Source: Kangiella profundi (GTDB taxonomy: Bacteria > Pseudomonadota > Gammaproteobacteria > Enterobacterales > Kangiellaceae). Taken from it: a stretch of DNA of 64,000 bases. The stretch is taken from the NCBI RefSeq assembly GCF_002838765.1, contig NZ_CP025120.1, forward strand, positions 1,116,001-1,180,000. The letters run 5' to 3'. Below are positions 1 to 64,000 of the stretch, piece by piece. The notes beneath the pieces were generated by a model, which worked only from the letters and a program-made list of their open reading frames with translations, was not told the DNA's origin and searched no databases. Made by a program: the position numbers and the translations under genes. Position 1 is the first letter of the stretch; each line of letters starts with the position of its first letter.

Positions 1-1
1 C

Positions 2-592
<591 letters not shown>

Positions 593-615
593 TTGATTAT
601 TTCGCTGTAAAAACG

Positions 616-640
616 AAAGGCGCCATCTGGCGCCTTTTTT
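616..640. terminator. Bidirectional Rho-independent terminator between icd and umuC
   Basis: An 8-base stem AAGGCGCC/GGCGCCTT with an ATCT loop is followed by a T-run on the plus strand and, read on the minus strand, by a T-rich stretch. It can serve both the isocitrate dehydrogenase gene and the convergent umuC. Confidence 0.9.
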
Positions 641-661
641 GTTTGAGATTTAGAATCTGTT

Positions 662-1930
662 CTAGCTAACTTTTAATATATCCTGCCAGCGGGAAGTGTA
701 GTGCGGTGAGCAGGAGTTCGCTCGCATGGCCCAGTTTTTGGCAAAGCCGAGACTTCCAAATTTAACAGTATCCTGTCCATAGCGCCGATTGATTTTATCG
801 AGACTTTGCATGAGTTCTGGTCTTTGTGGTACTGCCTCGAAAATGTCGGGCTGATAACCACGACTATCGACGATACCATTAAGCATAACTCCAGCCTTTT
901 TATAAGACTCGCCTGGTTTCACAATGCGTCTTAAGCCTTGTTCTACGGCCTGTAGGAAAATACTGGTATCGTCAGTTGGTTCAGGAAGCTGTAGCGTGAT
1001 GCTTGGTCGGTTGTAGTAAACTAGTTCTTTGCGTTGGCCATAAAGGAATACGGTAATGGATGATGCCAGTGATGACTGGTTACGCAACTTTTCACAGCAA
1101 CGACTGGTGTGGTGAGCAACGGCTTCTTTCAAATCCGAGTAAGTGCTGAGCGGTTTACCAAAAGAACGCGAGTTAAGGATGGATTTTTTAGGCGCTGGCA
1201 GTTCAGAAAACGTTAAGCAGGGCTGACCGCGAAGCTCTAAAATGGTGCGCTCCATATTTACTGAAAACAGTCGTTGTAAAGTTTTGTAGTCGGCATTATG
1301 CAAGTCCCAGGCAGTATGAATACCTTGCATGATTAGTTTTTTTGACAGCTGTCGACCAATGCCCCAGATTTTGGGTACCGCTATTTGCTTGAGCGCCCAC
1401 TCTCGAATTTTAGGAATCGATAAATCTACGACACCATGTGTTGTGGCTTTATGTTTCTTTGCAAAATGGTTGGCGACCTTTGCCAGTGTTTTTGTAGGGC
1501 CCAATCCAATACAGACTGGCAATGAAAGGGTCCGCCACAGTTCCGAGCGTATCGTTTGCGCCCGCTGCGTTAAGTCATCATCAAACCCTTCAAAGCGCAT
1601 GAATGACTCATCAACGGAATAGGAAGCAACCTGATCGCAATGCTGTTCCAGCACCCAGTTAAAGCGTTTGGAGATATCACCATACAGGCCATAGTTGGAG
1701 GAAAAACAGATGACTTTATGTTTCTGAATAATTGAGCGTGCTTCGAAATAAGGTGTGGCCATCTGTATGCCGAGCGCCTTAGCTTCATCAGACAAAGCAA
1801 TGATACAGCCATCATTATTACTCAGAACGATAACCGGTTTGCCATATAAATCAGGGCGGAACATACGTTCGCATGAAACATAAAAGCTGTTAACGTCACA
1901 CAACGCGTAGGTTGCCTGATGCTTGCTCAT
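662..1930 (-). CDS. umuC: DNA polymerase V catalytic subunit UmuC
   Basis: Y-family translesion polymerase, 422 residues, the usual UmuC length. It copies past DNA lesions together with processed UmuD' and RecA. The catalytic carboxylates are visible: D12 in CDVNSFYVSCE and D107-E108 in SVDESF. The thumb region with two helix-hairpin-helix stretches (GLGPTKTLAKVANHFAKK and IWGIGRQLSKKL) and a C-terminal little-finger region follow. The start codon overlaps the umuD stop by one base (TGATG), so the two are translated from one message. The gene converges on the isocitrate dehydrogenase gene. Confidence 0.96.
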   Translation of the reverse strand: MSKHQATYALCDVNSFYVSCERMFRPDLYGKPVIVLSNNDGCIIALSDEAKALGIQMATPYFEARSIIQKHKVICFSSNYGLYGDISKRFNWVLEQHCDQVASYSVDESFMRFEGFDDDLTQRAQTIRSELWRTLSLPVCIGLGPTKTLAKVANHFAKKHKATTHGVVDLSIPKIREWALKQIAVPKIWGIGRQLSKKLIMQGIHTAWDLHNADYKTLQRLFSVNMERTILELRGQPCLTFSELPAPKKSILNSRSFGKPLSTYSDLKEAVAHHTSRCCEKLRNQSSLASSITVFLYGQRKELVYYNRPSITLQLPEPTDDTSIFLQAVEQGLRRIVKPGESYKKAGVMLNGIVDSRGYQPDIFEAVPQRPELMQSLDKINRRYGQDTVKFGSLGFAKNWAMRANSCSPHYTSRWQDILKVS

Positions 1931-2352
1931 CAGCGTAAGCTCCGAGCCAATCCGGTAACGACACCCCAGATCACAAGCTCGCTTTCGCCAGTAATGGGGA
2001 TGTCCTTATAAGCAGGGTTTTCAGCCTGCAGTCTCAAAGCACCGCTGGTACGCAGTCGTTTCACGGTGAATTCATTATCCAGCATGGCCACGACTACATC
2101 TTTGTCTTTCGCTGTTAAAGAGCGGTCAACTACCAGAATGTCATTTTGAAATATGCCCGCACCAATCATTGAATCGCCTTCGACCTTAGCGAAAAAAGTA
2201 GTAGCTGGGTTTTGAATAAGCAGTTGGTCCAGGCTGAGAGTATCTTCCATGTGCTCATCAACAACGCCGGGAAATCCAGCAGATATTTTTCCCGAATACA
2301 AAGGAATGTCGGAATATTGGCCGCTCGGCTTAAGGATGGAAACTTTACTCAT
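1930..2352 (-). CDS. umuD: SOS mutagenesis protein UmuD (LexA-like self-cleaving protease)
   Basis: A 140-residue S24-family protein that cleaves itself when RecA filaments form, giving UmuD' for polymerase V. The cleavage site reads A25-G26 in SAGFPG, where E. coli UmuD has Cys-Gly. The serine nucleophile is S61 (EGDSM) and the general base lysine is K98 (EFTVKRL), so the catalytic dyad is intact. It lies directly upstream of umuC with a one-base overlap. An SOS box is expected in the 220 bases upstream, but no good CTGT-N8-ACAG match was found; the nearest candidate is degenerate (CTG-N10-CAT near 2403). Confidence 0.95.
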   Translation of the reverse strand: MSKVSILKPSGQYSDIPLYSGKISAGFPGVVDEHMEDTLSLDQLLIQNPATTFFAKVEGDSMIGAGIFQNDILVVDRSLTAKDKDVVVAMLDNEFTVKRLRTSGALRLQAENPAYKDIPITGESELVIWGVVTGLARSLR

Positions 2353-2488
2353 GGTTACTCACAGATTTGATCATGGTCATGCTTGGAAATCGTTCTTTTA
2401 ACCTGATTAGATTAGCATATCCATACACGTAGCGTCAGCCGTTAATCGTCGTCTAAAAGTTATACAAAAGATTGCCTTAGTTATCATA

Positions 2489-2532
2489 GGCTTGATCCAG
2501 ATCAAGCCATAAAAGTTGCCCTCAATTATATT
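2489..2532 (+). promoter_or_regulatory. FNR/Anr box with appropriately placed -10 element
   Basis: TTGATCCAGATCAA at 2492-2505 is a perfect match to the FNR/Anr consensus TTGAT-N4-ATCAA and sits in a longer palindrome with 8-base arms (GGCTTGAT/ATCAAGCC, 2489-2508). A -10-like TATATT lies at 2527-2532. A start of transcription near 2539 puts the box centre at about -41, the class II activation position. The box therefore probably makes the downstream ODP gene anaerobically induced. Confidence 0.82.
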
Positions 2533-2573
2533 GAACGCACTTAAAAAAATCGGGCAGAAGCAAGGTTGACGAT

Positions 2574-3386
2574 ATGTTTAAAAGTAAGGCGATTGAGTTA
2601 TACAACGATGGGCATCACAAATGTTATGCCTTCAATAACCTGGTCACTGGCGAAGCGGTACAGGCTAACCAGTTTTTGATTATCGACGGTGACAAAACTG
2701 CCTTACTTGATCCTGGCGGCGATCTGACATATGCCAAGTTAAAACTTGAGATTGAAAAGCTGTCGCCAAGTCATCAATTAAACTACATTATCGCGTCACA
2801 TCAAGACCCAGACATTATTGCTTCGATAGGCCGCTGGATGATGCAAACTCCGGCTAAGGTTATCTGCTCTAAGCTATGGGAGCGCTTCCTGCCGCATTTT
2901 GCGTCATCGTTCTATAACCAGGTCAATGAAACCGAATTATCAAAACGAATCATTGGACTAGAGGATGAGGGCGGTGCAATACGACTAGGTGATAACCTTT
3001 TGTATGCTGTACCGGCTCACTTTCTGCACTCTGTTGGTAATTTTCAGGTCTATGACCCGGTCAGCAAGATCCTTTTCTCAGGTGATATGGGCGCATCTAT
3101 TGTTGATGATGATGACTTTAGTGGGGTAAAGGACTTCGCAGAACATACCAAGTATATGAAAGGCTTCCATCAGCGCTATATGGTTGCCAATAAAGCCTGT
3201 CGTCTGTGGGCAAATATGATTGCAGATTTGGATGTTGAAATGATTGTGCCGCAGCATGGCTCGCCATTTAAAGGAGAGCTGAGTGTTAGACAGTTTCTTG
3301 ACTGGATTTCGAAATTGGAGTGTGGGTTGGACTTATTTACTCAAAGGGATTACAGCGTTCGTATGGACAAAAGGGAAGTGGCTTAA
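2574..3386 (+). CDS. ODP-type metallo-beta-lactamase-fold diiron protein, probable oxygen sensor
   Basis: A 270-residue protein with the metallo-beta-lactamase fold of flavodiiron proteins but with no flavodoxin or rubredoxin domain. Likely metal ligands are H76, D78 and D80 (SHQDPD in place of the hydrolase HxHxDH), H149 or H152, D171 (SGDMGA) and H228 (QHGSP). This pattern is that of ODP, the diiron oxygen-binding chemotaxis sensor known from Treponema, and of stand-alone FDP-like proteins. An AAGG ribosome site precedes the ATG. The perfect FNR box upstream supports an oxygen-related role. No chemotaxis gene is adjacent, so its output partner is unknown. Family confidence is high, function moderate. 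Confidence 0.78.
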   Translation: MFKSKAIELYNDGHHKCYAFNNLVTGEAVQANQFLIIDGDKTALLDPGGDLTYAKLKLEIEKLSPSHQLNYIIASHQDPDIIASIGRWMMQTPAKVICSKLWERFLPHFASSFYNQVNETELSKRIIGLEDEGGAIRLGDNLLYAVPAHFLHSVGNFQVYDPVSKILFSGDMGASIVDDDDFSGVKDFAEHTKYMKGFHQRYMVANKACRLWANMIADLDVEMIVPQHGSPFKGELSVRQFLDWISKLECGLDLFTQRDYSVRMDKREVA

Positions 3387-3410
3387 ATATTATTAAATTT
3401 TTGAGAGTGA

Positions 3411-3434
3411 TTGGCGCCTGCGGGCGCCTTTTTT
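3411..3434 (+). terminator. Rho-independent terminator after the ODP gene
   Basis: GGCGCC/GGCGCC stem with loop TGCG followed by a run of T, 25 bases after the stop codon. Confidence 0.9.
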
Positions 3435-3493
3435 GTTGCCAGAAAAATCTATTTATCTACAATGAATAAATCTTTACTCAACATAATAACTCT

Positions 3494-4501
3494 ATGATTG
3501 ATTTACGAAGCGATACGGTGACAGTTCCGTCAGAAGAGATGCGTCGCGCCATGTCGACCGCTGCGGTGGGTGATGATGTCTTTCATGATGACCCCACAGT
3601 GAACCGACTTGAGGCGATGATGGCAGACATGACAGGCAAAGAAGCTGCCTTGTTTGTACCGTCTGGAACCATGTCTAATCTAGTGGCTTTACTCGCACAT
3701 TGTCAACGTGGCGAAGAGTATATAGTAGGTCAGGGCTATCATACTTATCTGTATGAAGCTGGTGGGGCGCCTGTGTTAGGCAGTGTAGTGCCGCAGCCCA
3801 TCGCAGTAGAACGAGATGGCACTCTGGACTTTGCCAAGATTGAAGCTGTTATTAAGAAAGACGATTATCATTTTGCTCGCAGCAAATTACTTTGCCTGGA
3901 AAATACCCATAATGGCAAAGTGATAAGTCTTGAATACATGAAGTCTGCCTTTGATTTTGCAAAGTCGAAAGACTTGTCGGTGCATCTCGATGGGGCGCGA
4001 GCTTTTAATGCGATCACTGAGCTTGGTTGTGAACTTCATGAATTAACACAATATGCGGATTCTGTTTCGATATGTCTGTCAAAAGGGCTGGGTGCGCCAG
4101 TTGGTTCAGTGTTATGTGGAAGCAAAGAATTAATTAAATGGGCACGTCGCTGGCGTAAGATGGTTGGCGGTGGCATGCGTCAGGCAGGTATTTTGGCAGC
4201 CGCTGGAATCTATGCATTACAGAATAACGTTAAGCGCTTAGCGGAAGACCATCGACATGCCAAGCAGTTAGCGCAACGATTGCAGGGTATCGAAGAGCTT
4301 TCAATTAATCAGGATTTGGTACAAACCAATATGCTGTTTGTTAAAACGCGAATGGATACTGCTGAATCGCTGGCAAAGTTCCTGAAAGATAAAGGTATTA
4401 CCATTATTCCAGCTGAAACCATGCGCTGGGTGATGCATTTAAATATTAGTGATGCGGATATCGATTACATCGAAGAGCAGGTTAAAGCTTTTTTCGCCTG
4501 A
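3494..4501 (+). CDS. ltaE: Low-specificity L-threonine aldolase
   Basis: PLP-dependent fold-type I enzyme, 335 residues, which splits L-threonine and L-allo-threonine into glycine and acetaldehyde. The N-terminus MIDLRSDTVTVPSEEMRRAM is typical. The lysine that carries PLP is K197 in SKGLGAPVGS; H83 stacks on the cofactor, and D166 and R169 in HLDGARA hold it. Stands alone between two terminators. It belongs with the amino-acid catabolic content of the window; the exact stereospecificity cannot be read from sequence. Confidence 0.93.
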   Translation: MIDLRSDTVTVPSEEMRRAMSTAAVGDDVFHDDPTVNRLEAMMADMTGKEAALFVPSGTMSNLVALLAHCQRGEEYIVGQGYHTYLYEAGGAPVLGSVVPQPIAVERDGTLDFAKIEAVIKKDDYHFARSKLLCLENTHNGKVISLEYMKSAFDFAKSKDLSVHLDGARAFNAITELGCELHELTQYADSVSICLSKGLGAPVGSVLCGSKELIKWARRWRKMVGGGMRQAGILAAAGIYALQNNVKRLAEDHRHAKQLAQRLQGIEELSINQDLVQTNMLFVKTRMDTAESLAKFLKDKGITIIPAETMRWVMHLNISDADIDYIEEQVKAFFA

Positions 4502-4520
4502 TAAGTCAGCGAATTACAAG

Positions 4521-4549
4521 AAAGCCTGGCTAGATTTTTGTCAGGCTTT
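4521..4549. terminator. Bidirectional terminator between ltaE and fabR
   Basis: AAAGCCTG and CAGGCTTT arms flank a 12-14-base loop, followed by T-rich sequence on both strands. The right arm overlaps the fabR stop codon. Confidence 0.8.
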
Positions 4550-5149
4550 TTCTCTTGTACTGGCTGCGCCAAACGTGATGAACCGTAGCTGTAAAATCGT
4601 TCGCTCTTTAAGCTTCTCACGCTCAATAGGATTTAGATCCAAAGCTTCTGCGCCCGCATTAAATACCAAAGTAACTAGGCCTTCAGCTAGAGTAAATGCA
4701 TATTCTTGTGAGTAATCTGACTCTGCCATTAAATACTCGGTGAGTTCATCTTTGAAGTGGCTTATCTCGCGAGCTACCGCCTCACGAAATTTAACCGATG
4801 TTCCACTGCGCTCACGTAGCAATAGGCGAAAAATATTAGGGTTTCGCTCAACGAACTCCATAAAGGTTTCCACTGAGGTGTTAATCACGCTACCATTTTT
4901 CTCGATACGCTGACGGGCTTTACGCATCAATTCACGCAATGTCAGACCTGACTCATCAACTAGTGTCAGACCAAGCTCTTCCATGTCATTGAAATGTCGA
5001 TAAAAAGAGGTAGGCGCAATGCCTGCTTCACGGGCTACTTCGCGCAAGCTCATACTGGCAAAACTGTGTTCAGCAGACAGGTGCATCAGTGCCGCGTCAA
5101 TGATCGCCTGACGGGTCTTTTCTTTCTGTAAAGCACGCGCTCCAGCCAT
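4541..5149 (-). CDS. fabR: TetR-family repressor of unsaturated fatty acid genes, FabR
   Basis: A 202-residue TetR-family regulator very close to E. coli FabR: it carries KEKTR near the N-terminus, [18 protein letters not shown] in the helix-turn-helix and [10 protein letters not shown] in the ligand-binding domain. FabR senses the saturated/unsaturated acyl-thioester balance and represses unsaturated fatty acid genes. The start at 5149 is preferred over the in-frame ATG at 5188 because GAGGAG lies just before it. It is divergent from a desaturase gene, and the shared intergenic region holds two AGCGTACA-NN-TGTACGCT palindromes, so desaturase control, and probably autoregulation, is likely. 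The target here parallels DesT of pseudomonads. Confidence 0.93.
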
Positions 5150-5195
5150 GCTGTTCTCCTCAGTAATTTTTGTCAGTATAGAAAGCAATGGCTTA

Positions 5196-5213
5196 AGTGT
5201 ACAGGTGTACGCT
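5196..5213. promoter_or_regulatory. FabR-like operator 1
   Basis: AGTGTACAGGTGTACGCT, an 8-2-8 palindrome with one mismatched pair. It lies immediately upstream of the -35 of the desaturase promoter and 47 bases from the fabR start. Confidence 0.8.
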
Positions 5214-5216
5214 GGA

Positions 5217-5244
5217 TTGCAATTGTCTTATTCAGTGTTATACT
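5217..5244 (+). promoter_or_regulatory. Desaturase promoter
   Basis: A -35-like TTGCAA at 5217-5222 and a -10 TATACT at 5239-5244 are separated by 16 bases. The hexamers sit between the two FabR-like operators, so repressor bound at either site would contact or block polymerase. Confidence 0.7.
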
Positions 5245-5256
5245 AGCCAAAGTTTT

Positions 5257-5274
5257 AGCGTACAACTGTACGCT
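5257..5274. promoter_or_regulatory. FabR-like operator 2
   Basis: AGCGTACAACTGTACGCT is a perfect 8-2-8 palindrome, overlapping the expected transcript start of the desaturase gene and ending 22 bases before its ATG. Confidence 0.85.
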
Positions 5275-5296
5275 GTTTTTTAGTTAGAGGCAATTC

Positions 5297-6439
5297 ATGA
5301 CAGACTCGACCCAATCGCAAGCCAAACCAATCTGGGCAAACATAATCTTTTTCGGATTAAGCTTTTTAGCCGCAATAACCCTGGTTCCTTGGTATGGCAT
5401 CCAATATGGCTTTCATTTCTCAAGCTGGGCTTGGGGAGTAGGGCTGTGGCTATTCTCCAGTACAGCAATATCTATGGGCTATCATCGCCTGTGGTCGCAC
5501 CGTGCCTATGAGGCGCATCCCGTTTTAAGAGTAATTCTTGCCATTGGAGGCTGTCTGGCTCTGCAAAACAGTGCATTGCACTGGTCTTCAGATCACCGTA
5601 TTCATCACAAGCACGTCGATCACGATGAGAAAGATCCTTATTCAGCCAGCTTAGGTTTCTGGCACTCGCATATTGGTTGGCTATTAATGCGTCGAGATAA
5701 CGGCCGCTACAATGAGCAATATGACCGCTGCAAAGATCTTCAGCGTGACCCAATTGTGATGTTCCAGCACAAGTTTTACTGGCCACTAAGTATTGGTCTT
5801 AATATTCTGGTTCCTGCGGTACTGGGGCTTGCTTATGGCATGTTCTGGGAAATGATGCTGGTAGCAGGCGTTTTACGTCTTGTTTGGTCGCACCATTTGA
5901 CCTTTTTCATTAATTCACTGGCTCATATGTGGGGTTCTCGTCCATATACTGAAGAAAACTCAGCCCGTGATAACCTGGTATTGGCCGTATTGACCGGTGG
6001 TGAAGGCTACCATAATTACCACCACAAGTTTCAGTATGATTATCGAAACGGTATTCGCTGGTGGCATTTTGATCCATCAAAATGGTGGATAAAGTCATTA
6101 AGCTGGATTGGTATTACGTCGAACCTGAAGAAGGTGCCAGTCGAGAAAATTGAAAAAGCTAAAGCAGAAACATTATTGTTGAAAGCTAAAGACCGAGTTG
6201 CTCATTTACCTAACGCAGAAGAAGTCATACAGATGCTTCATGATGAGTATGAAAAGCTGGTTCAGCACCTTGCAGAAGTGTATGAAGCACAGAAGCAATG
6301 GCTGGAAGCTAAGAAAAACAAGCTGATTGAAAGCTATGAGCAAGAACATTCAAGACTAATGGAAAATTATCATCAGCTACGTAAGCGCTTTGAAGAGCAA
6401 AAGGCATCCTGGATGACACTAGCAAAGCAGTATGCTTAA
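5297..6439 (+). CDS. Membrane acyl-CoA delta-9 fatty acid desaturase
   Basis: A 380-residue integral membrane desaturase that introduces a cis double bond into saturated acyl chains. The three histidine boxes that hold the diiron centre are present: HRLWSH (H63-H68), HRIHH (H100-H104) and HNYHH (H239-H243). About four membrane spans surround them. The last roughly 95 residues form a charged, heptad-like coiled-coil tail rich in Lys, Glu and Gln that is not part of the catalytic core. It faces fabR across two matching operators and ends at a bidirectional terminator. It is similar to DesA/DesB-type enzymes; the substrate (acyl-CoA or phospholipid) is not decided. Confidence 0.92.
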   Translation: MTDSTQSQAKPIWANIIFFGLSFLAAITLVPWYGIQYGFHFSSWAWGVGLWLFSSTAISMGYHRLWSHRAYEAHPVLRVILAIGGCLALQNSALHWSSDHRIHHKHVDHDEKDPYSASLGFWHSHIGWLLMRRDNGRYNEQYDRCKDLQRDPIVMFQHKFYWPLSIGLNILVPAVLGLAYGMFWEMMLVAGVLRLVWSHHLTFFINSLAHMWGSRPYTEENSARDNLVLAVLTGGEGYHNYHHKFQYDYRNGIRWWHFDPSKWWIKSLSWIGITSNLKKVPVEKIEKAKAETLLLKAKDRVAHLPNAEEVIQMLHDEYEKLVQHLAEVYEAQKQWLEAKKNKLIESYEQEHSRLMENYHQLRKRFEEQKASWMTLAKQYA

Positions 6440-6460
6440 TTCACTAAAATTGAGCTCAAC

Positions 6461-6487
6461 AAAAAAGGCCGCAAATGCGGCCTTTTT
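6461..6487. terminator. Bidirectional terminator between the desaturase gene and trxB
   Basis: AAAAAGGCCGCA and TGCGGCCTTTTT arms around an AA centre give a strong GC stem with A and T tracts on both sides, serving both convergent genes. Confidence 0.92.
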
Positions 6488-6509
6488 CTATTCTGATGCT
6501 TAACTCAAA

Positions 6510-7469
<960 letters not shown>

Positions 7470-7679
7470 CTAAATTCTTGTCTATTAATGATTTTTAAGG
7501 GCAAATTGTAGGGATTTAAAGGGTAAAAATAAACCTTTATTCGATAATCTTAATCTATTGCTCCAATAGAGCAGCAGCTTAGTTATAAGGCTGTTGAGCC
7601 TCCTCTGATGCAAATATGCATTGATAAAGTTTCAAATTGGCATTACCCTGAATTATAGGCTTATGCATTGGAGATTCTT

Positions 7680-7850
7680 ATGACACAAGAGTATCTGACT
7701 GAAGAAAAAGAAATTGATAGCGCTATTAAGCAAATCGCCAGCGATGTCAGTCTATATGGCTTAGATGCTGAAAGAGTTAAGCAGATTTGGTTTTCTGCGC
7801 TTCTTCAGCAAATCGCTGACAACGAACTCAAAGATCAACAGGCTCATTAA
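7680..7850 (+). CDS. Small acidic hypothetical protein (56 residues)
   Basis: A short reading frame starting MTQEYLTEEKEIDSAI, predicted mostly helical, with no recognised domain. The ATG at 7680 is preceded by TTGGAG at good spacing, which supports translation; an in-frame TTG 12 bases upstream lies on that ribosome site and is unlikely to be used. Its stop codon overlaps the end of the convergent DUF1801 gene. It is probably real, but nothing in the sequence indicates its role. Confidence 0.55.
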   Translation: MTQEYLTEEKEIDSAIKQIASDVSLYGLDAERVKQIWFSALLQQIADNELKDQQAH

Positions 7851-8275
7851 CAGCCTGACTGGTTTTCTTTGATATAACTCGCTGATAACTGAATCAGCTC
7901 CTTCAAAACCGCCTCATCAACATCGGCCAGTTTGTTAATATAGAGACAGGACTTGCCAGTTTTATATTTTCCTAGCTTGCCCATCAGTTCCTCGTAGCGC
8001 TTAAATCCAGCCATGATATATAGGCTGATATTCTGTTTGCGAGGAGCAAAGCCAGTCAGGAACCAATCGCCCTCACGGCCACTGGCATATTTATAATGAT
8101 ACTCGCCGAAGCCAATCATACTATCGCCCCACATTTTGGGGGCTGCCTTGGTGGCTTGTTGCATCATCTCTAAGATAGCCTGGCAATCCTGGCGTTTTTG
8201 TGCCGGTTCAACCTGCTGCAGGAAGGTTGCTACATCCTTTTTTGTTGGTTGAGTTTTATTGTCAGCTTTGGCCAT
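7847..8275 (-). CDS. DUF1801 domain protein (YdhG-like)
   Basis: A 142-residue protein with the DUF1801 pattern: a Lys-rich N-terminus, then PKMWGDSMIGFGEYHYKYASGREGD, FAPRKQNISLYI and GKSCLYINKLADVD. Members are small soluble proteins of unknown function, some linked to iron or stress responses. It ends tail to tail with the small gene at 7680-7850. No operon partner is seen. Confidence 0.85.
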   Translation of the reverse strand: MAKADNKTQPTKKDVATFLQQVEPAQKRQDCQAILEMMQQATKAAPKMWGDSMIGFGEYHYKYASGREGDWFLTGFAPRKQNISLYIMAGFKRYEELMGKLGKYKTGKSCLYINKLADVDEAVLKELIQLSASYIKENQSGC

Positions 8276-8615
8276 AGCATTGTCCTTAATGATTACGAAG
8301 AGTAGGGACTAGGTTCATGAAACTATTACATATTTTGACTTATGACAGAAGCGTTACTTTTGCATGAAATACTAAAATAACACTTTACTTATTCGGTGGT
8401 TATAGTATTCTTTTCATCGCTGGTTAAAATAACAGCTATCGAATGGATACATTTTCGATGATACACCGAGTAAATCAGTGGGCCTTAGCTTCATAGATTC
8501 ACTTCAAGTCGTACCTCGCTATTTGTTACCTAAGTTAGTGTCAATTTTATCTCAGTAAGACCGCCGTTTTGGCAACAACTTTATTTTTTAAGCAAATTAG
8601 CTTTGGAGTTTTATT
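8276..8615 (+). promoter_or_regulatory. Gene-free region holding the cspA-like promoter and leader
   Basis: This 340-base gap between two divergent genes has no plausible coding frame. The part closest to the cold-shock gene is AT-rich with small hairpins such as GCCGTTTTGGC near 8562. Cold-shock genes usually carry a long 5' leader that refolds with temperature, and the spacing allows one; no clear cold-box match or convincing -35/-10 pair was identified, so the transcript start is not placed. Confidence 0.35.
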
Positions 8616-8822
8616 ATGTCTAAGATCACTGGTACCGTTAAGTGGTTCAACGAATCTAAAGGTTTTGGTTTCATCGAGCAAGAGCAAGGCGAAGATGTAT
8701 TTGTACACTTCCGTGCTATTCAAGGTGACGGTTTCAAAACTTTAGCAGAAGGCCAACGTGTTGAGTTCGATATCGAGCAAGGCCCTAAAGGCGCTCAAGC
8801 TGCTAACGTAACTAAAGTATAA
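8616..8822 (+). CDS. Cold-shock protein, CspA family
   Basis: A 68-residue single OB-fold RNA-binding protein. RNP1 (KGFGFIEQ) and RNP2 (DVFVHFRAI) are intact, and the N-terminus [16 protein letters not shown] is typical of CspC/CspE/CspA. It acts as an RNA chaperone that melts secondary structure. The ATG is preceded by TTTGGAG. A strong terminator follows, so the gene is monocistronic. Codon use is highly biased to common codons, as in abundant proteins. Confidence 0.96.
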
Positions 8823-8853
8823 TTTATAGAATTGTACATTCAGATCTAAAAAG

Positions 8854-8879
8854 ACCGCGTCAATGGCGCGGTTTTTTTA
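8854..8879 (+). terminator. Rho-independent terminator after the csp gene
   Basis: ACCGCG/CGCGGT stem with a 7-base loop followed by seven T. Confidence 0.9.
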
Positions 8880-8923
8880 TGCACAGATTTTATCAATATA
8901 GAAAATGATCAAGGTTGTTGTTT

Positions 8924-9277
8924 ATGAAAATTGTTTATCACGCAGAAAACGGGATGGATGCCAATATTGTTAAAGGAGTGATTGAGTCTGCTGGTATTTT
9001 CGCCCAGGTTCGTGGCGAAGGTCTTCAGGGAGCAGTTGGAGAGGCCGCAGCTATGAATAATGTAAAGGTCTGGGTGAATGATGAGGATTATGCAGCTGCC
9101 CGTGAAATTATTAATGACTGGCAATCAGCTGAATTTGTTAGTGATGAGGCGGACTTATTTGCTGATGATGAGGATGTTTATCATGAGCCTGCTCAATCAG
9201 AAAGTCATTTAGTCAGGGATGTCTGCATTGCAGTTGTCATTGTCTTATTATTTGTTGCAGCCACCATCAAGTTTTAA
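8924..9277 (+). CDS. DUF2007 domain protein with C-terminal membrane anchor
   Basis: A 117-residue protein. Residues 1-68 show the DUF2007 (putative prokaryotic signal transducing) pattern: MKIVYHAENGMDANIVKGVIESAGI, then VKVWVNDEDYAAAREII. An acidic linker (DEADLFADDEDVYHE) leads to one hydrophobic helix near the C-terminus (VCIAVVIVLLFVAATI). The ATG at 8924 is chosen because AAGG lies 9 bases upstream; an in-frame TTG at 8915 is on the ribosome site. The family is common in proteobacteria and has no known function. Confidence 0.8.
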   Translation: MKIVYHAENGMDANIVKGVIESAGIFAQVRGEGLQGAVGEAAAMNNVKVWVNDEDYAAAREIINDWQSAEFVSDEADLFADDEDVYHEPAQSESHLVRDVCIAVVIVLLFVAATIKF

Positions 9278-9444
9278 CACCATAATTGACCGTCTAGTTT
9301 TATCTCATCTGTATCAAAAGGTACATATTTGACCCACCACTGATTTTACTCATGAAGTTAGTTGCTTTCAGTTGATGATTCCCTTTGTCCACCTTACTCT
9401 TATCGGTTACCAGTTCTATATAATCAAATTAAGGAAGGGGAACG

Positions 9445-10941
9445 ATGTCTACCATTTGGGGGGCTGTTAGAAAGTTATTAGGGGTAAGCTGTTTATTCTA
9501 TGTCAGTCTATTTTCTGCAGCTGCTCTGGCTGAGCAGGAAGAAGCTAGCGAAGATGAATTAATTACCAAAGAAGAGTTTGTTTATAGTTATGATGAGATG
9601 TTGAATTTCGACATTGCAGAATATCTAGAGACACAGGCTCCGCATCTAGCGGATTATGCCGAAATTATATCCCACTATGCAGGGTACTCATCGATTAGTC
9701 CGAAGGTGCTTATCGCAATTATGGAGCAACAGACAGGAATAATTACTAGCCCTGTAAGCGCAACAACGATTACGCGCCCCTTTGGTGACCTATCGACAAA
9801 AATTGGCTTTGAAGAGCAAGTTAAAGATATCAGTACTCGACTTGCCAAAGAGTTTTATAGCGGATATTCCTATAGCGACACCGGCAGCAATGAAGTCATG
9901 ACTACTGATGAGGATGTTTATCGTGCAATTGAGGCCATCATTCCTGAGCAGGCTGAAGAGGCTTTTGAAATAAATCGAGAGCGCGGTACCAAAGGCTCAA
10001 GTAAAAAAGTGAGTCGAACTCATAGAACTTTATTTGAGAAATCGGAAAAAGAGGAAAGCACTACGCAGACGCAATCGTTGACTATTGCTGACATCAATAA
10101 TTATTTTCAGCTTCCTTTTCGAGTAGGGGAGTCATGGAGAAACGGGGGAAGTCATACCAATCATGGAAGTGGTACTTATCCTCAGTCATCATTAGACTTT
10201 AATGCTGGTGGATACTGGGGCGATAATTTAAGTCATATCTGGGTTTCTGCTTCAGCACCTGGGGTTATAAAAAACCATTCGTCGTGCTTTTCTGAAATCA
10301 TCCATGATGATGGTTGGTCGACGACTTATTATCACATCGAAAATATTCAATATCCGACAGGTAGCAACCTGCAAAGAAATTCTCGAATTGCCAATTATGC
10401 AAATGATACGACTCAGGCGTTATGCAATGGAGGTCAGTCATCAGGTCCACACCTTCATTTCTCACTTAAAAAAGATGGTCAGTTTTATCATTTAAATGGC
10501 ATCAAGCTTTCAGGTTATGAAGTGCGCACCGGACGAAGCAGTTATGACTCCAACTGCGGCTACTTCTGGTTGTCCAGAAATGGCTATAAGTACTGTGCGT
10601 GGTCTAATATTTATAACTACGGAGTTACGGACTCAGGAACTCCAGAGCAAGGAGAAGTTTATAGTGATTACTTGAGTCACCGTGCTTATCATATCCAGCC
10701 AGATGGTAGTTGGTTCTATTATAATGGAGGGACCATTTCAGCCGAATTAACTGGCCCGGATAACGCCGATTTTGATGTTCGGTTAGAGCGTTGGAATGGT
10801 TATGGCTGGCAGCGGGTTGCTGTTTCAGAAAGTCCAAGCTCGAGCGAAAACATAAGCTATAGTGCCAATTCAGGTTATTATCGGATGGTGGTTTACTCCT
10901 ATTCAGGTTCCGGTCGTTACCGACTAACTATCATCAAATAA
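9445..10941 (+). CDS. Secreted M23 metallopeptidase, beta-lytic/LasA type, with C-terminal PPC-like domain
   Basis: A 498-residue exported enzyme predicted to cut glycine-containing peptides in cell walls or proteins. A signal peptide ends near AALAEQ. Residues about 30-200 are a propeptide-like region. The catalytic domain follows with zinc ligands H237 (GGSHTNHG), D251 (SSLDFN) and H338, and catalytic H336 (GPHLHFS) and H297 (TYYHIE), spaced as in LasA. The last roughly 90 residues resemble a bacterial pre-peptidase C-terminal beta-sandwich (DADFDVRLERWNG..., YYRMVVYSYSGSGRYRL). The ATG has a strong AAGGAAGGGG ribosome site and a TATAAT at 9419-9424. Monocistronic. Confidence 0.9.
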   Translation: MSTIWGAVRKLLGVSCLFYVSLFSAAALAEQEEASEDELITKEEFVYSYDEMLNFDIAEYLETQAPHLADYAEIISHYAGYSSISPKVLIAIMEQQTGIITSPVSATTITRPFGDLSTKIGFEEQVKDISTRLAKEFYSGYSYSDTGSNEVMTTDEDVYRAIEAIIPEQAEEAFEINRERGTKGSSKKVSRTHRTLFEKSEKEESTTQTQSLTIADINNYFQLPFRVGESWRNGGSHTNHGSGTYPQSSLDFNAGGYWGDNLSHIWVSASAPGVIKNHSSCFSEIIHDDGWSTTYYHIENIQYPTGSNLQRNSRIANYANDTTQALCNGGQSSGPHLHFSLKKDGQFYHLNGIKLSGYEVRTGRSSYDSNCGYFWLSRNGYKYCAWSNIYNYGVTDSGTPEQGEVYSDYLSHRAYHIQPDGSWFYYNGGTISAELTGPDNADFDVRLERWNGYGWQRVAVSESPSSSENISYSANSGYYRMVVYSYSGSGRYRLTIIK

Positions 10942-10943
10942 AA

Positions 10944-10971
10944 AAAGCCACTCAATAGAGTGGCTTTCTTA
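10944..10971. terminator. Bidirectional terminator between the M23 peptidase gene and ald
   Basis: AAAGCCACTC and GAGTGGCTTT arms with loop AATA, flanked by A- and T-rich sequence. Confidence 0.9.
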
Positions 10972-10994
10972 TCTATGTCTATCAACCTTTGCAG

Positions 10995-12128
10995 TTATAG
11001 TGTATCAGTACTGATACCTAAAGCTGTTGTTGGCTCTACATAATCAAAGCCCAGGTTTTCAGCAACAGAACGCTCTGTTACTTTACCGCGATAAACGTTA
11101 AGACCGTTTAGCAAATGTGGGTCATCAGCTAACGCCTTTTTGTAGCCTTTATTGGCGATGTTAATAATGAAAGGCAAGGTTGCGTTGTTCAAGGCAAAGG
11201 TTGAAGTGCGAGGTACAGCGCCAGGCATGTTTGCAACACAGTAATGGACAACATCATGCAGAATATAAGTTGGATCTGCATGTGTAGTTGCTTTTGAAGT
11301 TTCAAAACACCCACCCTGATCAATTGCCACATCAACCAATACGGCACCAGGCTGCATACGCTTAACCATATCTTCGGTGACCAGTTTTGGCGCTGCAGCA
11401 CCAGGAATCAGTACGCCGCCGATAACAAGATCAGCTGATATGACATGCTTTTCAAGGGAATCATGGCTTGAGTAAACGGTTTCAACCTGAGAGCCGAATT
11501 CAGCATCAATACGACGCAGAGCGTTTACATTGCGGTCAAGCACGATCACACGAGCACCCATACCAACCGCCATTTTAATTGCGTTAGTACCAACCACGCC
11601 GCCACCGATAACTACAACTTTGGCTGGTTGAACGCCAGGTACGCCACCTAACAACATGCCGCGACCGCCATTAGATTTCTCCAGGCATTCTGCGCCAGCC
11701 TGAATCGACATACGGCCAGCAACTTCAGACATAGGCGCCAACAATGGTAGGCCGCCAGCAGCCCCGGTTACGGTCTCATAAGCAATACAGACGGCGCCTG
11801 ATTTAACCAAGTCTTCGGTCTGAGGCATATCTGGAGCAAGGTGAAGATAGGTAAATAGGATTTGACCTTCGCGTAAACGCTTGCGCTCTTCGGCTAAAGG
11901 TTCTTTTACCTTCACAATCATGTCTGCTTTAGCAAACACATCTTCGGCAGATGGCGCAATCGTCGCACCCACAGCCTGATAATCTTCGTCGGTAAAACCG
12001 ATGCCGATACCAGCATTGGTTTCTACGATAACTTCGTGCCCATGTGCAATTACTTCACGAACACTTGCCGGTACCATTCCCACGCGATATTCGTGGTTTT
12101 TAATTTCTTTAGGGACCCCAATCAACAT
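10995..12128 (-). CDS. ald: Alanine dehydrogenase
   Basis: NAD-dependent enzyme interconverting L-alanine and pyruvate plus ammonia, 377 residues. It begins MLIGVPKEIKNHEYRVGM, has the VKVKEPL and FTYLHLAPD pieces of the substrate domain, and a Rossmann segment VVVIGGGVVGTNAIKMAVGMGA. Length fits the usual 371-377. It is transcribed away from an lrp-type regulator that lies 141 bases off, a pairing often seen where Lrp controls amino-acid catabolism; that control is inferred. Confidence 0.96.
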   Translation of the reverse strand: MLIGVPKEIKNHEYRVGMVPASVREVIAHGHEVIVETNAGIGIGFTDEDYQAVGATIAPSAEDVFAKADMIVKVKEPLAEERKRLREGQILFTYLHLAPDMPQTEDLVKSGAVCIAYETVTGAAGGLPLLAPMSEVAGRMSIQAGAECLEKSNGGRGMLLGGVPGVQPAKVVVIGGGVVGTNAIKMAVGMGARVIVLDRNVNALRRIDAEFGSQVETVYSSHDSLEKHVISADLVIGGVLIPGAAAPKLVTEDMVKRMQPGAVLVDVAIDQGGCFETSKATTHADPTYILHDVVHYCVANMPGAVPRTSTFALNNATLPFIINIANKGYKKALADDPHLLNGLNVYRGKVTERSVAENLGFDYVEPTTALGISTDTL

Positions 12129-12269
12129 ATTTCTAGCTCCAATAAATCAAGGTTTGCCTCGGAAGAGGGATGCACTATTATAATGATGAAGAAGAAGAAT
12201 TATTTGCTGTTATTGGGGCTTTTGTAGTATAAATCACTAATAAATTTTGATTTTGGCAAGGAAAGTGCT

Positions 12270-12767
12270 TTGAAAGTTCAGAGTGACAGCAAGCAAATAC
12301 TGGATCGAATTGACCTCAGGATACTCAATGAATTGCAACAAAATGGTCGCATTTCAAATGTAGAGCTATCGAAGAAAGTGGGCCTTAGTGCAACCCCCTG
12401 TCTTGAGCGCGTCAAGAGACTGGAAGCCAATGGCTTTATCGAAGGCTATTCTGCGCGACTAAACCCCATGAAACTGGCGGCGTCATTGCTGGTGTTTGTT
12501 GAGATTCGGCTTTCCAGGACTTCTCCGGATGTTTTCGAGGAATTCAAACAGGCGGTAACCAAGCTTCCTACGATCTTAGAGTGCCACCTGGTGTCAGGCG
12601 ACTTCGATTATCTGTTGAAAGCTCGAGTAGCCGACATGAAAGCCTATCGTAAATTGCTAGGTGAAACGCTGCTTATGCTGCCAGGTGTTAGCGCTTCTCG
12701 CTCCTACATGGTGATGGAAGAGGTTAAAGAAACTAATTTATTACCGATAAATCTTGATAGACGATAA
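12270..12767 (+). CDS. lrp: Leucine-responsive regulatory protein, Lrp/AsnC family
   Basis: A 165-residue feast/famine regulator. A winged helix-turn-helix occupies residues about 12-60 (LDRIDLRILNELQQNGRISN then LSKKVGLSATPCLERVKRLE), followed by the RAM ligand-binding and octamerisation domain (LVSGDFDYLLKARVADM). It is close to E. coli Lrp. The start is TTG at 12270, supported by AAGGA 7 bases upstream and no better ATG. It lies just ahead of ftsK as in E. coli and is divergent from ald, its likely target. Confidence 0.93.
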   Translation: MKVQSDSKQILDRIDLRILNELQQNGRISNVELSKKVGLSATPCLERVKRLEANGFIEGYSARLNPMKLAASLLVFVEIRLSRTSPDVFEEFKQAVTKLPTILECHLVSGDFDYLLKARVADMKAYRKLLGETLLMLPGVSASRSYMVMEEVKETNLLPINLDRR

Positions 12768-12859
12768 GTTTGTTCACAGTTCAGAATTCGCCACAATTAA
12801 CTGCTTGAGATAGCTGAAACTTGCTTTAGAATAACTGCAAACTATGAAAGGAAAGTGTT

Positions 12860-15199
12860 TTGAGTAAAACAAAAACTAAACAATCTGCTACTCGAAAGTC
12901 TCCCCAGTCGCTGGAGTCTAAAGCGATCCTACGCAGACGTCTGAGCGAAGGCGGCATGATCCTGTTAGTTACCTTGGCTTTGTTCTTTTTGCTGGCCTTA
13001 TTGACTTATAATCCTAATGACCCGGGTTCATTTACCAATGGTAGCGGTGGTCCTATCCAAAATGCCGCTGGAAAAGGTGGTGCCTGGTTCGCTGACTTCT
13101 TTCTTCATTTATTTGGCTATTTAGCTTTCCTGATCCCTATTATTTTTGCTTACTCAGGTTATTTGCTTTACGTAGAGCGCAACATTGAACATGAGCATCC
13201 AAAAGCTTTTTGGGCAGTAAAAGGCCTGGGTTTGCTAATGGCTGTAGTCGGTGGCGCAGGACTTTGCAGCCTTCACTTTTTTGATCCTGCTATCCAGCCC
13301 AGTTACAGCTCAGGCGGGATTCTGGGCGAGTTCATTATCAGCCTGATTATTGACGGTTTAGGCCTGTATGGAACAACCTTGATTCTTTTAGCATTGTTTC
13401 TTTCAGGATTAACCTTGTTCACCGGTATTTCCTGGCTTAGAACCATGGACAAAGTAGGTGTCTGGGTTATTAAGTCATGGGGCAAATTGCTGGAATGGTA
13501 TGAAAACTTCAAAGATCGCAAGTTAGAGCAGAAGTCTGTAAAAGAGTCTGTGGTGAAACGTCAGGAGGCGTTGAAGCAGGAGAAGGTAAAAAGAGAAACG
13601 CGCAGTCCAGTGAAGATAGAGCCTAAGGTTATGCAGCCTTCGACTCCACCGAAGGCAGTGCAAAAGGCAAAGCAAAAGCCCTTGTTTGATGATATTCCAA
13701 CTGGGCCGATGCCAGTCATGGAATTGCTCGATGAACCAGAGCCACCAAAAAATCATTTTTCCGAGGAAGCTCTAGAGGCAATGTCACGCCTTGTGGAGTT
13801 AAAGCTAAAAGATTTTGGAGTCGAAGCGCAGGTCATGGAGGTACACCCTGGGCCAGTGATTACACGTTTTGAGATTGAGTTGGCTCCTGGAGTCAAAGTT
13901 AGCAAAATTTCAAACTTGGCCAAAGACTTGGCGCGCTCACTTTCGACTATTTCCGTTCGAGTTGTTGAGGTGATACCGGGAAAAACCTATGTCGGCATTG
14001 AGATTCCGAATGAGTCTCGTGAGGTTGTAAGGCTGCGCGAAGTATTGGCCTGTGATGAATTTGAAAAATCGAAATCACCTTTAAGTATGGCACTGGGTAA
14101 GGATATTGCGGGCAATCCAATCGTAGTCAATATGGCAAAAATGCCCCACTTGCTGGTAGCCGGTACTACAGGTTCCGGTAAGTCCGTCGGTGTTAATGCG
14201 ATGATTATCAGCATGCTTTATAAAGCCACGCCGGAAGATCTCCGCTTAATCATGATCGACCCAAAGATGCTTGAGCTAAGCGTATATGAAGGCATTCCAC
14301 ACCTGTTGTGTGAAGTGGTGACTGACATGAAAGACGCTGCCAATGCGTTGCGATGGTCTGTAGGTGAAATGGAACGCCGTTATCGGTTGATGTCTGCGAT
14401 GGGTGTACGAAACTTGGCAGGATTTAACAAGAAAGTGCAGGATGCGATAAAAGCGGGCGAGCCAATTAAAGATCCATTGTGGCAGCCCACGGACGGATTG
14501 GAGGAAGAACCGCCAACACTGGAAAAGCTACCTTCAATTGTTATTGTCATTGATGAACTTGCCGATATGATGATGATTGTCGGAAAGAAAGTGGAAGAGT
14601 TGATTGCACGAATTGCTCAGAAAGCACGTGCCGCGGGTATTCACTTGATTCTGGCTACTCAGCGTCCTTCGGTTGATGTTATTACCGGTTTGATTAAAGC
14701 GAATATCCCATCTCGCATTGCCTTCCAGGTGTCATCAAAAATTGATTCTAGAACCATTCTGGATCAGATGGGAGCCGAACAGCTATTAGGTATGGGTGAC
14801 ATGTTGTATCTTCCTGGTGGTTCGAATATTCCTACGCGTATCCATGGTGCCTTTGTTGATGATGATGAAGTGCACCGCGTTGTAGAAGATTGGAAAAAAC
14901 GTGGTGAACCAGAGTATCTTGATGAAGTGATAAGTGGTACCAGTGAAGTACCGGTGCCGGGTATACCGGGTATGGATGGAGCAGACGGTGATAGCGAGCA
15001 AGATGAGCTATTTGATCAGGCTGTCGCCATTGTTACCGAAACTCGAAGAGCATCTATTTCAGGCATCCAGCGTCGCTTAAAAATTGGATATAACCGAGCA
15101 GCCCGTATGGTCGAGGCTATGGAAGCGGCAGGTATTGTGTCTGAGATGGGTTCGAATGGGGCGAGGGAGGTATTAGCACCGCCGCCGCCTAAAGACTGA
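12860..15199 (+). CDS. ftsK: DNA translocase FtsK
   Basis: A 779-residue septal DNA pump that clears and aligns chromosome ends and activates XerCD at dif. The first roughly 200 residues hold four membrane spans; a short charged Lys/Pro/Gln linker follows (about 225-300). The RecA-like motor has Walker [10 protein letters not shown] with K441 and Walker [12 protein letters not shown]. The C-terminal gamma winged helix ([19 protein letters not shown]) reads KOPS. The linker is far shorter than in E. coli FtsK. The start is TTG, with AAAGGAAAG upstream; the closer ATG at 12844 runs into a stop. Confidence 0.96.
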
Positions 15200-15222
15200 T
15201 ACAGCTAGTTTGTTTGCCAATA

Positions 15223-15369
15223 CTTTGTTGTACTTAATCATTCAGTATCGTCATTTACAAAATCGTAAACTCCTCACTGAATGATTAAGTACGCCGTGTC
15301 TTGGCGGCACCACTGACGCTGGATAAATGTCCAAGTGTTGATCATACTTGGATTAACGCTCAAAGGGGC
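15223..15369. repeat. Tandem structured element, copy 1
   Basis: A roughly 147-base unit repeated once more 159 bases downstream. It opens with a perfect 17-base inverted repeat (15230-15246 with 15276-15292, sequence GTACTTAATCATTCAGT and its complement) around a 29-base loop. A second short stem follows (GCC/GGC around TGTCTT, near 15293-15308), and a third (CCAAGT/ACTTGG, about 15331-15350). No reading frame is conserved. The location is between ftsK and lolA. It could be a small RNA or a dispersed intergenic repeat. Confidence 0.8.
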
Positions 15370-15381
15370 GGGTGAGTATAG

Positions 15382-15540
15382 CTTTGTTTTTTTTAATCAT
15401 TTTGTGTCGTCATTTAAGAAGCGTAAACTCCTCACTAAATGATTAAGTACGCCGTGTCTTGGCGGTACCACTGACGCTGGATAGGTGACCAAGTGTTGAT
15501 AATAGTTGGATAGAGAACACTGTTGACGCTCAAAAGGGCA
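15382..15540. repeat. Tandem structured element, copy 2
   Basis: Homologous to copy 1 over its whole length, with scattered substitutions, a one-base deletion in the first loop and a 14-base insertion near 15510-15525. The first stem is kept (15393-15405 with 15434-15446), and one pair has changed on both sides: C15243-G15279 in copy 1 is T15402-A15437 here. The outer four bases of the left arm have become a T-run (15385-15394). The middle segment TACGCCGTGTCTTGGCGG is identical in both copies. Confidence 0.8.
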
Positions 15541-15624
15541 TGAAGCAACAGACTAGTTATTAAGGCCTAATTCAGTATTGGGCAGTTATAACGTGATTAC
15601 ATTTGACCGAATTATGGTAACGAA

Positions 15625-16326
15625 ATGATTAAAAGTATAAAGAAGCAATTTAGCCAGTTAACTGCAGCTGTCGCTTTAATCGGGTTGAGTATTGCTGCTC
15701 AAGCAGATGCGCCTCAGGAACTGGAAAAGAAATTAACTGCAATTGATAGTTTTAAAGCTGATTTCAGCCAGGTTATTACGGATGAGTTCGGCACTCTAAT
15801 CGATAAATCATCTGGCCACTTTGAGCTGAAGCGCCCACAGTTATTCCGCTGGGTCGTTGAAGAACCTTTTGAGCAGCAAATCGTTGCTGATGGCATTAAT
15901 CTTTGGCAGTTTGATATGGATATTGAGCAAATCAATGTTTCAAGTCTTGATCAAACGCTGGCTAATTCGCCAGCAGCTTTATTGAGTCAGGCACAATTAG
16001 ATGTTGCAGAAAATTATGAAGTGGCTGCAGTTAAAGGTGAGGGTGATGGCGTATTAATCTATCACCTGACGCCACGCGATCCTGATGCCTTGTACGAGGT
16101 TTTGATTTTAGAATTCCATAGCTCCGATCTGGTTGCCTTGCAAGTTAAAGACAATCTTGGCCAAGCAACACTGGTAGACTTTACCAATGTTATCATGAAC
16201 CCGGAATTTGAAGATGACCACTTCGAGTTTGTTATTCCAGAAGGCATAGATGTCATTGATAGCCGAAACTCAATTGAAGGCGCCGCACTAGAGAAAAGTG
16301 ACATTCTAGAGAAAGGTGACTTCTAA
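15625..16326 (+). CDS. lolA: Outer-membrane lipoprotein carrier protein LolA
   Basis: A 233-residue periplasmic chaperone that accepts lipoproteins from LolCDE and hands them to LolB. A signal peptide ends at IAAQADA. The mature protein shows the LolA pattern: FKADFSQ, GHFELKRPQLFRWVVEEPFEQQIVADG and LWQFDMD. It is followed after 6 bases by rarA, and the run lolA-rarA-crcB-serS reads as one operon, matching the E. coli order apart from crcB. The C-terminus is about 25 residues longer than E. coli LolA. Confidence 0.95.
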   Translation: MIKSIKKQFSQLTAAVALIGLSIAAQADAPQELEKKLTAIDSFKADFSQVITDEFGTLIDKSSGHFELKRPQLFRWVVEEPFEQQIVADGINLWQFDMDIEQINVSSLDQTLANSPAALLSQAQLDVAENYEVAAVKGEGDGVLIYHLTPRDPDALYEVLILEFHSSDLVALQVKDNLGQATLVDFTNVIMNPEFEDDHFEFVIPEGIDVIDSRNSIEGAALEKSDILEKGDF

Positions 16327-16332
16327 TATCTC

Positions 16333-17670
16333 ATGAGTGGGCAATCTAATTTATTTTCAGACTCTGCGCTCAATGCTCCGTTGGCAGACCGCCTACGTCC
16401 GACGTCTTTGGAAAATTACGTTGGGCAGGAGCATCTGCTAGCTCCCGGCAAACCACTTCGTCAGGCAATAGATACTCAGCGTCCGTTTTCATTAATTTTC
16501 TGGGGGCCTCCCGGAACCGGTAAAACGACACTCGCCCGTTTAATTGCACAAAGCTCAAATGCCCATTTTATTACTATTTCTGCGGTTTTGGCCGGTGTTA
16601 AAGATATTCGCGCCGCAGTGGATGAGGCTCGGCAATATCAGGCACAAGGCAAACCAACTATTTTATTCGTCGATGAGGTCCATCGTTTTAATAAAGCTCA
16701 ACAGGATGCTTTTTTACCTTATGTTGAAGATGGCACTTTAACCTTCATTGGTGCTACAACCGAAAACCCTTCATTTGAACTGAATAACGCACTGCTTTCC
16801 AGAGCGCGTGTGTTTGTCTTAAAAGATCTTTCTGAAAGTGCGCTGGATAAATTAATTAGCAGGGCACTGGACGATGAAGAGCTTGGTCTGGGTAAGTATC
16901 ATCTTTCCATCGCAGAAGAAAGTCGTAAACATTTAATCGATGCGGCTGATGGTGACGGGCGTCGCTTACTAAATTTCCTCGAACTTGCCAGCGAACTTGC
17001 GTTAGCAAAAAACGAGGATACTCCTGTCATTGATGATGAAGTACTTGAGGAAACACTAACACAAACCCTGCGAAGATTTGATAAGGGTGGTGAGCATTTT
17101 TACGATCAAATTTCAGCCTTGCACAAATCGGTTCGTGGTAGTAATCCTGATGGGGCACTATATTGGTTTTGTCGCATGATTGATGGTGGTTGCGACCCTT
17201 TATATGTAGCACGTCGAGTGGTGCGCATGGCCAGTGAGGACATTGGTAATGCTGATCCAAGGGGGCTGACACTTGCTCTCAATGCATGGGATGTGCAAGA
17301 ACGGTTGGGTAGCCCAGAAGGGGAACTGGCTATCGCCCAAGCTATTATATATCTCGCCTGCGCGCCAAAAAGTAATGCCGTCTACATGGCTTATAACAAT
17401 GCACTGCGCGATGTTAAGAATGAACCGACTTATGAAGTTCCCATGCATATCAGAAATGCCCCTACCAAATTAATGAAAGAACTGGATTATGGTACTGGTT
17501 ACCGCTATGACCATGATGAGCCGGATGCATTTTCAGCAGGACAGACTTACTTTCCCGATGAAAAAGGGGAAACCCAGTACTATCACCCGGTGGATAGAGG
17601 GCTTGAAAAGAAGATTGCTGAAAAACTCACCTGGCTTAAGGCTAAAAGCGAACAATTTAATAAGGGCTAA
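16333..17670 (+). CDS. rarA: Replication-associated recombination protein RarA (MgsA)
   Basis: A 445-residue AAA+ ATPase related to clamp loaders that acts at stalled replication forks. Walker A is GPPGTGKTT with K64, Walker B is FVDEVHRFN with D114-E115, and the C-terminal MgsA tetramerisation region contains [26 protein letters not shown]. Full length for the family. It is embedded between lolA and crcB with gaps of 6 and 2 bases, so it is co-transcribed. Confidence 0.97.
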
Positions 17671-17672
17671 TT

Positions 17673-18056
17673 ATGAATATTGCAGTTATTGCCAGCATTG
17701 GTCTGGGGGGAGCGCTAGGTGCTATTGCGAGATTCAAATGTAGAGATCTAGCTGAGTGGGCGTTTGGTGAACATTACCTGTGGGGTACTTTGATTGCTAA
17801 TGTTATCGGCTGCTTTATTGCAGGCTTCCTATTAACTTTTTGGCAGGCAGCTCAAGTTTCTAATAGCGTACGCTTTGGCGTGGTTATTGGCTTTCTAGGG
17901 GCTTTGACTACCTTCTCGACCTTTTCTGTTGAAACCTTCCAGCTAATGCAGCAACAGTTATGGCTTAAAGCTGGGCTTAATATCAGCGCCAATTTGATAC
18001 TTTGCATGCTTTTCGTGTTTTTTGGCGCATGGCTTGGTGGTAGAATGGCCGCCTGA
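17673..18056 (+). CDS. crcB: Fluoride channel CrcB/Fluc
   Basis: A 127-residue four-helix membrane protein that works as a dual-topology dimer to let fluoride out of the cytoplasm. Signature pieces are GGALGAIARFK, GTLIANVIGCFIAGFL and GFLGALTTFSTFSVE. It starts 2 bases after the rarA stop. There is no fluoride riboswitch in front of it, which fits expression from the upstream operon promoter. E. coli lacks crcB at this place, so it is an insertion into an otherwise conserved gene order. Confidence 0.93.
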   Translation: MNIAVIASIGLGGALGAIARFKCRDLAEWAFGEHYLWGTLIANVIGCFIAGFLLTFWQAAQVSNSVRFGVVIGFLGALTTFSTFSVETFQLMQQQLWLKAGLNISANLILCMLFVFFGAWLGGRMAA

Positions 18057-18063
18057 AATTTAA

Positions 18064-19362
<1,299 letters not shown>

Positions 19363-19378
19363 GTAAAGCCTCAACACT

Positions 19379-19405
19379 AAAAGCCCAGCTAAGCTGGGCT
19401 TTTTT
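19379..19405 (+). terminator. Rho-independent terminator after serS
   Basis: AAAAGCCCAGCT and AGCTGGGCTTTT arms with a one-base centre, followed by TTTT. Confidence 0.92.
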
Positions 19406-19642
19406 ACATTTCCCCGGATTTTATCCAACAAATCTCAAGATCAGATTCAATTAAAACCCATATAAAACAAGTTATTGCGGTCTTATTCCTAAAAAATCTA
19501 ATGGCCATCATCAAAATATCTAATTCTGTCTTCACATTTGCATAGTAATTGAATAAACTTAGCGAGTTTGTGTGTTTTCTGACCTTGGTCACCACGCAAA
19601 TTTTTTGGGAAGTTTAATACTATTAATAAAGAGAGGGTTCTG

Positions 19643-22504
19643 ATGACAATAAGAAGTAATCTAATTGCTAAAGCTGTGAAAATGGCTCTATTAGCAACTG
19701 CTTCTGCCTCTTTGGCTTTGACTGCCACAGTAAATGCTGCGGAAGAGCAGGAAGAGGAAGCAGAGGAAGAAAAAGTAGAAAAGGTAACTATCGTAGGTTC
19801 TCGTATCAAGAGAACAGACGTTGAGGGTGCTCAGCCTGTTACCGTGATCACTACTGAGGATATGGCAAAGCAAGGTCATGTGACAGTATTTGATGCATTA
19901 ACAAACTTAACTCAAAACAGTAGTTTTCAGTTTGAAGGCCCTGAGTTTTCTAGCGGCTTCACACCAGATGTTCAGACACTGAATTTGCGTGGCTTTGGTG
20001 TTGGTAACACTTTAATGCTTTTGAATGGTCGCAGAATTTCTTCATATCCTGCGGCGTATCAATCTGACACTTCAGTTTTTAACTTTGGTGCAATTCCTGC
20101 AGCGGCCGTTAAAGAAATTCGTGTCTTGAGTACGGGTGCTTCTGCAATTTATGGTTCAGATGCGGTAGCTGGTGTTGTCGATATTATTTTGAAAGATAGT
20201 GTAGACGAAACAACAATTAACTTAATAGTGGGCACTCCAACAGAGTCTGACTCAAATCCACTAGATACACAGTTTAAGTTGGTTACTGGCAAATCTTTTG
20301 ATAATGGTAATGTTACTTTAGCTTATCAATATACCGATAGAGAGCTTATTAAAGCGGGTGAGTTTGACGATTATGACTCAGATTTAGATTATCCATATGG
20401 TGATGGGGTATTAACTCGATATGTTCTAGATTTGAATCGATGGGCTCCATTCAGGGGAGAGCTTGGCTACCAAGACCCTGGTGCTGGAACATGTGAAGCT
20501 ATGGGGAACGGAACTGTTCGTTCATTCCGACCAAATTCAGGGTACTTCTGTGGCTCTGATGATGCAGCAGAGACAACATTCAGAAATCAGAAGGAGTCTC
20601 ACTCTATCTTCTTGCATGGCGACTATCAGCTGAGTGATGATGTTCAGCTATTTGCAGATATTCTTTATTATCAAAGTGAATCAGCCAATAATAGTCGTTA
20701 CCTTTTTGTATCAGAAGAGATTTTAGATACAACAAATATTGTCGATACTGGCGTAATTGGTAATTATTACGACTGGTTTGTTGCACAACGTTTATTCACT
20801 GAAGAAGAGTTAGGCAGAAATCTCGATACTACTTTTGAAGATGACTCATTGAATGTTAGCGTAGGAGCAACTGGCTTCTGGGGAGAACACGAATGGGAAG
20901 TGTCTCTAAATCGCTCGGACTATGAATATACGTCTAAGAACCCTTGGTGGAAAGCAGAAGATGTGATCAGCTTATTCCTTGGTGACTACTACGGTACCAG
21001 TTTTTATGGTACAGACTGGTGGTCAGGAACAGGTCCATTAGGTTTAAGAGATAACTTGTTCACACCATTGGACGACACTACTAGAGCTCTAGTTAATGAT
21101 GCAATTGGTAACCATACCTATGGTAACGAAACATCATCAACAAGTGCTCAGTTTAATATTAGTGGTGACTGGTTCGACAACTGGCAAGGAACAGTACAGT
21201 ATGCTGCTGTGTTAGAGTACGAAAAGCAGGATTTTAAATTTGTTCCTGATGAGCGTATTAGCCAGGATCCGCCACTACCTAATTTACCTGGTTCTGGATG
21301 GTGGAAATTAACTGGTTACCAAGGTGAAGGTGATCGCTCTCGCGTTGCTGTAGGTGGCGAGTTATTGATTCCAATGCACGACACTTTAAATATCAATTTA
21401 GCTGCCCGTGTGGATAAGTATGATAGTGATTCATCTTCTATCGGCACTCGTACTACTCCTTCGATCAGTTTTGAGTGGAGACCTATTGAAGACTTGTTAA
21501 TTCGTGGTGGTTATTCAGAAAGTTTCCGTGCTCCAGACTTAAATCAGGTTTATACAACCACTGGCTTCTTTACAGGAACTACCGACTTAGTTCAGTGTTT
21601 GCAAGAGTATGAGTTTATTAATGGAAGTTCTGCTGGGTTTGATCCAAGCTCATGTACATCAAGTTCATCTTTTGTTCGCCGTGTAGGCTCACAAGAATTA
21701 GGTGGTGAACCCCTTAAAGATGAAACAGGTTACTCAGCATGGTTTGGCTTCTCTGCCGAGCTTGCAGAAAACCTTACATTAATGGCTACTCTAAATCGTG
21801 TAAATTTAGAAGATCGTGTTCAGACGGAAAGTGCTTCTCAATTACTTCGTCAAGAGTATGAGTGTTACACGAATAGTGGTGAAGTCAGTCAGTCACGTTG
21901 TGACTACATCGATGCTCGTATTGACCGTGAAACAGATCCAAATACTGGTATTTCTTATGTGTCACGTTTCAATGTTTCTCCTCTGAATGTGTCTGAGCAG
22001 GAAATTGACTCTCTAGATGCTAATCTTCGTTGGGGACACCCGTTTGATGCAGGCTATCTAGCTTTTGATGTTGATTACAGTCATATGCTATCAAACAAGT
22101 ATCGTGCTAGTGATACTAGTGAAGAAATCGATTTGCGTGATGACGAAATCTCAGGCGGCTGGGATCCTCGCTCTCGTGTAACTACGACTTTAAGTTGGAG
22201 TGGTGATGATTATCGATTAGCGCTTACAGCATTCCGTCGTGGCGGTGTTACAGCATGGCGTCCAAGTCAGAGAGATCCTGATAGTGATTACCGTATGCGT
22301 CCATACATTACGTATAACTTTACGGCTAACTATAACTGGACAGAAGACTTCTCAACAGGTTTAAGAGTAAGAAACTTGTTTAATGCAAAGCCACCTAAAG
22401 ATGAAACTTTCTTATTCTATGACTATCCATGGTATAACCATTTTGTTTATGCCGGTGCTGGTATAGGACGAGAACTTTATCTAGAAGCAACTTACACATT
22501 CTAA
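19643..22504 (+). CDS. TonB-dependent outer-membrane receptor (953 residues)
   Basis: A large TonB receptor with a signal peptide ending near TVNAAEE, an unusually acidic stretch (EEQEEEAEEEKVEK), a TonB box-like VTIVGSRI, a plug domain (residues about 55-175, with LMLLNGRRISSYP and ASAIYGSDAVAGVVDIILK) and a beta-barrel ending in an aromatic residue (YLEATYTF). The plug pattern is that of the peptide/oligosaccharide-type receptors common in marine gammaproteobacteria. No substrate enzyme is adjacent, so the ligand is unknown; uptake of peptides would fit the local proteolytic theme but is only a guess. Confidence 0.9.
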   Translation: MTIRSNLIAKAVKMALLATASASLALTATVNAAEEQEEEAEEEKVEKVTIVGSRIKRTDVEGAQPVTVITTEDMAKQGHVTVFDALTNLTQNSSFQFEGPEFSSGFTPDVQTLNLRGFGVGNTLMLLNGRRISSYPAAYQSDTSVFNFGAIPAAAVKEIRVLSTGASAIYGSDAVAGVVDIILKDSVDETTINLIVGTPTESDSNPLDTQFKLVTGKSFDNGNVTLAYQYTDRELIKAGEFDDYDSDLDYPYGDGVLTRYVLDLNRWAPFRGELGYQDPGAGTCEAMGNGTVRSFRPNSGYFCGSDDAAETTFRNQKESHSIFLHGDYQLSDDVQLFADILYYQSESANNSRYLFVSEEILDTTNIVDTGVIGNYYDWFVAQRLFTEEELGRNLDTTFEDDSLNVSVGATGFWGEHEWEVSLNRSDYEYTSKNPWWKAEDVISLFLGDYYGTSFYGTDWWSGTGPLGLRDNLFTPLDDTTRALVNDAIGNHTYGNETSSTSAQFNISGDWFDNWQGTVQYAAVLEYEKQDFKFVPDERISQDPPLPNLPGSGWWKLTGYQGEGDRSRVAVGGELLIPMHDTLNINLAARVDKYDSDSSSIGTRTTPSISFEWRPIEDLLIRGGYSESFRAPDLNQVYTTTGFFTGTTDLVQCLQEYEFINGSSAGFDPSSCTSSSSFVRRVGSQELGGEPLKDETGYSAWFGFSAELAENLTLMATLNRVNLEDRVQTESASQLLRQEYECYTNSGEVSQSRCDYIDARIDRETDPNTGISYVSRFNVSPLNVSEQEIDSLDANLRWGHPFDAGYLAFDVDYSHMLSNKYRASDTSEEIDLRDDEISGGWDPRSRVTTTLSWSGDDYRLALTAFRRGGVTAWRPSQRDPDSDYRMRPYITYNFTANYNWTEDFSTGLRVRNLFNAKPPKDETFLFYDYPWYNHFVYAGAGIGRELYLEATYTF

Positions 22505-22520
22505 TTAAGAATAGTGTTAC

Positions 22521-22551
22521 AAAAACGCCTCAGAAATGAGGCGTTTTTTTT
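22521..22551 (+). terminator. Rho-independent terminator after the TonB receptor gene
   Basis: AAAAACGCCTCA and TGAGGCGTTTTT arms around GAAA, followed by further T. Confidence 0.92.
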
Positions 22552-22581
22552 CCAAAAAATATTATAATGCAAATCTGCTCT

Positions 22582-22658
22582 ACCCCCGTAGCTCATCTGG
22601 ATAGAGCGTCCCCCTCCTAAGGGGAAGGTAACAGGTTCGAATCCTGTCGGGGGTGCCA
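22582..22658 (+). tRNA. tRNA-Arg, anticodon CCT
   Basis: A full cloverleaf: acceptor stem ACCCCCG with CGGGGGT, D arm GCTC/GAGC, anticodon stem TCCCC/GGGGA with loop CTCCTAA giving anticodon CCT, T arm ACAGG/CCTGT with TTCGAAT, discriminator G and an encoded CCA at 22656-22658. It reads AGG codons. A TATAAT at 22563-22568 is a good -10 element, close behind the preceding terminator. Confidence 0.96.
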
Positions 22659-22728
22659 TTTCATTCTTGATTCTCATGAGCTCACGTATCACAATGGGGT
22701 TGAATATTTATAATGATTGTGGGGGCTT

Positions 22729-23409
22729 ATGAAATCTCTAAACTATATTTTTTTATTATCAATTCCTTATTTGCTGATATCTTGTGCATCTGCACCCAGC
22801 GTTGAGGGTGGGTCAGATGTTGCTCAGAAACCTCATGCTAACGAATATTTAATGTCTACCGGAGATATTGTTCGATTTAAGGATTCTTCAATTGAGTTTT
22901 TGAAAATTGTTAATGATTCAAGATGTCCTAAAGGTGTTCAGTGCGTAACTGAAGGTGCAGCAACTTTAAGCTTTATTTATTTGACTCCATCAACTGCAGA
23001 ATCATTCACTTTAGATACTGCCGAAAATTCTGTTCATTCATTTGAAAATATTAAGTTTGGACTAATGTCTTTTGACCCGTTGCCATCAGAAGGCAACATA
23101 TTAAGCCCTGATGAGTTCACCGCTAGGTTGGTTGTTGCTGAGGAAGGTTCATTAGAAGATATTACCATTATTGATGTCAGAACCGATGGTGAGTACAACA
23201 ATAGTCATTATTCTGGTGCAGTGCATATACCCGTGGATGAAATCGGTAGTCGAATTGGAGAGCTTAAACTTTCAAAAGACGAAACTTTCATTGTTTATTG
23301 CCGTAGTGGTAATCGTGCTGGAAAAGCTAAAGCAGAACTCGAAGCAATGGGTTATACCAATGTCATTAATGGTGTGAATGAAGAAAGTCTGTACAAACTT
23401 ATGGATTAA
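22729..23409 (+). CDS. Lipoprotein with C-terminal rhodanese domain
   Basis: A 226-residue lipoprotein: signal peptide with lipobox LISC (C19 acylated). Residues about 40-135 hold a beta-rich domain with a Cys pair (RCPKGVQC) seen in small DUF-type exported proteins. Residues about 140-226 are a rhodanese domain (IIDVRTDGEYNNSHYSGAVHIP; active loop CRSGNRAGKA with C191). It probably handles sulfur transfer or thiol redox in the periplasm. The ATG at 22729 is chosen for GGGGG upstream; an in-frame TTG lies 12 bases before it. The next gene begins 2 bases after its stop. Confidence 0.8.
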   Translation: MKSLNYIFLLSIPYLLISCASAPSVEGGSDVAQKPHANEYLMSTGDIVRFKDSSIEFLKIVNDSRCPKGVQCVTEGAATLSFIYLTPSTAESFTLDTAENSVHSFENIKFGLMSFDPLPSEGNILSPDEFTARLVVAEEGSLEDITIIDVRTDGEYNNSHYSGAVHIPVDEIGSRIGELKLSKDETFIVYCRSGNRAGKAKAELEAMGYTNVINGVNEESLYKLMD

Positions 23410-23411
23410 TA

Positions 23412-23789
23412 ATGAGTGGAAAAGTATTAGGAATAGGTGGAATTTTTTTCAAATGCAATGATAGAGATGCTTTAGGCAAGTGGTACGAAAAGGCCTTGGG
23501 ATTTAATATTGACCCCAGCTATGGTGGCACCAGTTTCCCTAAAAAAGACTTGCCAGAGGGAGCCTATACAGTTTGGGGAGCTTTCAAGGAAGATACGGAT
23601 TACTTTGCACCCTCAGCTAAAGATTTTATGCTGAATTTGATGGTCGATGATGTTGAGGCTTGTATAAAGCAGGTTATAGCTAATGGTGGCCAGCAAATAG
23701 GGGAGGTTTGCGAAGAAGACGGCTTTGGTAAGTTTGCCTGGTTTGTTGACCCAGAAGGAAACAAAATTGAGTTATGGCAGATGCCTTAA
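23412..23789 (+). CDS. VOC-family (glyoxalase/bleomycin-resistance fold) protein
   Basis: A 125-residue protein with the paired beta-alpha-beta-beta-beta motifs of the vicinal oxygen chelate fold: GIGGIFFKCNDRDALGKWYEKALGF in the first half and FAWFVDPEGNKIELWQMP at the end, where the final Glu is a usual metal ligand. It is translationally coupled to the rhodanese lipoprotein gene. The substrate cannot be told; members include glyoxalases, dioxygenases and antibiotic-binding proteins. Confidence 0.87.
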   Translation: MSGKVLGIGGIFFKCNDRDALGKWYEKALGFNIDPSYGGTSFPKKDLPEGAYTVWGAFKEDTDYFAPSAKDFMLNLMVDDVEACIKQVIANGGQQIGEVCEEDGFGKFAWFVDPEGNKIELWQMP

Positions 23790-23810
23790 CAATTGAGGTT
23801 CCAAGCCATT

Positions 23811-23841
23811 AAAAAGCCCAGCTATTTGCTGGGCTTTTTTT
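23811..23841. terminator. Bidirectional terminator between the VOC gene and aguB
   Basis: AAAAAGCCCAGC and GCTGGGCTTTTT arms with loop TATTT. Confidence 0.92.
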
Positions 23842-23851
23842 ATACGCGTCG

Positions 23852-24709
23852 TTAGAACTGAGTGATTCGTCCGTAGTATTCAGGACGACGATCTCTAAAC
23901 AGTCCCCAGCTAGCACGCTGTTTTGCGACCTTGTCTAGGTCAAATTGCTGACAGATGACACCTTCACTGGTTTTATCCATTTCCTGTACCTTTGCACCGA
24001 AGGGATCGGTGATAAATGACGAGCCATAGAAAGTGATGCCACAGGTTTCGCCTTGTTCGGTACCTATTCTGTTAGATGCCACAACAGGCACCATATTTGC
24101 ACCACTGTGGCCTTGCATAACACGTTGCCAGTGCTCACGCGAATCCCAGTTCGGGTCTTGTGGTTCGGAGCCGATAGCGGTCGGGTAATATATGACTTCA
24201 GCACCCTGAAGTGCAAGAATCCTCGCGGCTTCAGGGAACCATTGATCCCAGCAAATAGCGGCACCCATGCGACCAAATTTTGTGTCCCATACTTTAAATC
24301 CATTATCGCCGGGCGAGAAGTAATATTTCTCCTGATAACCATGGCCATCAGGGATATGCATTTTGCGATAGTTATCCATAATGGTGCCATCAGCATCAAT
24401 CATGGCAAGTGAATTAAAATGTGCGTTACCGGCTTTTTCGAAATAACTTATCGGCAAAACAACATCCAGTTGTTTTGCTACGGTCGAAAAGTGTTGTAGA
24501 ACACGACTTCCAGGATAAGGTTCTGCCCAGTCAAAATACTTGGGATCCTGATCTTTGCACCAGTAATAACCTGCAAACAGTTCCTGCAAAAGAATAGCGT
24601 TTGCACCTTGTTCAGCAGCTTGTTTGACTAAAGCTTCACCCTTAGCAATGTTCTCATCAAAGTTTGAACTGACTGCAAATTGAGTTGCTGCAAATGTTAC
24701 ATTTCTCAT
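23852..24709 (-). CDS. aguB: N-carbamoylputrescine amidase
   Basis: A 285-residue nitrilase-superfamily hydrolase that turns N-carbamoylputrescine into putrescine, CO2 and ammonia. The catalytic triad is E43 (LLQELF), K116 (YRKMHIPDG) and C153 (AICWDQWFPE). Length and motifs match AguB. It lies 36 bases after aguA and completes the speA-aguA-aguB run. Confidence 0.96.
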   Translation of the reverse strand: MRNVTFAATQFAVSSNFDENIAKGEALVKQAAEQGANAILLQELFAGYYWCKDQDPKYFDWAEPYPGSRVLQHFSTVAKQLDVVLPISYFEKAGNAHFNSLAMIDADGTIMDNYRKMHIPDGHGYQEKYYFSPGDNGFKVWDTKFGRMGAAICWDQWFPEAARILALQGAEVIYYPTAIGSEPQDPNWDSREHWQRVMQGHSGANMVPVVASNRIGTEQGETCGITFYGSSFITDPFGAKVQEMDKTSEGVICQQFDLDKVAKQRASWGLFRDRRPEYYGRITQF

Positions 24710-24745
24710 AGTGTTTCACCTAAATTTGCTCAAATGTTTGAGCTG

Positions 24746-25729
24746 TTAAATCTTGGGTTGTTGCATGGTGATGCAATGTATGCCACCGCCACCAACTAAA
24801 ATTTCATTAGCATCGATCTGATGAACACTTCTACGAGGGAAGAGGTCAGTCAGAACGGATTTTGCTTCATCATCCTGCTTGCAGCCAAAAGACGGCATAA
24901 TGATTGCATCATTAGCAATATAAAAGTTGATGTATGACAGTGGCGCGCGAAGACCATCTTCATAACGTGCTTCTGGCTCTGATATTTCTACAAGCTTGAT
25001 ATTATGTTCCTTCAAAATAGCGCGGTTTTCCTCGTAGATAGAATAGTTTTCGCTCAATTTATCGCAGTTTTGGCTAATCACTAAATCCTCATCAACGAAG
25101 CAGGCAATATTATCTATATGACCATCGGTATCAACATCTCCGGCAACCCCTTTGTCTAACCACACGACTCTTTCTGCACCAAACTGTTCTAACAACACTG
25201 CCTCAATTTGTTGCTGAGTTAATGACGGATTGCGGTTTGGGTTTAAGAGACATTCTTTGGTAGTTAAGAGTATGCCTTTACCATTTGAATGAACAGCTCC
25301 ACCTTCCAGTACCATGTCAAACTTTCGTGATTGGCAACCGGTATATTTGATAATATTTTCAGCCACTTTGGCATCATTACCATAGGGTGAAAATTTGTTT
25401 CCCCATGCATTAAACTGGAAATCTAAAGCTACAGCCTGCCCATTTTCTTCAATCCAAATGGGGGCCGTATCTCGTGTCCAGCTATCATCAATTGCCATTT
25501 CTACCAGTGTTACAGAGCTACTAAGCTTCTTGGTTGCAAATGCCTTGTGCTCAGGTTTTACTAACATAAACAGCGGCTCATAATCTGCAATTGTGTTAGC
25601 GACTTCTGCAAAGGCAAGCTGGGCTTTTTCAAGCCCGTTTGTCCAAATTTCGGTGCGGCACGGCCAGGCCATCCAAGTTGCCTTATGCGTTTCCCATTCA
25701 GCTGGCCAGCGTCTTGTTAATTGAGTCAT
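24746..25729 (-). CDS. aguA: Agmatine deiminase
   Basis: A 327-residue enzyme that hydrolyses agmatine to N-carbamoylputrescine and ammonia. The family pattern is complete: WPAEWETHKATWMAWPCR at the start, DSWTRDTAPIWIEE, LEGGAVHSNGKG, and the catalytic C319 in GGGGIHCITMQQP. It starts 5 bases after the speA stop, so translation is coupled. Confidence 0.96.
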   Translation of the reverse strand: MTQLTRRWPAEWETHKATWMAWPCRTEIWTNGLEKAQLAFAEVANTIADYEPLFMLVKPEHKAFATKKLSSSVTLVEMAIDDSWTRDTAPIWIEENGQAVALDFQFNAWGNKFSPYGNDAKVAENIIKYTGCQSRKFDMVLEGGAVHSNGKGILLTTKECLLNPNRNPSLTQQQIEAVLLEQFGAERVVWLDKGVAGDVDTDGHIDNIACFVDEDLVISQNCDKLSENYSIYEENRAILKEHNIKLVEISEPEARYEDGLRAPLSYINFYIANDAIIMPSFGCKQDDEAKSVLTDLFPRRSVHQIDANEILVGGGGIHCITMQQPKI

Positions 25730-25734
25730 TCCAA

Positions 25735-27669
25735 TTAATCCTCTAGATAACTATAACCATAGATACCTTCACGCAATTCCGCTAGGTATTGGCGTTGCTG
25801 CGCCTGCTCCAGGTTGCTCGATTTTAGTTGACGACGGTATGATTCCAATAATGATTTGGCATCAAAATCAACATACTCAAGCATCTCGTCTACACCCGAA
25901 CCATAGTCCGTACCCGTAATCTGGATTTCACCTTTTTCGGTCAGTACCAGATCAATAGTGTGGGTATCACCGAACAGGTTATGCATGTCTCCAAGAATCT
26001 CCTGATAGGCTCCTACCATGAAGAATCCGAGCAAATACTCATCGCCAGGCTTGTAGGGCGGTAAATGAATGGTTGGAGTAATGCCCTGACCATTAACATA
26101 CTGCTCTAAAACCCCATCACTGTCGCAGGTAATATCTTGAATAATAACGCTTTCGGTTGGCTCTTCATTAAGACCCAGCAGCGGCATGACCGGGAAAATC
26201 TGATCGATTGCCCATGCGTCAGGCAGAGACTGAAAAATCGAAAAGTTAACGAAATACTTGCTGGCCAATTTTTCATTAAGCTCATCCAGAATATTCTGAT
26301 GTTCCTGAATTTCTGGAACTAATTTCTCCTTAACCAGCATCAAAATCATACGATGCAGTCGCTCTGCCATTGCTCTTTCAGCCAAGGATAAAACCTGGTG
26401 GCTGAACATGCCCTGAGCTTCTGTTAGTAGGTAACCGGCATCATGGAAACTTTCCATAAGTTTGCGGTTGTCTTTAGTGTTAATGGCTTCCTGATAGCTT
26501 TCCCATAGGTTTTGTAAGACTAATGGTGCCTCCTCGGAAGGAGCCTCTAAATCAACTTTCTCGGGCGCTTCAGAGTCAATAACATTGGCGATTAAAACCG
26601 CATGGTGTGCCGTTAATGCCCGTCCTGACTCGGTAATAATATTCGGGTGCGGCAACTCATTTTCATTGGCTACATCATAAAACGCCCAGACAACGTTATT
26701 TGCGTACTCTGATAAGCTGTAATTGATAGAGCAATGGCTTTGACTGCGGGTACCTTCATAGTCCACGCCAAGACCGCCACCTACATCGACAGTCTCAACA
26801 GGCACACCAAGCGCGTGCAGCTCGGCATAAAAGCGGGCACACTCTTTAAGCGCGTTCTGGATGTCACGAATGGACGTGATTTGTGAACCCAAGTGGAAGT
26901 GCAATAATTTAAATATATCCACCTGGTCACTGGCTTGAAGCGTTTCAACCAAACGCAAAATCTGGCTGGCAGATAAACCAAACTTGGAGTGATCACCGCC
27001 CGAGGTTTGCCATTTAGACTCACCTTTAGAGGCTAGTCGTGCTCGCACACCAATTGTTGGCTTAACGCCCATACTTTCGGCTTCTTCCAGTACTAACTGT
27101 AGCTCGGTCAATTTCTCAACCACAATGTATACCTTATGGCCAAGCTGAGTGCCGATAAGCGCTGTGCGTATATATTCGCGGTCTTTATAACCATTACAGA
27201 CAATAGTCGAGTTTGTATGCTCGGATAAGGCAAGCACAGCCATTAATTCGGGCTTGCTGCCCGCCTCAAGACCAATCTGCTTATTATTGTTGTCATTGAT
27301 AGCTGCCTGGCTTTGCACAATTTCTTCTACAACGCGACGCTGCTGATTAACTTTAATCGGATAGCAGATAGTATAATGGCCCTTGAACTCATACTCTTTG
27401 ATGGCTTGATTAAAAGCTTCGCAAAGGCTGTTGACGCGATTGTGTAAGATGTCGCTAAAACGAAGAAGAGCAGGCATCTGGAAGCCTTTCTTCTGAAGCT
27501 CTTTGCAAATTTCAGTCAATTCAAAGTTAAACTCCGGGCGATTACGATCCGGTTTTACGACCAAGTTCCCCTGTTCGTTCAAATCAAAATAACCCTCACT
27601 CCAGTAAGGAAGGTTGTAGTGTGTACGAGCTTTGTCAATTGACCAATCGTCTTGTTGCTCTAATGCCAT
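25735..27669 (-). CDS. speA: Biosynthetic arginine decarboxylase
   Basis: A 644-residue PLP enzyme of the alanine-racemase fold that converts arginine to agmatine. The PLP lysine is K106 (CYPIKVNQQ) and the phosphate-binding glycine-rich loop reads ETVDVGGGLGVDYEGT; the C-terminal catalytic Cys region (ITCDSDGVLEQYV) is present. AAGGAG lies before the ATG. It heads the speA-aguA-aguB operon. A 16-base palindrome with 7-base arms (27693-27708) sits just upstream of the ribosome site and may affect expression. Confidence 0.97.
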   Translation of the reverse strand: MALEQQDDWSIDKARTHYNLPYWSEGYFDLNEQGNLVVKPDRNRPEFNFELTEICKELQKKGFQMPALLRFSDILHNRVNSLCEAFNQAIKEYEFKGHYTICYPIKVNQQRRVVEEIVQSQAAINDNNNKQIGLEAGSKPELMAVLALSEHTNSTIVCNGYKDREYIRTALIGTQLGHKVYIVVEKLTELQLVLEEAESMGVKPTIGVRARLASKGESKWQTSGGDHSKFGLSASQILRLVETLQASDQVDIFKLLHFHLGSQITSIRDIQNALKECARFYAELHALGVPVETVDVGGGLGVDYEGTRSQSHCSINYSLSEYANNVVWAFYDVANENELPHPNIITESGRALTAHHAVLIANVIDSEAPEKVDLEAPSEEAPLVLQNLWESYQEAINTKDNRKLMESFHDAGYLLTEAQGMFSHQVLSLAERAMAERLHRMILMLVKEKLVPEIQEHQNILDELNEKLASKYFVNFSIFQSLPDAWAIDQIFPVMPLLGLNEEPTESVIIQDITCDSDGVLEQYVNGQGITPTIHLPPYKPGDEYLLGFFMVGAYQEILGDMHNLFGDTHTIDLVLTEKGEIQITGTDYGSGVDEMLEYVDFDAKSLLESYRRQLKSSNLEQAQQRQYLAELREGIYGYSYLED

Positions 27670-27692
27670 TGGGCTTTGTTCTCCTTAAAGTC

Positions 27693-27708
27693 CGACAGAT
27701 GTCTGTCG
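27693..27708. promoter_or_regulatory. Palindrome directly upstream of the speA ribosome site
   Basis: CGACAGATGTCTGTCG has 7-base arms around TG, 24 bases before the speA ATG on the minus strand. As RNA it folds to a 6-base stem with a 4-base loop; as DNA it is a plausible operator. Confidence 0.45.
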
Positions 27709-27779
27709 ATACCATTAAAATAGATAAACTTTATATACCTTGTAGGAACATAAAACTATCATTTCTATACGCCGGATAC

Positions 27780-27809
27780 AAAAAAGGCGAACTGTAAAAG
27801 TTCGCCTTT
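27780..27809 (-). terminator. Terminator after speE
   Basis: GGCGAACT/AGTTCGCC stem with a GTAAA loop; on the minus strand it is followed by a run of six T. Confidence 0.88.
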
Positions 27810-27826
27810 GTGTTCTTTTGCACGCT

Positions 27827-28690
27827 TTACTTGAGCGCCTCAACAACGTATTGGGGCAGGGCAAAGCTGGCGACGTGCAGTTCAGGGTTATAGTACCTCG
27901 TACTAAAATTAGCTTTACTAAATCGTTCACGAATCGTTTCAACTGAATGCTGGCGTAATGAAGCATCATCAGAACCCCAGGAAAGGGTCATGTTACCACC
28001 GACATAAGTGGGTACAGCTGTTACATAAAACCAACGATCGTTGAATAAGCCTTCAAAACGGTTGAATGTTGTTTTAACCTCATCAATTTGCATAAAGCTG
28101 ACACCATTCTGGGTTGCTAAAATGCCACCCTCGTTAAGGCTATTCTTGCATCCTTTGTAGAAACGCGATGTGAACAACACCTCGCCTGGGCCTTCCGGGT
28201 CAGTCGAGTCAGAAATGATGACATCAAACTTGTCGCCATTCTCTGAGTTAGCGTTGTTAACAATAAAATCGACACCGTCAGCAATCACCAGATTGACTCG
28301 AGGATCATCAAAAGCGCCATCTGAATGTTTAGGGAAGTATTGTTTGCACATATCTACAACCGCAGCATCAATTTCTACCATGGTGACATGCTCAACTTCA
28401 GGATGACGTAACACTTCGCGCAAGATTCCGCCATCGCCACCGCCAATGATCAAAACACGTTTTGCATTGCCATGTGCAAATAGAGGCACATGAGTCAGCA
28501 TCTCGTGATAGATGAACTCGTCTTTCTTGGTGGTCTGGATGACCCCGTCCAACGCCATAACATGACCAAACTGCTCATTGTTAAAAATGATCAGATGCTG
28601 ATGTTCGGTTTTACTTTCAAACAGAACTTCATCAACAATGAAGCTCTGCCCGTAAGTGCTGTACAGGGTTTCGATAAATCTTTTTGCCAT
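27827..28690 (-). CDS. speE: Spermidine synthase
   Basis: A 287-residue aminopropyltransferase that joins putrescine with decarboxylated SAM to give spermidine. The fold is visible in [29 protein letters not shown] and [17 protein letters not shown], where the aspartate of DSTDP is catalytic. Length is the bacterial norm. It follows speD by 21 bases on the minus strand and ends at a terminator. Confidence 0.97.
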
Positions 28691-28711
28691 GTCGATTAAT
28701 TGCCTTAGGCT

Positions 28712-29185
28712 TTATTTCTCAACTTGTCCACGCAATATTTCACTCACTTCGATTTTTGAAGGAAGGAAGGCTTTGCGTAAAATTTCTACTGCTTTATGAG
28801 GTTCAGCGTCACCACACATAAAGACGTCAAACGCGGCATAATCGCGTTCAGGCCAGGTGTGCACACTGATATGAGATTCAGCAAGTACGGCAACGCCCGA
28901 AATCCCACCGTTTGGTGTGAAGTGGTGCATATGAATGTGAAGCAGGGTAGCGCCACATTCTACTACTGATTCACGGAACGCCTGCTCCATCAATTGTAGG
29001 TTATCAAGCTTTGACGCGCCCCACAGATCAATGATCAGATGAGTACCCGCAAAGATTTTGCCGTTTCTGTGTATGAAATGATCGTTTCGCTCATCGTTCT
29101 CGTTGACGTTCTTAAAAGAAGGCCATTGAGTTTCTGTTGCGCCAGTAGGATCAATCTCTTGGTTATAGTCGAAGTCTTTATACAC
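28712..29185 (-). CDS. speD: S-adenosylmethionine decarboxylase proenzyme, class 1b type
   Basis: A 157-residue proenzyme that cuts itself between E103 and S104 (LAESHISVHTWPE) to form the pyruvoyl cofactor. H109 and C124 match the processing and catalytic residues (H68, C83) of the Thermotoga enzyme at the same spacing. It makes decarboxylated SAM for SpeE. The short form, with about 40 extra N-terminal residues, differs from the longer E. coli type. speD-speE are co-transcribed. Confidence 0.95.
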   Translation of the reverse strand: MYKDFDYNQEIDPTGATETQWPSFKNVNENDERNDHFIHRNGKIFAGTHLIIDLWGASKLDNLQLMEQAFRESVVECGATLLHIHMHHFTPNGGISGVAVLAESHISVHTWPERDYAAFDVFMCGDAEPHKAVEILRKAFLPSKIEVSEILRGQVEK

Positions 29186-29511
29186 TTCTTTAATCTCCTA
29201 TACAGGGAAGCCATAAACAAGCTTATTTACAAATTTCTGGGGGCGTAACGATAGAAACTTCCCAGACCTACCAGGCGTGCTAATTATGTCATGTTGGTCC
29301 GTTATGGACTGGCATGAGCAAAAAATAGTCAATCAGCACAAAATGGAATGTGCTTTATACTTTGTTTAGCGAAAAATGCAAGAAAATTCGATTGGAAATA
29401 TGAAAAAAACTATCGGTTATAAAGCAGTTATGAAAGAATGCCGGCTTTATAGCTTGAGATTAATTTAAATTCATTCTCAAGTTTCGGACTTAACCAATTG
29501 ATTTTAATAGA
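29186..29511. promoter_or_regulatory. Divergent regulatory region between speD and the EamA gene
   Basis: A 326-base gap without a coding frame. Close to the transporter gene, 29453-29481 is a near-palindrome: CTTGAGA and TCTCAAG arms around a central AATTTAAATT. This could bind a regulator of the transporter. No clear hexamer pairs were assigned. Confidence 0.4.
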
Positions 29512-30378
29512 ATGAATACAGGCTTTTGGCGGCTCATTTTACTAGCGGTTTTGGCTGTCTTTTTGATGGCAATGGTACCGGTTATCATCAAGTATATTGA
29601 GGTTGATCCATGGCTAATCGGAGCCTTCAGACTGTCCGTTAGCGTAGTTGGTTTAATACTGCTTGCAGGTATAACTCGAAGACCGCTGATTGCTCGAAAA
29701 GAGAACTGGATTTTTATCTTTTTATTAGGTTTGGTCTTCGCAATCCATTGGCTGACATATTTTTATAGCATTCAATTATCAACAGCTTCGATTGCCGCTA
29801 TTGGTGTTTCGACTTTTGGCGCACACCTGTTGTTACTGGGTTGGATTGTTCATCGCCAGCCACCGCATTGGCTAGAGCTATTTTGTGTCTTACTAGCGTT
29901 TGTGGGCGTCTATTTAGTAGTTCCTGACTTTAATCTTGCTGATGGAATGACCATTGGTCTAATCCTTGCTGTAATTTCCGGTTTTCTCTACGCCTTGTTG
30001 CCCTTGATGCATCAAAAGTACCGACATATCAATGGTGAGCGTCGGACTTTTGGTCAATTTTTTGTGGCTATGGTGATATTCAGCTTTGGTCTACCGCAGG
30101 CAGATTGGGCAATTCCGAGCGAAAGCTGGTTAGGGCTTATAGTGCTAGGAGTAGTTTGTACTCTGGTAGCGCATAGTCTCTGGATCAAAGTCAGTACCGA
30201 GCTCAATCATGTCGTCACATCGGTTGTTTACTATTTATATGTACCGATTGCCATGCTATTCAGCTTTGTCTTTCTGGATGAGGTGCTATCCCCAGTTCAG
30301 CTGCTTGGAGCGGGATTGATACTGTTCGCTAATATTTTGGGGATCTGGTTTCGTTGGCGAAGCCAGAGCTCGGGTTAG
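29512..30378 (+). CDS. EamA/DMT-family transporter
   Basis: A 288-residue membrane protein with ten predicted helices in two EamA repeats of five (first helix LAVLAVFLMAMVPVIIKYI; last GAGLILFANILGIWF). The DMT family exports metabolites such as amino acids and amines. It is next to, but divergent from, the polyamine synthesis genes; whether it moves polyamines or amino acids is not known. The ATG has only weak ribosome-site sequence. Confidence 0.85.
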   Translation: MNTGFWRLILLAVLAVFLMAMVPVIIKYIEVDPWLIGAFRLSVSVVGLILLAGITRRPLIARKENWIFIFLLGLVFAIHWLTYFYSIQLSTASIAAIGVSTFGAHLLLLGWIVHRQPPHWLELFCVLLAFVGVYLVVPDFNLADGMTIGLILAVISGFLYALLPLMHQKYRHINGERRTFGQFFVAMVIFSFGLPQADWAIPSESWLGLIVLGVVCTLVAHSLWIKVSTELNHVVTSVVYYLYVPIAMLFSFVFLDEVLSPVQLLGAGLILFANILGIWFRWRSQSSG

Positions 30379-30401
30379 ATTTTTCAATTACCTCAAACTA
30401 T

Positions 30402-30515
30402 CCTAGATGCATCATATCTGTATCTAATACTGTATCTTTTTGTATTTAATTGATATTCTTCACAAGCCAAAGTGCCACTTTTGCTTGCTAAATAAGCAGA
30501 TATAGTGCATCTAGG
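30402..30515. repeat. Long inverted-repeat element with nested hairpin
   Basis: The outer arms are 19 bases (30402-30420 and 30497-30515) and pair at 17 positions; they begin CCTAGATGCA and end TGCATCTAGG. Inside, CAAGCCAAAGTG and CACTTTTGCTTG (about 30462-30486) form a second hairpin with one mismatch. The remainder is AT-rich with GTATCT and GTATTT steps. It lies between the transporter gene and an unknown gene and has no T-run, so it does not look like an ordinary terminator. A small non-autonomous mobile element or a structured RNA are the main options. Confidence 0.72.
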
Positions 30516-30629
30516 CATAACAGGATGTTATTCTTCTGCACTGATTTCTTAAGGATAAATAATGCAGTGATGCAATTGTGACTTGCCAAATGATGATAAT
30601 AATGTAAATTTGCACAGCAAGTATCTTGT

Positions 30630-30663
30630 TGTATATGAGATATACAGAACATTGTGTCACAAT
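30630..30663. promoter_or_regulatory. Two palindromes in the promoter of the unknown HTH-like gene
   Basis: TGTATATGAGATATACA (30630-30646, 7-3-7) and ATTGTGTCACAAT (30651-30663, 6-1-6) are perfect inverted repeats 44-77 bases upstream of the next gene. They may be binding sites, perhaps for the encoded protein itself. The first is not a LexA box because the spacing is too wide. Confidence 0.5.
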
Positions 30664-30706
30664 GTATCTAATTACATAAAGCAAAGTATTACTAGAAGGC
30701 AGTACT

Positions 30707-31933
30707 GTGAGTAAAACATTATCCCGCTCAGAATTAGCACTTATCGATAGAGAAGGGGAGCGCATCAAAAATGGTCTATCTAACCTTGTTGATGACTTTC
30801 CTAATCATGCCAAGACAATCACTGGGATGGCTAATTGGCTTAATGCCAACAAATCCACCTGCCAGCGTATGGTTGAAACTATCAACAAGGCAGTTGATGG
30901 ACTGCAGGTCATTCAGTCATTGCCCGGGCCAGCTGGCCTTCGAGGTTTCATTGAACTGGCAGAAAAACACAAAGTAAATGCTAAACTGGTTGAAGAAGCC
31001 AGATCCATGGTCGTAAGGTTTGAAAACCTTATTTATGAATATTCGCGCAGCCACTCAGCTCTTAAGGCGCTGATAAAGGCGTCAGATAAAAGTAAGCAAA
31101 GTCAGGGCAATAAGACTGATCAGCGTAAAGCTCTTTTCGAAGCATCGAGAATGGTTACAGGCGAGCAGATGGAGAATTTGTTCTTTGCTTGTATCCTGAA
31201 AGAAAATGAGCAGGATCATAAATTTCTTCAGCAATATACTTTAACTTTCTTCGATAATTGCGAGAAGACAGAAACAGCCCGTCCTTTGGTTATTCCAATT
31301 GGTCCTTGTGAGCAAAAGCTAGAACTTGAAAAGCCAGAGCTTATTTCTCAGGATGATGAATTAGGCAGCAACTTAGGTAATCTATCGCTAATAGAAGAGT
31401 TGACCAGTAGCAGTGTGGTGAAAAGTATCAATGAGTTCACTCGTGGCGAAAGCTCGGTCATTATTCCAGCTACTCCTGACCAAGAAACTGGTATTAATAT
31501 CGCCGCCATGAAAAACTATCCAGAGGAACAGCTGGGGCCATTTTATGGCGGTAAGAAAGCCAGCTGCGTTAGCGTTCAGGTGAGAACGCCAGTTAAAAGT
31601 TTATACATGGTGTGTTTCCTTGAGCGTAGTTATGCTATGCGTAGCGTTGCCAACGCCGGTATCTATTCGATGAATACTCAATTGGCAACCATGATCACCA
31701 GCCCTGATGCACTTTGGTACGATCGTTTTCATGATGAGGCTGATCTGGTTCTTTCGAGCCATGACGCCAACTTCTCTGAAAAACTGAAATACCCCATGGC
31801 GAACGAATTAGTTGATACGCTGTTTACGGTGACAGGATGTGATCGCAAGAATTATGCGGCTTATCTGGTTAGAGTTGACTATCCGATATGGTCAACGGCT
31901 TATCGAATTTATTTCCAGTACGCAATCGATTGA
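30707..31933 (+). CDS. Unknown 408-residue protein with possible N-terminal helix-turn-helix
   Basis: I do not recognise this family. The N-terminal third is helical; residues about 34-60 (NHAKTITGMANWLNANKSTCQ...) read like a helix-turn-helix, followed by a GPAGLRGFIELAEKH segment. Residues about 175-220 and 240-408 look globular with mixed structure (SVQVRTPVKSLYMVCFLER, FHDEADLVLSSHDANF). No signal peptide or membrane span. The start is GTG with AGAAGG 7 bases upstream. Two palindromes lie in its promoter, which fits an autoregulated DNA-binding protein; that is inference. It ends at a bidirectional terminator. Confidence 0.8.
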   Translation: MSKTLSRSELALIDREGERIKNGLSNLVDDFPNHAKTITGMANWLNANKSTCQRMVETINKAVDGLQVIQSLPGPAGLRGFIELAEKHKVNAKLVEEARSMVVRFENLIYEYSRSHSALKALIKASDKSKQSQGNKTDQRKALFEASRMVTGEQMENLFFACILKENEQDHKFLQQYTLTFFDNCEKTETARPLVIPIGPCEQKLELEKPELISQDDELGSNLGNLSLIEELTSSSVVKSINEFTRGESSVIIPATPDQETGINIAAMKNYPEEQLGPFYGGKKASCVSVQVRTPVKSLYMVCFLERSYAMRSVANAGIYSMNTQLATMITSPDALWYDRFHDEADLVLSSHDANFSEKLKYPMANELVDTLFTVTGCDRKNYAAYLVRVDYPIWSTAYRIYFQYAID

Positions 31934-31951
31934 TCCAATTATTTTCAGACA

Positions 31952-31984
31952 TAAAAAAACGGGCTATTTAGCCCGTTTTTTTTG
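31952..31984. terminator. Bidirectional terminator
   Basis: AAAAAACGGGCTA and TAGCCCGTTTTTTT arms around TT, between the unknown gene and the leucine-dehydrogenase-type gene. Confidence 0.93.
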
Positions 31985-31998
31985 AACAAATAAAATGC

Positions 31999-33036
31999 TT
32001 ATTTATTCTTGGCAGCTGCCACACGTTGACGAGCTAGCTCATCAGCAATTACGTTAGTTGGGCGACCGCTTAGTTTTGAGGCTTCAAACACTTCAGTCAA
32101 AGTGCCATAAATCTCATCAACTTTTTTCAACGCAGCATCACGATTATAGTTCTCTTCGAATGATACGTTGATAATGCCACCAGCATTAATCACATAATCA
32201 GGTGCATACAGAATACCTTTGCTCAGCAGAATATCACCGTGGCGATCTTCAGCAAGCTGGTTGTTGGCAGCGCCAGCAACGATCGATGCTTTGATGTGAG
32301 GAATAGTAGTGTCGTTGATAGTTGCGCCAAGAGCACAAGGAGCATAAACGTCTACATCCTGGCTATAGATTTCGTTTACATCAACAGCCACAGCGCCAAA
32401 CTCATTAACCACACGATCAACGTTTTCTTTGTTGATGTCAGTAACAACAAGCTTTGCACCTTCGTCGTTTAAGTGTTTGCATAGGTAATAACCAACGTGG
32501 CCAAGACCTTGTACTGCAACTTTAAGACCATCTAAGTCATCACGCCCAAGTTTATGCTTTACAGCAGCTTTAATACCTTTGTAAACACCATAAGCTGTAA
32601 CAGGAGAAGGGTCACCAGATTTGCCTTCCAAACCTAAAACATAGTTGGTTTCTTTGTTCACGATAGCCATATCATTTGGGTTGATGCCAACATCTTCCGC
32701 AGTGATATATTTACCGCTTAACTTCTCAACAAAGCGACCGAAAGCACGGAACAGTTCTTCCGACTTCATAGTTTTAGAGTTGCCAATAATGACCGATTTA
32801 CCGCCGCCCATTTGTAGGCCAGCCATAGCATTTTTATAGGTCATACCGCGAGATAGACGCAATGCATCAATCAATGCGCCTTCGTCAGAGTTATAATCCC
32901 ACATACGACAGCCACCAACCGCAGGACCCAGGTTAGTGTTGTGGATACAAATAATGGCTTTTAAGCCAGATTCAACATCACGACAAAAGACGATTTGTTC
33001 GTGATCGTCGTATGCACGTAGATTAAAAACTGCCAT
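31999..33036 (-). CDS. Leucine dehydrogenase-type amino acid dehydrogenase
   Basis: A 345-residue NAD-dependent enzyme of the Glu/Leu/Phe/Val dehydrogenase family that deaminates branched-chain amino acids to 2-oxo acids. K68 (GMTYKNA) and K80 (GGGKSV) match the binding and catalytic lysines of leucine dehydrogenase by position. The nucleotide fold is in [14 protein letters not shown]. The start at 33036 is chosen because AGGAG lies just upstream; an in-frame ATG at 33093 would add 19 residues with no ribosome site. It follows an aldehyde dehydrogenase gene with a hairpin between them. Leucine, valine or phenylalanine specificity is not decided. Confidence 0.9.
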
Positions 33037-33068
33037 AAAGATCTCCTTTAATAAGGATATAAACAAGG

Positions 33069-33091
33069 GAAGCCGCAACAGTTGCGGCTTC
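33069..33091 (-). terminator. Hairpin between the ALDH7 and leucine-dehydrogenase-type genes
   Basis: GAAGCCGCAAC and GTTGCGGCTTC are perfect 11-base arms around one base (effective loop of 5). On the minus strand only a weak T-rich tract follows (CCCTTGTTT), so it may be a partial terminator or an mRNA-stabilising hairpin that sets the ratio of the two products. Confidence 0.6.
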
Positions 33092-33106
33092 AATTAAAAA
33101 CAATGA

Positions 33107-34627
33107 TTATCCCAGGTCGAACTTAATGCCCTGAGCTAGTGTAGGTTGGTCACCCCAGAAAATGGTGTTGGTTTGACGACGCATGTAAGCTTTCCATGCA
33201 TCAGAACCGGCTTCACGACCGCCGCCAGTTTCTTTTTCGCCACCGAATGCACCGCCAATTTCAGCACCAGAAGTACCGATGTTGACGTTAGCAATACCGC
33301 AATCAGAGCCTTGCGCTGATAGGAATTTTTCGGCAACTTTCATATCACGAGTGAAGATTGCTGAAGATAGACCAGCTTTAGAATGATTCTGCATGGCAAT
33401 CGCTTCTTCAGTTGTTTCGTAAGTCATTACGTAAAGAATTGAAGCGAATGTTTCAGTCTGAACAACATCCCAGTGGTTTTCTGCGCGTATAACCGTAGGC
33501 TCGATGAAGAAACCTGGACCATCAATCGCTTTACCACCCGCAAGAACTTCACCGCCAGCTTCTTTAGCTTTAGCTACCGCATTCTCGAAATTCTTAACAG
33601 CGTTAGCATCAACTAGCGGGCCCATCAAAGTATTAGTATCTAATGGGTTACCAATTTTAACTTGCTTGTAGGCGTTAACGATTGCTGGAATTACTTGATC
33701 AGCAACGTCTTTGTGTACGATTAAGCGACGAGTTGATGTACAACGTTGACCGGCTGTACCTACTGCACCGAATACGATAGCTGGAACGGCAATGTCCATA
33801 TCCGCTGTTTTATCTAGGATAAGCGCATTGTTACCTGAAAGCTCAAGCAAGCTTTTGCCCATACGCTCAGCAACTTTAACACCAACCATACGGCCAATTT
33901 CACTTGAACCAGTGAAAGACATTTTCTTAACGCGAGCGTCTTCGATGAAGCGCTGTGATAACTTATTCTCTTCAGTATCGATGAATAAACAGAAGATACC
34001 TTTAAGACCTTCTTCTTCTAGAACCTTGTTACAGATGTTTTGAACAGCGATTGCTGTTAAAGGAGTTTTTGGAGATGGCTTCCAAACAACTGTATTACCA
34101 CAGATTGCAGCAATGAAAGCGTTCCATGACCAAACGGCAACAGGGAAGTTGAAAGCTGACATTACGCCAGTGATACCTAGCGGATGCCACTGTTCGTACA
34201 TGCGGTGCTCAGGGCGCTCAGAGTGCATAGTTTTACCATACAACATACGAGATTGACCTACGGCGAAATCGGCCATATCAATCATTTCCTGAACTTCACC
34301 GTCACCTTCAGCTTTGATTTTGCCCATTTCGGCAGAAACAAGGCTACCTAAAGCATCTTTGTGCTCACGTAAGGCATTTCCGATTTTGCGAACAAGCTCA
34401 CCGCGTAGAGGAGCTGGAACTTTACGCCACTCTTCAAAAGCAGCTTCGGCTTCCTGCATAACTTTGTCGTAATCGGTTGCAGAACTGGCGTTTACTTTTG
34501 CAATAACTTCGCCAGTTGCAGGGTTGATAGACTCAATTACGCCTGCATCTTGAGTGTCGGTGTAACCTTGGCCCCAACTAGCTGATTGGTTGACGGCTTC
34601 GATACCTAGCTCTTTCAAAAAATCCAT
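33107..34627 (-). CDS. ALDH7-family aldehyde dehydrogenase (aminoadipate semialdehyde dehydrogenase-like)
   Basis: A 506-residue NAD-dependent dehydrogenase of the antiquitin type, which oxidises alpha-aminoadipate semialdehyde (piperideine-6-carboxylate) to aminoadipate in lysine breakdown. The catalytic cysteine is C296 ([12 protein letters not shown]) and the general base E262 (LLELSGNN). The C-terminus [18 protein letters not shown] and the [11 protein letters not shown] piece are family marks. It lies upstream of a leucine-dehydrogenase-type gene on the same strand. A saccharopine-dehydrogenase-like gene 1.2 kb away and an LKR-like gene at 49.8 kb support a role in lysine catabolism. Confidence 0.88.
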
Positions 34628-34843
34628 AAATACCTCTAAATTCGGTTAAAACTGCACCAAAGCGACTGATTTATAATTGCTTTGGCGATTAATAATTTTG
34701 CGGCGCTACCATACCACCAGAGGGCATTTTTCGCCAGTTAATTTTGGTTTTGCTGATTAAAGATTAGTCAATGGTTGCGCTGGTCAGAGCTGTTATATGG
34801 GCAGGGGTTATGGCTTTTAACTTATTGATTAGATTTATTAATG

Positions 34844-34873
34844 AAAAGGGCGGCTATTTGAATTTGCCGCCCC
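34844..34873 (-). terminator. Terminator after the EF-hand gene
   Basis: GGGCGGC/GCCGCCC stem; read on the minus strand it ends in TTTT. It closes the minus-strand run of four genes. Confidence 0.82.
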
Positions 34874-34910
34874 TAAACTAAGGAATAAATAAATGAGAAA
34901 AATTGATTAG

Positions 34911-35150
34911 TTAAAATTCCCACCAACAGGTTTCCCACCACTCGAGAAACTCATCAAACTCGATATGCGTATCGTGATTTTTATCGACTAAATCGAAACC
35001 ACGTCTAACTTGCTCGTCGGTTGCATCCGGGGATAGTACTTTAAGCAAACGTTCGAATTCTTTGAGATCGATTTGGCCATTGTTATCAGTATCGAAATAA
35101 TCAAAATGTTCTTTAACTTCTTGAATATGTTGATCAGTTAATGGCTTCAT
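34911..35150 (-). CDS. Small two-EF-hand calcium-binding protein
   Basis: A 79-residue cytoplasmic protein made of two EF-hands. Loop 1 is DTDNNGQIDLKE and loop 2 DKNHDTHIEFDE; both have Asp/Asn at positions 1, 3 and 5, Ile at 8 and Glu at 12, so calcium binding is likely. No signal peptide. Bacterial calmodulin-like proteins (calerythrin, CasA/CasB) are known but uncommon in gammaproteobacteria. It is last in a run with a pRiA4b-ORF3 protein 41 bases upstream. The partner or target is unknown. Confidence 0.85.
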   Translation of the reverse strand: MKPLTDQHIQEVKEHFDYFDTDNNGQIDLKEFERLLKVLSPDATDEQVRRGFDLVDKNHDTHIEFDEFLEWWETCWWEF

Positions 35151-35191
35151 TGGGTCTCCATTCTTATTGGTGCTTGATTGAATTTAGTGGC

Positions 35192-35767
35192 TTATTCATC
35201 CTCATAGGTGAAACTGTCCTGAAGGCTGGCATTTGCTTCAGCGACGCTAAAACGATTGGGTGAGAATCCTTCACCAAACCACTCTTTAACTTCTTCATGC
35301 TCAAAGTGGTTAGGGGAGCGTAATACATTGAGCAAATGTTCGTAGCCAGCAACGCCACCAGCATCTTCAGGTGGGCAGGCATTTTTACCATCAATACACT
35401 CAACGTATACATCTGACTTAGGTTCTTTAAAGCCCATCAAAGTGACTTTATGATGCCAGTGATCGGCAAAGTCATAGGTATATTCAATACTCTCTTCTTT
35501 GTTGGCTAGCACATCCGTTATGGCAATGTTTGCTTCATTTTGCCATTCTTCATCGCCATCACCTTCCGGATCAATATAACCATATCGTTTACCATCTTTC
35601 TGGAATTCGTGTTGCTGATAGTCTTCCCAGCCAAAAATAGCCTGGATAGCATAATGAAGGTCTTCAAGGGTTGCGCTCGGGTCAATAATAATATCGCGCC
35701 AAACAGGAAGGTTTAGGTGCTCCAGCTCTACTCGTAGATGAAGCATGTTTTGCGTTTTAGTTGACAT
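35192..35767 (-). CDS. pRiA4b ORF-3-like protein
   Basis: A 191-residue acidic protein with the plasmid pRiA4b ORF-3 family pattern: LRVELEHLNLPVWRDIIIDPSATLEDLHYAIQAIFGW, then YTYDFADHWHHKVTL and CPPEDAGGVAGYEHLLNVL. The family is often found near mobile or DNA-linked genes, but its function is not established. It lies 33 bases after a saccharopine-dehydrogenase-like gene and 41 bases before the EF-hand gene, suggesting one transcript. Confidence 0.87.
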   Translation of the reverse strand: MSTKTQNMLHLRVELEHLNLPVWRDIIIDPSATLEDLHYAIQAIFGWEDYQQHEFQKDGKRYGYIDPEGDGDEEWQNEANIAITDVLANKEESIEYTYDFADHWHHKVTLMGFKEPKSDVYVECIDGKNACPPEDAGGVAGYEHLLNVLRSPNHFEHEEVKEWFGEGFSPNRFSVAEANASLQDSFTYEDE

Positions 35768-35800
35768 GTTGTCGTCTCACAAATGAGGCCGTCATTGGCC

Positions 35801-36943
35801 TCAGGTTGATAAAACAGTTTCCTCTAAACGGTATCTGACTTTTCGTTCTTCTAGATAGTCAAGAACCGTTTTGCAGCAGTCGGTATGACCGCCTATATGC
35901 TCAGGTGCAAACACACCTTTTTTATCAAATTTTTCTTTCAGTAGCAATTGGCAAACCGCATTAGCTGTGAAGCCTGTAGTACGAGCCATGGAAGTTTCTT
36001 GCTTAACCTTGTCATATTCATCATACATGGTGTAGATATATTCTTTATTCTTTTCGCCTTCTAGCCCGCGAATTGTCACACGCATAATGGTGAATTCTTC
36101 TTCTTTTGGTTTAAGTTTCCACTCATTGATTAAAATCTCAGAGGTTACTTCTAGAGGCGAAATCTCAAGGCCGCGAACTGATACTTTGTCTTTACTGAAA
36201 AAACCGCTGGCCTTAAGCGTTCGAATGGCTTCGACATGTCCAGGATAGCGTAGTGTTTTTTCTTTCATGTTAGGTACATTATTCATAGTGAACATGAGAG
36301 AGCGAAGACCGTCAGTATTAAATGCTTCAAGGGTACCAATTCTATCAAATTCAACAAGCTCGCGATCACTCAATGCTTCACGGGTAACCATTCTGCCATG
36401 CTCAAAAAAGCGAGCAGGGCGGGTGTACTCTTCAATGACGTCAATCGGTGAGAAGGCAGCTTTGTATTCAAATGGCTTTTTACGAATTTTAGGTAGGCCA
36501 CCAACCAGACATTCAAAATGGCTAACTTCCATACGGGTATTGTGAAACCCTAGAAGAAGGTTATCCATACCAGGTGCAACACCTGCATCGATTACCGCTG
36601 TTACCTTGTGTTTTTTAGCAAGGTAATCAAGCTCAAGACAGTTTTCTGGTGAAAAAGAAATATCGACTACATTCTTACCAGCTTCAATGATGTTTTTCAG
36701 TGCCTTGAAGCCCAAATGGCCAGGCACGCCACAGACAACAATATCAAAGGGATCTACGGCACTTTTCAACTCTTCTAGATTGAGCACGTCTAGCTCAAGA
36801 GTAGAAAATGAAGGATTACGTTTTTTTAAAAGCTTCAAGCGTGTGTTGCTGACATCCGCAACAGTAACGTCATATTTCTCGGATAGGTCACGAGCGATAA
36901 CGCTTCCGACCATTCCGCCACCAATGACTAAAATATTACTCAT
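35801..36943 (-). CDS. Saccharopine dehydrogenase / lysine 6-dehydrogenase family protein
   Basis: A 380-residue NAD(P)-dependent dehydrogenase. It begins with a Rossmann motif (ILVIGGGMVGSVIARDL) and carries DAGVAPGMDNLLLG and GGHTDCCKTVLDYLEE, as in lysine 6-dehydrogenase and the saccharopine-dehydrogenase half of eukaryotic AASS. It would form aminoadipate semialdehyde either from saccharopine or directly from lysine. Since an LKR-like protein is also encoded in this window (49789-51048), saccharopine cleavage is the more likely reaction. It follows the csiV-like gene by 33 bases. Confidence 0.85.
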   Translation of the reverse strand: MSNILVIGGGMVGSVIARDLSEKYDVTVADVSNTRLKLLKKRNPSFSTLELDVLNLEELKSAVDPFDIVVCGVPGHLGFKALKNIIEAGKNVVDISFSPENCLELDYLAKKHKVTAVIDAGVAPGMDNLLLGFHNTRMEVSHFECLVGGLPKIRKKPFEYKAAFSPIDVIEEYTRPARFFEHGRMVTREALSDRELVEFDRIGTLEAFNTDGLRSLMFTMNNVPNMKEKTLRYPGHVEAIRTLKASGFFSKDKVSVRGLEISPLEVTSEILINEWKLKPKEEEFTIMRVTIRGLEGEKNKEYIYTMYDEYDKVKQETSMARTTGFTANAVCQLLLKEKFDKKGVFAPEHIGGHTDCCKTVLDYLEERKVRYRLEETVLST

Positions 36944-36976
36944 AACTCTTCCTGAATCTGTATTTGTTTTAATGAC

Positions 36977-37705
36977 TTATTTGGGGTTGTCTAAAGCTTC
37001 TTGCTCTTCAAGGCTGGCTTTGTATGGCGTGACTTTCAATAAAATTCCCATGTTTGGATGGTCGAAGTAATGCAGCTCATCCAGTTTGATTTTACGATTT
37101 TCGGAGAGCAGGAAATAGCCATGGAGTTGTTCGGGCATTTGCATATCCACCATTGGCTGCTCAATTGGAGTTGCCGCCAAGGACTCTACGTCGTCATACT
37201 CATAGGCAGTATTTTGATCTTCCGTTGGCTGCATAAATTCATCGGGTAGGTTTAAAGGTTTAAAACCTGTGACTTTGTGTTCTACTAATAAACCTTGATT
37301 GCGGCTGAAGCGAATAAGGCCATTGAAGATATCCAGACCAGCTTCTTCGGGAGCATCCTCTGTTGAATAAGCTAACCAGGGAGTATCTGACTTATCCATT
37401 AACGGTTGTCGCCAGCCTATATGCAGCATTGGACGAATGTTCTGGCTGGTTCTTAAGCGATCCCAAACTCCATGTAACTTGAGCTGGTTATCGGTAAGAA
37501 GAGTGAAGCCTTCAGGTAAATTGCTAAAAGTAAATTCTGTTTCAATCTCAGGCAGCTCAGTTTCTTTTACCTGTGCTGAATTATCCTGTTGGTCAATGCG
37601 CTTGAAGAACACAAACTCAATATCAAATATGCTTTGAGCAGTGCTGTTCTGTGCGCTGAACACAAGGTTTAAAATCAAGGCTAAGGTAATGATTTTTCTA
37701 GTCAT
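36977..37705 (-). CDS. CsiV-family exported protein
   Basis: A 242-residue periplasmic protein with a signal peptide ending near NSTAQS. It shows the CsiV pattern: FDIEFVFFKR near the start, IRPMLHIGWRQPL in the middle and KIKLDELHYFDHPNMGILLKVTPY near the end. CsiV is a peptidoglycan-binding protein first described in Vibrio cholerae, and in several gammaproteobacteria it sits next to mfd, as here. A terminator separates it from mfd, so it starts a new transcript shared with the three genes below. Confidence 0.85.
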   Translation of the reverse strand: MTRKIITLALILNLVFSAQNSTAQSIFDIEFVFFKRIDQQDNSAQVKETELPEIETEFTFSNLPEGFTLLTDNQLKLHGVWDRLRTSQNIRPMLHIGWRQPLMDKSDTPWLAYSTEDAPEEAGLDIFNGLIRFSRNQGLLVEHKVTGFKPLNLPDEFMQPTEDQNTAYEYDDVESLAATPIEQPMVDMQMPEQLHGYFLLSENRKIKLDELHYFDHPNMGILLKVTPYKASLEEQEALDNPK

Positions 37706-37751
37706 AATTTTACGGGTTAACTCTTTTTAGTGGTTAGAGTTTACCATGATT

Positions 37752-37790
37752 GAAAGGAAAGCCCAGCCTTAAATTGTAAGACTGGGCGAG
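37752..37790 (-). terminator. Terminator after mfd
   Basis: GCCCAG-CTTA and TAAG-CTGGGC arms with one mismatch; the minus strand continues TTTCCTTTC. Confidence 0.75.
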
Positions 37791-37800
37791 TGTTCAGCTT

Positions 37801-40800
37801 TTAGGAAACCTTCTCAATGACAGTGTTAATTTCTTTTACCAAGGGTGCAATTTCTTCCTCTTCGGTCAGAATCTTCAAAATTACATTTTGCTCAAATCGA
37901 TAGCGGGAAGGGTTGAGCTGGATCAGGCGGATAAGCTTGCCAGGATCGATTTGAGTGTCCTGAACAAAGCGAATGCGTATGCCTGTTTTCACCAGGTCGA
38001 TTTTGCTGATACCCAGTGGCTGCACCCTTAATGCCAGTTCGGTCAGGGTAAACAGGTTTTTTAGAGCTTCTGGCAGCAACCCGAAGCGGTCAATGAACTC
38101 TACCTGCAGAGCATCCAACTGTTCTTTGGTTTTGGCATTTGCAATGCGCTTGTACAGTGATAAACGAGTCGCTACGTCTCCAATGTAATCATCAGGGATT
38201 AGAGCTGGAACGCTGAGATCGATTTCTGTTTTTTGCTTGAGGCTCTGTTGTAATGAGGGTTCTTTGCCTTCTTTGAGAGCCTTGACGGCATCTTCCAGCA
38301 TATCCATGTATAAGTTAAAGCCAACAGCCTGCATCTGGCCCGACTGTTCGTCACCTAACAGCTCACCAGCTCCGCGAATTTCAAGGTCATGGGTTGCCAG
38401 GGTAAAGCCTGCCCCAAGATCCTCGAGTGAGGCAATCGCTTCAAGGCGTTTCTCAGCGTCCTTGGTGATTTTACGCCCAGCGGGAGTCAGCAAATAGGCG
38501 TAGGCCTGGTGATGAGAGCGACCAACACGACCACGTAACTGGTGTAGCTGGGCCAATCCGAACTTATCAGCACGATCAATAATCATGGTATTGGCATTAG
38601 GATTATCGATACCAGTTTCAACAATGGTTGTGCAAACAAGAACATTAAAGCGCTGATGATAGAAGTCGCGCATGACCTGTTCCAGTTCGCGCTCTCGCAT
38701 CTGGCCGTGGGCCAGTTGAATGCGAGCTTCGGGCAATAATTCCTGAAGTTCCTCAAGCGTTCTTTGAATAGTATCTACAGCGTTGTGTAGGAAATATACC
38801 TGACCACCACGAAGAATCTCTCGCAGAACCGCCTCACGAATCAGTGGTTTATGATATTCACGAACAAAGGTCTTAACCGACAGTCTTCTGGCAGGAGGTG
38901 TCGCAATAATAGACAGGTCGCGCATTCCTGACATGGACATGTTTAAAGTACGTGGGATAGGCGTTGCAGTCAGTGTCAGAATATCCACCTCGGTACGGAA
39001 TTTCTTGAGCTGCTCTTTCTGACGAACACCAAAACGATGTTCTTCATCAATAATCAGTAAGCCGAGGCGTTTGAATTTAACGTCCTGCTGAATCAGTTTA
39101 TGGGTGCCGACCACAATATCGACAGTCCCATCCTCAAGACCTTTTAAGGTTGCCTGAACTTCTTTATTAGTAGCAAAACGTGATAGGCTGGCAACTTTCA
39201 TTGGCCAGTCTGCAAAACGATCGCTAAAGGTTTCAAAGTGCTGTTGAGCGAGCAGGGTGGTCGGAACAAGTACTGCAACCTGTTTACCGGACTGAGCAGC
39301 AATGAAGGCTGCGCGCAGTGCCACTTCTGTTTTACCAAAGCCCACATCGCCACAGACCAGGCGATCCATGGGAAGCGGTGACGTCATGTCTCGAATGACG
39401 GCATTTATTGCAGTGGTCTGATCCACAGTTTCTTCAAAGGCAAACTCGGCGCAGAAACGACGGTACTCAGTTTCGTCCAGCTGGTACTGGATACCTTCTT
39501 TAGCGGCACGACGGGCATAAATATCAAGTAGCTCAGCAGCTACATCTCGGGCTTTTTCAGCAGCTTTCTGGCGGGCTTTATCCCATTGCTCGGTACCAAG
39601 CTTGTGCCATGGCGCGAGTTCAGGATTGGTACCTGAGTAACGGCCAATCAGATGCAATGATTGAACAGGCATATACAGCTTGTCGCCACCAGCATATTCA
39701 ATCATCAAGTATTCAGCTTCAATGTCACCGCTTTCCAGTTTTACCAGTCCTCGATAGCGTCCAATACCTTGCTCGATATGGACGACCGGGTCACCTTCTT
39801 TAAGTTCCGCCAGGTTGCGGATCATGTCCTCAGCCTGGTCGGCTGCTTTGGTGTCACGACGGCGAGTTTTGATGACGTGTTCGCCGAATAGCTCGGTTTC
39901 AGTGACAACAGCCAGATCGGACAAGGCGAAGCCTTTACTCAATGGAGCAACGCCAATGACCAGATTCTTTGCATCAGAAGCCTCGCTCCAATGTTCAACA
40001 ACCGATGCCTGAATCTCATTGCGGCCCAGCAAGTCCTTTAATGCTTCGCGTCGCCCTGGTGACTCGGTCGCAATAAAACATTGTCCAGTCCACTGCTTTA
40101 AGAAATTTCTAAACTGGTTTACTGGATCCTTGGCTTTATGATCAATTGCCATCATCGGCATCGGGCTAGCCTGATAGTCCGCATCAGGGCGTTCTTGCTT
40201 GATATGAATACGGATGTGCTGTTTCAGTTGTGAATTAAGTTCATCAGCAGCCAAGTAGAGCTTTTTAGGCTCAAGAATAGGACGCTCTATGTCATGACGT
40301 CGCTGTTCATAACGCTCAGTGATTTCATCCCAATAATGCTCGGCATGCAGCTGGTGATCTCCCAAGGTACAAATTAAAGACTGTTGCGGGAGGTAGTCGA
40401 AAAAGGTATCCAGCTGCGTAAAGAATAATGGTAAGTAGTACTCAATGCCTGCTGGGGAGTTACCATTGCTAACTTCCTGATAGAGCCAGACGCGTTGCAG
40501 GTTTACTTCAAATTCTGCACGGAAATTCTGTCTGAAAGTGGCTATGCCTTCTTCATCCAGAGGAAACTCTTTAGCTGGCAGCAGCTCAAATTTTTGAATC
40601 TTCTCATCTGATAGCTGACTTTCTGGATCGAAATAACGAATGCTATCAATTTCATCATCAAAAAAGTCCAATCGTAGTGGCTTTTCCGAACCCATTGGAA
40701 AGACGTCAAGAATAGAGCCTCGGACTGCATATTCACCATGAGAGAAAACCTGATTCACCGAGTGGTAACCACTTTCTTCAAACAGTTTCCGTACCTCATG

Positions 40801-41223
40801 CATATCCAGTTTTTGACCGGTATGAACAATCAGACTGTTTTGCTCAATGTATTCCTGAGGAGGTAATCTTAACAGCAGGGTGTTGACTGCAATCAGCACA
40901 ATGCCATGTTTCAGGCGAGGTAGATTGTAAAGCGTCAATAATCGCTCAGAGACTATATCCTGATGTGGAGAAAAATTGTCATAGGGCAGCGTTTCCCAGT
41001 CAGGGAAAACCATAACCGGTATATCGGAGTCCTTACCTAGAAAATACTGAATTTCTTTTTGCAGTTGCCACAGTGCTGGCGTGTCGTCGCTGATAACCAC
41101 GATTGGTTGCTCACGCTGCTCAGCAAGCTTGGCGAATGCCAGCGCACGGCTTGAGCCAGCAAGCCCATCAAGATAGTGGACAAAGTTGGTTTTATCAGTG
41201 ATTTGCGGTAAATCGAGCTTCAT
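37801..41223 (-). CDS. mfd: Transcription-repair coupling factor Mfd
   Basis: An 1140-residue SF2 translocase that pushes stalled RNA polymerase off damaged template and recruits UvrAB. The UvrB-homology N-terminus is complete (SSRALAFAKLAEQ...), the RNA polymerase-interaction domain follows (GDPVVHIEQGIGRYRGL), and the RecG-like motor holds Walker A GDVGFGKTE with K631 and DEEH. A TRCF C-terminal domain ends the protein. Full length for the family. Confidence 0.98.
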   Translation of the reverse strand: MKLDLPQITDKTNFVHYLDGLAGSSRALAFAKLAEQREQPIVVISDDTPALWQLQKEIQYFLGKDSDIPVMVFPDWETLPYDNFSPHQDIVSERLLTLYNLPRLKHGIVLIAVNTLLLRLPPQEYIEQNSLIVHTGQKLDMHEVRKLFEESGYHSVNQVFSHGEYAVRGSILDVFPMGSEKPLRLDFFDDEIDSIRYFDPESQLSDEKIQKFELLPAKEFPLDEEGIATFRQNFRAEFEVNLQRVWLYQEVSNGNSPAGIEYYLPLFFTQLDTFFDYLPQQSLICTLGDHQLHAEHYWDEITERYEQRRHDIERPILEPKKLYLAADELNSQLKQHIRIHIKQERPDADYQASPMPMMAIDHKAKDPVNQFRNFLKQWTGQCFIATESPGRREALKDLLGRNEIQASVVEHWSEASDAKNLVIGVAPLSKGFALSDLAVVTETELFGEHVIKTRRRDTKAADQAEDMIRNLAELKEGDPVVHIEQGIGRYRGLVKLESGDIEAEYLMIEYAGGDKLYMPVQSLHLIGRYSGTNPELAPWHKLGTEQWDKARQKAAEKARDVAAELLDIYARRAAKEGIQYQLDETEYRRFCAEFAFEETVDQTTAINAVIRDMTSPLPMDRLVCGDVGFGKTEVALRAAFIAAQSGKQVAVLVPTTLLAQQHFETFSDRFADWPMKVASLSRFATNKEVQATLKGLEDGTVDIVVGTHKLIQQDVKFKRLGLLIIDEEHRFGVRQKEQLKKFRTEVDILTLTATPIPRTLNMSMSGMRDLSIIATPPARRLSVKTFVREYHKPLIREAVLREILRGGQVYFLHNAVDTIQRTLEELQELLPEARIQLAHGQMRERELEQVMRDFYHQRFNVLVCTTIVETGIDNPNANTMIIDRADKFGLAQLHQLRGRVGRSHHQAYAYLLTPAGRKITKDAEKRLEAIASLEDLGAGFTLATHDLEIRGAGELLGDEQSGQMQAVGFNLYMDMLEDAVKALKEGKEPSLQQSLKQKTEIDLSVPALIPDDYIGDVATRLSLYKRIANAKTKEQLDALQVEFIDRFGLLPEALKNLFTLTELALRVQPLGISKIDLVKTGIRIRFVQDTQIDPGKLIRLIQLNPSRYRFEQNVILKILTEEEEIAPLVKEINTVIEKVS

Positions 41224-41411
41224 GCCTTATGACTAGTGATTTTAAGAATTGCCGCGGAATTATAGCGATCTTGGTCTAATGTTGATAGTGGCCTGCGAAA
41301 CATAGTCCCTGATAGTCTTTGACCAGGCTTCAGGTTTGAAGCTTTCCATTTGCAGAAGCGCTTTAATACAGCTATCTTATTTGATATTAAAAGTAATCAC
41401 TTAGGGATAGT

Positions 41412-42740
41412 ATGAGAGTCATATTCAAACAGGCCGAAGACTTCGAAATCAGTGCAGGCTTCTTTATTGCCGCCTGGAAAGTTTGGTTTAAGCGGTTCTC
41501 ACCCAGTCATGATGCGCAGCGACATGCCTGGAAGTACGGCAAAATGCCGATAGGCCTGAGTGATAGCAGTCTAAGTGATCTCATCCGCGAAGATAGACGA
41601 TTTACCCTTGAAGTAATGGCACGCATGATGGTGCCTTGGGCCTACCGCAATAATGCTCAGGTCGACGATACATTCCTGCGCGATCATATCGAATTTATAC
41701 AACAGACAACCATCGGCTATGACTCTGGTAGCGAGGAGCCTGCAGCCTGTCTAAGCGACCATGCTTTATCGCTGTGGGACAGCATGAGCTTTGCGGAGCA
41801 AGATACATACATGAACTATGCCGAGGCGCGAGTTCAGGCGGATATTGAAGTTAAATCGACAGATCCGGTGGTGCTTGATGATCAGGGCATAGAACTGATT
41901 GGTGAAGATACTTATCCGCCTTACATACCGGAAAAAAATGCCGATGATATAGAGTTTATTCGTGCGCTGGTTCGTTGGATTGAAGATGCACCATATCAGG
42001 CTTATTACCTTAAAAAGCCTACCGGCGAAGCAGTAGCCGGATGGCATGACCGACTGCTTGCATTCTTCTGGCCTAAACCACGCATTGGCTACGCGCTTCA
42101 TTATGCTGCCGTTGACCCTTTATATTACCGTGCTAATGAATTGGCAAAGACCTTGGAGCGCGGTAATGATTGGGATGATGAGTGGCGTGACATGGCCGTT
42201 AAAACCGCAACCGAATTGTTTAATGTCAGCGGCACGCCACAAAAAGATGTGACTGTTGATAACGTAAAGAAAGTAATTAAAGCGGCAATCGACGCAGATG
42301 AAAATGCTACGGCAAAAATGAATAGTGGCTGGACATATCTGGCGGCATTATGTACTGCTCATTTAGAAGGTGAGCAGGGTCGTTTGCCACTCATAAGCTG
42401 GAACAGTCGGGTTGCCAGCTCTGTGATTTCGCGACTCGATTTTCTGCTTGCTGAGGCAGGTGTCACTGAACTTGGCGGTCGCTTTCAAAACATTGGAACC
42501 GTACCTGGCTGGGGTGGCACACGTCCACGCCAATACACACTGCAATGGCCAAACGGTTATCGTTCTTGGAAAACTCAAATAGCTGCCAGCAAACTGGCTA
42601 ATCAAATTGCCCATATTCTTAATACTGAAACTAAGCCAAGCGGTGAAAAACGCTATCGCCTGATGCCACTTGCTGGCGGTGGCAAAGGGCCTTGGACAGT
42701 TCGCGGCGTTCAACGTGTCTTGTTCTTAGACGGGTATTAA
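41412..42740 (+). CDS. Unknown 442-residue protein
   Basis: I do not recognise a family. The protein has no signal peptide or clear membrane span and is rich in Trp and Ala helices. Striking parts are KVWFKRFSPSHDAQRHAWKYGKMPIGLSD near the start, EDAPYQAYYLKKPTGEAVAGWHDRL in the middle, and a conserved-looking C-terminal half: LPLISWNSRVASSVISRLDFLL followed by GGRFQNIGTVPGWGGTRPRQYTLQWPNGY. The second half could bind nucleic acid or act enzymatically. Its start ATG lacks a strong ribosome site. It stands alone between mfd and a cyclase gene. Confidence 0.82.
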   Translation: MRVIFKQAEDFEISAGFFIAAWKVWFKRFSPSHDAQRHAWKYGKMPIGLSDSSLSDLIREDRRFTLEVMARMMVPWAYRNNAQVDDTFLRDHIEFIQQTTIGYDSGSEEPAACLSDHALSLWDSMSFAEQDTYMNYAEARVQADIEVKSTDPVVLDDQGIELIGEDTYPPYIPEKNADDIEFIRALVRWIEDAPYQAYYLKKPTGEAVAGWHDRLLAFFWPKPRIGYALHYAAVDPLYYRANELAKTLERGNDWDDEWRDMAVKTATELFNVSGTPQKDVTVDNVKKVIKAAIDADENATAKMNSGWTYLAALCTAHLEGEQGRLPLISWNSRVASSVISRLDFLLAEAGVTELGGRFQNIGTVPGWGGTRPRQYTLQWPNGYRSWKTQIAASKLANQIAHILNTETKPSGEKRYRLMPLAGGGKGPWTVRGVQRVLFLDGY

Positions 42741-42838
42741 GTAATTATTCAAACTTCATACAATTAAGTCGTATCAAAAATAGACAATTCCCATCAGCTT
42801 GCTACAATCAAGTTAGGCCATGGGGATAAATATAATTT

Positions 42839-44854
42839 ATGACGATGATCTTAAGATGTCTTCGTATGGTGCTTGCTATGATGGTTCTGGGGTGGACCTC
42901 TGTCGCTACACAAAATGCATCTGCAGCAGAAGCTGAAGAAGAGCAAATAACTCTTGAAGACCTTCAGCAACTTGAACCTTTTCCCGAATTCTACGATCAA
43001 TTATCACCTGAAGCCCGTCTGGATTGGCTTAATACTCAAATCGACCAGGCTTCATCTCCCGTCCATAACTATAACTATCAGAGAGCGTTAGCTTTCGAAC
43101 ATTTTTTTAATTATCGTAACACTGAGGCGCAGGACCTCTGTCAATCAAATCCTCCATTATCATTTGATCTTCGTTATCGTTTTGCCTGCATCCAGGTGAG
43201 CGATATCAGTTATGATGATCGATTGGATAAACTATTGAAGCTCTATCAGGATGCCATTGAAGCAGATAGCAAGGAGATGGTTGCACAAACCCTGAATTCC
43301 ATGGGCTGGTATCAATCGAGTCATGGTGATATCGAGCTTGCCTTTAAAAGTTATGAAGAAGCTTTATCCATGGGAGAGCATTTAGAGTTTTATGCATTGA
43401 ATGACGCCATGGTGAATACGGCTACTCTGTACATTATTCATGGAGACATGGAGTATGTTCATAAAGGCATTGAACTGCTCAAAAATTCAATTGAGCGGAT
43501 AAAAGAAAAACTAAAGGAAGAGGGAAGAACAGGAGATATTCCAGGTAGTATTATCATTCCGCAGTTTAATATTGGAGTGGCTTATGCTCTCCATGTTTAT
43601 GATTATGAAAAAGCACTGCATTGGTTCAATATTGTAAATAACTCCAAAACTTCTATCCCTCATCTTCGCATGTCTTCCTTGCTGTTTTCTGCTTTGTCAG
43701 CAGTAGAACTTGGACGTAAACAAGAAGCCCAGAGCTACTTAGCTCGCTCTTATGATGAGCCTGATATTAACAATACTGAATTTTCTTACCTCTATTGCTA
43801 CAGAACCTTGGTGAAGTACAAGCTAGGCGAGCCCGTCGATTTTGATGTATGCCTTCCGCTACATGATAACGTTCCACTTGAAGTTAAGATCGATGTTTAT
43901 AAGCGGATTTCCAACTTGGATGACGATGCAGTTCGTTATTCAGGCATGGAGCAGTTTTATAAGCTTTTTGAGGACAAACTGGAAAGTCAACTTAAGCAAA
44001 GTTCAACATCAGTAGCCTCAACTGCAGAGCTACATAGACAGCAGCAAGAATCGCGTTTACGCAATGAGTTATTGGAAAAGGAAATCGCTTTAAAAACAGC
44101 TCAACAAGAGCAACGTGAAGGGCAAATTCGTTTTATGATTGCTGCCGTTTTAATCTTGCTGTTGCTGGTTCTGATTACCGTTATTCGTTTACGGCAAAAG
44201 CGAAGATTAGCCGAACAATTCGAAGAACTTAGCGTTATGGATGTTTTGACTGGATTGAAAAATAGACGATTCCTTGAGCAGAACATTAGTAGAGAAATAA
44301 GTTTTATCAAACGATCACAAGCCAGAGGTGGTAAGGATGCCTTAGGGATATACTTATTGGACATCGATCATTTTAAGCGTATCAATGACACCTATGGCCA
44401 TGAAGTAGGCGATAATGTGTTGGTAGAGTTCACTAACAGGATTAGCCAAACTATTCGAGAAACGGATTTGTTCGTTCGCTGGGGTGGGGAAGAGTTCCTG
44501 CTGGTAGCTAGGTTGGAAAATACCGATGGACAACATGTTTTAGCCCAACGTCTGCGACAAGCTATAAGTGGTGAAAAATACAAAATAGACAGTGAACAAT
44601 CTATTGAGCTGACCGCAACAATTGGCTCTGTGGTGTATCCTTGTTTAGAGAATACGGAGCAAGATATTTCGTGGAATAAGTTGGTGCTGTTGGCGGATCA
44701 AGCGCTCTATTATGGAAAGCATCAGCAGAGAGACTGCTGGGTGTGTATACAGTCCATCCCGGATAGAAACTGTCTAAAAAACATTTTATCCCATCCCTTT
44801 GCAGAATCCATCGAAGACAAAAGCATTAAGGTCATATCTTCACTAAATAATTAA
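42839..44854 (+). CDS. Diguanylate cyclase with periplasmic TPR-like sensor
   Basis: A 671-residue inner-membrane protein that makes c-di-GMP. A signal sequence is followed by TPR-like helices (residues about 40-380), a coiled coil (about 395-425), one membrane helix (IRFMIAAVLILLLLVLITVIRL) and a cytoplasmic GGDEF domain. The active loop is RWGGEEF (G549-F553) and the RxxD inhibition site RETD lies at the canonical distance before it, so the enzyme should be active and product-inhibited. The last 40 residues beyond the domain are poorly conserved. Confidence 0.92.
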   Translation: MTMILRCLRMVLAMMVLGWTSVATQNASAAEAEEEQITLEDLQQLEPFPEFYDQLSPEARLDWLNTQIDQASSPVHNYNYQRALAFEHFFNYRNTEAQDLCQSNPPLSFDLRYRFACIQVSDISYDDRLDKLLKLYQDAIEADSKEMVAQTLNSMGWYQSSHGDIELAFKSYEEALSMGEHLEFYALNDAMVNTATLYIIHGDMEYVHKGIELLKNSIERIKEKLKEEGRTGDIPGSIIIPQFNIGVAYALHVYDYEKALHWFNIVNNSKTSIPHLRMSSLLFSALSAVELGRKQEAQSYLARSYDEPDINNTEFSYLYCYRTLVKYKLGEPVDFDVCLPLHDNVPLEVKIDVYKRISNLDDDAVRYSGMEQFYKLFEDKLESQLKQSSTSVASTAELHRQQQESRLRNELLEKEIALKTAQQEQREGQIRFMIAAVLILLLLVLITVIRLRQKRRLAEQFEELSVMDVLTGLKNRRFLEQNISREISFIKRSQARGGKDALGIYLLDIDHFKRINDTYGHEVGDNVLVEFTNRISQTIRETDLFVRWGGEEFLLVARLENTDGQHVLAQRLRQAISGEKYKIDSEQSIELTATIGSVVYPCLENTEQDISWNKLVLLADQALYYGKHQQRDCWVCIQSIPDRNCLKNILSHPFAESIEDKSIKVISSLNN

Positions 44855-44868
44855 TCATTTGTAATTAG

Positions 44869-44908
44869 AGGTGTTGTCTTGCTGGTTAGATATTTTAAGA
44901 CAACACCT
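44869..44908. terminator. Inverted repeat between the cyclase gene and the antiporter gene
   Basis: AGGTGTTGTCTT and AAGACAACACCT are perfect 12-base arms around 16 bases in the 79-base convergent gap. The following T tracts are weak, but the position suits a two-way terminator. Confidence 0.65.
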
Positions 44909-44933
44909 TGAGTTATTGTTTCTGGTATAAAAT

Positions 44934-46805
44934 TTAACTCATCCCTTTTTCTTTCTGAGCCAGTTTCTGGAACTGCTCTTTTTGTGCGCCAGATGGAGTA
45001 GGACGCTCGCCTTTGGGATCTTCTGAGTCCATGACAATTGAAATGATTTTTGTGCCTTCCTTAATATTTTTACCTTCAGTTTCGGAAGAAAAAACCTTCA
45101 TAGTGTCATTCCTATCAATCATAAATAGCGCGACATAATTTGGATTATCATTTTGATACTGTTCAAAATTGTAATTCTCGGTGATATTGGTCACCTTAAT
45201 TTTCGCATTTTTGGCAATCATACTGGCCAACTGTCCATAGGTAACCGATTCACTAAACAACCACGGCGACTGATAGTACTCATCTTTCTCCTGTCGATCA
45301 TTTTTATTCTTATCTTTAGCAGAGCGTAAACGATAGATATTTTGTTTGCCAAATGTATGCCTGAAGTTGAGTTCGCTAAGACTGTTGAGTTCCTGATCCA
45401 TGCTCATGGCGAAAACGTGGCCAAAGCCGATCAGGTCTAAGTTTCTATCTGCATGCTCAGATATAGGGTTTCCAAAATAGACTCGAATACCTTCCATGCG
45501 GGCCTTGGCAATATTGCTGTAATTGTTATGAGCCATCAAAACATCAACATTGTGTTCTTTTAGTGCCTTGGCAACGGTTAAAGCGACCGGGTTGCTGCCA
45601 ATGATTAATACGCCATTATTTGATGGTTCTCGAACACCTAATAAGTTGCCAACGAAAGCCGCTGTAAGACTTTGGGTCAGTACGGTACCGATAATAATGA
45701 TGAATACCAAAGGCACCAGGTATTCTGTTCCTGCCAGCCCAAATTCTTCCAGGCGAATAGCAAATAATGATGAGATTGCGGCCGCAACAATACCGCGAGG
45801 GCCAATCCAGCTGATCATCAACTTCTCATTGGTTTTTAGCTTTGATCCCATGCTAGAGACCCAGACTCCGAGCGGGCGGGCCACAAACATGATGATTGCC
45901 AGCAGTATTAAACTGGTGTAGCCAATCTGCTCCACGCTCGCCAAATCCAGTCTCGCTGCAAGTACGATAAATAATACTGATATAAGAAGAATAGATAATG
46001 ATTCTTTGAAATCGAGAATGTCATCTTTGGGAAACTTTGGCCAGTTAGCCAGAGCGACACCTAAAATAGTGACGGTTAACAGTCCTGATTCATGTTCTAT
46101 GTGATTCGAAACGGAGAACACTAGAAGCACGAAAGCTAGAGTAAAAATATTGCGTAAATACTCAGGGACCCAATGCTTTTTGAGAAGGGTTGCTAAAACT
46201 GTTGCCCCCGCCAAGCCTAACATTGCACCAATTAATAAAATCTTACCGAATAGCAACAGGGCATTCTCGCCTGAACCGCCGGAGATGATGTATTCATAAA
46301 CGAGTACCACAGCGATAGCACCGATAGGGTCAATAATGATGCCTTCCCAACGTAGAACGTTGCTGATGTTTTTATTAGCGCGTAGATTCCTCAGAATGGG
46401 AATAATAACAGTAGGGCCGGTCACGCATACTAAAGCACCGAATAGTAAGGCTATCAGCGGGTGCATATCAAAAAGGAAGTAGGCCGCTGCGCCAGCAATG
46501 GCAATGGTTATCAGAACACCAACGGAAACCAGCATCTGTACCACACGCCCATGACTTTTGACTTCATGAAATTCGAGTGTCAGAGATCCTTCAAAAAGGA
46601 TGACCGCCACACCGAGTGAAATAAAAGGGAACAGTAAGTCACCCAAAGCCTGATCTGGATTAAACCATCCAAGCACTGGGCCAATAATAATGCCTATCAG
46701 CAACAGGAAGAGAATTGAGGGCTGCTTTAAATACCAGGCCAGCCACTGGGCGCCGATTCCGATGGCTAAAACCGCGGATAAGGTTAATGCTAAATCTGGA
46801 GTCAT
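44934..46805 (-). CDS. CPA1-family cation:proton antiporter with TrkA-N-like C-terminal domain
   Basis: A 623-residue protein: about 12-13 membrane helices (residues 1-400) with GPTVIIPILRNL and WEGIIIDPIGAIAVVL, where the aspartate of DPIG is the usual ion-binding residue, then a Rossmann-like domain (GVLIIGSNPVALTVAKALKEHNVDVLMAHNN) and a hydrophilic tail. Such proteins exchange Na+ or K+ for protons and are tuned by nucleotide binding. Ion choice cannot be decided. Divergent from nothing; monocistronic. Confidence 0.9.
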   Translation of the reverse strand: MTPDLALTLSAVLAIGIGAQWLAWYLKQPSILFLLLIGIIIGPVLGWFNPDQALGDLLFPFISLGVAVILFEGSLTLEFHEVKSHGRVVQMLVSVGVLITIAIAGAAAYFLFDMHPLIALLFGALVCVTGPTVIIPILRNLRANKNISNVLRWEGIIIDPIGAIAVVLVYEYIISGGSGENALLLFGKILLIGAMLGLAGATVLATLLKKHWVPEYLRNIFTLAFVLLVFSVSNHIEHESGLLTVTILGVALANWPKFPKDDILDFKESLSILLISVLFIVLAARLDLASVEQIGYTSLILLAIIMFVARPLGVWVSSMGSKLKTNEKLMISWIGPRGIVAAAISSLFAIRLEEFGLAGTEYLVPLVFIIIIGTVLTQSLTAAFVGNLLGVREPSNNGVLIIGSNPVALTVAKALKEHNVDVLMAHNNYSNIAKARMEGIRVYFGNPISEHADRNLDLIGFGHVFAMSMDQELNSLSELNFRHTFGKQNIYRLRSAKDKNKNDRQEKDEYYQSPWLFSESVTYGQLASMIAKNAKIKVTNITENYNFEQYQNDNPNYVALFMIDRNDTMKVFSSETEGKNIKEGTKIISIVMDSEDPKGERPTPSGAQKEQFQKLAQKEKGMS

Positions 46806-46963
46806 GAAAATTCCCGTTGCGTTCCGTTACAAGAGTTATTGTTATGAAGGCTCATTGTCTTGCGCTGAGATTTATAAATCAAGCGCTTAGCCGTCAATTT
46901 GCAAAGCAGGGGAGTGTATTGGGGCGAACGTCAATATTATGTGGAGAAATAGGTCGTTAAGAA

Positions 46964-48181
46964 TTAACGCTGACTATTCGATTGAATATGGTGTGTTTGC
47001 TGGATATAACTTCTCATGTCAAAACCCATGGCGCCATCGGCTAACGGGCGCTTGATAGAATAGCGCATACCTGATTTATCAGCAGGAGACTTGCTTAAGT
47101 CAATGATCAGTGATTTGCGCAGCTTTCCTTCGCTATCACGGACCAATTCAACTTTAGGTTTTAATTTTTTCTCTGGGTGAGTCGAGATCACAATGCCCAC
47201 TTCGCCATTGCTCATTTCAACTAAGGTTCCAGGAGGGTAAATGCCCAGCATTCTGATGAAAGCTTCAACAAGCTCACCATCAAACTGTTTGTTTCGCTGA
47301 TTAAAGAGTTCTTTCAAAGCATCACGAGCAGAAAGACTGCGGTTATAACAAGTGTCGCTAGTCATAGAGTCGTATGCATCGACAATACTGATGATTCGGC
47401 AATAAAAACTGATTTGTTCAGCAGGTAATTTGGGGTAACCAGTGCCATCAATATGAGCATGATGGTTTTTAATAACGTCTTTAACTGTCCGGTTAATCGT
47501 GTGATCAGAATTGACCAGCTCATAGCCAAGAATGGTGTGCTTTTGCATAACACGCATTTCAACTTCAGTCAGCTGACAGGGCTTATCGACAATCTCTTCA
47601 GGAATCTGGGTTTTACCAAGGTCATGTAACATGCCGCACAGCCCCAGTAATTCTAGTTGCTCTTCATCTAGCTTAAGGTATTTACCCAGCGCAATGGCAA
47701 GGATAGCAACTCGAACACTATGTTCTGCGGTAAATTGGCTTTTGTCCTTGATGCGAGTTAGCCAGAATAAAGCATTGGCATTGGACATGATGCTGATCAT
47801 GCAGCTCTGAATGACACGACGGGTATGGGCTATATCCAGTGACATTCCCATTTTTGCAAGCTCAAATAAATTAATGGCTTCTTCGCGCGCTGCTTCGTAT
47901 GTGCCGTGAGCACGCTTCAACTCGTGATGTAATGGGGTATTTTCAGGAAGAGGGGCAGTCTTCGCTTTGGCTTTGAGCTTGTCTTTCTGTAAGGACCAGA
48001 ATTGCTCGTCGACTTCGATATAAACGTATTTGCAGTATTCTTTGAGTGTTTTGAGCTCGACTTCTCGTTTGATCATGAACTTCTGGAACATCAAAGGCAC
48101 ATCAAGCCAAGGCCTGTCGAGTTCAACGACATACATGCCTAGCTGTAATGAGTCAGCAGGAATTTTTACCTTAAGTGACAT
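46964..48181 (-). CDS. HD-GYP phosphodiesterase with N-terminal DUF3391
   Basis: A 405-residue cytoplasmic protein. Residues 1-about 130 are a DUF3391 domain (MSLKVKIPADSLQLGMYVVELDRPWLD); residues about 145-320 are HD-GYP with HDLGKTQIP and HHAHIDGTGYP, the residues of active c-di-GMP hydrolases. The start at 48181 has AGGG upstream and matches the family N-terminus; the ATG at 48250 would add 23 residues. It opposes the diguanylate cyclase encoded 2 kb away. An 11-base inverted repeat lies in its promoter region. Confidence 0.92.
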   Translation of the reverse strand: MSLKVKIPADSLQLGMYVVELDRPWLDVPLMFQKFMIKREVELKTLKEYCKYVYIEVDEQFWSLQKDKLKAKAKTAPLPENTPLHHELKRAHGTYEAAREEAINLFELAKMGMSLDIAHTRRVIQSCMISIMSNANALFWLTRIKDKSQFTAEHSVRVAILAIALGKYLKLDEEQLELLGLCGMLHDLGKTQIPEEIVDKPCQLTEVEMRVMQKHTILGYELVNSDHTINRTVKDVIKNHHAHIDGTGYPKLPAEQISFYCRIISIVDAYDSMTSDTCYNRSLSARDALKELFNQRNKQFDGELVEAFIRMLGIYPPGTLVEMSNGEVGIVISTHPEKKLKPKVELVRDSEGKLRKSLIIDLSKSPADKSGMRYSIKRPLADGAMGFDMRSYIQQTHHIQSNSQR

Positions 48182-48251
48182 AGTTGCCCTGTGATACGAG
48201 TCTAGCCCCAAACGTGAACCAAATGGTTCGCAATTGGTTAACTCTATCACA

Positions 48252-48283
48252 TTTATACAAAAGATCTATAAATTTTGTATAAA
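48252..48283. promoter_or_regulatory. 11-base inverted repeat upstream of the HD-GYP gene
   Basis: TTTATACAAAA and TTTTGTATAAA are perfect arms around a 10-base centre, 71-102 bases before the HD-GYP start and in the divergent region shared with the channel gene. A plausible regulator site. Confidence 0.5.
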
Positions 48284-48435
48284 AGACTGACAGTTATATA
48301 GGCTGATAGTTTTTTGTTATCAATAAGTTAAGCCTAATAGTTTTCTTGGTTTCATCAAATAATCTGCTGATTAACAAAGGTTACATTTTAGTCGTTGCCT
48401 GATTACTGGTTTGCTGGTAATTTCGCCTGTCAGTC

Positions 48436-49263
48436 ATGATTCCAAGAAAAAGACATAATACTATGCACGCAAGGGTAATTGCTTTAGTACACAACAAATG
48501 GTTCGAACGCTTTATTATTTCCGTAATTGTTTTAAGCGGCATTCTAATCGGACTAGAAACCAGTAGAACGCTTTCTCAAACTCATGTCAGCTGGATAGAA
48601 ACTGCACATGCGGTAATTCTAAGCATTTTCGTTATAGAGGTAGTACTCAAGCTCTACGCATGCGCTCCTGATCTAAAAAAATACTTTAGAGACGGCTGGA
48701 ATGTTTTTGATTTTTCAATCGTGGTTGTTGCATTAATTCCAATGACTGGTCAATTTGCAGTAATTGGCCGCTTGCTTCGTCTTTTGCGTGTAGCCCGTTT
48801 AATTTCGGTTCTTCCTGAGCTGCGTCTGATAGTCACCACTCTGATTAAAACCATCCCTTCCATGTTCCATGTGGTGGTGCTGATGCTAGTTCTTTTCTAT
48901 ATCTATGCTGTCGCTGGATTTAATCTGTTCCATGAGACGAACCCGCAATTCTGGGGTGATCTGGGCACATCCATGTTGACCCTGTTCCGAATCGTGACTC
49001 TCGAGGGCTGGACTCAGGTCATGTACCTTGATTTAGCTAATCACACCTGGGCCTGGATGTTCTATGTCAGCTTCATCGTCATTGGCACCTTCATTATCAT
49101 TAACCTGTTTATTGCCCTGGTGCTTAACAACCTTGATGAAGTTAAAGAGCAGAAGAAGGCCATGGAACGCAGCCAAAAGACGGAAGCTCATATTTTGAAC
49201 AATATAGTGCTCATACGTAAGCAGCTGCAGGAAATCGAAAAGGAAATGCACGAAAAACAATAG
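48436..49263 (+). CDS. Voltage-gated sodium channel-like protein (NaChBac family)
   Basis: A 275-residue six-helix channel subunit that would assemble as a tetramer. S4 carries regularly spaced arginines (GRLLRLLRVARLISVLPELRLI), the pore loop is T188-L189-E190-G191-W192 (NaChBac has TLESW), S6 is TFIIINLFIALVLNNLDEV, and a C-terminal coiled coil follows. The glutamate that selects sodium is kept; the Ser-to-Gly change in the filter is unusual. The start is unsure: ATG 48436 or 48463, neither with a strong ribosome site. Confidence 0.9.
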   Translation: MIPRKRHNTMHARVIALVHNKWFERFIISVIVLSGILIGLETSRTLSQTHVSWIETAHAVILSIFVIEVVLKLYACAPDLKKYFRDGWNVFDFSIVVVALIPMTGQFAVIGRLLRLLRVARLISVLPELRLIVTTLIKTIPSMFHVVVLMLVLFYIYAVAGFNLFHETNPQFWGDLGTSMLTLFRIVTLEGWTQVMYLDLANHTWAWMFYVSFIVIGTFIIINLFIALVLNNLDEVKEQKKAMERSQKTEAHILNNIVLIRKQLQEIEKEMHEKQ

Positions 49264-49363
49264 CTTAGTGTTGATACTTTTTGATACTGGCAACTCATAA
49301 CAAAATCGAGGATAATTGCGCCCAATTTTGTTTCGGACAACATTTGTTGTGGAGACTTTTGTC

Positions 49364-49708
49364 GTGTCAATTGATTACAGCCAACTGGTAGATTCATTAA
49401 CGCCTGACATCATAGAGCGTTTTACTGAAGCCGTCGAAACAGGCAAGTGGCCTGATGGCAGTGCCGTTTCAGAAGCACAACGCGAAAACTGCATGCAGGC
49501 GATTATGCTCTACAATGCACGCCATAACGCCAGTGATGAGCCTTTTACCATTTCAGCCACAGGCGAAATCCAGACCGGTAAAAAGATGCGTAGTGATTTT
49601 GAAGGGCTATCTTCGAATGACCGACTGCGCCAGCAGGGTCATACGATTGATTTGAAAACAATCGACTCCAAAACCATCACCGATAACACTGATAAAACTG
49701 ACGATTAG
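49364..49708 (+). CDS. DUF1315 protein (YeaC family)
   Basis: A 114-residue protein with the YeaC pattern YSQLVDSLTPDIIERFTEAVETGKWPDGSAVSEAQRENCMQAIMLYNARH. Function unknown; the family is common in gammaproteobacteria. The start is taken as GTG at 49364 (GTG TCA ATT GAT) because GGAG lies 9 bases upstream and the family N-terminus begins there; an upstream in-frame extension to 49316 has no support. Confidence 0.85.
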   Translation: MSIDYSQLVDSLTPDIIERFTEAVETGKWPDGSAVSEAQRENCMQAIMLYNARHNASDEPFTISATGEIQTGKKMRSDFEGLSSNDRLRQQGHTIDLKTIDSKTITDNTDKTDD

Positions 49709-49788
49709 TTTGGACATTCACCTGGGTTAGGCAGTCTTACTCCGTCGTCAGTATATACATTTCAAAATTTCAGCAAAATAGGGTAGTT

Positions 49789-51048
49789 ATGCTAAAAACG
49801 ATTATTCGAAAAGAACATAAGAATAAGTGGGAGAAACGAGCCCCTTTAACGCCAAAAGCAGTGAAGACACTGACCGAAAAAGGCCTCTCCATTGAATTAG
49901 AACCCTGCGATATCCGCATCTTTCCAGACCAAGAATACCAAGCCGCCGGCGCTATTTATCCTTCAACCCCAGATCAGGCAGAATTTGTTTTAGGCATCAA
50001 AGAGCCTCCAGTTGACTCGATCAAACATGGACAAGTCCACCTAGCGTTCTCGCACACCATCAAAGGCCAGGAATACAACATGCCTTTGTTACAGAAGTTT
50101 TTGGATGAAGAAGCAACGCTTTTAGATTATGAACCCATCGTTGATCCGGCCACTGGTCAAAGAACCATTGCTTTTGGTCGTTATGCTGGTATTGCTGGCG
50201 CAGTAGATAGCTTCTCAATTCTTGGTGAGAAGTTGGCTCAAAAAGGACTATCGACTCCTTTGTCCGAACTAAAAATGACTTACAACTATGGAACCGTTGA
50301 AAACTTGAAGCAAACGCTTGAAGGCTTTGATTTATCACAGGGCGAACCAATACGTGCGCTAGTCGTGGGTACAGGTAAAGTAGGTAAAGGTTCGATTGAA
50401 GTCTGCGAATGGTTAGGCTTGCCAAAAGTCAGCGCCAAAGACTTCTTAGCGGGCAACTTACCGCAAGGCAGCTTCTATGCTGTACTTAGTAGCCGCCATA
50501 TCAATCGTCGTAAAGACGGTGGTGATTTCAGCATGACTGAATTTGTAGAAAAGGGCATTGAGCTCTACGAAAGCACCTTCGATAAAGTGCTTGGCAAATT
50601 CAACATTCTGCTGCAAACCCCATACTGGGAAGAGATGTATCCTAAGCACCTGACCAAAGAACGTATGCAGCAACACAAAGCCCAGTTGCCATTAGTGATC
50701 GGCGACATCAGCTGCGACATCAACGGTAGTCTAGAATGTACCACCAAAGCTTCCGACATCGACAACCCAGCATTCACTTATAATGTTGATACAGACGAAA
50801 GCCAGGACGGTATCAGCTGGGAAGGCGTCACCGTCATGTCCATCGACAACTTGCCCTGCGAGTTGCCTATCGATGCTTCAAACGACTTCTCCAAAGCGTT
50901 AACCACCTACGCACCACAGATCATGACAATGGATTTGAGCAAACCTTTTGCTGAGTGCGGCTTGCCAAAAGACCTCGCCGATGCCGTCATCGTCTATAAA
51001 GGTCAGTTAACGCCGAACTACGAATACTTGAAAGAGTATTTGTCCTAA
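49789..51048 (+). CDS. Lysine-ketoglutarate reductase / saccharopine dehydrogenase (lysine-forming)-like protein
   Basis: A 419-residue protein with an AlaDH/PNT N-terminal domain (IIRKEHKNKWEKRAPLTPKAVKTL) and a nucleotide-binding domain (ALVVGTGKVGKGSIEVCEWLG). This is the layout of the LKR half of AASS and of yeast Lys1, which join lysine and 2-oxoglutarate to saccharopine with NAD(P)H. C-terminal GDISCDINGSLECT fits that family. With the saccharopine-dehydrogenase-like and ALDH7 proteins it could complete lysine oxidation. It might instead be a related dehydrogenase of another amino acid. Confidence 0.83.
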   Translation: MLKTIIRKEHKNKWEKRAPLTPKAVKTLTEKGLSIELEPCDIRIFPDQEYQAAGAIYPSTPDQAEFVLGIKEPPVDSIKHGQVHLAFSHTIKGQEYNMPLLQKFLDEEATLLDYEPIVDPATGQRTIAFGRYAGIAGAVDSFSILGEKLAQKGLSTPLSELKMTYNYGTVENLKQTLEGFDLSQGEPIRALVVGTGKVGKGSIEVCEWLGLPKVSAKDFLAGNLPQGSFYAVLSSRHINRRKDGGDFSMTEFVEKGIELYESTFDKVLGKFNILLQTPYWEEMYPKHLTKERMQQHKAQLPLVIGDISCDINGSLECTTKASDIDNPAFTYNVDTDESQDGISWEGVTVMSIDNLPCELPIDASNDFSKALTTYAPQIMTMDLSKPFAECGLPKDLADAVIVYKGQLTPNYEYLKEYLS

Positions 51049-51058
51049 TCCGTAAAAG

Positions 51059-51448
51059 TTTGGGTAGGGGCGGGCCAATGTGCCCGCCCTTAATGTATCG
51101 GTCTTAATCTCAGGTAACTGCTTACACTTCCGACTTGCTCCAATTCCCCCTTTGATTGAGCTGAGTAGTAGACAAGGCATAGCAATTCAAAACAGGACGT
51201 TTTGAATAGTAAAATTCGGGCCAAGGATGGAACGTATTTTACGGTGCGTTAAGTGGCTTGGTGGATACGAAGGGAGTTGAGCAAAGCGAAACCTCAATCA
51301 CGGGGTGTCGTTTCTTTTGGTCCCTTTTCTTTGGACAAGCAAAGAAAAGGGTCTCGCCGAGTGGCGAAAACTTTAGCCATGGACTGAGTAATCGTTTGCA
51401 AAGTACTCTAGCGTTGCGGGCAGGCACACAGGCCTGCCCCTACCAAAA
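51059..51448. repeat. Composite hairpin repeat with 18-base inverted ends
   Basis: The ends (51059-51076 and 51431-51448) are inverted copies matching at 16 of 18 positions, starting TTTGGGTAGGGGC. Each end also lies in its own GC-rich hairpin of GGGC(G/A)GGC type. Inside is a perfect 12-base stem (51322-51333 with 51340-51351, CCCTTTTCTTTG) and a TCGCC/GGCGA stem just after. The sequence round the inner stem, TTTCTTTTGGT...AAGCAAAGAAAAGGGT, resembles intergenic repeats that are widespread in gammaproteobacteria and often misannotated as short proteins. No transposase. Confidence 0.75.
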
Positions 51449-51458
51449 ACGATTCCAA

Positions 51459-52493
51459 TCACTCAGGAACCGTCAATTCACCCCGTAAATTGGTCATCAT
51501 CTTCTCGCGAATACTCTGCCTATCCATGCCGCGGCTAAACAAATAATACAACTTTGCCAGCGCTGCTTCGGTGGTCATGTCATAGCCTGAAATCACCCCC
51601 GCATCCATCAACAGATTGCCGGTCTCATAAGTCGCCATATTAACGCTGCCTTTCAAACACTGGGTGCAGTTAACAATGACCTGGCCACTGGCGCAGGCTT
51701 CGCGAATCGCTTCCATCAATGCTTCGTTCTTAATCGGCGCATTGCCAGAACCATAAGACTGCAACACAACTCCATCCAATGGCTGACTTAAAAAGCCTTT
51801 AACCAGATCCGCTGAAATTCCCGGGAAGAGAGTGAGGATGGCAATCTTAGGTGAGCTGAATTTCTGGACATTCAATTCCGTCCGATGCTGCTTAAACACC
51901 AAATGTTCGCGAACCTTGATGGTGCTTCCGATGCTGGCTAATGGCGGCATATTCGGTGAGGTAAAAGCTGCGAAGCCATCCGCATCCGTTTTGCTGCAAC
52001 GGTTGCCGCGATGCAAATGATCGTGGAAGAACAAGCAGACTTCCGGAATAGGGTGGTTGGCCGCCAGATACACCGCATTAATCAGATTATCGCGCGCATC
52101 GGTACGCAGCTGCGTCAATGGGATCTGCGACCCAGTCAGAATCACCGGCTTCTGCAAACCTTCCAACATAAACGACAAAGCCGACGCCGTGTACGCCATG
52201 GTATCGGTACCATGCAACACCACAAAACCATCATAATCGTCGTAATTGTCCTGAATATCCTGCGCAATCAGATACCAATCCTCAGGCGTCATATTCGCCG
52301 AGTCAATCGGCTCCGCGTAATCACGAATCGTAATCTCCGGCATATCCGGATGCTTAAACTCATGAAAGCTCGCCAGAGTATTCTCCAGAAAACCCTCCTG
52401 TGGCACAAAACCCTTATCACTCGGCTTCATGCCAATCGTACCGCCTGTGTAAGCGATATAGACTTTTTTCTTTTTCATCGGTTGCTCGGACAT
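51459..52493 (-). CDS. ansA: Type I L-asparaginase (cytoplasmic)
   Basis: A 344-residue enzyme that hydrolyses asparagine to aspartate and ammonia. The first catalytic motif is AYTGGTIGM and the second VVLHGTDTMAYTASALSFML, with ILTGSQIP after it. No signal peptide, so type I rather than periplasmic type II. The start is ATG 52493 (MSEQPMKKKK) or 52478 (MKKKKVYIAYTGG); both have a weak GAG ribosome site. The C-terminal end overlaps none of its neighbours; a composite repeat lies right behind the stop. Confidence 0.95.
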   Translation of the reverse strand: MSEQPMKKKKVYIAYTGGTIGMKPSDKGFVPQEGFLENTLASFHEFKHPDMPEITIRDYAEPIDSANMTPEDWYLIAQDIQDNYDDYDGFVVLHGTDTMAYTASALSFMLEGLQKPVILTGSQIPLTQLRTDARDNLINAVYLAANHPIPEVCLFFHDHLHRGNRCSKTDADGFAAFTSPNMPPLASIGSTIKVREHLVFKQHRTELNVQKFSSPKIAILTLFPGISADLVKGFLSQPLDGVVLQSYGSGNAPIKNEALMEAIREACASGQVIVNCTQCLKGSVNMATYETGNLLMDAGVISGYDMTTEAALAKLYYLFSRGMDRQSIREKMMTNLRGELTVPE

Positions 52494-52704
52494 TAAGACT
52501 CGATAGTTTCGAATATTCAACAAGTTGGCAGAAGTATAACTTTTATTAGGGGGAGAAAGAAGCCGTGTTGAAGTTCCCTTTATATTTCTTAAAACCCCAA
52601 ATTTATCACCACAATTGAATTGTAAAGCTTTCTGACATTTTTGTTGCGTTATTAGAAAAGTTTATTAATATGGCTTTTTAATTTATTGCTAAAAAACATA
52701 TTCA

Positions 52705-52935
52705 ATGAGCTACAAAATAACAATAAGTATGAAGAACAATATAAGTGGAGTACTTCATTACGAAAGTTCTTTATTGGACTTGACGTTACCAGTGGAGCAC
52801 TCGGGGGATTATTCAGTGGGTTTTCTTGTGTTTATTGATGAGTTAAATAAAAACGATAATCTCGTAGTAAAATCACGAGTCTTAAGAGATTTACAGCAGT
52901 GGTCGAAAGTAACAGATCAAAAGTTAATTTGGTGA
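52705..52935 (+). CDS. Small hypothetical protein (76 residues)
   Basis: An AT-rich frame coding for MSYKITISMKNNISG... with a central LTLPVEHSGDYSVGFLVFID. Predicted mostly beta. No ribosome site, signal peptide or recognised domain, so translation is uncertain. It opens the AT-rich accessory stretch behind asparaginase. Confidence 0.4.
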   Translation: MSYKITISMKNNISGVLHYESSLLDLTLPVEHSGDYSVGFLVFIDELNKNDNLVVKSRVLRDLQQWSKVTDQKLIW

Positions 52936-53024
52936 AATAGATTATTCATTGGGTGAGCTTGATGGATATTGAAGATCTTAAAAATATGAACTATGTATAT
53001 GATAAAATTAAAGGGAGGTACTAC

Positions 53025-53351
53025 GTGGACAATCCGCTGAAATCACTTGAACTCAAAACATGGCCTGATGTCATGTTAGCAATTAGCTCTGTACCTTTTC
53101 TTATTTCTTTTGGTGCCATGTTCGTGGATTCAACAAAGGCTTTTGCTGTGCCTATTACAATTTTAATTGCTGGAATACTCTGTTTTGGAATTGGAGCGAA
53201 ACTAGCATATTACAGGTATCGAGACTCTAATATCGAAGGTAATATAAATGCATGGTTTGCTGGTTGGCGGCATTCTTTCCTAGCAGATTTTTTTGCATTT
53301 ATAGGCTTTTTACTCATTTTCTTAGGAATTATAAAGCTTTATGGTATTTAA
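53025..53351 (+). CDS. Small membrane protein of unknown function (108 residues)
   Basis: Three hydrophobic helices are predicted: DVMLAISSVPFLISFGAMFV, VPITILIAGILCFGIGAKLA and FAFIGFLLIFLGIIKL. The start chosen is GTG at 53025 because a strong GGGAGG lies 6 bases upstream (53013-53018); frames from GTG 52953 or ATG 52962 are open but poorly supported. No family recognised. AT-rich, part of the accessory stretch. Confidence 0.6.
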   Translation: MDNPLKSLELKTWPDVMLAISSVPFLISFGAMFVDSTKAFAVPITILIAGILCFGIGAKLAYYRYRDSNIEGNINAWFAGWRHSFLADFFAFIGFLLIFLGIIKLYGI

Positions 53352-53493
53352 CAAAAGATTGCTGAATTTGCAGCTCACGAGTTTACTAGCTATCACACAA
53401 CTGTGCGTTAAAGATACAGTAAAATAATGGTGTAAGGGTAGGTTAGGTGTACAAGGCGTACTCTGGTTTGATTTATTTGTAATGGAACATGTT

Positions 53494-54081
53494 ATGTCTA
53501 ATTATCTGACTAAATTAAAGCAAATTGTATTCTACGGCTGTTTAACATTATTCTTTTGCTCGTATTCATACGGAGGGAAATACGCCGATATAGTTGGTGC
53601 GTACCTTGCTAATAAAGGTGTATGTAAAACATCGTATTTTATGGGGAAGCATGAGCAAGATAGGTTATTGGAAGGGGTTTGCATCCCAATAAAATCTGTT
53701 TTAGATGAAAGCAAAAAAGAACTTATCCCTCTTGCAATTATAGAGTTAAAGAGCCCAAATCAATTAAAGTTTTATGAAAGTATCGAAAAAAAGAAAAGAG
53801 ATAACACTGAAGCTTTCCATGTAGAAGTCGATAGCTTTAATGACAATATCTTTAAACTAGTCGATGGATCAATTTTGGAGAAAGATGACCACAAATATGT
53901 AGGATATATTAGTTACCATGAGAAAGGAATATTTTACAAAGATGGATCCAAGTGGAAGCTTTGTGTAAATAATAAAACATTTAAAGTGAAACTATTAAAA
54001 AACAATAAGTATCACTACAGCAGAGATGAAATTAGCGATATTTCTATTTATGAAATCGAGAAGCTTGAAGAGTGTTCATGA
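53494..54081 (+). CDS. Exported hypothetical protein (195 residues)
   Basis: A signal peptide (KQIVFYGCLTLFFCSYSYGGK) precedes a Lys- and Glu-rich mature protein with Cys residues at GVCKTS, EGVCIP, KWKLCVN and the C-terminus EECS. No recognised domain. The ATG at 53494 has GGAAC upstream; an in-frame ATG 12 bases earlier has none. It is AT-rich compared with flanking core genes, which suggests recent gain. Confidence 0.6.
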   Translation: MSNYLTKLKQIVFYGCLTLFFCSYSYGGKYADIVGAYLANKGVCKTSYFMGKHEQDRLLEGVCIPIKSVLDESKKELIPLAIIELKSPNQLKFYESIEKKKRDNTEAFHVEVDSFNDNIFKLVDGSILEKDDHKYVGYISYHEKGIFYKDGSKWKLCVNNKTFKVKLLKNNKYHYSRDEISDISIYEIEKLEECS

Positions 54082-54127
54082 CTATATTTAATTTTGAATT
54101 TTGAATTAATTGGTAGTTATAGAAATA

Positions 54128-54169
54128 ATGGGGTCAGAGTAAATTAATTATATAAGAAGAACACTCTGA
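54128..54169. repeat. REP-like remnant
   Basis: GGGGTCAGAGTAAATTA and, 22 bases on, ACTCTGA form a TCAGAGT/ACTCTGA stem (54134-54140 with 54163-54169). The GGGGTCAGAGTAAATT string is one I associate with REP/IS200-type intergenic repeats in gammaproteobacteria; the usual GACCCC partner is missing, so this is a decayed copy. Confidence 0.4.
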
Positions 54170-54202
54170 TATTAAGAAGCACCATATAGCAAGGAGAAAG
54201 GA

Positions 54203-54973
54203 ATGAAATATATATTATTTCTTGGACTAGGTTTTTTATTATCTTCATGCGCAATAATGGACTATACAAAAGAAGAGCTTACGGGTTGTGACCATCATTC
54301 AAAGTGGTGCGATCAGATTCGTGCCACGGCTACAGAAACCTACCTTTACGCTCAAATGTCGGCCAATACTTACAATGATGCCTATCAATTTAAATTGCCT
54401 ACCAACTATGAGCTAGTCACCAAAAAAGACAATGATGATATTGGGTTTGCCTATTCGATTTATGAAAATACTCGAAATGATCTAACCATTATTGTCTTTC
54501 GAGGAACAGAGGGCGCTAATTTCAAGGACTGGTGGTATGGCAACTTGTGGGGTAGCCAGAATGATCGAGGCCTGGAATTGTTTGATACGATTCGACAAGA
54601 AAAGGGGAGTGACGAAACCATTATTGTCACTGGCCATTCGTTAGGAGGCGGTATTGCTCTAGAGATTTCACTCAAACGCGAAAACGTTGAAGCTTATGTA
54701 TTCAATACCTCACCGAGGTTCAGTGCGAATGGTTACAGCATTGAGAATAAGCGTGTGTCAGTAGTGGAGCACGGCGAGATCCTCAAAGCACTTCGAGCAC
54801 CTTCTCGTGAAGCTTCTCAGACCTATACATCCATCGGCTGCTCAAGCGGTGGCCCCGTTGCACAGCATGAGCAAGCAAAACTGGCAGAGTGTTTAACTCA
54901 AATCGCAGCGACAGAGTCTAATGAAGCAAGGCGTTCTTTAGCTCAAAATAATATTGAATACATATACGAATAG
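54203..54973 (+). CDS. Class 3 lipase-like lipoprotein
   Basis: A 256-residue lipoprotein: signal peptide with lipobox LSSC, then a lipase_3 alpha/beta-hydrolase core. The oxyanion/strand region is LTIIVFRGTEG and the nucleophile S146 sits in GHSLGGGIALEIS; the acid and histidine lie further on (H in VVEHGE is a candidate). Likely hydrolyses lipids or esters at the outer membrane. AAGGAGAAAGG before the ATG is a very strong ribosome site. Lies in the accessory stretch. Confidence 0.85.
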   Translation: MKYILFLGLGFLLSSCAIMDYTKEELTGCDHHSKWCDQIRATATETYLYAQMSANTYNDAYQFKLPTNYELVTKKDNDDIGFAYSIYENTRNDLTIIVFRGTEGANFKDWWYGNLWGSQNDRGLELFDTIRQEKGSDETIIVTGHSLGGGIALEISLKRENVEAYVFNTSPRFSANGYSIENKRVSVVEHGEILKALRAPSREASQTYTSIGCSSGGPVAQHEQAKLAECLTQIAATESNEARRSLAQNNIEYIYE

Positions 54974-55033
54974 TTTGTTTTTTAAAGAGTGCCGTAATAC
55001 ATTAGCTGGGGCTTTTATTGTTTGGGTCATTCC

Positions 55034-55441
55034 ATGAAAATAATTTCTACATTGTTAGCTGCATTAATTCTATCTGCTTGCGCAAATCATTCAGGTACTC
55101 ATTCGGGAGAATCAACAGAAGAATGGCTCCAGCAGCAGTATTCATTGGGTATTATTTATAAAGAGCAACCAAACCATGGTTTGGAAGTTTTGTTAATATC
55201 CCAGCACTCCGAAACCTTTCGTTCAGGTCTAAAATCCGGTTGGGTTTTAGTTAGTATGGATGGTGTTTCTTTGGCTCAAGATGGTGGGGCGCTACTCAGC
55301 GAAAGGCTTCAGGATTCGAGTAAACCTCATAACATCATGTTTGAAGTCGATACTGGCGAACAAATCATTCAAATGGAGTTAATGCGAGAGAGGTTTGGAT
55401 TTAAACATAACGTTAAAGGTAGCTTTATTGAAGTTCATTAA
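55034..55441 (+). CDS. Lipoprotein with PDZ-like segment (135 residues)
   Basis: A signal peptide with lipobox LSAC precedes a short domain in which LEVLLISQHSETFRSGLKSGWVLVSMDGVSL resembles the ligand loop and core strands of PDZ domains. The rest is not recognised. The ATG at 55034 (MKIISTLLAALILSAC) is used rather than the TTG 12 bases upstream. Function unknown; may bind a peptide tail. Confidence 0.6.
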   Translation: MKIISTLLAALILSACANHSGTHSGESTEEWLQQQYSLGIIYKEQPNHGLEVLLISQHSETFRSGLKSGWVLVSMDGVSLAQDGGALLSERLQDSSKPHNIMFEVDTGEQIIQMELMRERFGFKHNVKGSFIEVH

Positions 55442-55464
55442 AGATTGGTAAGCCAAACAGAAGT

Positions 55465-55487
55465 AGGGCATCCATGGGGATGACCCT
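55465..55487. repeat. Intergenic hairpin
   Basis: AGGGCATCC and GGATG-A-CCCT pair round ATGG with one bulged A. No T-run on either strand, so it is unlikely to be a plain terminator. Confidence 0.45.
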
Positions 55488-55529
55488 AAGCCACGACGCA
55501 TACTAAGACACCTATCAAAAAGGATTAAA

Positions 55530-55907
55530 ATGAATCTTAATAAAGTAATAATGTTATCTATATTTCTGTTCACCGTTTCTTCTTGTAGTACTATTCCTGA
55601 ATTTGAACGTGGAGATGTACCTGAAGAGTATGTCAGTATTATTCTTGATGAAATCGATTTGACTGACTCATCTTGCTCCCCCAATATTACCAAGTTAATA
55701 GAGTGCACAGATAACCGTTACGGTGTGCCACAAGATTATTATTGCGTATTAGCTCTTCAAGGTCATGATACATTAGAATCTAGCAGGGATTTTATTTATT
55801 CAGTAGGGGTTCGAGATAATGAGGCAGGTGTTTTTGGAAAGCTATTAAGCATAAATATATCCGGAGAAGTTGAGCTAATAACTGTAGTAAGTGGATGCCC
55901 TTATTGA
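55530..55907 (+). CDS. Hypothetical lipoprotein (125 residues)
   Basis: Lipobox VSSC after a short signal peptide; the mature part is acidic with four further Cys (SSCSP, IECTD, YYCVL and the C-terminal GCPY), likely two disulfides. The ATG has AAGGATT upstream. No family recognised. Confidence 0.6.
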   Translation: MNLNKVIMLSIFLFTVSSCSTIPEFERGDVPEEYVSIILDEIDLTDSSCSPNITKLIECTDNRYGVPQDYYCVLALQGHDTLESSRDFIYSVGVRDNEAGVFGKLLSINISGEVELITVVSGCPY

Positions 55908-56147
55908 ATTAGCGGTTGCTTAAAGTTTTAGACTCACACAAACCTCAACAAAAATGGTACGTCGCGACGCAGATCCTGAATTACCTAAAGGTATTCCCTT
56001 CGGTCACAGTTTAGGCAGGCAATTCTCTAAGAATTACCAGTGAATTCCCCACATCCTTGTGGGTCAGATGACAACCTTTTAAGTCCTGCAATAACCAACT
56101 ATCTTTACATTCGCTGTTTGTTTTTAAGACGTGTATAATGACACCCA
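55908..56147 (+). promoter_or_regulatory. Gene-free region upstream of the thiamine operon, with promoter
   Basis: No coding frame is supported. It holds a CGTCGCGACG palindrome at 55960-55969, a CCCACA/TGTGGG hairpin near 56048-56063, AATTCT/AGAATT arms near 56021-56035, and a TATAAT at 56134-56139 that would start transcription at about 56146, just at the riboswitch. The -35 is weak. Confidence 0.55.
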
Positions 56148-56262
56148 TTCCCGAGGGGTGGCTTTTAGCCTGAGATGAGGCTCGATGCAGTTGCAGTTTT
56201 GATTGCTTGAGCGCCAGACCCTTAGAACCTGATCCGGGTTATGCCGGCGTAGGGACAGGGAG
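56148..56262 (+). ncRNA. TPP (thiamine pyrophosphate) riboswitch
   Basis: The THI-element is clear: CCCGAGGGGTGGC, the CTGAGA core at 56170-56175, ACCCTTAGAACCTGATC at about 56218-56234, and GGGTTATGCCGGCGTAGGGA closing P1. The P3 arm is extended. It lies in the leader of a TonB receptor gene about 160 bases on and should shut the operon down when TPP is plentiful. The expression platform between it and the start codon was not resolved. Confidence 0.96.
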
Positions 56263-56422
56263 TTCAGAAAATGTGCTTTTTGGGATTCTGGCTTTTCCTT
56301 TCTAGATTTCAAGCCATTCATTGACAGGGATTCAGTCAAGTTAGCTTAACTGCTTCAATTTTCTGTCTTTTCTGTTGTTACTCTGCATACCCCAACAATA
56401 TTGTGCTATGTGGAGTTGTCCT

Positions 56423-58615
56423 TTGAAACACGCTATTCGTTCTTTTAAACCTTTAATCTTGGCCAGTCTGTTGGCGATGTCGCTTGGTGCTGTTGCTGAA
56501 GAGCAGAGTGATGATGACATTGAGACTCTGGTGATTAATGCAGAGCATTTGACTGAGAGTCCCTTGACCTTGCCTTCGAGCGTAACTGTGATCGATAGCG
56601 AAACGGCGCGTCGGAACAATGCTCATCATGTGTCTGATATTTTCAATTTAGCGCCAAACGTTAATTTCGCAACGGGTGCGTCTCGTGGTCGCTTTATTCA
56701 GATCCGTGGCGTCGGCGAGCGCAGTGAGTTTGTTGAGCCGGTGAATTATTCGGTGGGTGTGATTGTTGATGGCATTGATATGACGGGTATCGCTGGCGGT
56801 GCCTTGATGCTTGATACGCAACAGGTTGAGATCCTACGCGGGCCACAGGGGACGATTTATGGTGCTAATGCATTGGCAGGCCTTGTGAATATGGTATCTG
56901 CTGAGCCTGAGGAAGACTTGCTCAAAGTTTCCGGTTCTTTTGAGTCTTACAATGGTCGCAGCGCTTCTTTGATAAGCAGTGATCAGCTGTCGGATGCCTG
57001 GGGTTACCGTTTCGCGGTGGGGCAGTATCGTAGCGACGGTTTTACCGATAACATTTTCCTCGGTCGTGATGATACCCAGAATATCGATGAATCGAGCATG
57101 AAGGCTCGTTTGGTTTACCAACCCAGTGACGACTTTTCTTTGACCTCAAATCTGATTCTGGTCGATGTGGACAATGGTTATGACGCTTTTAGTCTTGATA
57201 ACACACGCCAGACTTACTCTGATGAGCCAGGGCACGATCGCCAGGAAACCATAGGCGCTTCCTTTATTGCTGAATGGGCCTGGGACACGACCAAACTGCA
57301 AAGCACCTTGTCATTTGCTGATAGCGAGCTAGATTATGCTTACGACGAAGACTGGAGTCATACTGGAATTTGTGAAGACACGCCGTGTGATAGCGATGAC
57401 TGGGGCTTTGATTGGTGGTATTCGTCATTTGATCGCTTCTTAAGAGATAACCGTAATCTGAGTCTGGATGTGAAACTGATTGGTGGGCAGGGCAGCACTG
57501 ACACCTTGTCTAATCAATCTTCGTCGAATCAGTGGGTGGTTGGTGCATATTTTCGCGATCAGTCGGTTGACCTGTTACGTCAATATACTTTCAACCCTGT
57601 CGATTTCAGAAATCAGTACGATACGCGTAATGCCGCGCTTTATGGACAGTTGGACATTCCATTGATTAATGATTGGACCTTGGCAACCGGTGCACGTTTC
57701 GAACGCCAGTCGGCTGATTATATTGATAACCAGCCATTTGCGGATGATCGTTCTGAGACCTTCTGGGGTGGTAAGGTTTCGCTTGAGTATCAGGCCAGCG
57801 AACAGGCTATGCTTTATGCCTTGTTATCGCGTGGGTATAAAGCAGGAGGCTTTAATACTGCACAGGAATTACCGGAGTCACAGCGTGAATATGACTCAGA
57901 ATACATGCTCAATCATGAACTAGGGGTTAAAGGTTTGTGGCCTGATGCTGGATTAACGTTGCAGGCGTCTGTGTTCTATCAAAACCGTGATGATATCCAG
58001 TCCAAACAATCTTATGTCACCTCGCAGGCTGATGGGCGAACGTTACAGGAAGGCGGCGAGTGTCCTTGTAATTTTACCGATTACAATATCAACGCTGGTG
58101 GTGCAAAAAGCTATGGTGCTGAAGTTGAGTGGAATTGGCGTTCATCAGATTGGGCGCGTTTGTACGGTTCTGTAGGGATTCTTAAAACTAAGTTTGAAGA
58201 TTTGCAGAGTTTTACTCATGTATTAGCGGATTTAACTGCTAATCCACCTGTGCCTTATGATTTAACGGGTCGCGAATTGGCTCATTCACCAGAGCTGCAA
58301 TGGATTGCTGGTGCTGATTTCTATTTCAATGAATATTGGAGTTTGAATCTGCAAACTGAATTTAAGGATGAGTTTTACCTGTCTGATCGTCATCAGGTTA
58401 AAGCGGAGGACTATCAGTTGTGGCACCTGGCGTTGACTTATGAGGATGCTAATTGGCTTGTTGAACTCTATGGCCGTAACCTGACGGATGAAACTGTCGT
58501 TAATCGAGGTTTTGGTAGCTTCGGCAATGATCCGCGAAAGTTTTATGAAACCGAACCTTATTTTCAGTATGGTACACCAAGAATTGTTGGTGTTCGCGCT
58601 GCCTATAACTTTTAA
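56423..58615 (+). CDS. TonB-dependent thiamine receptor
   Basis: A 730-residue outer-membrane receptor placed behind a TPP riboswitch, so thiamine or a derivative is the likely cargo. A signal peptide ends at GAVAEEQ. The TonB box-like ETLVINAE, the plug (residues about 35-150, IQIRGVGERSEF and VEILRGPQGTIYGANALAGLVNM) and the barrel ending in AAYNF are all present. I choose the TTG at 56423, which has GGAG 7 bases upstream and gives a normal signal peptide; ATG 56408 and TTG 56375 lack ribosome sites. First gene of a four-gene operon. Confidence 0.92.
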   Translation: MKHAIRSFKPLILASLLAMSLGAVAEEQSDDDIETLVINAEHLTESPLTLPSSVTVIDSETARRNNAHHVSDIFNLAPNVNFATGASRGRFIQIRGVGERSEFVEPVNYSVGVIVDGIDMTGIAGGALMLDTQQVEILRGPQGTIYGANALAGLVNMVSAEPEEDLLKVSGSFESYNGRSASLISSDQLSDAWGYRFAVGQYRSDGFTDNIFLGRDDTQNIDESSMKARLVYQPSDDFSLTSNLILVDVDNGYDAFSLDNTRQTYSDEPGHDRQETIGASFIAEWAWDTTKLQSTLSFADSELDYAYDEDWSHTGICEDTPCDSDDWGFDWWYSSFDRFLRDNRNLSLDVKLIGGQGSTDTLSNQSSSNQWVVGAYFRDQSVDLLRQYTFNPVDFRNQYDTRNAALYGQLDIPLINDWTLATGARFERQSADYIDNQPFADDRSETFWGGKVSLEYQASEQAMLYALLSRGYKAGGFNTAQELPESQREYDSEYMLNHELGVKGLWPDAGLTLQASVFYQNRDDIQSKQSYVTSQADGRTLQEGGECPCNFTDYNINAGGAKSYGAEVEWNWRSSDWARLYGSVGILKTKFEDLQSFTHVLADLTANPPVPYDLTGRELAHSPELQWIAGADFYFNEYWSLNLQTEFKDEFYLSDRHQVKAEDYQLWHLALTYEDANWLVELYGRNLTDETVVNRGFGSFGNDPRKFYETEPYFQYGTPRIVGVRAAYNF

Positions 58616-58634
58616 ATATTGAGGGATTGGTGAA

Positions 58635-58886
58635 ATGAAGATTTCAGTTGAATTAAGCTTGTATCCTCTTGATGATCAATTCCTGCCGATTATTCAGGAT
58701 ATTGTTGAACGTCTGATGGGGGATAAGCGTGTTGAGGCTATCGTTAATACCATGAGCACGCAGCTTTTTGGTGACTTTGAATCTGTGATGGCAGTGGTTA
58801 ATGAAACCGTAGAATACTCATTCAAAACTTATGGCAAGCAGGTGTTTGTAGCCAAGTTTTTGAACAGCGATGTTAAGCCCGATTAG
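58635..58886 (+). CDS. YkoF/MTH1187-like thiamine-binding protein
   Basis: An 83-residue single ferredoxin-like domain (MKISVELSLYPLDDQFLPIIQDIVERL..., then STQLFGDFESVMAVVNETVE). This matches the small YkoF / MTH1187 (DUF77) family, several members of which bind thiamine or its HMP part. It is cytoplasmic and lies 19 bases after the receptor gene in a TPP-riboswitch operon, which supports thiamine binding or trafficking. Confidence 0.8.
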   Translation: MKISVELSLYPLDDQFLPIIQDIVERLMGDKRVEAIVNTMSTQLFGDFESVMAVVNETVEYSFKTYGKQVFVAKFLNSDVKPD

Positions 58887-58923
58887 TAGACCCAGTTAAC
58901 AGAGAAAAGAATAGTAAAACTGT

Positions 58924-59535
58924 ATGAGTAGCTTCTTTGAAACCTTTGGCCAGCAAGTAGCGGCTACTTCAAACTGGGAGTGGCTGGCGGTTGCCTTGGC
59001 TATTGCATATATTCTATTAGCGATTAAAGAAAATATCTGGTGCTGGGTTGCTGCTTTTTTTAGTACGGCGATTTACACGGCATTATTCTATGACGTGAAT
59101 TTGTTCATGGAGTCACTGCTTAACGTTTATTATTTGTTGATGGCCGTTTACGGCTTCTATCAATGGCGCTTTACCGGTAAACGAGGGAACGACAAGTCCA
59201 TTAGTCGTTGGTCATTGAAAGTGCATTTGGCTTGGATAGCTGGGCTATCTATAGTCGTCTTGATTAGTGGTTATTTGCTGGATAATTACACGACCCAGGA
59301 TTTTGCCTATGTTGATTCATTCACAACCTGGTTTGCAGTGTTTACTACTTATCTATTAGCGCAGAAGGTGCTGGAAAACTGGTTGTACTGGGTTGTGATC
59401 GACTTTGTGTCAGTGTTTTTATATTGGGAAAAAGGTTTGCTGATAACTGCAATCTTGTTTATAGCTTATACAGTCATGGCCATTGTCGGCTGGCTGGAGT
59501 GGAAGAAGCATTATGCCCAACAGAAAACCGCCTGA
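58924..59535 (+). CDS. pnuT: Thiamine transporter of the PnuC family (PnuT)
   Basis: A 203-residue inner-membrane protein with about seven helices and PnuC-family marks: WEWLAVALAIAYILLAIKENIWCW, LNVYYLLMAVYGFYQW and ENWLYWVVIDFVSVFLYWEKG. PnuC moves nicotinamide riboside, but copies under TPP riboswitches (PnuT) take up thiamine by facilitated diffusion trapped by phosphorylation. The kinase-like gene overlapping its end supports that reading. Confidence 0.88.
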   Translation: MSSFFETFGQQVAATSNWEWLAVALAIAYILLAIKENIWCWVAAFFSTAIYTALFYDVNLFMESLLNVYYLLMAVYGFYQWRFTGKRGNDKSISRWSLKVHLAWIAGLSIVVLISGYLLDNYTTQDFAYVDSFTTWFAVFTTYLLAQKVLENWLYWVVIDFVSVFLYWEKGLLITAILFIAYTVMAIVGWLEWKKHYAQQKTA

Positions 59536-60349
59536 GTGGTGGCAATACTCAAATAGCTGCTGGCAGCAATTGGTTGAGTTATTAAACAAACTGCAGCCGG
59601 ATACTGTTGCTCAATGTGCAAACCAAGCTAATTGGCAATTATTGCGTCAGGGCGATACCAATTCTAATTTTAAATTAAGTCTTACTTTCCAAGATTACTT
59701 TGTTCAATTGGTCGATCAGACAAAAGTTGAGCAGCTACCAGGCGGTTTTTATCGTTCTCAGACAAGACTGGTTAGCGAGAATCCAGCGCTTTCAAAGTGG
59801 CTTCCAAAGTGTTTGCTGGATAATGAAGAAATCCGTGTTTCGGTCTGGCTATATGCGAGCCCGACAGTGAGCCAGCATTTTAACAACCCCGATTTGATAG
59901 TTGATTTAAGTAGTTTATTGAGTGAGTTGCATCATTCTGAATTATCGTTGCCAGAGCTTGATATGAAAATGCATCTTGCGAAATATTATGAAATTGCAAG
60001 AGCTAATAAAACCGCCGATCCTTTCCGCTCAGAAGTGTTGTATGAACAAGGGCAGAAGTTAGTCGATTCTTTCGAGGCATCCCATTGTTGTCATAATGAC
60101 ATCTCGCCTGGCAACTTGCTGTCTGGACACCAGCTTTTTTTGGTTGACTGGGAGTATGCTGCTTTAAGCGATCCATTGTTTGAACTGGCGGGAATTATCT
60201 GCAACTTTGAGCTTTCCGATCGCCAGGAGCAGGAGCTAGTCGAAGAGTATCATAGGCAGTCGCAGATGATGGTGGATTTGGAAAAGCTAGAAGCGATGAA
60301 AGCCTTGTACAGAATTATCACTGAGCTTTGGTATATTGGTAATGCTTGA
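59513..60349 (+). CDS. Thiamine kinase-like phosphotransferase
   Basis: A 278-residue member of the aminoglycoside/choline kinase fold. The Brenner motif is H194-D196-N201 (HNDISPGN) and the metal-binding DWE starts at D212 (LFLVDWEYA). In a TPP-riboswitch operon after pnuT it most likely phosphorylates incoming thiamine (ThiK/YcfN role). The start at ATG 59513, with GGAAGAAG upstream, overlaps pnuT by 23 bases; an in-frame start at 59483 would extend the overlap. Choline kinase is the main alternative. Confidence 0.85.
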   Translation: MPNRKPPEWWQYSNSCWQQLVELLNKLQPDTVAQCANQANWQLLRQGDTNSNFKLSLTFQDYFVQLVDQTKVEQLPGGFYRSQTRLVSENPALSKWLPKCLLDNEEIRVSVWLYASPTVSQHFNNPDLIVDLSSLLSELHHSELSLPELDMKMHLAKYYEIARANKTADPFRSEVLYEQGQKLVDSFEASHCCHNDISPGNLLSGHQLFLVDWEYAALSDPLFELAGIICNFELSDRQEQELVEEYHRQSQMMVDLEKLEAMKALYRIITELWYIGNA

Positions 60350-60351
60350 TC

Positions 60352-60380
60352 AAAAAAGGTACTCCAAGGAGTACCTTTTT
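60352..60380. terminator. Bidirectional terminator after the thiamine operon
   Basis: AAAAAGGTACTCC and GGAGTACCTTTTT arms round AA, between the convergent kinase and amidohydrolase genes. Confidence 0.93.
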
Positions 60381-60401
60381 ATATTTATATGGCTTTAATG
60401 C

Positions 60402-61703
60402 TTACTCTGAGTGACTATTCAAATAATCTATCGCTAAATGCGATAAAGCTTTAACTCCAACCCTCATACCAGCTTCATCCACATAGAAATCTGCAGTGTG
60501 GTGTGGTGCTACTTCACTAAGTGGCTTATCTACAGGCTTACCACCAAGGAAGAAGAACATGCCAGGAACTTCGTTAGCGAAGATAGAAAAGTCTTCAGCC
60601 CCAGTTACTGGATTAACAATATGAATATTGTCTTTGCCAATAACGTTTTCGAGTGTAGGCATCATTTTGGCCGTTAGTTCTGGATCGTTATAAGTTACTG
60701 GTAGCGAACTAGAGTAGGGCAGTTCAACGACAGCGGTTGCGCCCATGCTTTTGGCGATCAATTCGGCTTTTTCTTTCACCTGCTTTGCGATATTTTTTCG
60801 ATCTGCTTCATCCAATGCGCGGATAGTACCAAGCATTTCTACTTCTTCAGGAATGATATTTGAACGAACACCGCCATGAATTGCGCCAACACTGACCACT
60901 GATGCTTGTTGAGTCAGCGGCATGCTGCGACTAACGATAGTCTGCAAACTGTTTACGATTTGAGCGGAGGTTACTACAGGATCAACTGAAAGCCATGGCG
61001 TTGAACCGTGTGCACCTTTACCTTTGATAGTGATTTTAAAGTCATCGACGCTGGCCATCAGGCCTTCTGACTTGATGCCAATTTCACCAACATTAATACC
61101 TGCCCAGATATGTAGGCCAAAGACCACATCAACGTCAGGATTTTTTAGAGCACCTTCTTTAACCATCAGTTCGGCACCGCCTTCTTCACCAGGAGGGGAG
61201 CCTTCTTCGGCTGGCTGGAATAAAAATTTAACGGTTCCCGGAAGCTCATCTTTCATGCTGGTTAAAATTTCAGCAACGCCCATTAACATAGCTACGTGGG
61301 TATCGTGACCACAGGCGTGCATGACTGGCACTTCTTTTCCAAGGTATTCGCCAATAGCAGTAGATTTGAAGGGAAGATCGTTGCGCTCTTTGATAGGCAG
61401 AGCATCCATATCAGCACGTAATGCTACAACAGGACCAGGCTTGCCAGCTTTGAGTACAGCAACAATTCCGGTATGAGCAACGCCTGTTTCTATTTCAAGG
61501 CCTAGCTCACGTAAATGCTTTTCAATGTACTTGCTGGTTTCGAACTCGCGATTACTAAGCTCTGGATTCTGGTGGAGATGGCGACGCCATTCTATGACTT
61601 TTGGCTCAATGGTATCGGCCTTTTCGGCGATAATCTGTTGGGCGTCCTGCGCGGAAAGGGATAGCGAAAACCCTGCTACTAGTATGCTGACAATAAACTT
61701 CAT
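60402..61703 (-). CDS. Secreted M20D amidohydrolase
   Basis: A 433-residue zinc-dependent amidohydrolase exported by a signal peptide (ends LSLSAQD). It has WRRHLHQNPELSNREFET, ALRADMDALPI, MHACGHDTH (metal ligands), FQPAEEG (general base glutamate) and GAEDFS near the end. M20D enzymes cleave N-acyl or aminoacyl bonds, as in hippurate hydrolase or indole-acetyl-amino acid hydrolase. Periplasmic action on scavenged acylated amino acids or peptides is likely; substrate unknown. Confidence 0.9.
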   Translation of the reverse strand: MKFIVSILVAGFSLSLSAQDAQQIIAEKADTIEPKVIEWRRHLHQNPELSNREFETSKYIEKHLRELGLEIETGVAHTGIVAVLKAGKPGPVVALRADMDALPIKERNDLPFKSTAIGEYLGKEVPVMHACGHDTHVAMLMGVAEILTSMKDELPGTVKFLFQPAEEGSPPGEEGGAELMVKEGALKNPDVDVVFGLHIWAGINVGEIGIKSEGLMASVDDFKITIKGKGAHGSTPWLSVDPVVTSAQIVNSLQTIVSRSMPLTQQASVVSVGAIHGGVRSNIIPEEVEMLGTIRALDEADRKNIAKQVKEKAELIAKSMGATAVVELPYSSSLPVTYNDPELTAKMMPTLENVIGKDNIHIVNPVTGAEDFSIFANEVPGMFFFLGGKPVDKPLSEVAPHHTADFYVDEAGMRVGVKALSHLAIDYLNSHSE

Positions 61704-61854
61704 AAAAAGGGGTCCTCAATTTTTAAGCGCGTTCAGTTTGGCCTTTTTTGCCACTTAATGCAAATGTGATTTATCTATTGAGTCATGCATAAAGAATGAT
61801 TGTTATGTTTGGAGAATCAATGTTATGTGAGGATGTTGCCTATTCTTCGATGTA

Positions 61855-61882
61855 AAAAAAGGCGCCCAATCGGACGCCTTTT
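61855..61882 (-). terminator. Terminator after fadE
   Basis: AAAAGGCG and CGCCTTTT arms around ten bases; the minus strand runs into seven T. Confidence 0.85.
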
Positions 61883-61917
61883 GAGGGGTGTTGCTTGTTA
61901 CAAGGGGCGTTACATGT

Positions 61918-64000
61918 TTAAACTTTTTTATGCACCATTTCTTCTGGGGCAAAGTCATCAACGTTTACGATATCAAGACGAGCTTTTTCAGCTTCAATGA
62001 TCAGGTCGTATTCATCTTGAGTGATGATACCGTCATTCTTAGCTTGCTCAGCGTAGATGACTACTTCGTGATTATCAGGTTTGACGCCTAAAGTACTGGC
62101 TACTTTCTTGACCAGTGGTTCAATTTTTAACTGAAGACGTAAAGCACGATCAACTTCAGCAGCATTGTTGAACTCAGCAGCAGTTTTAAACATGCCGTGG
62201 GTTAGTTCTTCACGCATTGCACCTGGCTCTTGTAATTGACGAGCCACTTTACGCTGCAGCTTATCAGAAGGTGCTGAAACTGGCATACCCAGTGGGAAGA
62301 CCACTAATCTTAGTGCCTTGCCTAACCATCCGATAGGGAAGTTACGAAGAACTCCATCAGCTGCCATCTGGGTCTGATACATACAGAAATCTAGTGACCA
62401 CTTAACGATGTCTCGGTCGTGCTCTGGTCGACCTTTATCGTCATAGAATTTGAGTACAGATGAAGCAATGTACATATAACTCAACATGTCGCCAAGACGG
62501 CCCGAGATCATTTCACGACGCTTAAGCTCGCCACCCAGCACGCCCATGGTGACGTCCGATAGGAATGCCAGAGTGCTCGAGAAGCGTGTTAGATGTTGAT
62601 AGTAACGACCGGTAAAGTCAGACTTTGGTTTAAACACCAGACGACTGCTGGTTAAACCTAACCAGAAGGTACGAATCTTGTTACTGGCTGCAAAACCTAA
62701 GTGGCCAAATAATGCCTTATCAAAATCTTTGACGGCCTGTTTGGTGTCTGGATTGTGTGTGGCGGCAATTTCCTTGAGTACGTAAGGATGGCAACGAATC
62801 GAGCCTTGACCATAAATGATCAAGCTACGGGTCAGAATGTTAGCGCCTTCAACTGTAATGGAAATTGGAGCGCTTTGATAAGCCTTAGCCATATAGTTTT
62901 TAGGGCCCATAATGATTGCTTTACCACCATGAACATCCATACCGTCAGTAGCGATCTCACGCGACATATTGGTGGTATGGTATTTGACTATAGCTGATGC
63001 GACCGATGGTTTTTCACCGGTATCGATACCCGCTGCGGTAAAGGTTCGAACTGCATCAATCAGATAAGTTTTACCCGCGATTCTGGCCAATGCTTCCATC
63101 ACGCCTTCCATGTAGCCCACAGGGACTTTGAACTGTTTACGGATGCGAGCATAGGCACCAGTGGTGTACGCAACTGCTTTCGAGCCACCGGTTGCGCCTG
63201 ATGGTAAGGAAATAGCACGACCAGCAGAAAGACAGTCAACCAGCATACGCCAACCGATACCGGCGTTCTTTGCTCCACCGATAATATAATCTAGCGGCAC
63301 GAACACATCTTTACCAGTTGTAGGGCCATTCTGGAATGGAGTGCTGATTGGATGGTGGCGACGACCAAAATTAACCCCAGAGGTATCTGTTGGAATTAAG
63401 GCGCAGGTAATACCTAGATCTTCTTCATCACCCAATAAGCCGTCTGGATCATAAAGCTTGAAGGCCAGGCCGAGTAGGGTGGCCACTGGTGCAAGCGTGA
63501 TATATCGCTTGTTCCAGGTCAGGCGCATGCCCAAAACTTCTTCACCATTCCATTCACCTTTACAGATGATGCCTTTATCAGGAATGCCGCCTGCATCAGA
63601 ACCAGCTTCCACTGAAGTCAATGCAAAGCAGGGCACTTCTTCACCACTGGCCAGGCGAGGAAGGTAATGTTTTTTCTGTTCCTCAGTACCATAGTGCAGA
63701 AGTAATTCCGCAGGGCCCAATGAGTTAGGTACTGATACGATACTTCCAACGGTTGCACTGCAAGAGTTAATCTTAGTCAGAACCTGTGACTGAGCGTAGG
63801 AAGAAAAGCCAAGACCACCGTATTCTTTAGGGATGATAAAACTGAAGAAGCCATTTTTCTTAATGTATTCCCACATTTTTGGTGGCATATCGCGGTCATA
63901 TTCCGAGATAGTCCAGTCATCAATCATCTTACACAGTTCTTCAACCGGGCCGTTTAGGTAGGCTTGCTCCTCTTCAGTAAGCTTTGCTGGTGGAACATCA
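61918..64000 (-). CDS. fadE: Acyl-CoA dehydrogenase FadE (N-terminus beyond the window)
   Basis: About 694 codons of a protein that should be near 800 residues; the frame stays open to the window edge, so the ATG at 63927 is internal. The enzyme starts each round of fatty acid beta-oxidation with FAD. Visible are FFSFIIPKEYGGLGFSSYAQSQ, CFALTSVEAGSDAGGIPD in the acyl-CoA dehydrogenase core and MDVHGGKAIIMGPKNYMAKAYQSAPI, then a long C-terminal DUF1974 region, as in E. coli FadE. With fabR and the desaturase it gives the window two fatty acid functions. Confidence 0.94.
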   Translation of the reverse strand, partial: DVPPAKLTEEEQAYLNGPVEELCKMIDDWTISEYDRDMPPKMWEYIKKNGFFSFIIPKEYGGLGFSSYAQSQVLTKINSCSATVGSIVSVPNSLGPAELLLHYGTEEQKKHYLPRLASGEEVPCFALTSVEAGSDAGGIPDKGIICKGEWNGEEVLGMRLTWNKRYITLAPVATLLGLAFKLYDPDGLLGDEEDLGITCALIPTDTSGVNFGRRHHPISTPFQNGPTTGKDVFVPLDYIIGGAKNAGIGWRMLVDCLSAGRAISLPSGATGGSKAVAYTTGAYARIRKQFKVPVGYMEGVMEALARIAGKTYLIDAVRTFTAAGIDTGEKPSVASAIVKYHTTNMSREIATDGMDVHGGKAIIMGPKNYMAKAYQSAPISITVEGANILTRSLIIYGQGSIRCHPYVLKEIAATHNPDTKQAVKDFDKALFGHLGFAASNKIRTFWLGLTSSRLVFKPKSDFTGRYYQHLTRFSSTLAFLSDVTMGVLGGELKRREMISGRLGDMLSYMYIASSVLKFYDDKGRPEHDRDIVKWSLDFCMYQTQMAADGVLRNFPIGWLGKALRLVVFPLGMPVSAPSDKLQRKVARQLQEPGAMREELTHGMFKTAAEFNNAAEVDRALRLQLKIEPLVKKVASTLGVKPDNHEVVIYAEQAKNDGIITQDEYDLIIEAEKARLDIVNVDDFAPEEMVHKKV

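Follow-up and report, generated by a model that had tools for sequence, protein, structure and literature searches.

ERICs have been known since 1990-91 and form the basis of a common typing PCR. De Gregorio et al. reportedly found in 2005 that the ERICs of Yersinia occur in one preferred orientation at stop codons, and a work by Zo (2011) is said, by its title, to concern the divergence of ERICs among Gammaproteobacteria. Integron attC sites are another system, in which structure is conserved over sequence, the bottom strand is the one that folds and the position is after a stop codon. According to the papers cited, ERICs possess TA termini and TA duplications (PMC2759123, PMC2229807) and insert at the 3' ends of genes with effects on mRNA that depend on orientation (PMC10969869, PMC2229807); for those of Yersinia, a ribosome-dependent exposure of an RNase E site is described (PMC2229807, PMC10969869), and the published ERIC primers give the core sequence of the element (PMC3696847). 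Further papers describe QMITE2 of Coxiella burnetii as a palindromic MITE located mostly in 3' UTRs, with an overlap of 1-10 bp with gene ends (PMC5896051, PMC10969869), Correia/NEMIS and RUP as TA-bounded MITEs of roughly 105-155 bp (PMC2229807) and REPs as repeats of 20-40 bp (PMC3733652).

The repeats analysed here lie between ftsK and lolA of Kangiella profundi, in a stretch of 64,000 nucleotides (contig NZ_CP025120.1, positions 1,116,001 to 1,180,000; the window). We put the probability at about 0.75 that the two copies in the window belong, as divergent members, to the ERIC (IRU/RU-1) family of non-autonomous mobile elements; their structure seems to be kept on the bottom strand. Three covariance models were employed, namely R1, built from Kangiella copies, R2, built from 73 matches (65 distinct), and R3, built from seven Enterobacterales ERICs, together with two sets of copies, A3 (65 distinct copies) and A4 (56 distinct copies of other taxa, mostly best-scoring matches). 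The features of the locus are as follows.

12860..15199, + strand: ftsK, whose TGA stop codon at 15197-15199 adjoins copy 1.
15200..15324, + strand: copy 1, a complete putative ERIC-family hairpin of 125 nt, imperfect, beginning at the first base 3' of the ftsK TGA.
15223..15229, + strand: left half of the internal loop, CTTTGTT (CTGCGTT in other copies), conserved.
15230..15246, + strand: left arm of the inner stem, with complementarity kept, sequence free between loci, and covariation.
15250..15273, + strand: tip, consisting of GTCA, a 5-bp stem (TTTAC/GTAAA) and CTCC, on the same plan as the E. coli ERIC.
15276..15292, + strand: right arm of the inner stem, part of a perfect 17-nt inverted repeat.
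15293..15299, + strand: right half of the internal loop, GCCGTGT, conserved.
15353..15364, + strand: TTAACGCTCAAA, probable right-end remnant of a second copy type (repeat family D4; from comparison of ftsK-lolA gaps).
15360..15482, + strand: copy 2, a degenerate putative ERIC-family copy (R1 match of 49.3 bits) whose left outer arm is not complementary.
15523..15534, + strand: TTGACGCTCAAA, second probable right-end remnant (repeat family D4; from the same gap comparison).
15625..16326, + strand: lolA, the downstream neighbour, with a match to the lolA model over its cut-off.

The FtsK profile matches ftsK with an E value of 9.4e-267, under that model's own cut-off, and the C-terminal residues of FtsK are conserved in Kangiella genomes with or without an element downstream. 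Several details first described from the sequence were recovered: two direct-repeat copies 158-159 nt apart with 91% identity across 93 nt, a 17-nt inverted repeat without mismatch in copy 1 (15230-15246/15276-15292) and a compensatory change from C15243-G15279 in copy 1 to T15402-A15437 in copy 2. Two copies by themselves are weak evidence of a compensated structure. The hairpin is present, and copy 1 in truth extends over 15200-15324, the start given by the sequence-only reading having cut the left outer arm. Its description of a tandem structured pair holds for copy 1, which is matched by R1 over positions 1-122 of 122 (123.9 bits, copy 1 being within the R1 training set) and folds better than its shuffles (z -5.43 for the sense and -6.12 for the antisense strand). 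Copy 2 is degenerate: the fold of the stretch 15382-15545 does not surpass those of its shuffles (z -0.21), and the inner stem of the copy, as read from the sequence, has Watson-Crick pairs at 13 of 17 positions, one wobble and 3 mismatches. At gathering scores, no Rfam family was found at the element site; relaxed scores gave two miRNA families there (E values of 0.11 and 0.67). Rfam families identified elsewhere in the window, all on the + strand, are a TwoAYGGAY RNA (RF01731; 51180-51254; 47.3 bits, gathering score 43), a cspA thermoregulator RNA (RF01766; 8437-8879; 86.5 bits) and a TPP riboswitch (RF00059; 56144-56273; 67.8 bits).

Conservation of the fold was assessed on a MAFFT alignment of 15 Kangiella copies with 38 pairs, the structure being derived from the same alignment, using 500 shuffles and slid controls. 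Both sides had changed in 23 of the 38 pairs, and 94.7% of cells were paired compared with 74.9% in the shuffles, of which none was as high; the same holds for double-sided cells (108 vs 31.8; 0/500). Substitutions in the stems are thus not random when more copies are aligned, covariation amounting to 0.525 vs 0.161 in shuffles (0/500 as high) and to 0.137 at most in the slid controls. Four of five measures exceeded all 500 shuffles and all slid controls; the number of further pair types was unexceptional (42 vs 38.9, with 73/500 shuffles as high). Between loci the arms share little sequence, being free but paired, and what recurs are short motifs: CTTTGTT or CTGCGTT, a tip of the form [GC]TCA-N5-loop-N5'-CT[CG]C, and GCC[GT][CT]G. 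CTCA or CTGC is found in the tip of many copies, and the internal loop of copy 1 is the TTTGTT/GCCGTG variant. A T.G pair of the internal loop is present in all 27 own-genome rows and all 56 A4 rows. By model ends, 24 of 29 copies of the genome measure 117-127 nt, the others 142, 106, 102, 101 and 82.

The pair in the window represents two of 29 dispersed copies, which R1 identified on both strands of the K. profundi genome at E <= 1 (the weakest at 2.9e-5). A blastn search with the pair gave no match in this genome outside the ftsK-lolA locus, as blastn does not join the copies because their arms are locus-specific. Covariance searches of relatives showed that the element is not absent from them: it was present in 20/20 Kangiella genomes, with 10-45 copies each (9-44 when fewer candidates were scored), and in 4/20 other genomes of the family, with 1-10 copies each (R1; at most 89-150 candidates were scored per genome, making these copy counts lower bounds). 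Using R2, and counting the starting genome in each case, the element was found in 68/184 genomes of a class sample (E <= 0.001), in 46/249 of a phylum sample (E <= 1e-4) and in 9/148 of the class of a Clostridiales MAG (E <= 1e-4); for the class and phylum samples, 14-24 candidates were scored per genome under stricter filters, so that copy counts are lower bounds and zeros do not signify absence. Clostridiales MAG HAN102, a genome of 1.6 Mb far from the usual hosts, gave 33 matches to R2 at E <= 1. The suggestion of a genus-specific repeat is hence not borne out, the element being present in many families.

A pattern scan of a named genome collection returned 115 stretches, many of them from Marinomonas and Kangiella and others from Thalassolituus, Halomonas, Salinibius, Thiomicrospira, Gallionella and Clostridiales MAGs; 28 of the 115 were given to R2 and all 28 matched. 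The 115 also include likely chance hits such as that in Chitinophaga, a genome with no R2 match. Among plasmid records, 8 of 72,556 matched a consensus-like query typed by hand, and phage records gave no match to the same query. A copy akin to the marine type (38.5 bits) is present on a plasmid of a Yersiniaceae symbiont, and the copy on Pseudomonas amygdali plasmid pCOR2250 lies inside an outer inverted repeat, beside a transposase of the IS630 family. Two similar copies also stand in tandem at another site of the K. profundi genome (G000:C1:166422 and 166622; L087/L101), and the orthologous site of K. aquimarina (L188) is likewise paired. No published report of ERICs in Kangiella, or of a strand-specific ERIC structure, was found in a literature search made largely outside subscription journals. 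Provisionally, then, the host range is wider than that reported for ERICs.

The relation to ERICs was examined in both directions. A core built from two published primers matched in 5,375/5,426 E. coli genomes, and the tip of the E. coli ERIC reads GTCA-CTTAC-TTAT-GTAAG-CTCC. On two E. coli ERIC loci, R2 aligned the tip alone, in place and weakly (11.2 bits, E 0.59). When the window and 38 element-bearing loci (36 from Kangiella, 2 from the family) were searched with R3, seven matches were obtained, the best six of which are full length and on the same strand and in the same place as independently found elements (E values of 2.6e-5, 4.6e-4, 0.0049, 0.019, 0.084 and 0.21), the seventh being a fragment elsewhere. 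Neither copy in the window was matched by R3 at E <= 10, and 32/38 element-bearing loci had no match on their element. On 53 other loci, R3 gave nine matches: six on known elements (L131, 1.5e-10; L134, 2.4e-8; L124, 1e-4; L132, 2.5e-4; L154, 0.5; L137, 1.3), two where R2 has none (L212 and L161) and one unrelated. Judged from these matches, Kangiella-type elements and ERICs are linked families, most copies lying beyond the small R3 model. The statement that no described element is known here is accordingly replaced by assignment to a divergent ERIC, the ERIC covariance model matching related elements.

Further likenesses to ERIC (IRU/RU-1) are a length near 127 bp, an imperfect palindrome, multiple copies in mostly intergenic positions, a tip of the form GTCA-N5-N4-N5'-CTCC, a GCGTT/GCCTT internal loop, TA-bounded ends in many copies and frequent sense placement at stop codons. 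From internal loop to tip, the Citrobacter ERIC measures 20 nt, equal to copy 1, and the E. coli copies have a shorter stretch. When ERIC was aligned by MAFFT with three distant copies, the halves came out of register, and this alignment was left out. Unlike ERICs, the elements described here have locus-specific arms and an alternative internal loop (CTTTGTT/GCC[GT]CG), and their hosts are not only Enterobacteriaceae and Vibrionaceae, comprising Kangiella, many other Gammaproteobacteria and some genomes of a Clostridiales class. By description, they resemble QMITE2 as palindromes at gene 3' ends, QMITE2 itself being about 190 bp with 7-9 bp direct repeats, and Correia/NEMIS and RUP in size and TA-bounded ends. 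The traits of the ERIC family are seen here as palindromes mostly of 117-127 bp, often TA-bounded, with a conserved loop and tip and with arms that are free yet paired.

The two strands of the element differ in how well they fold. With RNA parameters, the bottom strand folds better in 25/27 own-genome copies, 56/65 copies of A3, 53/56 of A4 and 7/7 ERICs, and with DNA parameters in 26/27, 60/65, 56/56 and 7/7, respectively. Selection on a sense RNA is expected to favour G.T mismatches. In the variable stems, read on the sense strand, G.T and A.C number 16 and 22 in the own genome (p 0.42) and Y.Y and R.R 36 and 21 (p 0.063), neither difference being significant; in A4, the counts are G.T 35 and A.C 55 (p 0.045), and Y.Y 69 and R.R 14 (p 6.8e-10). 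From these counts five (A3) and seven (A4) columns were omitted, namely the T.G pair, the tandem T.C/C.T columns (A4) and poorly paired outer ones. If all columns are kept, G.T exceeds A.C (53 vs 27 own, 107 vs 67 A4) because the T.G pair is present in every row, and Y.Y still exceeds R.R (61 vs 25 own, 167 vs 23 A4). A count from fixed anchors, made without fitting over the first 12 inner pairs, started from 121 distinct copies, of which 30 were dropped for want of anchors; the remaining 91 gave G.T 26 and A.C 31, and the 77 left after 14 had failed the register rule gave G.T 9 and A.C 24.

Read on the bottom strand, the Y.Y mismatches are of G.A type, and the T.G internal-loop pair, a wobble on the sense strand, becomes A.C. 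Two neighbouring columns of A4 show T.C and C.T jointly in 23/56 rows, two Watson-Crick pairs in 27 and other combinations in 6; a bottom-strand module of tandem G.A/A.G would be expected to show such a coupled exchange, and the GGAG/TGAC of the tip could form tandem G.A pairs on that strand as well. Mismatches thus favour folding of the bottom strand, clearly in other taxa and not significantly in the own genome alone.

The ends of the elements bear on how they might move. TA..TA ends with at least 6/8 complementary positions were found in 12/26 own copies and in 19/1040 random placements (L095, L101 and L105 being left out of the 29); the other 14 own copies, copy 1 among them, do not pass this rule. 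A TA duplication fits at the left end of one filled and empty pair of sites (L093 of the own genome and L304 of K. aquimarina, G001), where the right flank is not alignable and the site is poorly bounded. Together with the TA termini and duplications published for ERICs and the IS630 transposase adjoining the P. amygdali copy, such ends are what would be expected of an ERIC-family MITE that a TA-targeting DDE transposase (IS630/Tc1 type) moves in double-stranded form; its hairpin would follow incidentally from the long inverted ends, and the strand asymmetry from mutation. This account, which shares the filing under ERIC with the best explanation, is possible but on the unlikely side. The DDE_3 (IS630) profile has no match in any of 20 Kangiella genomes (5/40 in the family), and the coupled T.C/C.T exchange and the strand bias are left unexplained by it. 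As an autonomous partner, the IS630 element beside the P. amygdali copy was rejected, as the 6 kb surrounding the P. tremae copy have no annotated IS630. A Y1_Tnp match (E <= 0.001) was obtained in 7/20 Kangiella genomes; the remaining 13 carry the element and have no such match, which sets it apart from the REP/REPIN system with TnpA-REP (RAYT), to which it is similar as a dispersed palindromic DNA repeat and compared with which REPs are shorter. With the DDE_3 and Y1_Tnp profiles, no mobilising enzyme was identified in the 20 Kangiella genomes. A GTAG-tagged REP-like palindrome (GTAGGGTGCGTCG...GACGCACC) recurs beside ERIC-type copies (L084, L093 and L231).

Most copies are located at gene 3' ends in sense orientation, with the stop codon at their left end. 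Of those in the K. profundi genome, 22/29 begin at most 15 nt from the stop codon of the upstream gene (TAA or TAG in 20 of the 22), all sense and none antisense, and three of the other seven are second copies in tandem. The 5' end lies -12 to +7 nt from a stop in 47/65 copies of A3, with none 8-123 nt past one and 2/65 antisense within 12 nt, many of these rows being orthologues and so not independent. In A4, 29/56 are within 12 nt of a stop in sense, compared with 3 antisense, with shared ancestry and mostly best-scoring matches again making the counts non-independent; gene calls for placement followed a longest-ORF rule. ERIC sites were sense-at-stop in 3/8 cases (Rahnella, Pantoea and E. 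coli ybhI), the others being E. coli fbaA, Providencia, Klebsiella, Pectobacterium and Citrobacter, where the ERIC abuts a convergent gene end.

In 13 of 20 Kangiella genomes, copies stand 3' of ftsK, most of them beginning at the base that follows its stop codon, and remnants were seen in the ftsK-lolA gap of two more (G009 and G015). The copies in this gap are of two arm types, often in tandem; the type behind TTAACGCTCAAA is more complete in K. aquimarina, G010 and G012. No element was seen 3' of ftsK in five congeners (G005, G008, G011, G014 and G016), whose gaps measure 69-116 nt from the ftsK stop to the matched lolA start. In the midpoint-rooted ftsK tree, genomes carrying the element fall on either side of the root, and the element after ftsK is old within Kangiella. 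In the gap of one congener (G013, L037), an apparent extra ORF with a secreted-protein-like start was seen by eye between the element and lolA.

Comparison with K. aquimarina at 14 judged sites, those with stretches to hand (L088 being at a stretch edge), showed 13 to be filled in both species (ftsK, L082, L084, L086, L087, L090, L091, L092, L094, L096, L099, L100 and L102), L093 having no element in K. aquimarina. Ten elements were compared by blastn: four are 93.6-98.4% identical, with flanks at about 80-91%, that of L092 is 71.6% identical and the other five have no full-length alignment, though R2 finds an element at each. As read from the sequences and from R2 hits, at the L090 site of K. 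aquimarina and at the yebC site of Kangiella Bin_2 a different copy occupies the stop codon and the right part of an older copy lies downstream; the sites therefore persist and their arms change, in part at least through new insertions.

Placement and persistence could also be read at the RNA level, as a 3'-UTR element whose mRNA hairpin after the stop controls stability or processing of the upstream transcript and is kept by host selection, a reading compatible with the filing under ERIC. The sense-at-stop placement, the 13/14 sites filled in both species, the four elements more conserved than their flanks and the RNase E site of Yersinia ERICs are all in its favour. Against it, the sense RNA is the less stable strand, the variable stems show no G-U preference and five congeners have no element after ftsK; we consider it rather improbable, if tenable. 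Where a copy is sense-at-stop, its bottom strand serves the upstream gene as template and is not part of the mRNA, and a folded DNA strand is therefore favoured over a 3'-UTR RNA, at about even odds.

The preferred reading is that of a mobile DNA hairpin whose bottom strand would be under structural selection. Most likely, and again with roughly an even chance, selection may act on the folded bottom strand of the DNA as recognised by a presumed recombinase or transposase, and the placement at stop codons would reflect a target preference and not selection. Where the sequence-only reading had offered a functional RNA or a protein-bound DNA hairpin, the compensated conserved hairpin stands and the protein-bound DNA hairpin is closest to the evidence; a small RNA is not upheld. 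A broader proposal is doubtful: there may be an old superfamily of mobile hairpins across much of the Gammaproteobacteria and beyond, with ERICs as its enterobacterial part, whose members would move as a folded single-stranded bottom strand, recognised by shape by a recombinase delivering one orientation to stop codons.

It is very unlikely that the copies are integron attC sites scattered outside integrons. They share with attC the hairpin with free arms, structure kept over sequence, the fold of the bottom strand and a start often at a stop codon; unlike attC, they have no common sequence at the outer ends of own and distant copies compared by eye, and so no common R box, and their conserved sequence is central and at the tip. 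A pair of small RNAs peculiar to the ftsK-lolA gap, suggested by two structured copies in tandem, has an equally slim chance: copy 2 is degenerate and the pair belongs to a dispersed set, the variable stems show no sense G-U preference, no Rfam family reaches its gathering score here, and a consensus scan gave promoter-like sites at the level of chance (3 vs 1.9 expected, sd 1.4) and no terminator-like site. A DNA site for FtsK or chromosome processing can be dismissed as most improbable, since despite the copies and remnants following ftsK in most Kangiella genomes, similar copies adjoin yebC, prfB, an acyl-CoA dehydrogenase gene and many others, and none follows ftsK in 5/20 congeners.

For annotators, the covariance models could help to mask repeats that otherwise resemble novel non-coding RNAs. 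With these elements, the ERIC family reaches into marine Gammaproteobacteria, Pseudomonas, Gallionella and certain genomes of a class that includes a Clostridiales MAG; the structure is retained together with two short motifs, the arms vary freely, and placement at stop codons is frequent and strongly biased in orientation. Their strand-specific signature makes a mechanism involving single-stranded DNA testable. The broader proposal of a superfamily, if true, would amount to a third bacterial system of hairpin-DNA mobility beside integron cassettes and IS200/IS605-REP.
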